Positions 1 through 64,000 of a stretch of 64,000 nt of DNA are shown here, one piece after another (positions within the stretch are counted from its first letter, which is position 1; each line of letters opens with the position of its first letter). A model generated the notes under the pieces. It was given only the letters and a program-made list of their open reading frames with translations. It did not search any database and was not told the origin of the DNA. Made by a program: the position numbers and the translations under genes. The stretch is from Choanephora cucurbitarum (taxonomy: Eukaryota; Mucoromycota; Mucoromycetes; Mucorales; Choanephoraceae), in assembly GCA_025331435.1 (NCBI GenBank), contig JAIWNI010000021.1, positions 294,548 through 358,547 of the forward strand, read 5' to 3'.

Positions 1-3000
1 TATTAATTAATAAATCTTATATTCACCTTTTTGTAAGTTTATTTAAACTTCTCAGTGTGAAACAGAAAAGGGCGATCCATAAACAATGTTACCTGAAAAG
101 GATGAAACGGACAGAAAAATGAAATAAGCTGAGTTTTTTTTTTGTGTATGTATGACTATAAAGGATTAACATCATTTCTTTCGAAACAGTTGCACCTCAA
201 TGCTCTATGCAATCACTTCAAAAAAGGTATTGGGACAGATAGTTCGTACATACACACTTGGGTATTTCTTTTGTCTATGAACAATGAATACTGATCATAT
301 CGTTAATGCAACTAATAACCGAAAAAGAAAGAAAAATTCCTGTGCTACATCACTGGCAATTGGGACTAGAATATTTCAACCTGATATATGCAGTGAAACA
401 AGGACATTTCTGACTCTAGAAATGTAGTCAGAACATAATAGACAACAAAGACAATATTTGACTTTTTTCAGACACGGTCGCGTTCATTGTGCAGAAAGAA
501 GAGAAAGAGTGTTGGCAACATTACAACTTGTTTTAGTATAAATCCTTTTTTTAGATTCTCTCCTCAACAATGGTGAACCGTTCTATATGCTAATTATAGA
601 TTGTCCTATACGTTTCAGATAATACATTTGACTTGTCAGATACACCTTCACAAGTCCAATTTGATGTACGCATGATCTTCTTCTTTTACGTTTCTCCCTT
701 TGAAAGGATAAGAAGCCCGTCTATAAGTAACTTCTCTCTTTCTTAATATAATGCTTATCTTATTAACAGTTGTACGTTATTTTGGATGAAGAATAACTTC
801 AGAAAAATCAACTTTAACACCACAATTGAAATGTTGATTGAGTATACGATAAATCAAACATCCTCTTTTAATCCGACATATCACTCCCTATTGTGTGTTC
901 TGTCAACCATTTTTGCAGAGATGAAGTGAAAACAATTTGAATATAGTTGCCAAACTATAGTTTGACCTAGGCTGTATCAACATACACCTAAACTAAAGGC
1001 AGCACTAATGTTAAAACGGCTGCTCATTGAATAAATTTGATTATACGCAACAGCATGCTGCAAGTTTGCTAGCTTGAATGAGTATATTCATTATTTTCAT
1101 TACTAAATTCGACCCAGTACCTTACCCCCCCTCCCTTATTGTCGTCTTCAATAAGTGTTTGTTTTATGTAGTGCTGAATGTAAACCTGCTAATATTAACC
1201 ACAAAAATCTTGATTTCTATAGCACTATACGATTCAGCATTTCTTTCTTTTAATAAAAGCCAAAGAAACAAATGGCCATAGCTACTGAAGAGAAGGCTAA
1301 GTGTTACTTTATACCAAACGCATTCTTTTGCTTGCAGTAATAGTAAATCTATCTTTGCTCTTCCTCATCGTCCTGATTTACAAGGTTAAATTTTGATAAT
1401 TTTTGTTTGATGTTTTATGTTGTTGATGAAACAAGACACATGTCTTTTTAGTTGGTTTTTCTTTCCTCAAATTAACGAAAATAATACATTCGATTAAAAG
1501 TAATTCATAAATTACAAATAAGGAGACATATCTGGTTCTAACAGTATGTGGAGAAAGTTATGAGCTACACTTGAAAGACAAGTCATCACGAAGAGTTCAC
1601 GATAGTGCATATTACCTGATGGAGACAAGTGCAATCAAAAGTATTCTTGTTTCGAAAAGAAAAGAAGGCTAAAAGTAAAACTCAATTGAGAAAGAGACAT
1701 CTTCAATCCAAGATGTGTAATAATATTTAAGACAGTCTCAATCATTCAGATACTGTCTTGTGCTTTTTGCTCTATTGCGAATTGTTTACCAAACGACACT
1801 GTTGGTCTTAAAAAGTAATGTCATGGAAATCTTATATGACAAATTCATGCACACAAACGTGATTGTTTACAAAACATTTGAAAATATCAAACATATAAAA
1901 ATAATAACTCAAAAAGCACATGAACCCTGTTAGAGCCGCAGAATATATTGTGTTTGTTGCCCAACTTTATCCTTCGTCTTCTTTAGGATAAAGAAAAAGG
2001 AAGGAAACTTCATTACAGATAAAAAAACTGTCCCAATCAAAATAACCACAGCTGCTGATGCAGCAACAGAAAGTGATGAGATTTTATGTTATCACTAAGA
2101 AAAAGAAAAGCAGAGAGCATAAAAAACGATACAAACAGAATAAAGCTGATGACGCCTTTTCTTTATAGCATAAACTACACGTCTCATCGTACAAAAGTAT
2201 ATAATTACATTACATATACAGTATTTTGTGTTTATCCTTGTATTTCTATATAATGTGAATATATGTATTGGTTTCAAACAGCAAGCCTTCCCCACCCACA
2301 TTTTTTCAAGTAAAATATGGGGCTGTAGTTGGTTGCACGACAAGGTATTGATATTTTGTGTAAGACAAACCGTCAACTATTTGCGACTTTATACTAGGGT
2401 ATCATTTATCATTGGTGATACATTTCAAAAGAAAGAGATGAGTTTATGAAGGAAAAAGTCATAAGCTATAAACCATTTGACCTTTACAAGCTATGTTCTC
2501 TTTTATGTTTTACTGCTAAAAAAAGAGTTACCAAAAGAGAGGGATTTGGATGACTAGTTTGAAATCTTTCAATTTAGTCTTGCTTTTACTGAAGATAGAT
2601 TTTGTTACCAACAAAAAGGACTGTTAGATCAACTGCTAAAACAGTTCCTCTCTTTACAATAGCATGTACTGCTGTCTAACAATACAAGCTCAATAGAAGG
2701 CTTAGAGGAATAGTTTGAAAGACTAGCTCAATATAAAAAGAAGCTATAGCCAGATAATCTTATGCCTATCTAATCAAAGCAAAATGTTATGATTGATGTG
2801 CCTAAATAATGTTCCTGTCATTGTGCTCTTTTTCTCTGAGTTTCGTTTGAATCGGTGTTTTCTACCAAATCAAAGTTTCCCCCACACAAGCGAAGTAATC
2901 GGAGTTTCGAGAAATGCTTTTCCCTGTATTTTTTAACCGTTTCCGAAAAAAAAACTTTAAAAAATTACTCATTTGCTTAAAGTTTCTCTTTCTTTTCTTT

Positions 3001-3200
3001 TCGCTTCTTCTCTATTTTTATTCTTCTTATCTCTGTGCGTGTCTTTGCCTTTTATAGCATAATAATTAAAGTAGAGAAATCGATAAAAAAAGCATAAACG
3101 AGAGAAAGAGAAGACAACAAAAGAGTCAAACTTTATAAGAAAAAAAAGTGTTGTTTGGATATATGTATTTTTGAGAGTTTGCTAAAGCTTTCATCAATAA
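1..3200. other. Gene-free 5' region
   Basis: AT-rich sequence with many stop codons in all frames. The longest open frames (67-93 codons, for example 1078-1281 and 2095-2376) overlap each other on opposite strands or have no recognisable composition or motif. Homopolymer and pyrimidine runs at 2940-3060 probably belong to the 5' flank and promoter of the sugar transporter that starts at 3201. I see no tRNA, rRNA or convincing transposon sequence here. Confidence 0.6.
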
Positions 3201-5605
3201 ATGCACGGAGCGATATCAACCAATACTCGGGTATGCTTCTATTGTTGGTAAATAGTGACGATAAAACATGATTTGAATCAATGCTGATTTTGTTTTAGTT
3301 TCCTAGCGATAGGTGGATTTTTGGTAAACCTAGAAAGGGAAGGAAAGGAAACAAGTTTACTTACCATTTTTTTTCCTATATATGTATCAAACAAACAAAG
3401 TATGGGTAAGTGATTTTCCAAACTTTTTCATTTAACTTTTTTCCTTAGTATGATGGTAGGCTTAACTAATTGTGCCTTTTTATGTAGTTATAATTTCGGC
3501 GTATTGACAGGCTTGCTCTTAGTACCTTCTTTTGTTTCAGACTTGGATATTTCCACTGAAGTTGTGGGCAATGCATTGATCAGTACCTTAATGGCTGGCG
3601 CATTTGTCGGCGCAATTGTCTCTGGCCCGTTAGCTGACGCCATTGGAAGAAAAGCTCTCATGGCAGTGGGCATTATTATTTTTATTTTGGGCAATGTGTT
3701 ACAAGTGGGTGCGATGAACATCAAGACCATGTATGGTGGAAGAAGTGTTACTGGTGTAAGCTTAGGGTATATTCTTATCTTAATTTGCTCATATAGAACG
3801 TCAATCGAACTTCTTCTAACGCAACCTCTCTTAGTATCTTATCTATGGTTGTTCCACTATGTAAAGTAGTATAGATGACTCAAATCGAGCTATATTTGTT
3901 TGTAATTCTTACGTAATTCAATACTCTGTTATAGATCAGTCAGAAATTGCACCTAAGAACATGCGTGGAAGACTGATGTCCATTCAACAATTCGCCATCA
4001 CTTTAGGTACTGCCTTCTCATATTGGATGGCATATGCATTTGTCGATGTGCCTGGATCTACAGGTTGGAGGTAAAAGATTTGGATTTAGCTAATTGTTGT
4101 CATTATTGTAACTCATTCAACTCAAACTAGGTTAACCCTTGGACTTCAACTTATTCCAGCTGTCATTTGTCTTTTAGGATTACTTATATTCATACCACAA
4201 AGTCCTCGGCATTCGATTGATAAACAATACCCAACAGAAGCACTTGAAACCCTATCAAAAATCAGAGGCGATGGTACAAAGACACACACAGCTGTTTTAA
4301 TGGAATTTACAGAAATGAAACAGAACATCTCTTTTGAACACAAACTATTTAAGGACCACAAGTACAGACGTATCTTTTCAAATGGACCGGAGCATAACCT
4401 ACGACGGCTCTTGCTTGGTATGGCAGTACAAATCTTTCAACAATTTACTGGTGTCACTGCATTACTGTAAGACTTTTTTCTTTCTTTAGGAGAGATAGTC
4501 TTTCCTTCTTGTTTATGCGTATATTGACTTTGTTTTGTAGTGTCTATGCTCCTCAAATTTTTGAAGCAGTAGGTATCGAAGGAAGAAGAGCATCAATCAT
4601 TGGTAACAAATCAACAATGAACAAGAAGTCAATGACAAAAGAAAAATGAACCCTATAACTTATTCTCTTTCTCCCTTGTCTCTTTCTCTTTTCCATTGTA
4701 GCTAATGCACTTAGTGGCTCCATCAACCTATTGGCAACTATTCCTGCTATGGTGTTTGTAAGCACATGACCTGTATTTCTAATCCATGACTCATTCTCTT
4801 TGTTTTGAATAGATTGATCGTTGGGGAAGACGTCCTACCATGATTACTGGCGCTATCCTCTGTAGTATCTGTATATGCGTCATGGCCATCTTAACAAGTG
4901 TCTACAAATACTCATTCACAAGTACAGGAGGCTTATTATTGTCAGCCGATACAACAACTGCCAATACAGGCAAAAATGGTAACCCACTCATCCTCCTGTT
5001 TGATTCTAGTGGGTCCACCGTTGCTTTTCTAATTGTGACCTATCTCTGTGTTGCCTTTTACTCTTGTACTTGGGGCACGCTGGGCTGGATCTATCCTACT
5101 GAGCTTTATTCACAAGGTGTCAGAGCTAAGGCACTAGGCATATCTACTGCTTCCAATTGGCTGTTTACTTATGTCGTCTTACAGTTAACGCCTATTATGC
5201 TGCAGAATATCTATTGGCGAACTTATGTTTTGTTTTCAGTTGCCTGTCTCATTATTGCCATCATTGTACATTACGAGTTTCCAGAAACAAACGTAAGATA
5301 AAGAGTACATCCTGTTTGACTGTTTTCTTTTTCTAAACTTATCTTTTGTATAGGGAAAATCATTAGAAGAAGTAGATTTGATATTTAGTGCAAAATTCAA
5401 TTCATTCGATACGGATGTTCATCATCCACAAACAGCAGCAGCAGCATTAGCACAGATGGAAAAAGTACAGCAAAAGAACAAAGACATCTATCAATTCCCA
5501 TTTACACCCGAAATCACTTCATTAACCAACCATCATACAGCCAGGATACCATTTTTGACAACAAAACATTATGTTGTTACTACTCAAGCAAATGCTCATT
5601 ACTAA
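3201..5605 (+). CDS. MFS sugar (hexose-type) transporter, 10 exons
   Basis: Predicted 600-residue major facilitator of the sugar porter family, a plasma-membrane permease with 12 expected membrane helices. Proposed exons are 3201-3230, 3299-3405, 3449-3766, 3835-3860, 3935-4070, 4131-4466, 4541-4602, 4702-4757, 4813-5292 and 5354-5605; all junctions keep phase. Visible family motifs are YNFGVLTG in helix 1, the loop motif ADAIGRKAL after helix 2, VPLYQSEIAPKNMRG after helix 4, QQFTGVTALLVYAPQIF in helix 7, DRWGRRP after helix 8 and PETNGKSLEEVD after helix 12. The helix-1 Asp usual in hexose porters is Asn here (YNFG). The start at 3201 was chosen because exons 1 and 2 join in frame with the motif exons. 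The 26-nt exon 4 and the N-terminal exons are the least certain. The substrate cannot be told from sequence. Confidence 0.87.
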
Positions 5606-5695
5606 AAAGAAACGAAACAATATACCTTAATATCTAATGTAACTCTTTTTATTTTTCAAAAAACAATAATAAACAACTCCTTTTTTGTACATAAT

Positions 5696-5898
5696 TTATC
5701 TCTTCTTTAACTTTCTTCTAACCAGCCAATTTAGGACAATCACTAAATTTGTTTGAAAGCATGAGTAACAGTGGTTGATATGCCTTTTGGCTATAAAATT
5801 TACCGAGTCTTGTGAGCGTAACTTCCACATTGACAGCATTGATTGAATAATTCTTCTTTGTACAACTTGAAGGGTTCAGTAGATTCAGGATCAGTCAT
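5696..5898 (-). CDS. Possible small two-exon gene (about 38 aa), unknown
   Basis: An ATG at 5898 opens a short frame rich in charged residues with a CCQC cluster; unspliced it ends after 32 codons at 5800. A good GTAAAT donor at 5803 and a TAG acceptor at 5718-5720 would splice to a basic end (RRKLKKR), giving about 38 residues with exons 5804-5898 and 5696-5717. It sits tail to tail with the sugar transporter and upstream of the 3' end of the CDC5 gene. I do not recognise the family. It could equally be a chance frame in a 3' flank; only transcript data or conservation would decide. Confidence 0.3.
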
Positions 5899-5990
5899 TT
5901 TGATGGGTTTGTTAGAGAGAAAGAAAGAAAAAGTAGAGAAGGAAACTCGGTTTATATAATAAAAAAATGTGGTCAATTGTTTTATTTGTC

Positions 5991-8674
<2,684 letters not shown>

Positions 8675-9340
8675 ATGTTACGTTCATTGACTCGTCGTAC
8701 TCTAATAGCACATAACCAAAAACAAGCTTACCGAGCTTTTAGTCAAACAGTATACAAAAGAAACAACAAGACAGAAGAAGACGCTTGGGAACAAGCCAAA
8801 GTAGATCCCTCCAAGATCGCTAATCAAGTTGTACCACAGCCTGCTAATGATGCTGTTCCCAACAGTATGCTTTCAGCATTCACCAACATGTTTGATCGTG
8901 GACCCAATGTCGGGATCGATGTGATTCTCAAGCATGGTTTTGTCTTGACTAACAAAGTGCGTGTAGAACATCCTATTATCTTGTTGAATGGTTCGCCTTT
9001 CTTATGGAAAGCACCTCGTCGAGCTGAAGGATTCATGCCTATGAAAGATTGGGAATTGGAGGCATTCAAAATGTTTGAAATTGTGTCACCAAAGCCTGAA
9101 TTAATTATTTTTGGTACAGGAAGAGAATTCGCACCTGTTCCAGAACATATCCGTCAATTCTTTTTTAAGCTTGGTGTTCAAGTAGATCAAATGAGTACTG
9201 TAAGTAGTCATGATAACAATAAGATATATACACATTAACTTATGCTGTCATAGAAACATGCCTCAGCAACATACAACGTATTAGCAGAAGAAGGAAGAAG
9301 AGTAGCAGCTGCTTTATTGCCATTAGACGAAAAAAAATAA
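8675..9340 (+). CDS. NDUFAF3: Mitochondrial complex I assembly factor NDUFAF3-like (DUF498)
   Basis: 203-residue protein; exons 8675-9199 and 9254-9340. The first about 25 residues are Arg/Ser-rich without acidic residues (MLRSLTRRTLIAHNQKQAYR), a likely mitochondrial presequence. The rest matches the DUF498/Mth938 fold: a glycine-containing strand (HGFVLTNKVRVEHPIILLNG), then FLWKAP, then a core PELIIFGTGREFAPVPEHIR, and a C-terminal helix ending EEGRRVAAALLPL. In animals and many fungi this family binds NDUFAF4 and assembles the Q-module of complex I, which implies that the organism keeps complex I. The stop codon lies 8 bp from the convergent stop of the IRG-like GTPase gene. Confidence 0.9.
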
Positions 9341-9348
9341 ATTAAAAG

Positions 9349-10715
9349 TTATGTTTGTATCATAGGTATGTTTGTGTCAGACAGAGCAATCCCGCTGTCT
9401 TGAGAGCTTTGCTTTTGCATCTGAGTCGGTCGTTTTCGCTTCTTGAGCACACTGTCCATAAGGGTCTGAATAAATCGCTGTTCATCAATTACTCGGACAT
9501 CTTCTTGCAGATAATTTGGACGGTTAATGGAGGCCATCAGTTGTCGTAAACTCCAGGCAGATACTAAAAATAGTCTTCGCGTGCTTATCTTGTTCTCTTT
9601 GAGTTGTCTATAGATTGTTTGTTTGACTTCTTTCACTAGTTTGCCTACTGCCTTTGCCCAAAGTGTATTGGCATCCATCCCTTGATCCTTGTAGCGTTCT
9701 ATTTTAGCATTTAATGACTAATAAAATATGAGTCAATTGGTTATGTGTATGTTTATATGAAGTTTATCTATATACCTGATCACATCGGTTGCGTACGATC
9801 AATACAGGAACATGATGTTGCTGTGCTTTGGCCGCTATTTCCAGATCAATTGCTTGTAATCTAATCTAAATCAGTACATCCAAATCGGGGTTTCCTTTTT
9901 AATAAAAATATACCTTTCAGCAGTAACAATAATTAAAGAGTCAAATGCTTTTAGATAGTAATCTTCAAAATAAGTATTTGCCCGATGTGTTACAGTGCCT
10001 GCACCTGGAATATCCCATAGTACAAGCTTACGCAAATCAGGATGCCGATAACCCCGAGGTTCTTCAGTAGACACTTTGCCAACTTCATTCACAGTGGCTG
10101 CATAAGGATCTGTATCTGAATAACCTAATATACCATTGACAATAGAACTCTTTTATTTTAAAGGTATTATTAGCAGAAGTAACAAAGAGAAAGAGAAAAA
10201 AGTGTATTACTAATGTGTTTTTTCGTGATTACCTTGCCTGTACCTGCTGCACCTACAACAGCCACATTATAAAAATGATCACAATCTAATCCAATAGCTT
10301 TTCTGACAAGCTGTTTTGTATCGTCAGAGAGTTCACTTGAATAACCAGGTGTCTCTGTAAACAATGATTGATAGGCAGACCAAAAGGCTACAAAGGGAGA
10401 CAATGGCCCTATATTCTAAATGTGTCAAATCACAACAAAGGTTATCATTTAACGGGATAAAGAGGGAAAAAAAGAATGAAACTGTTATTTACATCCAACT
10501 ACACCAAGGAGACCACCGATGGTGCCATCCACTACTTTTACTCCTGTAAATTCGTTTGTGCTAAACTTATAGGCGTTGAGAATAGGAAATGCTACAATCA
10601 CCATAGGCACTGCAATGGTTGTCATGGTAGCCTTATGAAACCGACTTGAGAAGTCATCCACATCATACAGAATATCGGATTTGTTACCAAGTGTGATTGA
10701 AGCTGCTTGTCCCAT
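9349..10715 (-). CDS. IRG-like (p47 immunity-related) GTPase
   Basis: About 361 residues; exons complement about 10503-10715, 10233-10415, 9914-10149, 9776-9860 and 9349-9717. G1 is GAAGTGKSS (formed across the exon 2/3 junction), G3 is DIPGAG rather than DxxG of Ras, as in interferon-inducible p47 GTPases, and G4 reads NRCDQ, an N-(K/R)-x-D variant. I prefer the start at 10715 because it gives MGQAAS, an N-myristoylation consensus (Gly2, Ser6); the upstream in-frame ATG at 10754 would add a poly-Phe/Leu stretch read from a T-rich leader. A hydrophobic segment (VPMVIVAFPILNAYKF) at about residues 36-51 and a following Gly-rich run could bind membrane. C-terminal helices are Lys/Gln-rich. The donor of exon 1 is ambiguous by 3 nt. 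The role is unknown; membrane remodelling is an inference from animal homologues. Confidence 0.8.
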
Positions 10716-11060
10716 GATTAAGAGAAAAAGAAAAAAGAAAAAAAGAAGTGTCATTGTTTTTTTTTAAGAAAACAAATCACTTTATATACACTCGGTTTTT
10801 CCGAAAAAAGAAAGAGTGGTGTTGAATCTGCATGATATATCATTACCAAGGTTCTTGTTCTTTTTTCCTTTTTTTTTTTATAGCCATACATACGCATACA
10901 CAAATAAGTAAGTATGCTTTGTTTCTCTCGAAAATGATACAGTGATTTCTTATACCGAAATCTTTCTCCTTTTTTCTCTCTTTCTCTCTCTTTTTGTTAA
11001 AGATCATGAGAACAATAGTCTGATGTACAACTCAGAAAAGCACATGAAAATCACTTCTTT
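10716..11060. other. Spacer upstream of the IRG-like gene
   Basis: 345 bp between the IRG-like start and the acyltransferase stop, both on the minus strand. It holds a T-rich stretch around 10733-10760 (leader of the IRG-like gene), two long pyrimidine runs at 10859-10880 and 10970-10996, and no supported coding frame. Confidence 0.6.
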
Positions 11061-13765
11061 TTATTTATCCTTTTTATCCTCTGACTCACTCCCAGGCTTG
11101 CTGTTGTTACTATCATCATCTTCTTCTTCCAACTCCTTTTCATCTATATCATCAATACGGAAAATACGCCTAGAGAGCTTACGATCATCAGTTGAGGTAA
11201 CAACGAGTTCTGGTATATGTCTTTGAGTGATAGAAGGCAAACTCGTCATGCCTTCAATCTTGAGCAGTTCATGGCTGGCACTGTTGGATCGACTACGACT
11301 TCGACTATCTGACTCACTCACAGATCCACTTCGACTACGACCACTGATGTTAAAATAAAACTTGTCAAAGAAACCATCTTCTTCATCTGATCGAGCCCAG
11401 TTAAACAGGTTCTTATCGTCAAGCCAATTCATGCGTGTTGCCTGTTGGAAGAAACCGCTGGCTACTCTAGGAAGCTTGCTAGGTGCAGATGTCCATGATA
11501 AACTAGCCGTACTTGTGCTACGACTGGGTGAAGGTTCAATTGTCTTTGAGATATAATTGGCTATTCCGAAAAAAAAAGGGTAAGCTCTTTGTCTACTTAT
11601 CCAAAACAAGAACAAAATGTTCCATTATTTACCATCGAAATCCGTAAACACTTTAGGTCCGTATTCATTAATGAGCTCAGTAATATTGCTAGATAGCTTT
11701 TCTCGGTTTTGACGTAATGTCTCTGCAGCCTGTGGATCCAAAAGAGCAAGAAAGGTAGGCTGAATTGATCTACTGGGACGTGAATACATAGTGTATAACT
11801 TCAATGCTTTACATATACCTAAGGATATCGAAACCAATCTCACCAAAACGCATACTAGCATAAGATACAAAAGGTAAGAGAGCCCATGTCATGAGAGGTA
11901 AGGCAAGCTTGTATTTGACTTCAAGGTTTGTTTGTAACACAACAATAAACATGATCAAACTATAAAATGCATACAATGTAGGTAGAAGTACTAGACCTAC
12001 TAACAGCTTCCATGTAGCCAATACATCCCGACCAGCAATCTTGACAGTAGAACTTTTTAAAGCAGCTGGTGTTTTTTTTGTAGTTGCATCAGTTTCTAAT
12101 AAGTTTATATGATCGTGTTATTCATACCTTGAGCCTTTTTCTGGCTGATCACTTTCGCTAATACAATCACAGGAAGATTCAAGATACTACCGGGAAATGC
12201 CCATAGAGCAAGGATAATCAAGACAACAATACGCTTAATTAACAACCAAAGTAAGCGTCCTTTGTTACGATTACTTAATTTGGACACCTGGTGATCTCGA
12301 ATGCCATGGTATTTCAGTAATTGGTTGTAAGCCATGACACGCTGTTGTAACTCAATGACTTTTGGATCATCCTTAAATAGGTTATAACCAATCAAAAATC
12401 GTCTATTTAAATCCACTACTTGAGACAGGTGTAATTTCCTATGAGCAGGCTTGTAAAGTCTTCTGGCTGCTTGAATGAGCTAGAAAGATAAATGAGCTTT
12501 TTGTCCTCCTTTTGTCGTTTCTTACTTTAAAGATGACTTACCATCAATGTTTCATAACTGCCTGCATTTAAAGTCACTGTCTTGAGGGCATTATAGATAC
12601 TATCCAATAAACTGGAACAAGCTTCTCGCTTCTCTGCCCCACCAGCCTTGAATTTCTCTACTAATTCTGATGAAATACTGATAGGATTACCAAATTCGAT
12701 TACTGCTCGAGATCTGAATCGATGGGCATGGAAATAATTTAAACCTATTTATAATATCAATTAAAATCTTCATCGCATCTGCTTTTCCCTTCCCTTACCA
12801 CAAGGCACAATCTTGACGTCCAATCCTTTATACTTTGCCATAGCACCCAATGCCATCACAGTAACACCGGCTAAACGAAAAAAAGTGAGGAATAATCCTT
12901 TTGGATAAACAAAGAGCACGCTGATTTTACCTTTTAAAGGCAACATTTCTGCTCTATCATGACTACCACCTTCTGGAAAGATAGTAATACACCTTCCATT
13001 ATTCAGTTCATCATGCACGCATTTGTAGACAGACTCTTGCTCTACATGAGGCATACACTTATAGGCAGTACCCTCCGATCGAGTCAATAATTCCAACGCT
13101 TTCAAATCCTTAAATTCCTTTTTGATGATCAATTCTGTATCTGAAATAATTTCAACCACCTCTGATAATCCACATCCTTTTGGTAAGACAATAGAGTCCC
13201 GCGGCTTTAGTTGATGCGTAAATTGTGTGTCAACTCCAATGATACGCAATGGGTCTGTCTTTCTGTTCAACAGTTGAATGCGACCTTGGCCTGATTTAGC
13301 TAGATCTTGAGGACGAATGACTGGAACTAAAGAAGGATTACTTGGACTCATCAGATTATAACACGTTGTTTTTCTTGCTTGTGAGTAAAGACTTACTAGC
13401 ACTGATCATTCTAGCAAAAAAACCAATGCCTTTTTGATGCATGGATTTTTCTGCAATCAGAAATGAAACTCGTCTACCGCATTCTCTCATTAACACAATA
13501 GGATCAACAAACTACATTTGTATGCAAAGATTGTATGAGCTTAAATCTATCATTTTTGTTTCTTGATTGGCTTTGTTTCAGAATAGGTATTCATTACTTG
13601 ATTTGCATGTGGAGCAACCACAAAGATGACTGGGCCTTTCTTGGGTATCTTGTGTGCACCTCTAGGTCGTACTTCTCGAAAGAAGATATCAATCATTAAG
13701 TTGAATATCCATAATGCTATATCATAAGCTATGATTTGAGCTAATGTATGCATTTTAAATAACAA
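11061..13765 (-). CDS. Glycerol-3-phosphate/DHAP acyltransferase (SCT1/GPT2 type)
   Basis: 740-residue ER/lipid-droplet enzyme making lysophosphatidate, the first step of glycerolipid synthesis. Nine exons: complement 13598-13765, 13397-13511, 12931-13326, 12799-12870, 12542-12744, 12128-12479, 11819-12095, 11633-11772 and 11061-11560, all phase-consistent. Acyltransferase block I is PHANQFVDP (split by intron 1), as in yeast Sct1/Gpt2; block III is IFPEGGSHDR. A large insert between the blocks (about residues 95-195) is typical of the fungal family. Two hydrophobic pairs (about residues 395-430 and 460-520) are membrane anchors. The C-terminus is a low-complexity cytosolic tail with an RSRSGSVSESDSRSRSRS tract, followed by acidic runs; the serine-rich tail is a plausible phosphorylation region, as in Sct1/Gpt2. 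Confidence 0.93.
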
Positions 13766-13887
13766 AAAAGAAAAGAAAAAGAGAGAAAATTAAAGAAAAA
13801 AAAACGCCATTTGAATAACAACAAGGTAAGTTACACAGGTAACTTTTTCCCCCAAACCAAAAACTGCTTTTGGACATCATTATTTGT

Positions 13888-15871
13888 TTATTTCTCTTGT
13901 TTCGCTACCTCCATTTCTTGTAAGACACGCAACCAACCTGTGCCTGCTTCTTTTCGCATTGTTTCAATCTTCTTTCTAAATGCTTCAGATGCCTTCTTGA
14001 ATTCCTCACTGTTGGCTGCCTGGGCTGCTGCCTTCTCTTCTGCAGCTGTTGCTTTCTTACTGCGTCTCGATCGAACAGAAGCAGCTTTCCGAGAATTTTT
14101 TGCCTCTTGTTGGACTGACTCTTCTAGATCTACTGCTCGATGTCGATGTTTCTTGCATTCTTCATCATCTGATAGACAGGCTTCAGGTACTGGTATAATT
14201 TCATTCTCTATAGTTCTGCCTAATCGGATCTGACGCTTATTTGATTTTGATTTAGCACGAGCGGGCTTTTTTGTCTTGACAGGTACTTGAGTTTCTATGA
14301 CAGCGGCTGAAGGCCATTGTGTTGGACTCTTGGCGCTGTAATGATTAGCAGGTAAACTGATACGACGACGTTCTGCAAAATTGGGCTTTGTGCCATCCAA
14401 TTCGATGTCAATATCATTCTTTCTGAATTGATTAAATATCTCGACACGATAATCAGGCTATGTTCAACGAACGAGAGAAAAAGTGTAAATAATGGACTTG
14501 CCCTTTCCCTTTCTTTTTCTTTCTATTTACCTGCGATTGAGTAAACGGGTTCCCTTCTATCCAGATATCACGTATATTCGGTAAAGCAGTCAATCGACCT
14601 ATTTCAGCAGCATCACTGATTCGATTATCACGTACATCTAATCGCTCTAATGCCCATAATCGATCAAGACCAGCCAAGACAGTTAGACGATTGCCTCTTA
14701 AATCAAGTTCTTGAATGTTTCCCAAGACTGTGTTGATACTGGATGTCAATGAAATCATATTGTAGGACAGATTAAGGCTGGTTAAGTTATAAAGTGAAGC
14801 AAGAGCAGCAGGGATATCGATCAACAGATTGCTCGAGAGATTCAGATGAGTCAATGAGCGCAACTGTTGAGCAGATTCCATATCTAAAGTGATCAGGGCA
14901 TTGTCTTGTAGCGAAAGCATCTTGAGTTCAGGCCAACCCATATCCTGGCCAAAAAGGGTAGCTGCATTCTCCAGATGACCTCCTCTGATCGTCATACTCG
15001 TCAGTGAAAATTTTAGTTGAGACCAATCAGCAATACAGTTGGGGCTGATCTGATTGAGTTCAAGGAAACGAAGTTTCTTGAAACAACTCAAGGGGAGAGC
15101 TACTGAGCCATCTTGAGGCAATGGTGATTCATAACCTCGAATGATGCGCTGCCCACTCTTGGTTACACCGTCTTGAGTATCCGTCAAAAGATTCATGTGT
15201 AATTTAAGGGCCGAAATGCTGGACAGATACTGATGAATGTACACAATATCTTCATGCAATGGACGGTTTGAGTCCTGTTTCGATGACCAAAATTGCCAGC
15301 CTGTTGAAAGAGAAAGAGTAGACATGACAGAACCTACTGAGGTGATAGAAGGTGCTTTTCCTTGTGTAGATGTAGTCTCTGTCTCCACAAGACCGTGTTC
15401 TGGTGGTACAGGCAAGTGAATTTCTTCCACTAAGCCTAGATGCTCAAACTGAACTAGTAAGAAATAGAGGTGATGAATATCGAGTGTCAGGCAAGAACGA
15501 GGTGGCATGTAGGATATATTAGATAGTGAATTCGTATCGGGCGAAGTGGCTGCCAAGAGGGATATATAAGGAATGGGTATACCATAGAGCGAACTTGGCC
15601 TTGACCCATCTTTTATTGCTCCTGCTTCTATGACTGCATTGGGTGGTGGTGGTTGTAGTGGTGGTGGTGTTTCTTTTACAAATGCACTTGTAGTTGTAGA
15701 CCATAAAGAAGACATTGTTTTCATAAACCCTGTTGCCTGTTTAGGCGGTTCTTCTTTTACTTGTTTGAGTGGTGCTGGTTGTGTATCAATCAGACGAGAC
15801 TGGTTGGCTTCTAAATAATGTCGTAATGTACGAATAAACTGTTCTCCTGTAACTGAACTTGTCATCTCCAA
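13888..15871 (-). CDS. Leucine-rich repeat protein, unknown role
   Basis: 636 residues; exons complement 14531-15871 and 13888-14457. The N-terminal third is low in motifs, with a Pro-rich stretch (PPPLQPPPP). From about residue 270 there are six or more LRRs of SDS22/STK11IP-like type (for example LKMLSLQDNALITLD, LTHLNLSSNLL, LTSLNLSYNMI, IQELDLRGNRL, LERLDVRDNRI), capped by IWIEGNPF. The C-terminal exon is Lys/Arg/Ala-rich with a coiled-coil-like end (EEKAAAQAANSEEFKKASEAF). No signal peptide or membrane segment. The layout (unknown N-terminal domain, LRRs, basic helical tail) resembles fungal relatives of LKB1-interacting protein or nischarin, but that is a weak analogy; I would call it only an LRR scaffold. 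Confidence 0.82.
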
Positions 15872-17316
15872 TAAGTAAGTTGAAAAGAGGAAAGAGAGAG
15901 TGAAACAAAAAAGAAAGAAATAGCGCTTTTGATTTTATTTTTACACACACATATAAAAAAAGAGGAGAAATGTAACGCGCTTTGAGTTACAGCGATTTGT
16001 GTTTGAAAATTCAGAATTGTACGACTTCATCTTATGCCTGAAATTATCGCCCTCTTTCATTTTAGATTCCCTTAGGACTTTCTCTAAGCTAACTTCAATC
16101 CTTTTTTGAGGAATTCCACGGAGGAGGACTTTCTTCCTGTCCTGCTACTTTATCTACTTTTTGTTGAGCTAATATGAAATGTGTTTATCAATTCCTTTCC
16201 TTTTATGCAATTCAAACTCATTTTTTGCATCTTTTAATAATCAAGCAATCTGCTTACAAACTCATCATGACAAGTTGTTGCTTAGACCAGAGATTCTCTC
16301 TTGACTGAAATCAAACCTAAGTTTCTACGAAATGAAGTTCAAATCTTTGTAGGCGTCTAGATTGAACCAAGGGCAATAGTAACAAGTTTTACTCTTATGT
16401 ATCTATTAACTCTTCTTGATAACAATACAGCTGTTGTTGACTTCATAATCACAAGGAAGGCATTTTGATATTGCAAAAATGATATCAATTTGGACATACA
16501 AAGGAAGAACTATCCAAACCACAGCAGTATTTCTTCGTCAGAATGATACACAAGTGTTTAACTCTCCTAGCTTGAAGTGCCCTGACACAATGGAGCTTGG
16601 CAATTTTATCATTATTTCGAAATTGACATCTTTCTAACAGGTCCAGAGTATAGCAATTTAAAGCTAGTGAGACAGTAACTCTACCTTTGACACTCTTTGG
16701 ATAATCATCAACAACATCTCCTTTAAACCACAGCAGAGTTCTAGGATTATCAATAAGATGCTAGATTCTCTCTCTCTACAACTCTTCATTTTATTCGTTC
16801 ATTTTGATGGTGACAAATGCAAACGATTCTTGAATGTGTCTAAAAGCATAGATGCTTTGAACTTTAAGCCAGATGGCTGCATGCCACCGAAATTAGGTGG
16901 CTATTAACAATATTGCTGGGCTTCTTTTCTTGGAAGATCAAAGCTTCATATTTGACTATCGAAGCAACACTATCATTGGAAGGAACAACTTTAGTTCCTT
17001 CAGTGAAAAGTCCTGCTTGAATATATCTGTCACAGTAATAAGCAACGAAAGCTACTAAACCACTCAAGACTGATGACAGTTCTCAATTGGCTTCAAGTTC
17101 TATTAAATCATGAAAGGTTTGTCACTTCTGACAGGCTTTAACCTTATTTCAAACTCCCTTGCGCTTTGATATTTGATCCTAATCGGGCAGCATACCTTCC
17201 CCTCTCCTTTATCTCTACGAAACCTTCCTCTTTTTTATGCGCTTTGAAACAAATAAAAATGCAACTGTACTTGAAAGACATAAGAAATAAGAGAAGTGTT
17301 ATTTATTAGAAAAAAA
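15872..17316. other. Gene-free spacer
   Basis: 1.4 kb between the LRR gene start and the eS25 stop. All frames are broken by stops; the best frame (16864-17067, minus, 67 codons) lacks any recognisable motif. No RNA gene or repeat is recognised. Confidence 0.6.
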
Positions 17317-17970
17317 TTATTCTTCATCGTCAGCAGCAGCCTTCTTTTCATCACCAGTAGCACGGGTGTAGATGATTTGAGCGTGGTGGCGAGAGATAGG
17401 CTTGATCAAACCTTGAGCTTCGAGTTCACGGATAGCAATACGAGCCAAAGAACCGTTCAACTTGAGACGGTCAACCAAGACAGATTGAGAGATGAGCTTG
17501 TAGGTAGGAACTTCCTTGAACAAACGTTCGTAAGTGGGCTTGTCGAGGATGACCAAGTTGTTGGCCTTGTCCTTGACCTTCTTGGCAGACCACTTCTTCT
17601 TGGCCTTCTTACCACCAGAGGATGAGCTAGGCTTAGCAGCAACGTCTTTCTTAGCCTATTTTGATGGTGATCTGTTAGAAGTTGAAAACAATACAACAAG
17701 TGTTGGAAATAAACAAGAGTCCAATGCGTGAGGAATGCAGGATGGCATCATGGGGTCATTTCCAAAAGGGCGATTTGGTTGTTTCTTTTTGCTGCTCCAT
17801 GTAAAAGTTTCATCCATTTATATAACATGAATCCATCCATCTAGTGTTGCAGTCGTTTGGTTGTTGCTCTGTGTTTCATCCAACTTCATTTTTGTCGTTC
17901 ATCCTACATCCACACGCAATGGCATTCTTTCTCCCTATTTTTTCAAGGTGGCATTTGTCTACTTTACCAT
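17317..17970 (-). CDS. RPS25: 40S ribosomal protein eS25
   Basis: Main exon complement 17317-17655 encodes a Lys-rich N-terminus ([19 protein letters not shown]) and the winged-helix body ([39 protein letters not shown]...HHAQIIYTR), an excellent match to eS25 of the small subunit head. The frame runs back to a TAG acceptor at 17656-17658. The first exon is inferred: the only ATG flush with a good donor nearby is at 17968-17970 (ATG followed by GTAAAG), giving M-AKKDVAAK and 113 residues with a 312-nt intron directly after the start codon, a common arrangement in fungal ribosomal protein genes. Main exon confidence is near certain; the first exon is about 0.45. Confidence 0.9.
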
Positions 17971-20760
17971 TTGGATTATTGAGGAAGATCCAAATAGGTC
18001 TTGAGGAATTTACGACTAATATAGTTGCGCGGAGAGGATAATTTGAAGTTGGCCGGCAACACACCTAAGGGACCAACAAAATTAGCAAGTCACATTTTTT
18101 ATCAACAAAAAACTTACTTTAGTCGGTTATCACGCTTCGCGTACAGTCAACACATCGCTTCTTGTACAAAAGGATGCTGATTGTGATTGAAATCAGTGTC
18201 AGAACGACTAATGGCTTTTGAGAAAGCAAAGAGAGTTTGTTAGATGAGCAAAGGGGTCATCCTAGAAATGGCAATGGCCAAAACAAGCAATTTGTCTTGG
18301 CCACCTATGCTACGATTATTCTTGACAGACAGGCATTCAAGCTTCAAGCAGTGGGATGCGTCTTTTATGCTTCTATATGTTGTTTTGCCTTTCAATTGTG
18401 TGAGATGCTTTGGATGTTGAAGTTTGCGGAAGCAATGGCACAGGTTTGCGGTGTGTTGTTTTCGTTGGTAATGCTGACTGTTGTGTAGACGTTCCCGAGC
18501 GCAGATACGGCCTTTTGGCTTATCGATAACTTTTTCTTTCTGTCTTGCCACCTTTATTCATCTCGGAATTCTGATACAAGCATCTCAGCATATACTTGTT
18601 ATCTTGCAGACGCTTGTACGCATTCCAAACATCTTCATTTCGACAGTAGTGAAATTTTGGCGTGACAATGCTGTTTCTGCTTCGTCGACTTGAGGATTAT
18701 TATTTTTCATCAATGCTGACTCGCGTCTATGATGAAAGTTTCTACTTGCAAAATCAATATCTTCAGCCGAGACTGTCTTTACTTCAGGCAGTGCTTGAGA
18801 TCCAGGTTCAATTTGCTCAGTCAAAGCAGCAAAACGGTTGTGGAGTTTCAAGTGGAATAAGCACTGATTCTGACATCTTCACAATACCGTTTCCGTACTA
18901 GAGAAATTGAAACTTTGAGAGATTTTTTGAGGATTTGGATTGCGTTTCGTATCTTCAGACCTGAATGCAGCAACTCATTTGTTGTAAGCCGGGCAGAATA
19001 GCGAGTATCAACTTGTTTCTTTTACATATTGCTTAAATGTCTGCCATAGCAGAAAAGGAACTGAAAGCAATTCGTTCTTGTCTGGATACTGCCAGGCCAT
19101 ACTAGAAAAATTCCTTTGTCTGTGCGTCTCTTCTTGATCGAGCCAGCTTTTGCTGAGTCGCCCAATGCTGAGGACAGCTACGATACTAAAGAAGCTGAAA
19201 GAATTAGCCATACCGAACACCTTGAAAGTGTTCAAAAATAGTACAGTTTGCTCGAAGTCATTTATCAATAGAAGCTGGACAAGAACAGTTTTAATGTGCC
19301 TTTGTACATCATAGGCAAAATAGAAAATGCATTGAAGAGATCAGTAGCAAATATTAGTAACATTTGCGAAAGTTCTGCTTCTTTTCCTCAAATTCAGCGA
19401 AGTCCATTTTTCTTTTAATCTCCTTATGTTCAAGCCTCTATTTTTCATAGAAACAAAGCTTTGAAGTCTATCAATCCTTGTTCCTTAAGACTTTTGACTT
19501 TTATTTTTCTAAATCTTTTTAGCATCAACTCTCTAATTTTCATGCAAGAAATCGGTATGACTGTTAAAATTCATTCAGGGCAATTCAGATGAGTATGAAT
19601 CTCTCTTATAAGCCACAGAGGTACAACATACAAGCAGAGTGGCATTGAAGCTAGTTCGTTTCATTCTGTATCGTAAGTTAGAAAGATCGTGGCTTTGTTG
19701 TGACGAATGATTTGGAAATATTCGCTGGTTTTTGGTAAATACCAAGATAATAGATAAATCCATCCTATGCTATCATTGATTATTTCAATGATAGCATTTG
19801 TCAAAGTCTGTTGCTTCTTCTTTTTCATATAAATCCGCGTCTTGACACAGTTTAATATGAAGTGAGTCTTTGCTTCCATTTCGCTTGATAGCGTAACCGA
19901 AATGGCTTTATTGAGTCTCTGCTATACAAAGACAAAGTTTATCTGATAGGGAAGCATTGTACGTTTGTATCAAATCATTTGCTTGCACAAGAATGTTGAA
20001 GATAAATCTGCAACCCAATAGATATTGCGATTGTAAAATAAAGCGATGATAATGTGCTAGATTTGAAATGTATGTCTAGCTTGCTTGTGGCGATTGCCGG
20101 TATCAATACAAGATTATCCCGAGAAGCTTTTTTTTTCTTTTTAGCTTACGGTTAGATGAAAGCATTCAACAAGATGGCTTGTATTCTATTGCTCCTACTT
20201 CAACATGGTATCGTATCAAAGCTGTCTTAGGTATATCTTAAAGGGGCTTTGGGAGCAGCTGAAGGACCACTAATCATGTAATAGCCGCCGATGTTTGTTT
20301 CCTCCACTCATTACTCCCAAATTCATTTCTATTGCAAAAAAAAACATGGATTTGAAAAATAACACATCCTTATAACGAAAAAGAATCATGCACTAAATGC
20401 TTGCCTCTATTCGATAAGTCGCCAACATGGGCTTCATTTGCTCTCTTTTTTCTTCTCCCTTTCTTCCAACAGCATCGCATTTCCCATGGTTTTTGACAAT
20501 AGAAGCGGAAGTATGAGGCTATCAGCAATTGTTTGCCCTGTCCAATGTATGCTATAAGGATGAGTAACAAACACTTTTGCTTCTGTATTAATAAGGGTAT
20601 GAGACATAACTTTTCTTTAGAGTTATGTTGAAGAAAAAGGGAGAAGATCAAAAAACATGCTCCTCGGAAAGTGAAATACTCTGTCTTTGCGTGACATTTT
20701 ACTGCTCTTATTAGATTTTTTTTTAATTTATACTTTTCTCTTTTATTTTCTTGAAAACGC
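17971..20760. other. Gene-poor spacer, possibly decayed sequence
   Basis: 2.8 kb between eS25 and GWT1. Several 60-100 codon frames occur on both strands (for example minus 19008-19268, 18585-18851, 18240-18551), in a region less homopolymer-rich than other spacers here, so it may be an old eroded gene or element. I could not match any to a family, and the frames are mutually shifted and stop-broken. No terminal repeats were found by eye. Confidence 0.5.
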
Positions 20761-22345
20761 ATGAAAGATATTAGTGAAGAGGAGTACAAGCTAGCTAAAG
20801 AAGCGCATGTATCAAATTGCACAGGTGGGAGTATCTATGAGATAAATGCTCTTTGCGCCTCACTTGTGGTAAAGTGCCTTTTTTTTTGGAATTATTAGAA
20901 GAAGAAAAAAAATCATAACAAGTTACTTGATAGAGTTCGCATCTATTATGGACCAGTCTTGTGCAAACAAATAAGATAAATCATGATAGTTTCTTTCCTC
21001 AGTTTGCTATTTATGTATTACCATTACTGGCTAGTATGACAGTTGTTTCAGATTATGCAACTCTGGTAACTGCTGGAACAGCTACTCTAGCCATGATGAT
21101 CTATATGTCTTGCAAAGTGGATACAGAAAAGAAGAAGAAGGATGCAGACCAGAATAGCAAACAGTTTCTATCTTATTTAACTATCTATCGTGCTGGTGCT
21201 ATGATTTCTACTTGCATTGCTATTTTAGCAGTTGACTTTCAGTTCTTCCCTCGACGTTTTGCAAAAGTAGAGACATTTGGAACATCTTTGGTAATAACTT
21301 GCTAAGGAGAACATAAAGCGGCTGAGTGATAATTTTTCAGTGGATCCGTTTCTTTGTTTATAGATGGATGTTGGTGTTGGTTCATTTGTGTTTTCATCTG
21401 GTATTGTAGCTTCTCGAGCTTACACAAACACACAATCAAAGAAGACATTTCTCTCCAGCATGTTTCAATCAACCAGATCAGCTTTGCCTATTCTAGCTCT
21501 AGGCTTCACTCGCTTGTTCTTGACGAAAAGTGTAGATTATCAGGAACATAATTCTGAATATGGACTACATTGGAATTTCTTTTTTACTTTAGGCTTCTTA
21601 CCGCCCTTTGTGACCGCCCTAGGAATCTTTCGTCCATTTGCTGTGACAGGTTTGACGATCGCTAGTGCCTACCAATTCGCTCTTCACCAGGGATTACAAG
21701 AATGGATATTGAATGCACCTCGCATTGATTTGCTGAGTGCAAACAAAGAAGGTATCTGTAGTTTTCTTGGGTATCTGTCTATCTTTTTGTTGGGTCTACA
21801 GGTTGGCATGTGGGTGTTTTCATCTTCAGATCGATTGATGATCAAGTTGAGCGGGTTCAGTGGCTTTATGTGGAGTTTGTTTGGTATTTGGATCTCTTTG
21901 TTCCCTGATGATTATGTATCTCGTCGTATGGTAAGAGCAAAAGTGTATAAGCCCAAAGATCAAACGATTAAAGCAGTATTAAATAGGCCAATTTGCCTTA
22001 TGTTTTATGGGTTGTTGCATTCAATGTGACCTTGATTACTTCACTTGTGTATGTCGAGTCAAAGATAGCTACCAAGGGACGAGGTCCATCTATGTTAGAT
22101 GCCTTGAATATCAATGGTCTATTCACATTCTTATTGGTAAGCTTATAAAAGAAACAGTCAAAAGATTGGTCTTGTTAACTCATTCTTCATAGGCTAATCT
22201 TTTAACAGGCACTGTCAATCTAAGTATAAGAACACTTTATGTCAGTGACTTGACAGCTTCTGTTGTCAATATTGCCTATATGTTTATTGTTTGCTCTGTC
22301 CCATGGATCTTGTGGCATCGATATCAAGTAAAAATAAAGTTCTGA
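20761..22345 (+). CDS. GWT1: GPI-anchored wall transfer protein 1 (inositol acyltransferase, GWT1/PIG-W)
   Basis: 444-residue polytopic ER membrane enzyme that acylates the inositol of GlcN-PI in GPI anchor synthesis. Five exons: 20761-20868, 20934-21290, 21364-21930, 21987-22136 and 22193-22345, each phase 0. Family landmarks are EEYKLAKEAHVSNCTGGS at the N-terminus, the signature MDVGVGSFVFSSGIVASRAY opening exon 3, HWNFFFTLGFLPP, and the terminal ANLLTGTVNLSIRTLYVSD. About a dozen hydrophobic helices are spread through the protein. Length is a little shorter than the yeast protein (about 490), mainly in loops. GWT1 is the target of the manogepix class of antifungals; resistance cannot be judged from this sequence alone. 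Confidence 0.93.
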
Positions 22346-22693
22346 ATTTCAAAATCAAGTTGAAATTTTTTCTGTTTATTCACCCCCTCTGTTTTTATTC
22401 TTTTTTTTTTCTCTTTGTATATTATTAAAGCACAAGCTTAAATAGTTTTTTGTTTTTTTTACAGCAAACAGAACAACAGGCTTTCTTGTGCTATTGTTGT
22501 CATTAAGCTTATTTCTGAGAAAGTATTTGCCTCTCTTGCTTCTTCGCCTTTCAATACTATAGAAAAGAGAGAGAGAGAGAAAAAAAGAGATAGAAAAGCC
22601 CCTCTTCCTTTTTTTCTTTTAAACCAAAAACTAGTAAGTTTTGTTTATGTTCCTTTTTTTGATACGCGTTAATGATTAACTCATACATAAAGT
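22346..22693. promoter_or_regulatory. Spacer holding GWT1 terminator and CHD1 promoter
   Basis: 348 bp between GWT1 stop and CHD1 start on the same strand. Contains a T-rich 3' end signal region (22360-22470) and a purine run gagagagagagaaaaaaaga around 22567-22588 in the likely CHD1 promoter or leader. No coding frame is supported. Confidence 0.5.
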
Positions 22694-25600
22694 ATGAGTA
22701 TGCATAGAAGCAACACTATTTTTACAGACTCTGAGTCAGAAGAAGACTATTCTGATAACTATCACCTGAGTTTAAAGACTACCGATACCACAAAAGTCAC
22801 TGCAACAACCGGCAGTTCTGCTTCATCAGATCACGATCAAGTGTCAGACCAAATAACCACAGACGATGAAAATGTGCTCTCTTTACAAAGCTCACCTTCA
22901 CCTTATGCTTCTGAAGAAGAAGCAACCACGACAGTAGCACGTCAACAACAATACGAAGAGGACGAAGATGAAGATAACTACCTAGATCCTGATTTATACT
23001 GTCTAAGACGTTCAAATAGGCATAAGGACAAAGCAAATTCAGCAGTAAATGTCAAACTCTAACAAAGTGACATTGCATTTTTTTTTCTCTGACAATTTCA
23101 TAGGCTGATGCAGAATCAGACGAGACAACATTTACTACAGACGAAGAAATACAAGATGACAGTTCGGATGATGATTATGGCAGTCCAAAAAAATCTCGAT
23201 CCAAACGATTGACTCGACAGTCCGGAACAAGACAACGACGAGGTAATCAAGTTGTTTGCATATAAAGAAACTCATGATTAACAGAGCTCTAGTTTCTTAT
23301 GAGACTGAAGAGGAAGGCGAAGAGGAAGGTGAAGAGGAGAGCAATTCAGACGACGATTGGGGATCTACTAAGCGCAAAAATAAGAAAAGAACAAGACGCC
23401 TTAAACAAAAGCCTACTCGTAAGTCAAATAGCTGATACCCCCCTTTTTTGTAGATAGATGTATTATGTAATCACACACATACATCATCCTTTTTTCTTTG
23501 AATAGGTGCTATTTCTCCAAGTGATTATGCACGCCATTCAACTCGTACTCGCAAAGTAACCAATTACAACGAAGACAATGCTGAACTCTGGGGCTTATCA
23601 GAAGAAGATGTTGTCGAGACCTATACCCCTGCTGTCGTCGAAGAAGATGAAGGAGATGTTATTGAACAAGTGCTGGATCACAGAAGAAAAGAAGGCGATG
23701 GTAATTCCTCTCCCCCTAAACATAACACTTCCTATGCCTGTTTAACATATTGATATTTGGCATTATTAGAGGAAGGGCCTGATATTCCTGAGAAAAACCT
23801 TGAATTCTTAATCAAATGGAAATCATGGTCTCATCTGCACGATACCTGGGATACATACGATTATCTCAAAACCTGCAAAAGTTTTCGAAAGCTCGAGAAC
23901 TATATTCGTAGTTATGTGGATGAACAAAACTTCCGTGCCAATATCGAGACAACACGAGAAGAGATTGAACAACGCGACATCAAGCTTTCTCGTCGTCGAG
24001 ATGAAATCCAAGATTGGCGTACAGTCGATCGTGTCTTGGCTTCCCGTGGACAGCCACCTAATATCGAATACTACGTCAAATGGAAACGACTTCATTACGA
24101 TGAATGTACCTGGGAAAGTGCCGATCTGATAGCCAATGACCATCAAGCCGAAATTGACGATTTCATGATTCGAGAACAGAATACCAACATTCCTCATCGC
24201 TCATTAACCTACCATCGAAATCGACCTGATTTTAGCGCTTTTAAGACACAACCCAGTTTCATCACAGGTGGTGAATTACGTGATTATCAATTACACGGTG
24301 TCAACTGGATGTATTATTTATGGTGTCGAAATGAAAACGGCATTTTGGCAGATGAAATGGGTCTCGGTAAGACAGTACAGACCATCAGTTTCTTGAACAC
24401 CTTGTTCCATCACAGCAAACTGTATGGTCCCTTTTTGATTGTCGTGCCTCTATCGACCTCTGACAACTGGATGCAAGAATTCAAACAATGGGCGCCTGAT
24501 ATGAATGTCATCTGTTATCTCGGTAACCGTGCTTCACGCGAAGCCATCCGTAACACAGAATTCTATCTCTCTGGTACAAAACGGCTTAAATTCAATGTGA
24601 TCATCACAACTTATGAAATTGTCCTGAAAGACAAGGATGTCTTGGGCAACATTCGCTGGCAGTACCTTGCTGTAGATGAAGCTCATCGACTCAAGAATGC
24701 AGATTCACAACTCTATGAAGCACTCTCGAGCTTCCAAACAACCAATCGTCTTTTGATCACCGGTACTCCTCTTCAGAACAATGTGACTGAATTATTAGCC
24801 TTAGTACGCTTTTTGATGCCCAATATGGACTTGAGTGCCTACAATTTTGATCTCGATGTAGACGATATCAACCAAGAGGAAAAGATTAAGGCATTGCACA
24901 ACAGCATCAAGCGACTTATGTTACGTCGATTGAAGAAGGATGTCGAGAAATCATTACCCAACAAATCAGAACGTATTCTGCGTGTCGAAATGAGTGAACT
25001 CCAAAAGACATACTATAAGCATATTTTAGCTAAAAACTTTGAACTCCTTTCCTCGGGTGCAGAGAGTAAGAAACAATGGCTGAATATTGCCATTGAACTC
25101 AAAAAGGCAAGCAACCATCCCTTCTTGTTTCCTGATGTTGAGACCCCTTCCACCAGCCGTATCACACAACTGAAAGGTCTGATTGAAAACAGTGGTAAAA
25201 TGGTCTTGTTGGATAAGCTGTTGAGTCGTCTCAAGGAAAACGGACACCGCGTCTTGATCTTTTCTCAACTGGTGATGATGCTTGATATTCTTTCCGATTA
25301 CATGACCTTACGTGGCCATCCCTTCCAACGTCTCGATGGTTCCATGAAACCAGAAGATCGTAACAAGGCTATCGAACACTATAACTCACCTGGTAGTCCT
25401 GATTTTGCTTTTCTGTTGTCAACGCGTGCAGGTGGTATGGGTATTAACTTGGTGACGGCTGATACAGTCATCATCTTTGATTCTGATTGGAATCCACAAA
25501 ATGATCTACAGGCCATGTCGCGTGCCCATCGTATCGGTCAGACCAAGTCTGTCAATGTCTATCGATTTGTGACCAAGGGTACTATGGAGGAAGATATCAT

Positions 25601-27617
25601 TGAACGAGCCAAGCGTAAGATGGTCTTGGAATACTGTATTATCAAACAGATGGATACCTCAGGCCATTCCTTTTTGGCAGCTGAGCAACAGCAGGCCTTG
25701 ACAGCCAGCAAGAACCGCGATCTCCCCTTCAACCGAGCAGAGATGTCTGCTGTTCTCAAGTTTGGTGCCAAAAACATGTTTGAGTCCACAGAAAATACGC
25801 AATCAGTGAACGATATTGACTTGGATGAGATTTTAGAGCGTGCTGAAACGACCGAAACATTAGAAGGTCAGGACAGTGCATTGGGATCAGACGACTTTTT
25901 GGCACAGTTCAAGATTACAGATTATGGAGGTACAGCAGAAGATTTGAGCTGGGATGACATCATCCCTCAATCGGAACGTATCCAACTAGAAGAACAACAA
26001 AAGGAGCTTGAAGATCACCCTTATGACCGTGCAGCCAAAAGAGGACGCGTCAACTATACATTAGAGGATGAAGAAGATGAGGAAACAAAGAATGGTAAGA
26101 AACGAAAACGACTGAATGGCACCACATCAGGTATTCGAAAACGTCAGAACAATGGAAAGACCAATGAACTATCTGAGCGTGATCGACGTGCTATTGTTCG
26201 TGCTGTCCTTAAATATGGTGATCTCAAGGCACGTTACACAGAAGCTGCCAGTGATTTCGACTTGGAACAAAAGGATAAGGAGCTGATTTTGTCGTTGTAT
26301 GAAGACTTGATTGCTGAGTGCAAGTCTCAAGTACGTGAGCAAGCAGAGGCTCATAACACAATTCAAAAAGGTCAAGAAGTCAGTGAAGACCAGCTGTTGG
26401 CTGAACTTCGACATACTAAGCAGAAGGCCATCTTGTTTACATGGCATGATATTGCCAGTGTTAATGCAGGTCAGGTATTTCAACGCCATCATGATATGAA
26501 AGTATTGGCACGTCGCCTGAATGCTATGAAGGATCGAACCAAGTTCCGTGTTAGTTTGGGCGCTAAGCGAGTTCAAGGTTGGTCTTGTAGTTGGGGACCT
26601 AAAGAAGATGCCATGTTACTTGTTGGCGTTCATCAACACGGTTTTGGTTCATGGCCCGCCATTCAAGCTGATACTCCTTTGGGGTTATCAGACAAGTTCT
26701 TTATTGGCAATCAAGAGGAAGAGGATGATAAAAAGACACCCAAGGCCATTCACCTTGTACGCCGCGCAGAACAGATGATGAAAATTTTGGCTGAAGAAGA
26801 TAAACTTCGAAACGAACGAACTTCAACCAGCACCAAGAAGGGACCCAAATCGAAGCAGCAGCAAAAGAGAAAAATGCTAGAGATAGAAAAGAAGGAGCAA
26901 TCCGTTAAAGATCACCGAAAGGAAGAGGAGCATCGTGTAGCTGACCTTTCAGGCAAGAAGCGCAAGGTGCGCTCTTCTGAGGCTACTGTAAAGCGTACTT
27001 CAGAGAAAGAGAATAAGATACCAGATCAGATGCAAGATGATAGTTACGATGAAGATGCTGCTTATACATTTATGCGATCAATTAAGCATACTTTGATGCG
27101 ATTAAGGGACGATGCTGATAAGGCAGATGGTACCGAAAAAGCACAATTGATTAAAGAATGTATGCTCAAGATTGGTAAGCACATTAGTCGTCAGGCAGCT
27201 GAGAATACACGCGATGAACACTTAAAACGACATCTTTGGATGTATACGTGTCAATACTGGCCTGGCATGAAATTATCATGGAAGAATCTAGCTGATGTTT
27301 ATGAAAAAATCTTGGCTGCTACACAACAACAGCAACAACAGAAGGAAGAAAGAAGTCATAATCATCATCGACATCGTTCCCCTTCCCCTACCAATAGCAA
27401 TAGCAGTGGTCGACATCATCGTCATTCTTCTCGACGAGACAGCAGTAGCTCAGCTAAAAAGAGTCATCATCATTCCTATCATGATGATACAAGCACTCAC
27501 AGTAAACATAGACGCTCTTCTTCAGCGCATCGTGAGGATCGTCATCATGGACGAAAGTCACATGACCGTTATGACAGAGAAAAAAGCAGTAGTTCCTCTA
27601 AAGATAGACGTCGATAG
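22694..27617 (+). CDS. CHD1: Chromatin remodelling ATPase CHD1 (Hrp1/Hrp3 type)
   Basis: 1554-residue nucleosome-spacing ATPase acting at transcribed chromatin. Exons: 22694-23044, 23104-23242, 23287-23418, 23506-23700 and a 3.8-kb final exon 23770-27617. The N-terminus is acidic and Ser-rich; tandem chromodomains lie at about residues 240-330 and 359-415 ([37 protein letters not shown]). The SNF2 motor has DEMGLGKT (about 467-474), DEAH (about 575-578), GTPLQNN and the motif V-VI segment ending [19 protein letters not shown]-like helices follow (about 1085-1250), then the CHD1 helical C-terminal domain ([13 protein letters not shown]...[13 protein letters not shown]). The protein ends in a His/Ser/Arg-rich tail of about 90 residues. 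All catalytic motifs are intact. Confidence 0.97.
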
Positions 27618-27661
27618 AAAGGTTCCATTTTTTTGATTTTTTTTTAAAATAACTGTATATT

Positions 27662-27675
27662 CCCCCCCCCCCCCC
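27662..27675. repeat. Poly(C) tract, 14 nt
   Basis: A run of 14 cytosines in the 90-bp gap between the CHD1 stop and the next start codon. Length of such runs is often misread in sequencing. No function is proposed. Confidence 0.85.
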
Positions 27676-27707
27676 ACCACTGTTTTTTTTTCCTTTATTA
27701 ATAAACA

Positions 27708-28583
27708 ATGCAAAAGCCCATTAAGAATGTTAGCTCAACAACAGCTGTTGATTTGAAAGCAGAATTAGCTCAACATGTGGATCAGTTTGAAAAGATGCGA
27801 TCCAGTTCAGGCAAACAAGTAACTGCACGAAGACCAGACAAGAAGCCAACTGTCTGGTCTAGACAAAACAAAGGTGTTAATGATCGAAACCAGCGAGACA
27901 TGCAAGTATTGCCTGCTGTCGAAAGTGATGTACTTGCCCGTAGTCGAGAGCAGTTAGAGAAGAAGGCTAGGTTTTACGAAGCCATGCAATCAGGCCAATT
28001 TGAATATGACCCTGAAGATGAAGATAACATATTAGTGGACTTTGATCGAAAATACCTAGAAGAAAAAGAGGCAGAAAAGAAGAGCAGAAAGAAGAGACGA
28101 GTTGAAGAAGAGGATCCTTGGGTAGAATATGAAGATGAGTTTGGTAGAACACGCGTTGTACGTAAAAGTCAACTACCTCAAAGGGAGGAAGAAGAGATTG
28201 AAGATGAAATAGAGGCTCCTGTTTATGACTTTTCTAAGTCAGATCGTACCAACATGAATCACTTTGAGGCAGATCGCGAAATTAGAACAAAAGGTGTTGG
28301 TTTCTATCAATTCTCAAAAGACGAAGATGAGCGTCAAGCACAGATGGACAAACTGAACAAGATCAGACAAGAGACAGAAAATGCACGAAAGTCAGTTGTC
28401 TCAGCTGCATCAAAACGCAAGCAGATGATGGCACAAAATGCAGAAAAGATTCGAGCCAGAAAAGCAGCACTTCAGGCCAAGAAACACCATCAACTGAAAC
28501 CAGAACAATTACCTGATGTTAACCCTGTTGTCAATGAAGACAGTGTCACTAATTTCCTCAAGTCAATACGTGATAAAGTTTAA
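27708..28583 (+). CDS. CCDC174-like coiled-coil nuclear protein
   Basis: 291 residues, intronless, starting 90 bp after the CHD1 stop. Highly charged; coiled-coil-prone at both ends. The diagnostic centre reads YDPEDEDNILVDFDRKYLEE then DPWVEYEDEFGRTRVVRKS, and later GVGFYQFSKDEDERQAQM, matching the CCDC174 family, linked in animals to the exon junction complex and splicing. The yeast role is undefined. Basic Lys/Arg clusters (KKSRKKRR) suggest nuclear localisation. It converges with TAF4: the two stop codons are 27 bp apart, so the 3' UTRs must overlap. Confidence 0.85.
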   Translation: MQKPIKNVSSTTAVDLKAELAQHVDQFEKMRSSSGKQVTARRPDKKPTVWSRQNKGVNDRNQRDMQVLPAVESDVLARSREQLEKKARFYEAMQSGQFEYDPEDEDNILVDFDRKYLEEKEAEKKSRKKRRVEEEDPWVEYEDEFGRTRVVRKSQLPQREEEEIEDEIEAPVYDFSKSDRTNMNHFEADREIRTKGVGFYQFSKDEDERQAQMDKLNKIRQETENARKSVVSAASKRKQMMAQNAEKIRARKAALQAKKHHQLKPEQLPDVNPVVNEDSVTNFLKSIRDKV

Positions 28584-28610
28584 CGATAGTAATAAATTTG
28601 TATGTACATT

Positions 28611-31125
28611 TTATTTTAGATAATGTGTATATGCTCTTAAAAGCGTACGTCGAACTGCTTTTGGTTTATGTTGATATTCATCTTCAAGCACATACAATGC
28701 ATCTCTCACAGTAACCTTTCTTGTTCCCTGCTCACCCAATCGATGAGGTCGGCCAATGGTAGAAGGAGGCAAAAACAAACCACTCTCAGGTTGTGGTCGA
28801 TGTCCTCCACTGGGGCCTATGGTATTAGTACTCGGCTTTGTCTTTTTGTTCATCAATTCAGGACCGCTGCCTGATTTTCTTCTTCTAGGCCTTCCTCTGC
28901 CTCTTGGTTGATCATCTGCAGGTGGATCGTGATGGATTGGTGTAGAAGGTGAAGTTGGCGTTGCTGGCGCTGTCTGCGATGAGGAGGGCTGGAGTGGTGG
29001 TGGAGGTGGCGACGATGCAGAAGAAGCAATAGCAGGATTAGTCGTGTTTTCTGTTGACTGAAATTGTCTGACTGGCTTCTCTTTGGGCGTTGATGTATTC
29101 ATGCCTGTTAACATCCAGCTCTTCATCACACCACCAGCAATCATCAAAGCTGTTTCGTTGGTTGTCTTGTTGCGCACATCATCACTCATATACCTTGCAG
29201 TCACACCAGGTCCCATTTCCTTCTTTTTCTTTTTCTTCATAGGTCGATCATCATCTCCCTCTTGCCCATCTTCACCTAAAAGTGCTTTTCGTTCGTTTTC
29301 CAGTAACATCTCCTTTCGTTTACGTTCTTCTTCACGCTCGACACGCTCAATTGCCAACAACTGCTTTTTGATATCCTGAATATCCACAATCTTGAATGGG
29401 TGATGACCATCTGAATTGGCAGGTGGTTGAGTGAAGGTCTGTGAATTGACTCGATGTTTAGAGGCAGAGGTCATGTCGATCAATAGCTGATGAATTCGCT
29501 TTTCGGTGGCCAAAGCAATTAATGCTACTGTATCCGGACTCAACTTCAGTTGATGTGCAGAAGCTATTGTATATGGAGATCAGTATCAGTTAGGTCTTAT
29601 CCAGTCTGATTCTTACTTACTGAACCGAGTCATAATCTCTGTCAACATATCAGAGTTCATAAAGTTTTGTGCTATTTGAGTTGTAGATGACTCTTCCACT
29701 ATATTTCCAGGAGCGATTTGTGGTGGCTGTGGTAATGGTTGTTGTGGGGCTTGTTGTATAGGTTGAGGGGGTTGAGGGGATTGTGGAGGCTGTTGTGGAG
29801 GCTGTTGTTGTAAAGACTGCTGTGGTTGAGATGATACTAGCTGTGGAGACTGTTGCTGCTGCTGTTGTTGCTGTTGTTGCTGTTGTTGCTGCTGTTGCTG
29901 TTGTTGTTGTTGCTGCTGTTGCTGTTGTTGTTGCTGCTGTTGTTGTTGTTGTTGCTGTTGTTGTTGTTGTTGAGCTTTTTGTTGCATCAAATGCTGCTGC
30001 ATCAAATGTTGCTTCATCTGTTGTTGTTGTTGTTCCATTAACTGTTGTTGCTGTTGTTGTTGCTGTTGTTGTTGCTGTTGTTGTTGCTGTTGTTGTTGCT
30101 GTTGTTGTGGTGCAGTATTCGATCTGTAAAGAGGCGGCAATGGTTGTGCTGATGGATGATTGGGTATATCTGATGTTCTTGACCGTTTAGCTTGAGGTGT
30201 TCTGATCAAACCAGACATGGCACGCTGTGCATCCTCAGCTCGAAGCTGAGAACTAGAAATAGTCTTATGTTGTGCTTGTGGTATATGAGGTGATTGAACA
30301 GGTGTTCGATTCGGACTAGCAACATTAGTATTAGCTGGCTTGTTCTTTAGGTTCTCTAATTGTTGATATTGTTGTTGATCTAATAGCATCTTGGCTTGGG
30401 CTAAGAATTGATTGGCAGTGACAGCATTGCTCTTTGTCTAAAATTAGCCTGTTGCTCTTGTCCCTTTCTCTTTCTCTCCCTACCTGCAGTTGTCTAAATA
30501 GTTCGATAAATCTCTCTTTACGATCAGGTGATAATTGTGCAGTCAGATTGTCAAGTAATGTCATAGACGATGTAGCTTTTGAAACAAACAGAATTAGCAA
30601 CTACAGTGGTTAAAATAAATCCTATACTTTACTCCCTGAAGCGGCAGGCTGTATTTGTGCTGGTTGAGCTGATGGAGAAGCCCTAGGTTGAGGCGATGGC
30701 ACGATAGGTGTTGCCACTCTATTGGTATTTGCTGTCTGTGGTGATGTAGCTATGGCTGAAGAAGGTGATGATGGTGTAGAAGTTGCAAGAGGTAAGATGG
30801 GAGATGAGTGGGTTGTGAGAGGAGAGATTTGTGGTTGAGGAGATCCCTGAGGAGAAGAGGTAGATTGAACGCGTGCTAAAGGCGACGATCTTCCTGGCCA
30901 ACTGTTAGGCGAATAGGCGCTGTCATTGGTAGGCATGTCAAATAGATGCTGTATCTCGGCAGGGAGATTGTTGTAGGAGGTTGTCTGTGGTGCTGGATTA
31001 CGAAAGCCAGGTGGTGTAAACGCGTTTTGGTTGGTTGTATTATTGTCAAACATGCCTTGCACTTTAAAATTAACTTGATTGTTGTCATCCTGTTTGGATG
31101 CATCGTCGTCTTTGTTATCTGACAT
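28611..31125 (-). CDS. TAF4: TFIID subunit TAF4
   Basis: 784 residues; exons complement 30633-31125, 30484-30575, 29621-30437 and 28611-29563. The C-terminal third carries the TAF4 histone-fold region (SDMLTEIMTRFS-TSAHQLKLSPDTVALIALATEKRIHQLL, crossing the exon 3/4 junction) and the conserved end with GPGVTARYMSDDVRN and NETALMIAGG. Histone-fold pairing is with TAF12 in TFIID. A central disordered region holds two long glutamine runs at about residues 304-392, and the N-terminus is Pro/Ser/Thr-rich. A second Pro-rich segment and an RGRGRPRRRK AT-hook-like patch (near 28885-28920) lie before the C-terminus. The polyQ codons mix CAA and CAG. Confidence 0.92.
29845..30112 (-). repeat. Glutamine-coding triplet repeat inside TAF4
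   Basis: Two tracts of CAA/CAG codons, about 30035-30112 and 29850-29972, separated by a Met/Leu/His-rich spacer with repeated HLMQQ units. The interruption of CAG by CAA is regular enough to limit slippage. The opposite strand appears as false Leu or Val frames. Confidence 0.95.
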
Positions 31126-32217
31126 TCTCTCTCTCTCTGTCTCTCTAAATCTTTAGCTTAATGTTCTCGAGAATGCAAAAATGGATAATCAAAAAAAAAT
31201 AAAGAGGAAAAAAAATTAAGAGAACGCGAGATCCATTTGAAGTACCGAAGTTTAAATCTAAGCAACCAGATACTCTGATAGAGTTTTGTTATGAACAGTA
31301 ATAGTTACAGTAGTCACTCGATTGAAAAGTGTTTTATTTAAGCGTATGCTCAACATAAAAGTGTATTTCTCAAGATTACGAATGCTCTTAGATAAAGCGA
31401 CTATTGCAACAGCTTTAATTCGTTAAAGGAGGTAACATCTATCTATTACTATGCAATTAAGGAATAATTTAGTAGGCTATTGTAAACCTTCTCAGCTCGC
31501 TGACCATTTGGATTTATTCTAGTTTGGTCATCTTGAAGCAACCAAATGGTCTCAGCTAGCAGACATATGGCTAATTCCTTGTTCCTTAAGGCCTTTTTGG
31601 GGAACATTGCTTTAAAAAAGAGAAGAAATCATGCTTTTTGATCTAGTCATAAACTTGTATCTTGGAGTTTTACAATTTTAAAAACACAAAAGTTAGAAGT
31701 AGAATTTGCTTTGAGATAAACCGGATTTCGGCTCACAAACAATAAAACTAGTACCTGACAACAGACAAGCACACTGTGCTTTTTCTTCTTTTTTTTCTCT
31801 CTCTCTCTTAACAGAATTACTAAACTATAGCAGAATACCTTTTTCTATGCATTCTTAACAGATTCATGCTTGTATGGATGATTTGCCAAGAACATTCTGT
31901 TTTCTTTCTCTTTTCCTCGAATATCTCTTGTTTTGGTAAAGTAGCTTTCATAAGCTTCCTTGTTATTCAAATTATTTGTCAGAGAAAGAGAGGACATAAT
32001 AAGGGTGTAATCGAGAAGTATGAAGAGGTAGATTTTTTATTGTTTATAAGCTTAAAGACACACTCAAACTACTGATACTGTAGAAAATGCGAAAGAAAGC
32101 TTAGAACATAATAAAATCATATGTAACGTGTCCAATTGAATTCCAGTTGGCAATTTCAGCCAATCATATATATAATCACTGCATGCTTTTTCTTTCTTTC
32201 TTTATTCTTCTCTCTAG
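31126..32217. promoter_or_regulatory. Divergent spacer between TAF4 and the TAPT1-family gene
   Basis: 1.1 kb with both flanking genes pointing outward. TC-rich runs flank both ends (31124-31146 and 32190-32217), as in leaders of other genes here. One weak frame (31866-32075) has no recognisable content. No RNA gene or transposon is seen. Confidence 0.5.
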
Positions 32218-34521
32218 ATGGATTTACAGCCAAAAAAGCTTTCGATTCAAGGTGATTGGGTTGAAACTCCCAAGTTGAGACAGAGAATTAATATCCCACA
32301 GCCAGCAAAAAGAGCAGCTTCTGTACCTATCTCACCTGTATCCAACAACAATCACTTTGAAATACTTTCACCACCACCCTCGCCTTCTCTTGGTAATAAA
32401 AAGAAAAAGAAGAGAAAAAGAACAACTCAGGTTCAGATGGGCAAATCGCCATTGTCAAACGAATTGAGACCGGAATGGGATAAGGCACAAGTAGTGCCTG
32501 ATGCACTTGAAGGTTTATGGATCTCGCCTATAACAGACCATCGTGAGAGACAACAGATCTCATTTTTGGACTACCTAAAAGATGAATTGACAGTAGCCGA
32601 CTTTGACAGTACACAAGAATTAAAGCGGGAAAGAATTACCAACTTTTTGGCTGTACCTGCAGCAATTGAGAAACTGATGGGATTTGGCTTCTTTGTGTGC
32701 TTAGATTCGTTTCTCTATACCTTCACTATCCTTCCACTTCGCTTCTGTTTAGCTTTGTATGGCTATGTTATCTATTGTTTACACTCTATTCAAGTTTTGT
32801 TAGGTCAAAAAGAAGGGTAAGGACTTGACTATTGTATCTGTGCATACAAATACATATATCAATACTCATATTTATCATTTACAAATAGATCTATTCGATT
32901 GAGATCATCTCAAAAGTGTGATCTCTTAAAGGGACTCTTGATCATTATTACCTGCACAGTCATGTATTCGTTGGATCCTTCTCGTATCTACCATTCAATT
33001 CGTGGACAGGCAGTATTAAAGTTATATGTTGTTTTTAATGTACTTGAAATTTGTGATAAGCTTTGTTGTTCTGTGGGTGTTGACATCTTAGATGCCTTAT
33101 TCTCTAAAGCAACATTAGGACGTCCAGATCAGACAACAGGTATTGCTAAAAGACAGCTGAAGCCATTGACACTGTTTATTATGGCAGCAGGCTATATGGG
33201 TAAGTGAACTGATTGAATACATACAATGCGTGTATTGAAAATGCTTTAATAGTGGTTCATAGTATTGTCTTGTTCTTTCAAATGATTACTTTAAATGTGG
33301 CTATCAATTTCTATTCAAATGCTCTACTTTCGTTACTTATCTCCAATCAATTTGTTGAAATCAAAGCCTCTGTCTTTAAGCGATTTGAAAAGGAAAACTT
33401 ATTTCAGTTAACATGTGCAGGTATATACATATACAGAGAGAGAGAGAGAAATATATATACAAGAACTTAAGTTGTGCTTAGATGTAGTTGAACGATTTCA
33501 GCAGTGCGCATTCTTGTTTATCATCACTTTACGTAACGTGATTGAACTATCAGAGTCTGGTCCTTCTTCTATTTTGCCTTCCACCTTTGTTCCTTTATTC
33601 AAGCTGCCTGCTTCTACCTCGCTAAATACGCTGATGACACCTGTCTTGATGGTGATTGCCTCTGAGCTGATGGTAGACTGGCTCAAGCATGCATTCATCA
33701 CCAAGTTTAATCAAATTCGACCTAGTATCTACGGAAAATATATCGATGTACTCTGTAAAGATCTCGTGGTTGGCAGCCCAGGCAGAACAAGTGGTAGACA
33801 CCATGCCTTTGTCGATCAATCCCCAGTTGTATCTCGCCGAATTGGTTTCCCAGTGCTCCCCTTAGCTTGTCTGGTAAGTAAGCTAATAGTTCACAAAACG
33901 CAAGTAATTAAAAAGAGAAATGAATTTAGCATATTCGTATGATGCAACAGATCCTACCTATGATATTCATGTCACAAAGTACCCAGACAGTCAGTACAAG
34001 CGCATTGGCTTCAACTATTGTTAGTGTCACTTTGAACTATTTTGTCAGTCATCAAGAGATGCTGAATCAAATATTGCCTGCTCGTGTCTATATGCTACTG
34101 CTGTCTATGGTAGAGGGAGGCTGGCTTGAGAAGGTTCTTGATCAACTCTTTCGATTCGCCATTTGGACTGTATTTGTAGTCTTGTTGGGTATCATGTAAG
34201 TTACTTTTTGTTATCTTGTCTCTTTCTTTCTTGACCTAAAAGAAAAAAAAATCATGTAGGCTATTGGCATTGAAAGTTGTTGTAGGTGTCAACCTACTTG
34301 GATTTGCCTATAAACGTTATTCAAGTATGGAGCAGAGAGAACAGATAGAAAAAGAGAGAGAAAAGGAAATGAAGGCTATGAGTAAAGATGAAGTAGAACA
34401 TAATGCTTCTATTCGTGAATACCTCAGTAAGCCAGAAGATCATGTTTTGGGAGGAAAGACAACCAAATATACTCTAGATAATGTAGATCGATTCTCTATG
34501 GTGAAGAGCAGAATTCCATAA
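32218..34521 (+). CDS. TAPT1/Emp65 family (DUF747) ER membrane protein
   Basis: 665 residues; exons 32218-32816, 32889-33199, 33253-33420, 33482-33873, 33930-34195 and 34260-34521. An about 150-residue Pro/Lys-rich cytosolic N-terminus leads to FLDYLKDELTVADFD and then multiple hydrophobic helices. Family blocks visible are ILPLRFCLALYGYV, DLLKGLLIIITCTVM, ICDKLCCSVGVDILDALF, ITLNVAINFYSNALLSLLISNQFVEIK and ELMVDWLKHAFITKFNQI, then VYMLLL and the C-terminal NLLGFAYKRYSS. Yeast Emp65 of this family works with Slp1 in protecting soluble ER proteins; vertebrate TAPT1 is linked to cilia. Intron 3 contains an (AG)n/(TA)n microsatellite at 33432-33460. Confidence 0.92.
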
Positions 34522-34808
34522 ACATTCAAATACATATACCCTCATTGCTTAATAAAACTCTTCTTTTTTTTTTCTTTTACTCGCATCTAATTGGATAGCT
34601 GTTGCCTATTTATTTTTTCTTTTAAAATGCCCTGAAAGCCCGCACCCGAAGCTTTGACTCAAAAAAAAAAAAAAAAAATAAGCAAAGCCGGCTTCATTTT
34701 AACCGAACAAAATAAACTCTCCCAGATGCTTCACTCTATTCCTTTTCTCTTTCTTATTCAACAAAAAAAAATTTTTTTTCTTGATTTTTTCTTTTTGTTT
34801 GTCTTAAA

Positions 34809-37800
34809 ATGTACGGTGTGAAAGGAACATCGGCTATCATTCACTCTGTCACCAGACAGGGTGTTTTAACAAAACAACTCGTAGCACCCAAGTCAACAGC
34901 ATTTTTGACTAACTTACCTACTCGTTCAGCCGGTAAGCTGAGCTACACTACTCGAAGCCAACCCCAGAAACAGGAACAAGTAGACACAAATAATGCAGCA
35001 GCTGCTACGACTTCAGCAGCTACTTTGGCTCGATTCTCTCAGCAACAACACCCTTGGACAACCGTAACTGGTCTCAAAAAGTCAAATGCCAGACTGAGTC
35101 GATCGATCGAAGCAGTCTCCATCGATCCAGCTCATGTGGACGGCCATATTCTTCAAGCTGCCAAACAAAAGAACCCGGAAGCAGTTGTCAATGCCTTTGT
35201 TCAAGGCCGATCAGCTGCCGGCGAAAAGCCTCCTCACTTGTCCACTCAGACTTATGAGGCAGTCATTGAAGCTTACAGTCGATTGCGAAAACACAACCAG
35301 CCATTGACACCCATGATGAATGCTTATCAGGATATGATTGCTTCAGGAGCAAAACCTACATCTCAGACATATGCACTCTTGATTCGTACACTCTGCAGCA
35401 GACACGGCGAAGTACAAAAGACAGTCAACATGTTGAGAAGACAGATGGCTCGCTCAGGAGGTCATGTCTCTAACTTGGCAGAGTTGGAAAATGAACATAA
35501 CATTGAAAAGGCATTGGATTTGTTCAACAAGGCTGTTAGCGAGAAATGCACTCAAGATTTCGATACTGAGCTCTACAATACATTGATTCGTAGCTTATCA
35601 TTTAAGGGTAACAAGCAGGAGGGTATCTATATCTACGAACACCTCGAAAGCTCACACAACGCTAGTCCAAACAGCAACACTTTTGCCACACTTGTGTTTC
35701 TCTTTGGTAATGCCGGTGATTTGAAGGCTGCTAAGGAGTGTTTTAACGAGTACAAGTTGCTTAAGCATCGACTTCCTGCTCATGATCCCTCTAACGTCTA
35801 CAATGCCTTTGTACATGCTCATTGTAACGTTGGCGATCTCAAGAGTGCTTTGGAGGTGATTGAAAAGGAGATGGTACAAGATCGTGTTAGAATCACTATT
35901 GTCCCTTACAATAAGGTGTTACGTAGAGCTTGTCTTGAGGGCAAGATGGAGACAGTCGACAGTGTGCTTGCTCGCTTGGAAAAAGATCAGAAGCTCCCTC
36001 GACCTGATGCCGACACATATGGTATTGTGCTCTCAGCTTATGCTCGTCTCAAGGACTTTGATAAGGCTACTGAGGCTTACAAAAACTTGTTGAATTATGA
36101 CATCTCTAAACAATATGGTTATTTGGCTGATTATGTCTATGCCTGTGTTGCTAGCAATAGACCTGACGAAGCCTTTGATGCTGTAAAAAACATGACCTCT
36201 CGTGGTTTGGACTTAAATGCCAACATGTGTACTCGTATTGTTTCAGCTTATGTCGACAACAACCGTATTCAAGATGCAACTGATGTCCTCAAACCCTTGA
36301 TTGAGATCCACAGTAAGTCCAACTTTTTAGATGCTTATTCTCCTGTGTCACGATTGGCTCTTGACTTGGCTACCAAATGCAACGATCTCAAGACATCTGT
36401 CTCTATTCTCGGCTTGTTGAGTCATTACAACGTGCATCCTACAGCTGCCAATTCTGCCATGGTGGTGGACTTGTATCACAAGGCTAAACAGTCTGACCAA
36501 TGGGACCAAATCACCGAAGACTTACCTGAACGCTTCTATCCTGTCATGTACGATGCTATTTTCCGTAAGGATAATACCAATGAAGAATTCTGTAACCTTG
36601 CCTTCGAACTTTTGCATGATATGCGTTCATTGAACTTGACTTTACCTGTCAGCCTCTATGTCCGTGTGTTGGCTCGTATGAAGAAATACGCTTCCAAGGA
36701 ATTGGAAATGCGTTGGAAGAAGGAATTTTCGCTTCAAGGCCAAGAAGAAATCTCTTCTGCCTCTGTCAAAGGAGCCAAGAAAGAGGACTTGTCTGCTGAG
36801 ACTTTTATGACAACACAATCCGATATTCTCTCTGCTGAAGCTTTAAACGCTGTCTTGAATGGCCAACTTGATTCTGCTGTGGATATCTTGACCAACAAGA
36901 TTATCAAGCCTGGCCAAGTTCCTACTCCTGAAGCTGTGCGTGATATGATTCAACACTTTACAAAGCAAAATCGCTTGGATGCTGCTCAAGAGGTTTACAA
37001 CGTTGTAGCTGACTCTTTTAGCGTATTGGATACTCATCGTCAACAAAAGGCACACTATATTGTATACAACTCAATGTTGATTGCTCATGCTCGTAATGGC
37101 AACCTTCAAGCTGCCAAGGTTTATTATGACAAGTTGCGTCAAAATGAACTCTATCCCGATGCTGATGCCTACGCCTCACTTTTGGCCTGTACTGCTAACT
37201 CGACTACAGATGAATCGACAGATGCCCTTGCCATTTATGAAGAAGCCAAAAAGCATCATGTTCGCCCTACTGTTTACTTTTACAATGTTATCATTTCCAA
37301 GTTGGCCAAATGTCGCAAGTTAGATCCTGCATTGCACCTCTTTGATGAAATGAAGCAATTGGGTGTAGCTCCCAATTCAATCACCTATGCCTCTGTCATC
37401 TCTGCCTGTATTCGCTGTAGCTCCGAGAGTCGTGCCACTCGCTACTTTCAAGAAATGATCTCTTTACCCAAGTATCAACCTCGTATTGGTGCTTACAATA
37501 GCATGATTCAATTCTATGTACAACAAAAGCCCGATCGTGAAAAGGCACTTGAATATTACAATCTCTCTAAGCGATACAATCTCAAGCCCTCTGAACATAC
37601 CTACAAATTACTGATGGAAGCTTATGCCAATATTCCTGCTTATGATATGCTGACTGCTCACAAATTATTGACTGAAATGACTAAACGACATGGACTTCGC
37701 CCTAACACCACACACTACGCTACCTTGATTAATTCCTATGGCTGTCTCCATCGGGATGTTTCATCTGCTCTAGCTGTCTACAAGGAAATGCAAAAGGCTG

Positions 37801-38177
37801 GTGTCAAGGCGGATGAGACTGTCTATCAAGCTCTCTTGAATACACATATCGAGAACAACGATATGAAGAGTGCTGAGGATCTCTATCAAACCATGCTGAA
37901 GAATGGTGCTAAGTCTTCCTCTTATATCGAAAACTTGTTCATCACTGGTTATGGTCGTCAAGGTCGTTTAGATAAAGCTCAGGAAACTTTTGACAAGATG
38001 AGTGATTATGATCAATTAAGTAGAGAACCAAGCACCTATGAAGCATTAGCCAAAGCTTACGTTGAGAATGGTCAAAAGGAAAATGCACTCAAGGTGATTG
38101 AACAGATGCAGAATCGTGAATTTCCACCAAAAGTAGTAGATAGTGTTATCCAAATCATTCAAACAGAAACACATTAG
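34809..38177 (+). CDS. Mitochondrial pentatricopeptide-repeat protein
   Basis: 1122 residues, a single exon, unusual among its intron-rich neighbours. The N-terminus is rich in Ser/Thr/Arg/Lys and nearly free of acids for about 50 residues, a likely mitochondrial presequence. About 20 degenerate 35-residue PPR units run from about residue 140 to the end, with units such as YFYNVIISKLAKCRKLDPAL, ITYASVISACIRCSSESRAT and THYATLINSYG. PPR proteins bind organellar RNA in a helical superhelix; the target transcript is not predictable here. No SMR, DYW or other catalytic domain is present. Fungal proteins of this size include Cya5/Ppr-type translation or stability factors. Confidence 0.9.
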   Translation: MYGVKGTSAIIHSVTRQGVLTKQLVAPKSTAFLTNLPTRSAGKLSYTTRSQPQKQEQVDTNNAAAATTSAATLARFSQQQHPWTTVTGLKKSNARLSRSIEAVSIDPAHVDGHILQAAKQKNPEAVVNAFVQGRSAAGEKPPHLSTQTYEAVIEAYSRLRKHNQPLTPMMNAYQDMIASGAKPTSQTYALLIRTLCSRHGEVQKTVNMLRRQMARSGGHVSNLAELENEHNIEKALDLFNKAVSEKCTQDFDTELYNTLIRSLSFKGNKQEGIYIYEHLESSHNASPNSNTFATLVFLFGNAGDLKAAKECFNEYKLLKHRLPAHDPSNVYNAFVHAHCNVGDLKSALEVIEKEMVQDRVRITIVPYNKVLRRACLEGKMETVDSVLARLEKDQKLPRPDADTYGIVLSAYARLKDFDKATEAYKNLLNYDISKQYGYLADYVYACVASNRPDEAFDAVKNMTSRGLDLNANMCTRIVSAYVDNNRIQDATDVLKPLIEIHSKSNFLDAYSPVSRLALDLATKCNDLKTSVSILGLLSHYNVHPTAANSAMVVDLYHKAKQSDQWDQITEDLPERFYPVMYDAIFRKDNTNEEFCNLAFELLHDMRSLNLTLPVSLYVRVLARMKKYASKELEMRWKKEFSLQGQEEISSASVKGAKKEDLSAETFMTTQSDILSAEALNAVLNGQLDSAVDILTNKIIKPGQVPTPEAVRDMIQHFTKQNRLDAAQEVYNVVADSFSVLDTHRQQKAHYIVYNSMLIAHARNGNLQAAKVYYDKLRQNELYPDADAYASLLACTANSTTDESTDALAIYEEAKKHHVRPTVYFYNVIISKLAKCRKLDPALHLFDEMKQLGVAPNSITYASVISACIRCSSESRATRYFQEMISLPKYQPRIGAYNSMIQFYVQQKPDREKALEYYNLSKRYNLKPSEHTYKLLMEAYANIPAYDMLTAHKLLTEMTKRHGLRPNTTHYATLINSYGCLHRDVSSALAVYKEMQKAGVKADETVYQALLNTHIENNDMKSAEDLYQTMLKNGAKSSSYIENLFITGYGRQGRLDKAQETFDKMSDYDQLSREPSTYEALAKAYVENGQKENALKVIEQMQNREFPPKVVDSVIQIIQTETH

Positions 38178-39635
38178 ACTTTACCCTCTCCCCCCTCCTC
38201 TCTCTCTTGTATATTTAGTTTATTATTTCAAAAAAAAAAAGAAACTCGCTTATTTAATACAATAAAAAAGGATTTACTGATAATGAAGCTTGTGTTGTTC
38301 AACTCAATAATACCAACTGACATGGACTAAAGAGAAAAAGTGCTTGCCTACAAGATACATGAATCAGCAAATTCCTTTTTTGTCTTGAAAGAGAAAAGAG
38401 AGATTACAAATATTGCACATGATTTCTGCTCAAGTTCCTAAAGAAACAAATTTAACAACAAAAGACCCTGTTTGATGTTGTTTGTCTTGCTTTTTGATTG
38501 ATAATCTCCCTCCTTCTCAAAGTAGTGAAACTCTTTTAGGACAAAGCAACAACTATCTTTCTTTTTCCTTCTATGTAAATGATCGACTTGTTCTTTGTTG
38601 TTTGAGAACTCTTGATGATATTTGTTGTTTTTTATAAAATAGTTTATTTATTTCTCTTTTGTTAGACAGAGTGTATTTTTCCTTTTCCCCCTCTCTGTCT
38701 TTCGGTATGTCGCCTTCGAAAGTGTCCGAAACATCCGTAAATTGAAAATGATATCATGAAGGTTTTTCGAGGCTAATAGTATATCAATGCGTATAAGTGA
38801 TTCTACTATTATAAGTGAAAGCGATGACATCTTAACTGACAAAATACTACATAATTGTTTATCTGATATACGCTTGACTATAAATGGCTTGCATTTCCTT
38901 GTCCTTCTATTATTAGTTTGTATGTCATGTTATATTTGACTTCAAGTCTGTGTATAATGATAATTCATAAAACTTAATAAACATCTTTAAAAACTCATAT
39001 GCATCTCTTTTTAGAAAACACAAAACGGAGTGGTTTATCGGACCGATATTCTGATGTTTTGTACTACTGTGTAAACCTTTTTCTTACGGAAGATTGTTTG
39101 ATGATAACACCTTGATGATTGGTAAGCCAAGGATCATGAGAGAGAGAGAAATAGAGAAGGGGAGAATAGAAAAGGTAGCTTTTTCCGGTTCAAATTTTAT
39201 ACGTTGAACTGTCGGTGATAATCTCTAAAGAGGATGAAACAAACAATGTCACAAGAAAACCCTATTCTAGATCAACTCTAGATATTTCTTTTATGACTAA
39301 ACAGATTTAAGCTTTTCAATATTACAGGTGTCGTTGTTGTTTGTTGTTCAGTATGGTACACTATTCCCTTAATGACTGAAGAAATCTATTTATTGTTTAG
39401 ACTTAAAGTGCATAAACCACTCTCTTTTTTCCTTTCTTTTGTTTTTTTTCTCTTATTATCCATCTCATTCTTTTTTTTTGTTCTTTTTTTAAGCTTTGTT
39501 CTTTACCTACTTTCCTTCAAACACAGTTACTTAGTCAATCCTTCCTTAGTGTAAGCTATTATGTTGTATCAAAGGGATAATGAAAACTCATGCATTAATC
39601 TTTTAAATTCTTTTTTTCTAAAAAAAAAAAGAGTC
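38178..39635. other. Gene-free spacer upstream of the DP gene
   Basis: 1.46 kb between the PPR stop and the DP start codon. T-rich with pyrimidine tracts (38190-38206, 39420-39500). Candidate frames are short and motif-free. It holds the 3' end of the PPR gene and presumably a long DP promoter or leader; no clear E2F-type site (TTTSSCGC) was found by eye. Confidence 0.55.
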
Positions 39636-41248
39636 ATGACTTTATCAGCTTTCGTTCCATACCAAAGAGTTTCTACTCATTCAACCATGATGTACTCATT
39701 GCCGTCTCCTCCCCTTTCAAATCAACAAAAGCCAACTTTGATTATGGACCGAGTCCGCAGCTTTGACACACGTTCCACAGACCGCGAAGCTGCAGAATTA
39801 AGGCCTTTTCTCTATAACCACAACAAATCAGAATCATGCCTGCTTCCACCAATTCAAGCAATGATGATGAATGCTCCTTACCCTAGCCCTTCACCACCAA
39901 CCATTGCCGATAATTACTTTAGCTGTCACCTTTCTTCTCCCTCCTCATCTGAAGATGAAGAAGAAGACTCACAACAGCACTATCGTCAACAACAAATGGA
40001 TGTACGACGAAAGGGATCCATTGCTTCATTGCTCAACTCAGATCCGGAACTGAAGCGATTGGATTCCGATCGATTTGGCTTTCTTGACACACTCCCTTCG
40101 CTCAAAAGGGGCAGACCCAAACATGACGATATGATTGACCATCAACAAAAAAAGCAATGCATTGTACAACAAGAAGATTCCGATTGTATACAGGCCTGTC
40201 ATTCGGGACTCACGTTAAAGAATGCCATCTCTCCACGCGCAACAAAGGGTTTGCGCCATTTCAGCAAGCAAGTATGTGATAAGGTTGCTGAAAAGGGTGT
40301 TACTTCTTACAACGAGGTGATTATTGAAGCACAAAAGTATAGCTTACATTGACTTGTACTCATGCTATTTTCAACATTAGGTAGCAGATGAATTAGCATT
40401 TGACATTCAAAATTCTACTGAAAGAAATCAGGTTAGAGAGCAAAAAAAAAAAAAAAAGGGAAGGCCTGACTATAAATTAATCACTTATGGGCCTATATTT
40501 ATTAGAATGCAAGCTATGACCAAAAGAACATTCGTCGCCGTGTCTATGATGCATTGAATGTACTAATGGCAATGGATATCATTACCAAAGACAAGAAGAT
40601 CATTAAATGGCTCGGCATTCCCGAATGCTACCAACAAAATGTCAATACAGATAAAGAACAAATAGAAAAATCACTTCTAGAACAAATCGAACAAGAACAA
40701 GTAAAGCACTGGATTTGTTTACATTTAACCATAAAGCTAAACCACATCTTATAGATTCGTCAAGCTGAGTTAGCCGAGTCTCTACGAAGACTTCGTGAAT
40801 CAGTAAATAGCAAAATACAAAAGGTATAGTACACACGCTTTAAAATTAGATTTAGATATACCCGCACACACTAATGCACATCATTTTTGTAGCGTTTAAA
40901 CATCCGTAATCTTATTTTGAGAAACCAAAATGAACAAAAGAACCATACCCTAACCACCAGAAAAGACTCAGAAAAGATTGTACTACCTTTCTTTCTGATT
41001 TCATGTGCCTCTAAGGACAACAATGTGTCCATCAATCTAAGCATAGATAAGTAAGTTGACATCAAGTATGTCTCTCTTTCTTTTCATCTCACCTAACTTC
41101 TCTCTTCCTCTAAAAAAACTACAGACGTTCAGCTTCTCTATCTTTTCAGCAGGACACATTCCAGCTCAACAAAGGCAGTAAAGTGTATGAAGATACTGAT
41201 ATTCTCAATTACCTGAGATCAAGTAACTCTGCACTATGCTCGTCTTAA
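39636..41248 (+). CDS. DP-type (TFDP) partner of E2F
   Basis: 425 residues; exons 39636-40316, 40381-40431, 40506-40700, 40755-40823, 40893-41050 and 41125-41248. The DP winged-helix domain lies at about residues 205-290: [31 protein letters not shown] in exons 1-2, then [20 protein letters not shown] and the IKWLGIP end in exon 3, including the RRRVYD DNA-contact motif. The following exons give the coiled coil ([21 protein letters not shown]) and a marked-box-like dimerisation region ([20 protein letters not shown]). The N-terminus is Pro/Ser-rich and disordered. I start at 39636 because the in-frame ATG at 39561 adds 25 residues read through a poly-A/T leader. The partner E2F is not in this window. 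Confidence 0.94.
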
Positions 41249-41594
41249 GTTTCTTTTTTTCTTTTGATTCTTTAAGTATTTCGGAATACAAAAAGGACAC
41301 AAAAAAAAACAAACATATACCAAACTTAAAAAAAAAGATTACAGGAACCAACATACATGCAAAGAATCCTGTAATACCTTCTGATATACCACCTCTTGTT
41401 TAATATTACCCCTCACACTCTTTCTTTTTTTTTTTACGATGTTCATAACATTGTACATAAGTCACATCCTTCTAGACCCAGCACCTTCCTTCTTAACTCA
41501 CCCACATACTCCCCTTCCTTTTTTTTCATATGCACGACTTAAAATTGAAATAAATAACAGAGCTATTTATACATATATCTATATACACGCCAGT
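41249..41594. terminator. Convergent 3' spacer
   Basis: 346 bp between the stop codons of the DP gene (+) and the Zn2Cys6 gene (-). Rich in A and T runs (41300-41345, 41420-41440) suited to polyadenylation of both transcripts. No gene is seen. Confidence 0.45.
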
Positions 41595-44163
41595 TTATTC
41601 TTGATAAGGTCTTTTTCTATTTGGAAAGTAATCGCCACTGGTAAGATAAATGCGATTACTGTTGTCCTGTATTCCTTGATCAGTCAATGGCCTAGATGTG
41701 TTATACAAGAGGTCATGCACCACATCAGACATAAGAAGACTGTCCATGTCGACCACAGGTGAAGCTTGATGGGTAGGAAACGAAAACTCTATATTATTGG
41801 TATCATTATCTCGTAAGAGAGACTGTTGTTCGTCTGAATTATAACTTGAGATCGAAGTGTTGCCAGAGTCTATAGTGTGCTGTGGTATGCAAGAGAAAGG
41901 CACTCTATCATTCAAAAGATTGATACTGCTACCCAGGCTTTCGGAAGAAACGGGCTCTTCATTCTTTCTACTGTTCATACGATGGATACTGAAGTTGACA
42001 AGACTGCTGTTGGGATCAGTTAAAAGAATGCTTCCGGAGTTGTTAACTGTATGCTCTTTTTCTTGTTTGCTTTTCCGATTTCCACGTTTAGACTTATTTG
42101 ACATTTTGGGTTGTGGTAGAGACTGCGTTTCTGTACTACAATACAAGGCCTGCTCAGTAGATAAGTGCACGGGAACAGGGTGATTGCTTGAATTGTGTTT
42201 CGAACCTGTTTGATGTTGATAAGAATCAAACTGAGACATACGGTCGTTTTGAGAAAAAGACATCTTTGACTCCAAATTGTGTGACTTGAAGAAATCGTCA
42301 ATACTCTCAACAATCTTGATCACTTTCTCTTTATAGATGAGAGGAGAACTGCGCAAAATATAAGCCGTCAGCAGTAAATGGCGTTGCGCATTACTGACCA
42401 TTTCTTCTTCTCCTTCTGCTCGCATTGCTGCATTTAAGCGATGAATAGAAACACTCGCTAGAATACCATCCAATGTATAAAACAAATGGCACCAATGGCA
42501 CTGTGCTGCATATATTTCCAGCATGGCTGTAATTAATGTTGCTGATTTGGTACATATGTCAAGAGACAAAAGTGCAACAGGAGAAGCAGGCTGGTCAACT
42601 TTCGGTACAAAAAATCTATGAAGCATAATCCAGGTAGCTTGATAAGCAATGTTAAGGATGAGTTGAGCTTCATCACGAAACGATCCCGTCTTCACAAACA
42701 GATTGTCATTGTTTGGGTCATATTTAAATTCATGTGGCAATTGGTGCAACCAGTTTGTCAATGCTGCTTCTAAGCGAGATATAGCCGATAGCAAGGATTG
42801 GCCTGACTGTTCTGAAGGCAGATGCTTTGCAATATCTTTGCGTATCCTCATCAACTTGATAAACTCTACGCTAAACTGAATACGGTAGCCAGTTTCTTGG
42901 TCTTCCGAGTCTAATTTAGAAGGATAATCTATGTCTATGTCTTTATCGTCAACCATAGTGGGCCTATTTGACCCTAAAGCTGCATCGAGGTCAAGCCAGT
43001 AGGCAGACCACCAGAGGCGCTTGTTTCGCTCCTTTTCTTTGGGATCGCTAGGCATATAGTCTTTTTTGTGAAGCTTCAAATCCTGAGCCATACGAATAGC
43101 TAGTCCTATATAGAGGTAAGCCAAATTGGACCGCTCGCTACTGAGTTGATACATATAGAGGTTTAAGAGAGCTTGGATTGTGGTGAAATTACTCTGATCA
43201 AAACGCTTTTTTAAAAGTTTACGAGCCTTCAAAAAGTAGCTTTCACCTATCGTAGCTGGATTTTGATACGTATGAGGTGTGTTATGATAGATGCAACCAT
43301 GCTTCGACACCCAAGCATGGATAGAATTCATAAGGATTGGCTCTAATCCTCCAGGAGTATTGTATTTCTCCATAAATTCATCTTGATCAAGTATCTGATA
43401 AGGAAGAAAGCAGCTATGATAACATGTTTGCACAAGATGCTTGAGCGTCTCTTTGGAAAAAAGCATGGTAGCATTGCTTGTTGTTATGGTTGCTGGCTGC
43501 ACATTTCCTGTCAAAATTTTTTGAGCTTCAGAGTCATTCACTTCCCACAAACGGTCTTTGGTAAGCGAATTTTTCTCCCAACTTGGCTTCGATAAAGAAT
43601 TATTTTCATTTCTGTGTTTATCACTGATAACATTTGATAAACCTGCAGAATTATCATGATTTACATTCAATTGGCGAATACCATTTAAAAGAATTCGATA
43701 CAAATCAGCGATATTAGCTATATTAGTATCAATTCTCAAGCCGGAGGAAACAAATGATATCTTCCATTTGACTTGCTGATTTTCAGGTTGAATAGTGTGA
43801 TTGGAGTGATTGGGTTTTCCGAGGAACATGGGATGCATATTGTCTCGCATCATGATTAGCTCTCGGTACGTTCTTTGCATTCTTTCCTTTAGATCTTCAA
43901 CATTTCCGCCAAGCTTATCAAAAGCGAGACCATCAACTCGACGAGGAGGTGTAGCATAATCGCATACCAGATCAGCATTAGCACAGCGGCTGCAAGTTGG
44001 CTGGATGAAGTCGCATTTGACCTTCTTCTTCCTACACCGAATACACTATATTATCGTGAGTAAAACAAATTTGTGTGTAACGAAGAAAAATGCTTACAGC
44101 TAAACTCGATCTAGGTCTCTTCAATGGTGGCAGTTCATTTTGATGTGTTAGAGAAGATACCAT
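41595..44163 (-). CDS. Zn2Cys6 transcription factor with fungal-specific domain
   Basis: 838 residues; exons complement 44098-44163 and 41595-44045. The binuclear zinc cluster is at residues 23-50 with spacing C-X2-C-X6-C-X6-C-X2-C-X6-C (CIRCRKKKVKCDF...CSRCANADLVC); the intron falls immediately before its first Cys. A short linker with heptad-like residues follows. The fungal_trans domain runs from about residue 230 to 520 with landmarks LPYQILDQDEFMEKY, AIRMAQDLKLHK and the typical RLWWSAYWLDLDAALGSNRP. The C-terminal 250 residues are Ser/Asn-rich and disordered with a Lys/Arg patch. The regulated pathway cannot be told from sequence; neighbours (DP, PFK-2) give no clear hint. Confidence 0.93.
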
Positions 44164-44338
44164 CACTTATTCGACAAAAGAGATGCAAAGAGAAGAAGAA
44201 GAGAGAGAGGAGTAGGAGGGGAAGGTAAGAGATACGAAGAAGAAAAAAGAAAGAAAAGAACAAAATAAGCGAGAGAGGAGAGAAAAAAAAAAGAGACTTT
44301 ATTGCACAAAAAAAGAGGACAAAAATTGAACCGGTTGC

Positions 44339-46107
<1,769 letters not shown>

Positions 46108-46703
46108 ATTTCTTAAAGTTAGAGTAGAATAGGATGAGATGAGAGAAAAGAGAGAAAAAAGGAGACTATGTATGCTTGTTTAAAAATAATGAGCTGACTT
46201 GTAATTTGATGTGAAAAGCAAAACGAGTTCTCATCAAACTAATAAAAGGCCTTTTCTCTTCCTTCTTTCGCTGTTGCACTTTTGTTTTCTTCTTGTAAAA
46301 AAGATGCATTTCTTCTGCGTCGCGTTCACCTTATTCTGATCGCTATACTTGGTAAATAGAGTGCTCTGTGGTGATATGTGGGGTAATGTAACACAAAGAA
46401 AATTCGGGTAGAGTCGTAATATTGCATAGGATAAAACGGATCATTTTACCACACTTCTACTATACAGCTACATGTGAAATTAACTGTTTTTCGGGAACTA
46501 TAGCTTCTTTCGCAGTCTAGATGTTCATGCTAAAAAAAATCGTTTTTTCTTTTATGAGATATTGAACAAAATGAATCGGTTTATTGAAGCAAAAAAAATG
46601 TATAAAGAGGTATAAAAAAGACCGAAACTTTTCTGTACAAAAAAAAAAGAGAGAGAACAAAGCGAAGTAATATCTATAGGAATATATATGCTGCTTTTAG
46701 CAT
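46108..46703. other. Spacer between PFK-2 and UAP1 genes
   Basis: 596 bp upstream of PFK-2/FBPase-2 and downstream of UAP1, both minus-strand genes. Purine-rich run at 46138-46166 next to the PFK-2 start; T/A-rich elsewhere. No coding or RNA gene is supported. Confidence 0.55.
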
Positions 46704-48378
46704 TTAGTGAGCAAAACGGATCAAGTCTTCCTTAGTTTCAATGATAGCTGGAGTAGTAATAGTCTTGCCAGAGACATACTCAACAAGACCTTCACCAGCA
46801 TAGGAAACCCAAGAGGATAATTCAAATTCAAGCTTTTCAAAATCACCCTCGTGTTCGCCAACTACCTTACCACCAGCAGCTTCAATAAAGCGCACGTGTT
46901 GTGCAACAATATCTCTTCTGGATGTTTCAGGACAGTCAGCGCCTGAGCCAGGAGCATTCTTAAGAGGAGAGAAGTCATCCTTACGATCAACTTCAAGAAC
47001 TGAGAAATTTTGAGCGAAAGGGAAAACATCGAATACAAAGCATTCAAGCTTCATACCGCTGTTAGACTTGGGGGCAATAACTTCACCAGTTTCGAGGTCA
47101 ATGTACTTGATCTTCTTCTTAGCAATATGATATTCAAGTTGAGAGGCGAATGAAGGAACGCGTTCCAAGAATTCGGTAGAGAAGAAGTGGTTGGCAATGT
47201 TGGCAGCACAAAATGCAAGAGAACCATCGTCTTGACGCTTTTCAGAGAGCTCTTGAGAAATTTCAGAGTATTCAACAACGCCATATTTGCCGTCGCGAAC
47301 GCAAACAACACCGACAGGCTCTTCAGGGGCAGTCTTGCTAACAACCTTGACACCACAATCGGTTCCCTTTGAGATAGAATAACCAAGGAAGACAGGATCA
47401 GCAACGCGAGCAAGACAGTTGTCGACACAGTAACAGTGAGAATAAAGAATACCGCGTTCTTTCAAAGAAGCAATAACACCCTTGTTTTGAACAGCAGCAT
47501 AGATACCACCATTACCATCAGGAGCTACAGCAACCTATTGCGATACAATATGTTTAGATACATACGTATATAAATATAGTCTCCTTTCTCTTCCTATTTT
47601 GGGTTATTTACCTTATCCTTGCCTTCCAAAATAATCTTACCATCCATGGTCAAACAGGGAAGAACGCCTATCGTAAGTAAGAAAACAAACAAATAAGCAA
47701 CATAGTTCATTTTCCATGCTTGTATGCAATAAATTGATTCAAACACGTACCTTGTTCAAAGAAGATGACATTTTCCTTCTTGAGACCAAAGAAGTTGTTC
47801 TTTTCAAAGAAGTTATAAGTAGGAGCATGGGTAGGACCAGAAGTCATGATGTACCAAGGAATGATACAATCCTTGCCTGGCTTTGTGTATTGACGAGCAA
47901 TATCTTGGAGACGCAAGATACGTTCAGCTTGAAGTTGGAACAAAGATTTCTTGGAAGGCAAGTTGATATCGTAGCAACCCTTGGGGTCTGAAGAGCCCAA
48001 ACGAGTACCTTGGCCACCAGCCATAAGGATAACAGCTACTTGACCTTTAGCAATATGAGAAAGACCAATAGTCTCCCATTCGCGAATCTTTTCAGCAGAA
48101 GCCTTGGGAACAGATTCAAAAACAGAAGCAGGCAAAGGTTCGAATTGAGTCTCTTTGTCTGTAGCGGCAGCTTCAGCAGCTTCAATAGCCTTTTGGTAGA
48201 TTTGGTTTAAACGCTCAACATCAATTTCTAACAGTTGGTTAATAAGTTGAGCTTTTTGTTCGGCTTCAAGGTTATCGAAAAAGTGGAAGACGTGTCCTTG
48301 ACCATTAGATTCGAAACGAGTTTTCAAAGCTTGAAGTTCAGATTCGTTGATAGGAAGAGTAGTAGGTTGAGTTGTCAT
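46704..48378 (-). CDS. UAP1: UDP-N-acetylglucosamine pyrophosphorylase
   Basis: 504-residue cytosolic enzyme (yeast Qri1) converting GlcNAc-1-phosphate and UTP to UDP-GlcNAc, the precursor of chitin, N-glycans and the first step of GPI anchors. Exons: complement 47751-48378, 47612-47667 and 46704-47534. The nucleotide-binding signature is LMAGGQGTRLGSSDPKGCYD (residues 119-138), followed by IMTSGPTHAPTYNFFEKN, VAVAPDGNGGIYAA and KLECFVFDVFPFAQNF; PGSGADCPETSRRDI near the C-terminus is also typical. Length matches family members. Codon use is strongly biased to frequent codons, suggesting high expression. Confidence 0.97.
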
Positions 48379-48624
48379 GTTAGAGATGAGATGAGGAACG
48401 AAAGGAACAATAAATATGAATTATCTGTCTATTTATAATTAATACTTGCCTCTGACTTTAAAGAATAAGTTTTGTTCTTTTTATTCAAGAACAAAAATAG
48501 ATCACTTCGTGCCACGTTTTTTAATTCCCGTGGGCTAAAAAGAGCAGAAACCAGCTCCTTTTTTACCACATTTTATTGTTGTTGATGTTACTATTATTAA
48601 ATCTTTATTGCTACAATATAAGGT

Positions 48625-51600
48625 TTACTGGTCATTACTCATGCTAAGAATCAATTTAGGAGAAAGCCATTCCTCCCAATCATTCTTCTGTTCTGGATTC
48701 CCGAAAACTCGTAACGCGCGTATCTTGATACGGTATTGCCCTGACTTCACTATCTTAGCCTTCTTTTGCTTCGCACTTGTCAACGTGCTATCTCTAGGTA
48801 CGTATTCTCCTGACCAATACCAACTATAGTAGACGCTACTTGATTCAGTAATGCTGATCGTATTACGCGACATCCACTTTCTTGGAGTGCTATCGGAAGA
48901 CACAGGTATATCTCCTATTATTTTGTTTGTCTTTGCGTTCAGTACTTGGAATTGGAGTACGGGAGTTCCTGTAAGCAAGCGAGCTAAAATAAAGACGCCA
49001 CCACTTCCAAATGATTTGTCTTTTTTGAATTCAATTTTGACGTGAGCTGTTTGGTTTCCAGTTAAGGTGGTCTTGCCATCAGATAAGCCAATACTAGGGA
49101 AAGGGAAAGGCGCATATGAAGTAGCCTTTGCTTGTCTATCCAAGATGGGAAGATCAGACATGTTGCCAATCATACCAATATATGGTACATTGGCTTTGAG
49201 GTTGTCAGTAGTTACAGAAATAAATCCACCATAGATAGCATGAAGGGAAGGCTTAAAGGTGTCTGTAGGAGGTTTGACTTGAAGCTTTACGTCAATTGAC
49301 TTTCCAGCAGGTACAGTGACAGCAGTCTTAGAGAAAGAGATAGTGGCAACAGAGTTGTTATGGTTGTAAAGCCCAATAGGCTCTGAAGGAGCTGAAGAAT
49401 TGTGCTCGGTCGAAAACCCTAAAACTGTCAATGAAGGATCATGGTTTATGTGAAATGTCAATGCCTTGTGGCTATGATGGTTATGGATAGTAATTGTATG
49501 CTTTTGGGAATTGAAATGTGCTGAATCATTGAAGCTGAGCTTGGCAGGTGTTACATGAAACTGTTGATAGCCGGCTATAGCCTGTGCAACATCAACCACC
49601 CCAGCACCTTGCCGAATAGGGGAATCGCCATACTGGCTATCGGAGATAGGTGTTTTTACTAGAATATCCATTCAGGTATTAATTTAATTTTGCTCGTGTA
49701 TTTCATTGTGAATGCTTACCTGGCTGGGCAAAATTCATCAAGGTTTGTTTGGCCATTTCTGGACTCAAATCTTTTCTTGTATTAGCCAATAAGAGACCTA
49801 GAGACCCAGCAACATAAGGAGTCGAATATGATGTACCTGATCCGAATCCATAGCTCTTGAGATAGCGAGGAAGTGTGGAGAAGACAGTATCTCCTATAGC
49901 CGTAATTTCAGGCTTGAGCTGAAGCTCGTAGGTAGGACCAAGCGATGAGAAAGAAGAAACAGTACCTGCCTGGCTAGGTGAAGCCTTGAGGGCAACTAAT
50001 TTGTTCGTAAAACTTGCTTTGGCATTACGCTCCTTAGATATTGTTTTGAAAAGCTTATGTCCATCATCGTTATTGACATAAGCAACAGGCAGCATTGCGT
50101 GCTGTAGTACTTCGAAGCTAGTTGCTGTTTTCTTTATGTCTGTATAAAATACAACTGCTGATGCACCAGCTTCGTAAGCATGTGTTATCTTAATCAAAGA
50201 ATTACAATCACCCTGATGGATGAGGACTATACTGTCTTTGTATTTCTTTTTGTTTTTCAGTTCACTGCAAGCATCATTTTTCTGGTTAAACTTCTTTCCT
50301 GAAGCCACAATAGGCAATGAACTATTCAATGTAAATGGTAAATTGACGTAGGTACGATAGGCTACACAAAGAAACAAGTTAAATAATGCATTGTCAGAAA
50401 TGAAATATACTTTACGAATAGAATATTTAGATTTTGTTAGTTCAAGAAGATATCCAGGAACATGAGCGTTTTGTGTAGATCCAACTGTAAGCACCTTCTC
50501 ACCGCTTCCAGGAGAAGCTGTCAAAAAGACTCCACTTGTGCCACTGTTACCACTTGCAGCAACAACTATTAATTTTCTTTGTGAGCTAAACGGTCGTTCA
50601 AAGATCAATAATTAATATTACCATGAACGCCTTTTGAGACTATTCTGTCGGCCATGACTGATAGAACATTTTCGTCCCAAGCACCACCTACACCTAAAGA
50701 TATGGTAATTATATCCATTCCGGCCTAAACAACAAACGTTAGTGATTCTGCATTATATGATACCCAGCAAGCGCATTACATTGTATGCCATTTCCATTGC
50801 TTTCAGAATGATATCGTTGGGCGCACTGTTGGAGTAGCAACCGTAAACTCTATTGTTAAGTTCTAACGTCAGCCTTAACTCGTTTTCATGGAGCCTTATA
50901 GTAATCTACCTCCAAGCACCAAGAGTAACACCTGGAGCAATACCATGCCAATTCTATAAGTTTGGTCAGATTCAATGAGCTCATATGCAGAATGACTTAA
51001 CAAGATACTTACGTAAGCTTTGTCATCAGCAGCAATAATTCCAGCAATGAATGTACCATGTCCTGTGGCTGAGGCTGTAAACGAATTAGAACAAAATGTA
51101 AATCAGCCCAGATCAGTTATGAATTATTGAAAGACGTACTTGAGTTCTGAGGACAGTTGTCGATAGGATCTTCGCTTTCTTTGATGGTACTTGGAAGACC
51201 GTTAAATTCATTGCCAACCAAATCGTATCCATATGCAACTTTACAGCCTTTTCCGAAACAGCCTCCCAAAGCAGGATGCTTATAATCAATGCCTAAGGTA
51301 ATCATCAGATCGTGCTTTTATTTACAGATGAAGTATGAATTTACCAGAATCAATAATACCAATCTTAATACCACTTCCATTTGATTTTAGATTTCTGTAC
51401 TTATTATTGGCTTCGGTCAAAACTTTGATTGTGTTCTATAAGAATATAAGTATCTTTTGCTGTAGTCTATTCACCACACATACTTTGCTCTCAGGCACGA
51501 ATCTGGTTGGAATTTCTGTTGTATTGTCTAATTCTTTTGGCGATGTTGGACTATTGTGATAGCGAATAGGCCATGCTACTACATTGCTGAGACTACTTAG

Positions 51601-51876
51601 AACGTCGTTGGCAACATCTAAGCTACTGAATTCGACGGCGGCTCCGTTAAATAGATCTGAGCGGTATGTATTTCTGACACGAGCAATATTATTCGACTTG
51701 AGATGTTTGTCAATGAAATCATTTGTATGTTGTGCTGAAGGAAATTCAAGGATGTAGTCTACTTGGGTGTGAGTAGTTGATTTTGCATTGACGTATATTG
51801 TACTACAAATGTTGAGTAATAAAAATAGACACAGTAGCGGTCTTTGAGATATTATTGAAAGATGATTTGAGATCAT
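48625..51876 (-). CDS. Secreted subtilisin-like serine protease with PA domain
   Basis: 913-residue S8 peptidase; ten exons: complement 51484-51876, 51345-51435, 51140-51292, 51013-51074, 50910-50953, 50780-50849, 50622-50724, 50416-50565, 49720-50361 and 48625-49658. A signal peptide precedes an I9-type propeptide (VDYILEFPSAQHTNDFIDKH). The catalytic triad is intact: Asp in IIDSGIDYKHPALGG, His in GHGTFIAG and Ser in GSGTSYSTPYVAG; the oxyanion Asn is in AASGNSGT. A protease-associated insert between His and Ser (exon 9, KDSIVLIHQGDCNSL...AGASAVVFY) and a C-terminal Fn3-like region place it in the minor extracellular Vpr-like group. Likely a secreted or wall-associated protease. No frameshift is seen. 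Confidence 0.93.
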
Positions 51877-53982
51877 CTTTTATTTTTAAGAAGTAAAGTA
51901 AAAGGAAATTCTATCAATCAACACAAAGAAAAAAGAAAAAGAAAAGAAGATAACCTTATAGATTCTGTAATTTTATAAGCCGAAAGAGGAGTGATGGAAA
52001 GAGGGGATTTTAATTTTAATTCTATATTTAAATTTGTTGTAATGATCATCTCAAGAATAATAAAAAGATATTCACTAAGCTTAATAGAGTTAACAGGAGT
52101 GTTGTTTCAGTCATAAGCCAATTAGATTACTAACTCTTTTTCGCTGCTTCAAAGCTGCCAAGTCAATGAAGGTACATAATGACAGGCTTTCAAGTTGTAT
52201 ATCTCATTGTGTGGTTTTCTTAGTTATCCTTGATCATCTATCGTTTCATTTGTTTTGTATTTGTCGAAAGGCGGCATGCGTCATTTTGTTTGTTCTTTTT
52301 TTTCGATACAACACAATGAACTAATATATTAATATGCAGAAATTTTATCAGCAGATCCGACTCTGTAATAGATCTATCTTACCAACGCCAACTCTAGAAT
52401 GATATTAAAACACAAGCTTATATCTTTAGTTTGGCTGTTGGCGAAGGATTCTGTTTTCAGGTCAAACGGAAATACTAGGTCTTTAAACAAAACCATTTTG
52501 AGGTCTACAGGATTATGATAACATAAATAGTTGTGAAACCCAAAACGTGACAATATTTATCCTGTCTTTGTCAGAAAAACGCACACACACACATAAATTG
52601 ATTTTTGTCATCTAATTTCGGCGATGTTACAGAGTCTAAGCGATTTAGGGACTTTTGTTAACCACTTTTCTAGAATCTAACGACATGCTAGGTTGTTCTC
52701 ATAACCAAGTAAAGTTGCTCCTTTCATATTGCATTGTATATGCCTGGCGTGAATCTTTGTTTGTTGTAGCAAATACTCTCTTTTGTAACAGAAGGACGCC
52801 TTTGCAACAAAGAAAAACTAGATATATAAAATCAAACTAACAAAGCTTGGCTACAAATGGAAAGCAATATGCTCGAGCTTTAAACCCTTTAATGTCAAAA
52901 AGAGATCTTAGCTATAAATATGTAACGTGCTTATGGTGTTTAAGCAAAGCGTACCAATATGCAACTGTTTGATTCTTCAACAGCTCTTAACATATCTGAT
53001 CTAATTCAGTCGTATTTATTTTGTATTGTCTCCCTTTTGTGTAGTTCAATGAATAGAAGAACTAAAGCAACTTTCTACTTATTCCCAAGCAAATAGCCTG
53101 AAATCAAACCTTACGTTTCTCAAGCGGATTTAAAATATGCACACCATCATGAATGATAGACTTTTTTAAAATTAAAGTTTGACATCACAAACAAACATAT
53201 AATTTTACCTATGTTTCTCAATAATTCATACAGTCGTGCACCTATCCGTTCTAAAACCAGGCTCAATATTGTGTCTGACAAAACATAAAACATGTTGGGT
53301 ACTGTTTATTGTATTTCAAAAAAGAAGGTCATCTTTCAGGTGTTTTGACCAAGGAGTCAAAACTTCTCAGACAGTAGACCAGTGCTATTATAACTGTAAC
53401 TGAATTTAAAGATAAGATAAATTACCACTAGTTATCTGGTGCTACCTTATTTCTGAGCCTTTCCTAAGAACAGACTTGTTCAGTAAGAAATCTCGTGATA
53501 GATTTGCAACAAGTACAAAAGGTTTAATGACAATTTCTTGCTAAGGCTTAATGCGAAGTCGATACTTTTGTAAAATCTAAATTATTAGATCGATGGGATT
53601 GCGTTTATGCTAATTAAAAAAGTCGCAAACATGTTGCTTGTCTTATGTGACATATCCTTTTATTTTTATTTTTATCACGTCCTACTCCTTGTATACTTTA
53701 TAACGCTTTTGACAACATGTTGTTGTTAGATATAGCCATAGAAGTACAAGCATTATTAGCGAGATTAAAGAGGCAATGCATCTGCATATATATTAATGCT
53801 TTTGCTAACATAGCTCAAAACAAAATCGTAAAGTTGTATTTTTTCTAGATGCTTTATTACCATAAAATCTTCTTGTCTCCTAACTGATTTTCTTCATTCA
53901 AGATTATAGCTGCGATATCATTCTGAACAGTTTGCAAATTACAAGCGCTGTTATACATATGATTTTTGCTATAACACAGCTG

Positions 53983-54189
53983 TTTTCCGACACTTATTTT
54001 CTTCTTTGAACTCAAACCTGTATTTTCTATTTGGTATCTTGATCCATTCGACAGACCCTTCTGATCTTTTAATATAAAGGAATCATTTAACTATCCTTCT
54101 CTGGCTCTTTATGTCATATACATAATGACACATTAGGCTAAATGCTTAAAGTATAAGTTGCAAGTACAACATAACCTCTTTTAGGCTAG
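53983..54189. repeat. Diverged direct repeat, copy A
   Basis: Aligns by eye over about 200 bp with 54413-54653. Shared stretches include ttttccgac/ttttctgac, cctgtatttt/ctgtatttcc, ttggtat, cattcgacag/catttgacag, ttctgatctttta/cttgatctttta, atccttctctggct/atccttctctgact and acctcttttagg/acttcttttaga. Identity is roughly two thirds with indels. Confidence 0.7.
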
Positions 54190-54412
54190 TTGATGTCTTT
54201 GTTTCTTTTTTAATAACAATAACAGCTTTACTATCCCTCCTATTTCTTATAGGTCGTTCTACTTACACATAAAAGCATATCACCCTATTATATTGTCTAG
54301 AGGTACCCTAACATTATATTTATCATTGTAATTCTCTTTCTACAAAACATACCATTCTTCTTTATTCTGCTTTACACTGTTCTATCTATTGTTACGCACA
54401 GGAATTTTTCTA

Positions 54413-54653
54413 TTTTCTGACTTCTATTTGCTTCTCTGAATCCAACTCTGTATTTCCTAATTGGTATTCAACTCATTTGACAGCTCTTCTTGATCTTTTA
54501 TTATACAACAAACTATTGGAATCCTTCTCTGACTTTTCATTCACAATGATTAGAACTTTTGAACATGTATTAATAATCCATTACATGATGGCTCATTAAC
54601 TTGACTGTTTAAATTATTAGTTTACAAGTCCAACATGACTTCTTTTAGAATAG
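54413..54653. repeat. Diverged direct repeat, copy B
   Basis: Partner of 53983-54189, 430 bp further right, in the same orientation. Probably two relics of one ancient element or LTR, or an old tandem duplication. Neither copy resembles the two LTRs at 55115-61805 by eye. Confidence 0.7.
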
Positions 54654-55020
54654 TAAATAAACTCTTTAAATCTTTCTTATTCAAAAAACTTAACTTATAT
54701 CTCTTTTATTTACTTTACACTTGGTTGTACTTTGACATATATTTACTACCTAAATCCACTTATTTGATCAGTTCCCTTGATACTTATTACAGATCATTGT
54801 ACTCTTATATCACATATCTTTGTATTTGTTTACATTACTTTACTCTAAGGTTCGTTACCTAAACAACGTGGTGCTCATTACATATAACCTTGCTGCCTGA
54901 TTGCTCTGTTATATCTCTTTGATTCTCTTTTACAAGTTACTGCAAAAACTATCCTTTGTCCTGTAACACTATCCTTAGTCCTGAAACAACCTACACAGAA
55001 ACGTCTGACTAAAATATAAA

Positions 55021-55032
55021 AAATAAAAAAAA
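55021..55032 (-). terminator. Pol III terminator of tRNA-Arg
   Basis: Read on the minus strand, the mature 3' end of the tRNA is followed directly by a run of eight T then ATTT, the expected RNA polymerase III stop signal. Confidence 0.85.
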
Positions 55033-55105
55033 TGAGGCTACCAGGGGTCGAACCTGGAATCTCCTGATTCGTAGTCAGACGCCTTATCCATTGGGCCATA
55101 GCCCC
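55033..55105 (-). tRNA. tRNA-Arg (anticodon ACG)
   Basis: 73-nt tRNA on the minus strand without intron. The acceptor stem pairs GGGGCTA with TAGCCTC (one G-U), discriminator A. The D arm starts GGCCCAATGG, the anticodon arm is CTGA-CTACGAA-TCAG with anticodon ACG, and the T arm is CCAGG-TTCGACC-CCTGG. It closely resembles fungal tRNA-Arg(ACG). A T-run terminator follows. Its 5' flank is the insertion site of two Ty3/gypsy elements, the nearest LTR starting 9 bp upstream. Confidence 0.97.
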
Positions 55106-55114
55106 TCAACTTAT

Positions 55115-55622
55115 TGTCGTCTTGTTATTCTTTTGTGGATGTTGCCAGTAGGTCACGTGACTATAGAACAAATTAGAGCCAATAAGGTTGCAGGAATAAG
55201 CTTCTAGAAGTAAGTGACGTAGACTGTGTATTATAATGTAAGTCTTTGATTTTATTTAATTTTTCCTTTTCTTTACTTTACCTGTGTATTATAATGTAAG
55301 TCTTTGATAAAGAGCTTATCATTACGAATATCACAGGTATTTATACTTTTCTAGACTACACTAAATATCTATTCTAAATCTAATAAAGAAGGAAGCAATT
55401 AATATCTACACGTCTGATTGATTATGTCTTGCTGATCCTAGAAGAGTCTTGGCTCCAGTTACGGGCACTTGCCTAAACCGTAATAGATTCAATCTCATCT
55501 TCTTCTTTCTTTTATTCAGAATCTGAGGCTTGAATCGTCGTTTGTTTGGATTGTACTGTTGAGGTAGATTGTACTCAACTTCGATAGGCTGTTTATGCTG
55601 TAAGTCGCTATTTTCTACGACA
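55115..55622 (-). repeat. 3' LTR of the intact Ty3/gypsy element
   Basis: 508 bp. Ends with inverted repeats TGTCGT/ACGACA. Contains a perfect palindromic E-box GTCACGTGAC (55152-55161) and a 27-bp direct repeat at 55224-55250 and 55282-55308 (beginning ctgtgtattataatgtaagt), 58 bp apart. The last 72 codons of pol plus stop (to 55406) lie inside it. The six differences from the 5' LTR cluster at 55350-55560. Confidence 0.95.
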
Positions 55623-58600
55623 TTACCCCCCTCCTGGATTGAAGTCCGTCTCTGGACAACAGAAGAAGTAGGCGAAGAAATAGGAAGGGTGACGCGAGTC
55701 GAGGTAGTAACAGAATCGGTGTGAGCAGGAAGCTGAATTTGTGTGGTCTTGTCGGGTGAAGGTTCAGAATCACTAAAGTCTTCAACATCAATATCAAAGT
55801 TGAACTCTGAGTCAGGCAAATCCCAAGCAGAAGGAGGGACGTCCTCATGTGCATCAACAAACAGTTCATCTTCATCAATCAAAGAAGGATTGTTATCAAT
55901 GGGTACAGACTCAATAACAGGAACAGACAAAGAAGGTGGAGAAGGACTGGTAGAAGTAGACAAGTCAACATTCGGACCCAAACGTGAATCAGTAAGTATA
56001 GGATCAACAACTATGCCAACTTCAACTGGATCTATCGGATCAACATCATCGATGGGATCATCAACTGTCACAGTAGGTAGAGGAACAGCAGACGCGAGAG
56101 GAACAGCAGATGCAACCGGATCGACAGAATCCACTGAATCAAGGTTGATATGGTCAGGCAGAGATAAGTCAGTTTCTTGAACATCAAACTGTGCAGGTGA
56201 AACTGGGACATCGACGGTTGATTCGTTATTGGCATCAACAGGCAGACTGACAGGGATGATTGCAGCACGGCCAATGTTGGTCATGACCTTACGCCAGTCT
56301 TGGCGGGCTACTACAGGATCATACCAAGGTTCATTGGAAGTATGGCCATTCGCAATACGTAGTCGATCCACATGTACCAATGACTTGACAGGCTCACCAG
56401 CAAGCGTTTGTAGCTTATAGGTACCATAGTCGGGGAAAGACTGTACAATTATGTAAGGACCTTTATATTGTGGCTCCAAACCATAGCGACCTTCATGGGT
56501 AAGCATGACTTTATCACCGATCTCAAAAGAGGTTTTCTTGATCTCAGAGTCCCATTTTTCTTTGTCTTTCTGTGCCATCGCTTTCATACGGAATTCGGCT
56601 GCAGCTCGATGTTGATCTAGTTCGCCTAATTCACGTGAAGTTATATCGGCTACCGTGCGAGGATCATCAAAGGTTTGCTTATCGATATAGGGTGTGAGTG
56701 AGTCGCCTGGAAGTCGAGGTTCTCGTCCATAAGTAAGGAAGAATGGACTGTACCCAGTAGTAGTATGTACCCTTATGCGAGAAGCCCAAAGTGCAGCATT
56801 AACGAAATCATCCCAACGATGTAGGGCACCATTTACATATTTACGAAGCATGCCCTTAATCACTGCATTGAAACGTTCGACCTTTGAATTCGTGCGAGGA
56901 TGGTATGCCGATGTCAGCTTGTGATGGGTCCCAACACGTTTGAGATACGCATTGACCAACTCACTGTTGAAGTTTGATCCACGATCTGTCAAAATTTCGG
57001 AAGGACAACCGAAACGCATCATTATCTCTTCGTAGATAAAATCGGCAATTGTTTCCTTTGTAGCAGCAGGTACAGCACGGGCAATAGGCCAATTAGTGGC
57101 GTAATCTACAGCCACAAGTAGCCAGCGATTTCCTTTTACCGTTAGTGGTAATTCTCCAATGAAGTCCAAGTGCCACCTATCAAAAGCAGCAGGTACCTTC
57201 AATGGATGCATAACGTCATGGTGAGTATGGCCTGGGCGTCGATTGATTTGGCATGATGGACAGGTTTTGAGCCATTCCTTTAAATCACGTTTCATACTAG
57301 GCCACCAAAAACGAGGCATAAAGATCTTTACCAAAGTTTCAAAACCAGCATGTCCGTTTGATTCATGGTAACGAGCCACCAAATCAGCACGGGAAGCAAA
57401 AGGGACAAAGGGAACAGGTTTCATGTTTTGCTTATCATCAACTGGCACTTTGCAATAAACTCGTCTATCTTGTACAACAAACCTGTCTTTTCGGTCATCC
57501 AAGTATTTGCGCAAAGCAGTTGATTTGACTCTTTCGACGTCCAAGTACAACATCGGCCAATCATTCTGTATAGATTCGGGAGCATCCTTCATGGTCCAGG
57601 TTGCATACAGAAATTCGGGTTCAAGGGAAGTAACAGCTGTTTCTGATTCTGGTCCACCAATCCTTGACAACACATCCGCTGCATTGTTCTCCTTACCAGG
57701 TTTGTACTCAATGGTAGGTGAGTAAAGTTCTAGTTCGTTCATCCAGCGGACTAATCTTGGACTCATTTTGTCTTGCGTTCTTAGGTAGCAGTTTGGCAGG
57801 TGATCGGTCAGAATTTTGTAACCGCCACTGCAACCATCCAAGAAACAGCGCCATGTTCGCAGAGCATGCAGAATTCCCATAAGCTCTCTCTCTTGTGCAG
57901 GGTAATTACGCTCTGCAGAGGAGAACTTTTTAGAGTCATATGCTACCGGATGCCAAGAAGGTGGATCATTGTCATCGGGTTGCAAAAGTACAGCTCCACA
58001 ACCAAAATCAGATGCGTCAGTTTCAACACGGAACGGCTTACTCATATTAGGAGGCTGGAGTACAGGCGCAGAGACCATCAGTTCTTTAATCTTCTCGAAA
58101 CTATTCTGACACTCCTTTGTCCAAACCACAGGACGTCGCTTGGGACCAGTACCCTTGGTTAGGTCGGTCAAAGGGGAGGCAATGGATGCAAATCCGGGGA
58201 TGAACCGACGATAATGTTGTGCGAGGCCAATAAACGAACGAACTTCTTGTACATTGGTGAGCACGGGCCAGGACTTTAAAGTCTCCACTTTGGAACGACT
58301 AGGTAGAATACCTTTATCAGTAATATCAAAACCAACGAAGGTTAATTCCCGCTTGCCAAACTCGCATTTCTTTCCATTGGCAATCAACTCAGCATCTTTC
58401 AATTTTTCCAGTACCATGCGGACATGTTGCTTGTGCTCTTCTAGAGACTTACTGAAGATCAATATATCATCTAAATACACTAAAGCAAACTTGTCGAGGT
58501 AATCGCCTAACACCTTGTTCATCAAACCCTGAAACGTGGGAGGAGCGTTTGTAAGGCCGAAAGGTAGAACTAGGAATTCAAATTGTCCATATCTAGTGTT

Positions 58601-59671
58601 GAATGCGGTTTTGGGTACATCGTCTGGATCAATCCTTACTTGATGATAGCCAGATTTTAAATCTAAGCTTGTGAAGTAGGTTGCACCTTGAAGGCGGTCC
58701 AAACATTCATCGATTCGTGGTAGAGGATGGTTGTTACGGATGGTCACACTATTCAATGCACGGTAGTCAATACACATCCGCATCTCTCCAGATTTCTTCT
58801 TCACAAATAGTACGGGTGCTCCCCAAGGTGATGCACTGGGTCGGATCAAGCCCAATTGCAATAGTTCCTTAATCTGTTTCTGCAATTCATCTAGTTCCGC
58901 GGGACTCATCTTAAAAGGAGGGCGATTGACAGGCTTGGCATCACCCGTATTGATGACATGTGTAACACCACGATCAGGTGGTAAACCAGGTAATTCACTT
59001 TTAAAAACCGTAGAAAATTCTTCTACCAGTTGATTCCAGTACTGATCGTTTTGAACAGAAGGGTGTTTTTCCTTAACTTCTGCGGCATTCAGATACAATA
59101 GGAAACTTTCAGCACCTCTACGAATACTCTTTTCTGCTTGTTTCTTAGAAATTAAGTAGTTCAACTGAGGGCGATCAGAGCGAGAACGGTTGAGAGGAGT
59201 CAGCTTGACCTTCTGTTTCTTATCTTTGCTTTGAATGTACCAAGTATCAGTAGACCATTCAGGTCGAGGGTCAACCTCTTTCAGCCATGTTCGTCCAAGG
59301 ATAACGTCAAACTTGGTAGGGAACACATAAGCAACTACCTTTGTCTTGAAACCTTTCAAGTCTAACATGACTTCGACCTTTTCTTTTATCTCTGTCACTT
59401 CTCCACCAGCGGTTTCAACTTGACGGTCATACACAGGAACAGAAGAGAGAGCATATTTTGCGACAATAGGCGAGACATAGTTCTCACTTGCTCCACTATC
59501 GATCAGCACGTCCAAAGAGGTATTACCCACAGAGCCCTGATACAGAGGTAGTTTGGTAGCTACCACATTGAGTTCAGACAGATACTGAAATTCCTCTTTT
59601 AGATCTTCATTAGGGTGGATAATAGGTACTAGTTCAGTAATCACACCAGTTGTCTGTTCTTCTTGTTCCAT
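55406..59671 (-). CDS. pol: Ty3/gypsy Pol polyprotein (PR-RT-RH-IN)
   Basis: 1421 residues from the first ATG, all domains uninterrupted. The aspartic protease has LIDSGASENYV (Asp58). The reverse transcriptase has LDLKSGYHQVRI and the catalytic YLDD (399-402). RNase H begins FRVETDASDFGCGAVL (547-562). Integrase has an H2C2 zinc finger (HESNGHAGF...CPSCQ) and the D,D-35-E core (WHLDFIGE, ILTDRGSNF, KVERFN), then a GPY/F module (YKGPYIIV); no chromodomain is present. A 280-residue acidic Asp/Pro/Val-rich disordered C-terminus follows. The frame crosses the polypurine tract and ends inside the LTR with a basic tail (NKRRFKPQILNKRKKKMRL). The frame is open upstream to about 59930, so translation may begin by a -1 shift from gag. 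Confidence 0.95.
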   Translation of the reverse strand: MEQEEQTTGVITELVPIIHPNEDLKEEFQYLSELNVVATKLPLYQGSVGNTSLDVLIDSGASENYVSPIVAKYALSSVPVYDRQVETAGGEVTEIKEKVEVMLDLKGFKTKVVAYVFPTKFDVILGRTWLKEVDPRPEWSTDTWYIQSKDKKQKVKLTPLNRSRSDRPQLNYLISKKQAEKSIRRGAESFLLYLNAAEVKEKHPSVQNDQYWNQLVEEFSTVFKSELPGLPPDRGVTHVINTGDAKPVNRPPFKMSPAELDELQKQIKELLQLGLIRPSASPWGAPVLFVKKKSGEMRMCIDYRALNSVTIRNNHPLPRIDECLDRLQGATYFTSLDLKSGYHQVRIDPDDVPKTAFNTRYGQFEFLVLPFGLTNAPPTFQGLMNKVLGDYLDKFALVYLDDILIFSKSLEEHKQHVRMVLEKLKDAELIANGKKCEFGKRELTFVGFDITDKGILPSRSKVETLKSWPVLTNVQEVRSFIGLAQHYRRFIPGFASIASPLTDLTKGTGPKRRPVVWTKECQNSFEKIKELMVSAPVLQPPNMSKPFRVETDASDFGCGAVLLQPDDNDPPSWHPVAYDSKKFSSAERNYPAQERELMGILHALRTWRCFLDGCSGGYKILTDHLPNCYLRTQDKMSPRLVRWMNELELYSPTIEYKPGKENNAADVLSRIGGPESETAVTSLEPEFLYATWTMKDAPESIQNDWPMLYLDVERVKSTALRKYLDDRKDRFVVQDRRVYCKVPVDDKQNMKPVPFVPFASRADLVARYHESNGHAGFETLVKIFMPRFWWPSMKRDLKEWLKTCPSCQINRRPGHTHHDVMHPLKVPAAFDRWHLDFIGELPLTVKGNRWLLVAVDYATNWPIARAVPAATKETIADFIYEEIMMRFGCPSEILTDRGSNFNSELVNAYLKRVGTHHKLTSAYHPRTNSKVERFNAVIKGMLRKYVNGALHRWDDFVNAALWASRIRVHTTTGYSPFFLTYGREPRLPGDSLTPYIDKQTFDDPRTVADITSRELGELDQHRAAAEFRMKAMAQKDKEKWDSEIKKTSFEIGDKVMLTHEGRYGLEPQYKGPYIIVQSFPDYGTYKLQTLAGEPVKSLVHVDRLRIANGHTSNEPWYDPVVARQDWRKVMTNIGRAAIIPVSLPVDANNESTVDVPVSPAQFDVQETDLSLPDHINLDSVDSVDPVASAVPLASAVPLPTVTVDDPIDDVDPIDPVEVGIVVDPILTDSRLGPNVDLSTSTSPSPPSLSVPVIESVPIDNNPSLIDEDELFVDAHEDVPPSAWDLPDSEFNFDIDVEDFSDSEPSPDKTTQIQLPAHTDSVTTSTRVTLPISSPTSSVVQRRTSIQEGGNVVENSDLQHKQPIEVEYNLPQQYNPNKRRFKPQILNKRKKKMRLNLLRFRQVPVTGAKTLLGSARHNQSDV
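55626..55634 (-). promoter_or_regulatory. Polypurine tract of the intact element
   Basis: On the minus strand GGAGGGGGG then TAA directly precedes the 3' LTR start TGTCGT. This primes plus-strand DNA synthesis. It is translated within the pol frame as part of EGGN. Confidence 0.85.
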
Positions 59672-59868
59672 TTCAGTATCGACTTCTTGGAGTACATCTT
59701 CGTCAGTCTCATTACTTTTATCATCACCACGTTCATCATTAGAATAGGGAGTACAATTATCAGTTTTATTCGTATAAGAACATGTACAGCGAGCTATCTG
59801 GGGAGTGTTCTGCGTAGGAAGATTTTCATTGTCTTTACCTAGTTGAGCTTCCTGGTCTTCAACTAGGT

Positions 59869-60699
59869 TTAGTGAAAATCCTGACGAGAGTCCTTGTTCA
59901 ATTCTTGGTAACGTTTTTGCTCCATTTGTCGAATGTCTTCAGTTCTGGTCTTACAAAAACGACGGACATGTCCCATCTTGCCACAATAATGACAACGCAC
60001 ATTAGATCGAGATCTAGATGTCATCGCACTCAGATCCATGGGTTCGCCGGCGTAAGGTCCCCTAGGGGTTGTAGGACGATGATCATTATAAGCGCCAGTG
60101 TTTCTTCTGTAGAAAGATGGATTCTCATGGATTGCGCTGTCATGAGCAATAGCAACACGAATGGCTTCCCTAAGGGTGATTGCTTGTGCTTGTCGTACTT
60201 GCGAACGGGTATCCTTGTTTGACAATCCACGCATAAATTTATCGCAGGTTTCATCTTCAGTGATTCCAGGTATGGCAGCGATAATATCCATGAATCCATT
60301 GACATAGTCGTTCAATGAACCCATTTGGCGGTAGGCAGCGAGTCTATCCCGAGCAAGACGTACAGCGTCATCAGGTCTGAAGAATTCAACGAGTTCTCTC
60401 TTCAAAGATACCCAATCCTGGGGTTCATCATCGGCAGTTTCCAATGTTCGATACCATGTATCTGCACGACCACGAAACAAAGTAACAGCATATCGTTTCT
60501 TCTCGACGGACGACCATCCTTGGAAATCAGTGTACCTTTCAAAAGTACGAATCCATGAATCGATTATCATGGCATCACGAGTACCATCATACGTAGGAGG
60601 TTCGGTTGTGCGGGGAACTCGAGCACCATTATTGTTAGCATTCAATGCTTTTGTAAATTCTTGTATCAACGAGATAATAGCGCTATTTTCACCAGACAT
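59869..60699 (-). CDS. gag: Ty3/gypsy Gag protein
   Basis: 276 residues. The capsid-type Retrotrans_gag region lies at about residues 35-180 (WIRTFERYTDFQGWSSVEKK, TLFRGRADTWYR, LNDYVNGFMDIIAAIPGI, KFMRGL). One CCHC zinc knuckle C-X2-C-X4-H-X4-C is CHYCGKMGHVRRFC near the C-terminus. It ends in a charged tail. The pol frame is -1 relative to gag; the two frames overlap from about 59930 to the gag stop, and pol's first ATG lies about 200 bp beyond that stop. Confidence 0.94.
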   Translation of the reverse strand: MSGENSAIISLIQEFTKALNANNNGARVPRTTEPPTYDGTRDAMIIDSWIRTFERYTDFQGWSSVEKKRYAVTLFRGRADTWYRTLETADDEPQDWVSLKRELVEFFRPDDAVRLARDRLAAYRQMGSLNDYVNGFMDIIAAIPGITEDETCDKFMRGLSNKDTRSQVRQAQAITLREAIRVAIAHDSAIHENPSFYRRNTGAYNDHRPTTPRGPYAGEPMDLSAMTSRSRSNVRCHYCGKMGHVRRFCKTRTEDIRQMEQKRYQELNKDSRQDFH

Positions 60700-60895
60700 A
60701 ACGATTACTTTCAGTTAACAGTAAAAACCAAATAGACAGCACACAGGCAAACAGTATTTCAGCACACAGGCAGTTAAAATTCAATACACAGATAAATAAA
60801 AATCAGCACGAAGGCAATTAGATCAGCACACAGGCAAAGTTTATACAGCACGGAGGCACAGGTAAGCTCCAGTAGGATTTTTCCTAGGATACGAC

Positions 60896-60909
60896 AGGAG
60901 ATGCTACCA
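60896..60909 (-). other. Primer-binding site of the intact element
   Basis: Read on the minus strand, TGGTAGCATCTCCT follows the 5' LTR end after a 2-nt gap. TGG pairs with the tRNA 3' CCA end. The implied primer tRNA ends AGGAGATGCTACCA; it is not the adjacent tRNA-Arg, whose end is TAGCCTCACCA. I could not assign the tRNA identity. Confidence 0.7.
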
Positions 60910-60911
60910 AT

Positions 60912-61419
60912 TGTCGTCTTGTTATTCTTTTGTGGATGTTGCCAGTAGGTCACGTGACTATAGAACAAATTAGAGCCAATAAGGTTGCAGGAATAAGCTT
61001 CTAGAAGTAAGTGACGTAGACTGTGTATTATAATGTAAGTCTTTGATTTTATTTAATTTTTCCTTTTCTTTACTTTACCTGTGTATTATAATGTAAGTCT
61101 TTGATAAAGAGCTTATCATTACGAATATCACAGGTATTTATACTTTTCTAAACTACACTAAATATTTATTCTAAATCTAATAAAGAAGGAAGCAATTAAT
61201 ATCTACACGTCTGATTAATTATGTCTTGCTGATCCTAGAAGAGTCTTGGCTCCAGTTACGGGCACTTGCCTAAACCGTAATAGATTCAATCTCATCTTTT
61301 TCATTCTTTTATTCAGAATCTGAGGCTTGAATCGTCGTTTGTTTGGATTGTACTATTGAGGTAGATTGTACTCAACTTCGATAGGCTGTTTATGCTGTAA
61401 GTCGCTATTTTCTACGACA
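60912..61419 (-). repeat. 5' LTR of the intact Ty3/gypsy element
   Basis: 508 bp; carries the same E-box palindrome (60949-60958) and 27-bp repeats (61021-61047, 61079-61105) as the 3' copy. It should hold the element promoter. Confidence 0.95.
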
Positions 61420-61423
61420 ATTA

Positions 61424-61805
61424 TGTCAATCACATATCAGTACTCGTGCTTGTAAATTCAACTCTCTGTCACTACAATCAATAGAATTTCTCCTACGACT
61501 CATCCACATTTTTAAAGATGCTCTTTATTTATATGAATAAATATGAATTATGTTACCTGTAATATAGAGATATTAAAAGATAAAGATCTTTCAATATCTA
61601 TATTACAGCCTTTTTATATTATTCTAAAACGAGTCCGGACCGGACCGACGCTGTCGCTTTGCCGGGCTGTTTACTGCAAGGCTTGGGCTTGAACTTACGT
61701 TTCTTGTTCGCATTCCAGTTGCGTAGAAACGCAGGGATCTCTTCAGTATTGGCGAAGTCCAAATTTACTTGGTTGCTAAGGCCACCTTCATTTGTCGCCA
61801 TGACA
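61424..61805 (-). repeat. 3' LTR of the decayed element
   Basis: Bounded by TGTCA at 61424 and TGACA at 61801-61805. On the minus strand it is preceded by AGAGGGGGGATAA, a polypurine tract equivalent to that of the intact element. About 382 bp and otherwise unrelated in sequence to the 508-bp LTR. Only 4 bp separate it from the intact element's LTR. Confidence 0.75.
61556..61608. repeat. Imperfect hairpin in the decayed element's LTR
   Basis: Arm ctgtaatatagagatatt (from 61557) is complementary to aatatctatattacag (to 61608) apart from a 2-nt bulge; a loop of about 18 nt contains its own small palindrome aaagatcttt. Confidence 0.8.
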
Positions 61806-61858
61806 TTATCCCCCCTCTTGACCGCTTGTTCGTCTCTGAACAACTTCATGTTCTGCAA
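61619..61858 (-). pseudogene. Pol C-terminal fragment crossing into the LTR (decayed element)
   Basis: 79-codon open frame spanning the polypurine tract (near 61810) and ending at 61619 inside the LTR. Its basic stretch NKKRKFKPKP parallels NKRRFKPQIL at the same place in the intact element. Upstream continuation is frame-broken. Confidence 0.7.
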
Positions 61859-62466
61859 AAGGTTTTGAGATGGTGCTGGGGTGGCGGTGGACTAACATCG
61901 CTTGGTAAGATGGTTGATGGGGCAGTCAACAACAAGGGGCTGGTATGTGTGATGGTAGGCAGTGTTGCAGATGAGGCAGCCGGTGATGAAGTGACATCGA
62001 TCACTTCAACTTGAACATCTGAAGTCGGCAAACTAGCAGGCAGAGGTGATGGATGAGAATCAATGTCCTCATGGGATGATGATGGCTCGTTCAATGACAC
62101 AGATGTCGTAGAGGTCATGTTGACTTCCACTGATTGTTGGTAGACATCAAGTTACAGCTTGATCATGGCCTTGACGAGGGACAACTTGATTGTTAGAGCC
62201 TACATGTTGATGATGGGCTGGCTATAGAGACAAGAAGATCTGTTTGCTTGTTCATCGGACATGTCTTGTACATCTTGATCTGAATCGCTTGTTGATGAGA
62301 CTTCTTGAATTTCAGTATCACGTACAAAGTCAGAAATATCGATGCGTTCATCCACCGTATCCGATGGGTCTTGATTATTTACCTCAGATGCTGAAGACAA
62401 CACATAGGTGAGGCAGTGTCTGATTTTTCAGAGGCTGATGATGATGAGCTCGGTGGTAGTACACTT

Positions 62467-63201
62467 TCATCGCTTTGTATCCGATCTGCTGTCACTTGAC
62501 ACACCAATCACTTCCATGGATGGAAGTCGATGTACTTCAAGACTTATAGACGCAGGTATTTGGGGTGTAAGACTGGAAGCAGAGACTTCAGATATACGCG
62601 CAGAGCTAATGGTGAGATTACTAGCTACTGTCTGAAGGCTATCATCGTCTTTAGCTTCATCTTCTTGATTTGTGATGTCTGGTTTGATTTCTTCATTCCC
62701 ATCTGAGTTATCGTTCATGTTGATATCTTGATCATTTGCTCGGCTATCCTCGTTTACGATACTATGACACAAGGAGATAATGTCTTCATCGGTTAGCGAG
62801 AGGATGTCATTGTTACTGCCATTGTCTGATCGCCTGTCATCAACTTGAGGGAGTGTTGGTATCTTGATTGTCTCAGGACCTATCAATGGTGGTGGTATAT
62901 GCATAGGTGGTTGTATGTCAATAGGTGGTGGTGACAGACTTGCTTGGCGTGGCATGGGCATGAAAGCGGAGGAAACCATCACCCGAAACAGAGGAACTAA
63001 CAGGGGCAATGGGGTCAACATAGTCTTTGTTGAAGACTTGTATCCTTTAGTGTCTCCCTTACGATCCTGCGAGAAGCAGTGGGGGTCATACCAGGGTGTA
63101 ATAGGCTTTTCGCCTTCAGCTGCCTTCAAGCCTATCGACATGTACCAATTATTTAGAGGCCTCACCAGACATTGTCTCCAGTCTGTAGGTACCGTATGCA
63201 A
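62467..63201 (-). pseudogene. Pol disordered C-terminal region of decayed element
   Basis: 244-codon frame. It begins in the region after the GPY/F block with TPWYDP, matching EPWYDP of the intact Pol, then continues as an acidic Ser/Asp/Pro-rich region like its counterpart. The frame ends at 62467 and resumes in other frames (62200-62403, 61846-62130), consistent with frameshift decay. Confidence 0.7.
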
Positions 63202-64000
63202 GGGTACGCAGCAACAACCATGTAAGGTCCCGTTAACCTAGGTTCAAGACCGTACCGTCCTTCATGTGATAACATCACCAGGTCACCGGGTTCAAACGAG
63301 ACTTTCTTAATGTGAGCATCCCACCTTTTCTTATCCTTGTTCGCTATTGCCCTTTAACCTGAACTCTGCGCCGCTCTGTGGTTGGCCTAATTCCTCAAGC
63401 TCACGCGAGGGTGATATTCGGCAATGGTGCGGGGATCTGCTTTGGCTGCACGATCAGATACGCTGTATCTCATCTCCAGGTAGGCGTGGTTCACGACCGT
63501 AGACTAAATAGAATGGTGAGTACCCTGTGGGTACTATGCTTGCGAACTCGTGTGGCCCACAAAGCAGCTTGAACGAAGTCATCCCATCTATGAATGGCAC
63601 CATTCGCATACTTTCTTAGCATTGTTGATTATTCCGTATAACGTTCGACCTTGCTATTCGTGCGAGGGGTGAAAGGGCTGATGTCAACTTATGATTGAAC
63701 ACTACGCGCCTCAGATAGGCTTCTACCATACCACTGGTGAAGTTTGCTCCCGGTCAGTAACTATTTCGGCAGGACAACCAAACTCCTCATCACAATACTC
63801 CTTCATAGATTGAAGTCCGGCTACGACCTCCTGCGACAGCTACAGGTACAGCTTTGGCAATTAGGCCATTTAGTGGAGCGAGTCTACAGCGGTAAAGTAA
63901 CCACTTTAATTGTCCATTGATGGTAGTGGGCAGTTCCCCCACCAAAGTCAAGATGCCAACGTCAAAAGCCTTAGGGACAGGGAGTGGATGCATCATCGTG
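63202..64000 (-). pseudogene. Integrase region of decayed element, multiply frameshifted
   Basis: Short matches to integrase in shifting frames: the post-GPY region WDAHIKK and EGRYGLEP, a middle segment aligned with AALWA.R...YSPF, and the HPLPVPKAFD start at the right edge. Single-base losses recur every 50-100 bp. No intact catalytic core is present. Confidence 0.75.

What the first reader, a model, noticed from the sequence alone, without database searches (positions are those of the whole stretch)
55033..61805. Two different Ty3/gypsy elements stacked at one position upstream of a tRNA-Arg gene
The intact element begins 9 bp upstream of the mature 5' end of tRNA-Arg(ACG). If it is removed, the LTR of the second, older and unrelated element starts about 8 bp from the same end, in the same orientation (3' LTR nearest the tRNA). 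Two insertions at nearly one base argue strongly for targeting to the Pol III start, as known for yeast Ty3 through TFIIIB, but in a fungus that appears far from yeast. The 5-bp flanks (CTTAT/ATTAT) also fit Ty3.
Basis: partly seen in the sequence, partly recalled or inferred. Interest (0 to 1): 0.85.

Follow-up and report, generated by a model that had tools for sequence, protein, structure and literature searches.

The report
Retrotransposons targeting tRNA genes, carrying spares
In a mould of the Choanephora kind, families of jumping elements land about nine bases in front of tRNA genes, and most of these families carry in their own end a copy of the short DNA signal that they push away from the gene, at the distance where the gene normally has it; whether that copy works is untested.

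Summary
An intact Ty3/gypsy element (55115-61419) ends 9 bp from the 5' end of tRNA-Arg; behind it an older LTR would lie 8 bp away. Ty3-type integrases lie within 6 kb upstream of 11 of 53 tRNAs, downstream of 1. Targeting to the Pol III start is the clear reading; it is a known behaviour (Ty3, Tj1, DGLT-A), and Ty3/tRNA co-localisation is in print for Rhizopus. Unexpected: tRNA genes here carry CACGTG or CCGG at -50..-66 (33 of 41 without such a repeat end). Insertion cuts the gene off from it; the displaced copy sits 41-58 bp beyond the far end in 6 of 7 unstacked insertions, or 6 of 10 counting three set aside as stacked. Families F1, FX and FY carry the motif in the tRNA-facing end at -53..-64 (11 of 11); F2 does not. 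I infer that these LTRs replace the displaced signal. Corrections: 4-bp, not 5-bp, duplications; no chromodomain detected.

The parts
55033..55105 (-). tRNA-Arg(ACG) gene, the target
   Evidence: ARAGORN; Rfam RF00005 59.7 bits
55106..55114 (.). 9 bp between tRNA 5' end and LTR edge, including the target-site duplication TTAT
55115..55622 (-). 3' LTR of the intact F1 element, tRNA-proximal; TGTC...GACA
55154..55159 (.). CACGTG in the tRNA-proximal LTR end, at -54 of the tRNA; core of GTCACGTGACT, invariant in 13 of 13 aligned F1-clade LTR ends
55179..55183 (.). CCAAT (ATTGG in tRNA sense, at -78), invariant in 13 of 13 LTR ends; ATTGG also lies 18-25 bp from CACGTG at 8 of 25 native tRNA genes with CACGTG
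55623..55634 (-). polypurine tract next to the 3' LTR
55406..59938 (-). pol open frame (protease, RT, RNase H, integrase; 1510 aa stop to stop, first ATG 59671); last about 215 nt inside the 3' LTR; no chromodomain found
59869..60699 (-). gag ORF (Retrotrans_gag, Ty3_capsid); overlaps the pol frame, offset of the -1 type
60895..60909 (-). primer-binding site TGGTAGC..., 2 nt inside the 5' LTR; initiator-Met type is recalled, not tested
60912..61419 (-). 5' LTR of the intact F1 element, distal to the tRNA
61424..61805 (-). LTR of the older F2 element; 8 bp from the tRNA in the pre-insertion layout
61806..64000 (-). start (3' side) of the F2 body, cut by the contig end
54846..54976 (-). repeat 57 bp downstream of the tRNA (separate observation); 43 genomic matches, 27 near and downstream of listed tRNAs

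Best explanation
F1 is a Ty3/gypsy retrotransposon whose integrase complex is tethered to the Pol III initiation complex, so that it integrates 8-11 bp upstream of the mature tRNA end, with 4-bp duplications. F2 and the LTR family FX do the same, and so most likely does FY. New insertions go between the tRNA and older ones, which gives stacks. SHOWN by sequence: the positions, the stacking, the 4-bp duplications at five other loci, and CACGTG or CCGG at -50..-66 of most native tRNA genes. Also shown: insertion separates this motif from the tRNA, and F1, FX and FY carry CACGTG or CCGG in the tRNA-facing end at the native distance. INFERRED: that the tether is TFIIIB, that the motif is an upstream promoter element, and that the LTR copy takes over its job so that the insertion is nearly harmless.
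For: Gaps 8-11 bp at 12 of 53 tRNAs. Integrases within 6 kb: 11 of 53 upstream, 1 of 53 downstream (Fisher 0.0039, about 1.4 expected). FX: 6 matches = 3 insertions at three different tRNAs plus 1 fragment; FY: 3 of 3 matches at tRNAs. F1 borders an F2 LTR at Arg, Pro and C211. LTR pairs differ by 0/508, 0/518, 0/485 and 0/518 (F1) and 1/298 (F2; part of the LTR), so insertions are recent. CACGTG at -66..-50 in 25 of 41 tRNAs without such a repeat end (circular-shift mean 2.4; 0 of 10,000 reach it), CCGG in 14 of 41 (mean 3.1), either in 33 of 41, or 31 of 38 after removing near-identical copies; mirrored downstream window 0 of 33. LTR copies: F1 CACGTG 5 of 5 (-53..-56), FX CCGG 3 of 3, FY CCGG 3 of 3. 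Displaced native motif 41-58 bp beyond the distal edge: Leu, Asn, His, Ser, C326, C235; none of these six flanks matches the LTR library. GTCACGTGACT is the longest invariant run in 13 aligned F1-clade LTR ends, which are not all independent. F1 Pol's best solved relative is Ty3 (7q5b, E 4.6e-118).
Against: F2 carries no such motif (0 of 1). 8 of 41 tRNAs have neither motif in the window. One F1 insertion (C251, L014) has the motif end facing away. C221 and C39 insertions show no Pol III gene. C29's displaced CCGG lies at 64, outside 41-58. C250, C41 and C221, set aside because their far flank begins like another LTR (by eye; C221 also a 43-bp match), show no displaced motif in 90 bp; with them the count is 6 of 10. 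39 of 71 listed GTCACGTGAY sites are at neither a listed tRNA nor an F1 LTR. FY is a repeat end; that it is an LTR was not shown. No expression data.
Confidence: 0.68

Rival explanations
1. Targeting is real, but CACGTG and CCAAT in the F1 LTR are only the element's own Pol II promoter; the match to the tRNA motif is coincidence or shared use of a common host factor.
For: CCAAT, TTCTAGAAG and TGACG blocks are conserved beside it, as in a Pol II promoter; GTCACGTGAY also occurs elsewhere (39 of 71 listed sites).
Against: Three families carry one or the other of the two native tRNA motif types at the native distance, and the motif end faces the tRNA in 11 of 11. Dual use is not excluded.
Confidence: 0.3
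2. The 'native' CACGTG and CCGG motifs are themselves worn ends of older LTRs, so the LTR explains the tRNA motif and not the reverse.
For: Stacking is common; native and LTR regions share motif and spacing; 8 of 25 native regions also have ATTGG at a similar spacing. Four weak alignments between native regions (43-59 bp, 66-72%) end between -9 and -18, where LTRs end.
Against: Three of those four alignments begin within a few bases of the motif and none reaches beyond -76, whereas LTR remnants should run on upstream. Against the LTR library the 41 native regions give only 16-29-bp matches, in 6 of 41. The displaced flanks at Leu, Asn, His, Ser, C326 and C235 give none.
Confidence: 0.1
3. No targeting: insertions are random and only those beside tRNA genes survive selection.
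For: Compact genome; orientation is biased.
Against: Base-level precision; LTR pairs with 0-1 differences leave little time for purging; 139 of 150 scored Ty3-type integrases are not within 6 kb upstream of a listed tRNA, among them all ten matches of 75.9 bits, probably one family.
Confidence: 0.05
4. The second stack (C268 Pro) is a segmental duplication or assembly copy of the window locus.
For: Proximal LTRs of the Arg and Pro loci differ at 1 of 508.
Against: Different tRNAs, different flanks (TCAACTTAT against TCTGATGACGG), its own ACGG duplication, and different F2 LTR ends.
Confidence: 0.02

Closest known systems
Ty3 (Saccharomyces cerevisiae)
   Same: Ty3/gypsy order RT-RNaseH-IN; integration at the Pol III start (review PMC5911963, passages read); F1 Pol matches Ty3 Pol over residues 216-1081; long helix between core and C-terminal barrel in the IN model
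   Different: 4-bp instead of 5-bp duplications; no chromodomain detected, whereas Ty3's contacts Brf1 (PMC8632968, passages read); gag-pol offset of the -1 type instead of +1; LTR carries the target's upstream motif
Tj1 (Schizosaccharomyces japonicus)
   Same: 5-11 bp upstream of mature tRNAs and fixed orientation with the target, mostly as F1 (PMC4600332, passages and Discussion read)
   Different: 5-bp duplications; its authors note that insertion between an upstream TATA and the start would very likely disrupt the promoter and that S. japonicus tRNA genes appear to lack it; here the elements insert between an upstream motif and the gene
DGLT-A (dictyostelids)
   Same: Ty3/gypsy, no chromodomain, PBS 2 bp inside the LTR, upstream of tRNAs (PMC5006619, passages read)
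   Different: 13-33 bp upstream (mean 15 bp in D. discoideum), either orientation; host far away
Ty3/gypsy elements of Rhizopus oryzae
   Same: Same fungal order; 'often co-localizing with tRNA genes' (PMC2699053, passages read); Rhizopus proteins are among the closest integrase relatives
   Different: The passages seen give no base-level position, motif or orientation; its Figure S1 was not seen

Membership tests
Ty3/gypsy (Metaviridae) | pol order protease-RT-RNaseH-integrase, LTRs TG...CA, PBS and PPT | tested here: met
Ty3/gypsy (Metaviridae) | gag capsid of Ty3 type | tested here: met
   Ty3_capsid 1.2e-7, Retrotrans_gag 2.8e-13
Ty3-type Pol III targeting | insertion within a few bp of the Pol III start at many tRNA genes | tested here: met
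   12 of 53 tRNAs, 8-11 bp from the mature end; the start site itself was not mapped
Ty3-type Pol III targeting | 5-bp target duplication | tested here: not met
   exact 4 bp at 5 loci, shifted 4 bp in the window, none exact at Asn, His and C221
Ty3-type Pol III targeting | integrase chromodomain that contacts Brf1 | tested here: not met
   Pfam to E 10 lists none; the ordered part of the IN model ends at residue 398; confidence beyond is low, so a very diverged one is not excluded
Ty3-type Pol III targeting | dependence on TFIIIB (Brf1, TBP) | not testable with these tools
   needs biochemistry
Tj1-type targeting | element always in the orientation of the target gene | tested here: inconclusive
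   F1: 8 with the target (3 of them at interrupted or degenerate tRNAs), 1 reverse (C251); FX 3 of 3 against the tRNA; F2 both ways
DGLT-A | 13-33 bp upstream, either orientation | tested here: not met
   8-11 bp

The most novel reading that the evidence does not exclude
tRNA-targeting retrotransposons of Mucorales evolved LTR ends that mimic the upstream promoter of their targets: they cut the tRNA gene off from its upstream element but hand it a working copy at the same distance. Three families did this, with two different motifs.
Probability: 0.5. Interest if true: 0.85.

Novelty: new variant of a known kind. Interest (0 to 1): 0.7.

Why it matters
Harmless targeting upstream of tRNA genes is usually explained by their promoters being internal. 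Here tRNA genes seem to have an external element as well, and the elements land between it and the gene. LTRs that bring the element along would be a second way to be harmless, and one that can be tested directly. It also suggests that tRNA genes of this mould share two upstream signals (CACGTG, CCGG), and that an integrase without a detectable chromodomain can find the Pol III start.

Tried and rejected
5S rRNA as a second target: no 5S match in the genome search (47 of 616 candidates scored), so not testable. Relatives in viral contigs and genome contigs: none, so the -55 motif could not be checked in other Mucorales. Rfam at E 0.01 on 40 of the 50 loci brought in by the two LTR searches found no Pol III gene besides tRNAs. 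FX distal flanks: the stretches fetched were identical in both copies and so probably still inside the LTR. C329, C330, C292:387721 and C80 elements lie within 6 kb upstream of tRNAs, but I saw no LTR edge at the tRNA, so they are not counted as targeted. The tRNA list is incomplete: 63 of 1531 candidates scored, and a tRNA-Glu outside the list turned up. C219 (31.5 bits) may be a pseudogene and was kept in all counts.
Full report
WHAT IS THERE. The window is the end of contig C124 of a 33.4-Mb genome in 357 contigs. A host protein is 97% identical to one of Choanephora cucurbitarum, so the organism is that mould or a close relative (Mucorales). tRNA-Arg(ACG) lies at 55033-55105 on the minus strand. 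An element of 6305 bp lies 9 bp upstream of it: LTRs of 508 bp with 6 differences, gag with a Ty3-type capsid match, a pol frame with RT, RNase H and integrase, PBS and PPT. Its sense is that of the tRNA. Beyond it comes the LTR of a second family, F2, which would lie 8 bp from the tRNA without the first element.

I searched the genome with both LTRs (44 matches; 20), with the tRNA family (53 tRNAs, 63 of 1531 candidates scored) and with the Ty3-type integrase zinc domain (150 of 202 candidates scored, 150 matches). Integrases lie within 6 kb upstream of 11 of 53 tRNAs and downstream of 1 of 53 (about 1.4 expected). I read the upstream side of all 53, 200 bp or more each, and compared them with each other. 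Four repeat families end at the same place: F1 at Arg, Pro, Asn, Leu and His; F2 at Ser; FX at three different tRNAs; FY at three different tRNAs. The gaps are 9, 11, 10, 9, 8; 10; 8, 11, 8; 10, 8, 8 bp (edges set at the terminal CA). FX and FY were found from the tRNA side, so I searched the genome with their ends: FX gives 6 matches (two pairs, one single, one fragment; the three insertions other than the fragment are all at tRNAs), FY gives 3 matches, all at tRNAs. FX pairs enclose Ty3-type integrases; FY was not shown to be an LTR.

COPIES THAT DO NOT FIT, AND STACKS. Of 12 F1-clade insertions with a readable tRNA-side edge, 5 face intact tRNAs. 2 (C235, C251) face tRNA heads interrupted by a LINE; the C251 head equals the first 15 bases of tRNA-Lys, the C235 head is judged by eye. 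1 (C211) faces a tRNA-Asp-like stretch, by eye only, not called by Rfam. 1 (C251, L014) sits in reverse, 6 bp plus duplication from where the tRNA-Lys head begins in the matching flank; the tRNA side is beyond the contig end. 1 (C326) is stacked behind another element. 2 (C221; C39, whose three copies appear to be one duplicated unit) face nothing recognisable. F2: Ser; a sequence with A- and B-box-like parts at C29 (9 bp), which Rfam does not call; behind F1 at Arg and Pro; behind F1 in opposite orientation at C211; several of the other fragments seem to abut further LTR-like ends, which I did not test. F1 lies directly against an F2 LTR at Arg (as in the finding), Pro and C211 (the last two by alignment).

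AGE AND MECHANISM. LTR pairs differ by 0/508 (Pro), 0/518 (outer LTRs of the Leu array), 0/485 (Asn, part of the LTR), 0/518 (C211), 1/298 (Ser, F2, part) and 6/508 in the window, so these insertions are recent and long purging is unlikely to explain the pattern. 139 of 150 scored integrase sites are not within 6 kb upstream of a listed tRNA, among them all ten matches of 75.9 bits, probably one family, so other Ty3 elements of the same genome seem to behave differently; I did not sort all 150 into families. The F1 integrase model has a zinc domain, catalytic core, long linker helix, C-terminal barrel and one more helix, then about 250 low-confidence residues and a basic tail partly encoded in the LTR. 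A chromodomain is not found by Pfam nor in the model; chromodomains occur with other integrases of this genome, and none of the 70 matches lies by the F1, F2 (C294) or FX integrases at the tRNAs. Foldseek ranks foamy-virus integrase first and Ty3 ninth; the model is weak overall (mean pLDDT 60.6), and I rely on the sequence match to Ty3. TFIIIB tethering is inferred from Ty3.

THE MOTIF. 25 of 41 tRNAs without a repeat end at 8-11 bp have CACGTG between -66 and -50 (2.4 expected by circular shift, 0 of 10,000 shifts reach it), 14 of 41 have CCGG there (3.1 expected), 33 of 41 have either; 31 of 38 after removing near-identical copies; 0 of 33 in the mirrored downstream window. The whole-genome count of GTCACGTGAY is 97/98 on the two strands against 19/23 for the reversed pattern; of the 71 distinct sites in the listed part, 20 are in F1 LTRs, 12 at -51..-64 of tRNAs, and 39 elsewhere. 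The eight tRNAs without either motif in the window are two with a LINE directly upstream, one duplicated tRNA-Arg pair, two with CACGTG further out (-77, -96), one with CCGG at -70, and the doubtful C219.

DISPLACEMENT AND REPLACEMENT. An insertion at -10 must push a motif at -55 to about 45 bp beyond the element's far end. That is found at Leu 42/58, Asn 43, His 43, Ser 41/52, C326 44/53 (the Pol III gene of C326 is beyond the contig) and C235 51; C29 has CCGG at 64. None of the six flanks matches the LTR library. Five more flanks show no motif in 90 bp: Pro and C211 border an F2 LTR, and C221, C250 and C41 were set aside because they begin like another LTR (by eye; C221 also by a 43-bp match). 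So the count is 6 of 7, or 6 of 10 with those three. At these loci the native motif was there before and is now 0.5-18 kb away. F1 LTRs carry CACGTG at -53..-56 (5 of 5), FX CCGG at -61..-64 (3 of 3), FY CCGG-type motifs at -53..-60 (3 of 3); F2 has none (0 of 1). The motif end faces the tRNA in 11 of 11 of these, although F1 reads with the tRNA and FX against it; with the C235, C251 and C211 copies and the reverse C251 copy it is 14 of 15 (counted; binomial). In 13 aligned F1-clade LTR ends (mean column identity 79%) GTCACGTGACT is the longest invariant run. Against the same library the 41 native upstream regions give only 16-29-bp matches, in 6 of 41. The function is inferred.

COMPARISON. 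A review lists Ty3, Tj1, Beta/Tca8, Tyl3, Ylt1, Tyl6 and DGLT-A upstream of tRNA genes and Skipper-2 downstream (PMC5911963, passages). Tj1's authors say that insertion between an upstream TATA and the start would very likely disrupt the promoter (PMC4600332, Discussion). The Rhizopus genome paper reports that Ty3 elements often co-localise with tRNA genes (PMC2699053, passages). My searches (listings only, apart from the papers named as read) listed no paper that by title or abstract start describes a CACGTG or CCGG motif upstream of fungal tRNA genes, or an LTR that supplies such a motif; papers on TATA-like upstream boxes of Pol III genes are listed (for example PMC7279448). Most papers of subscription journals are not in that library.

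VERDICT.

Noticed in passing
window 54846-54976; loci L057, L059, L061, L067, L075 and others: A repeat of about 90-130 bp lies downstream of tRNA genes: 27 of 43 genomic matches (40 of 55 candidates scored) are downstream of one of the 53 listed tRNAs (37-148 bp, one at 668), none upstream within 1500 bp, all 27 in one orientation. Possibly a tRNA-downstream-targeting retroposon, as TRE3 in Dictyostelium.
   Followed up: partly
L057:1355-2999; L004 and L026 flanks; L078: A LINE (RVT_1 9e-9) inserted inside tRNA genes after GCTCAG in the A box (3 junctions, not all independent), in L057 with duplication of tRNA bases 1-14, so that a whole tRNA gene is regenerated at the LINE's 5' end (tRNA-Lys on C294; tRNA-Ala on C19 abuts the LINE at +1).
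   Followed up: partly
G000:C124:42188-60400: Array of four LTRs spaced 5.9 kb with shared LTRs (three internal parts) ending 9 bp from tRNA-Leu; outer LTRs identical.
   Followed up: no
G000:C39:22681-64315: Three F1-related elements in a repeated unit of about 17.4 kb; no Pol III gene recognised at the edge.
   Followed up: no
about +15 to +40 downstream of many tRNAs (listing): GTTACATGT recurs shortly after the T-run in many tRNA genes; not counted.
   Followed up: no
L061, L062, L063, L014, L057: tRNA-Ile and tRNA-Lys loci share more than a kilobase of upstream flank at 86-92% identity.
   Followed up: no
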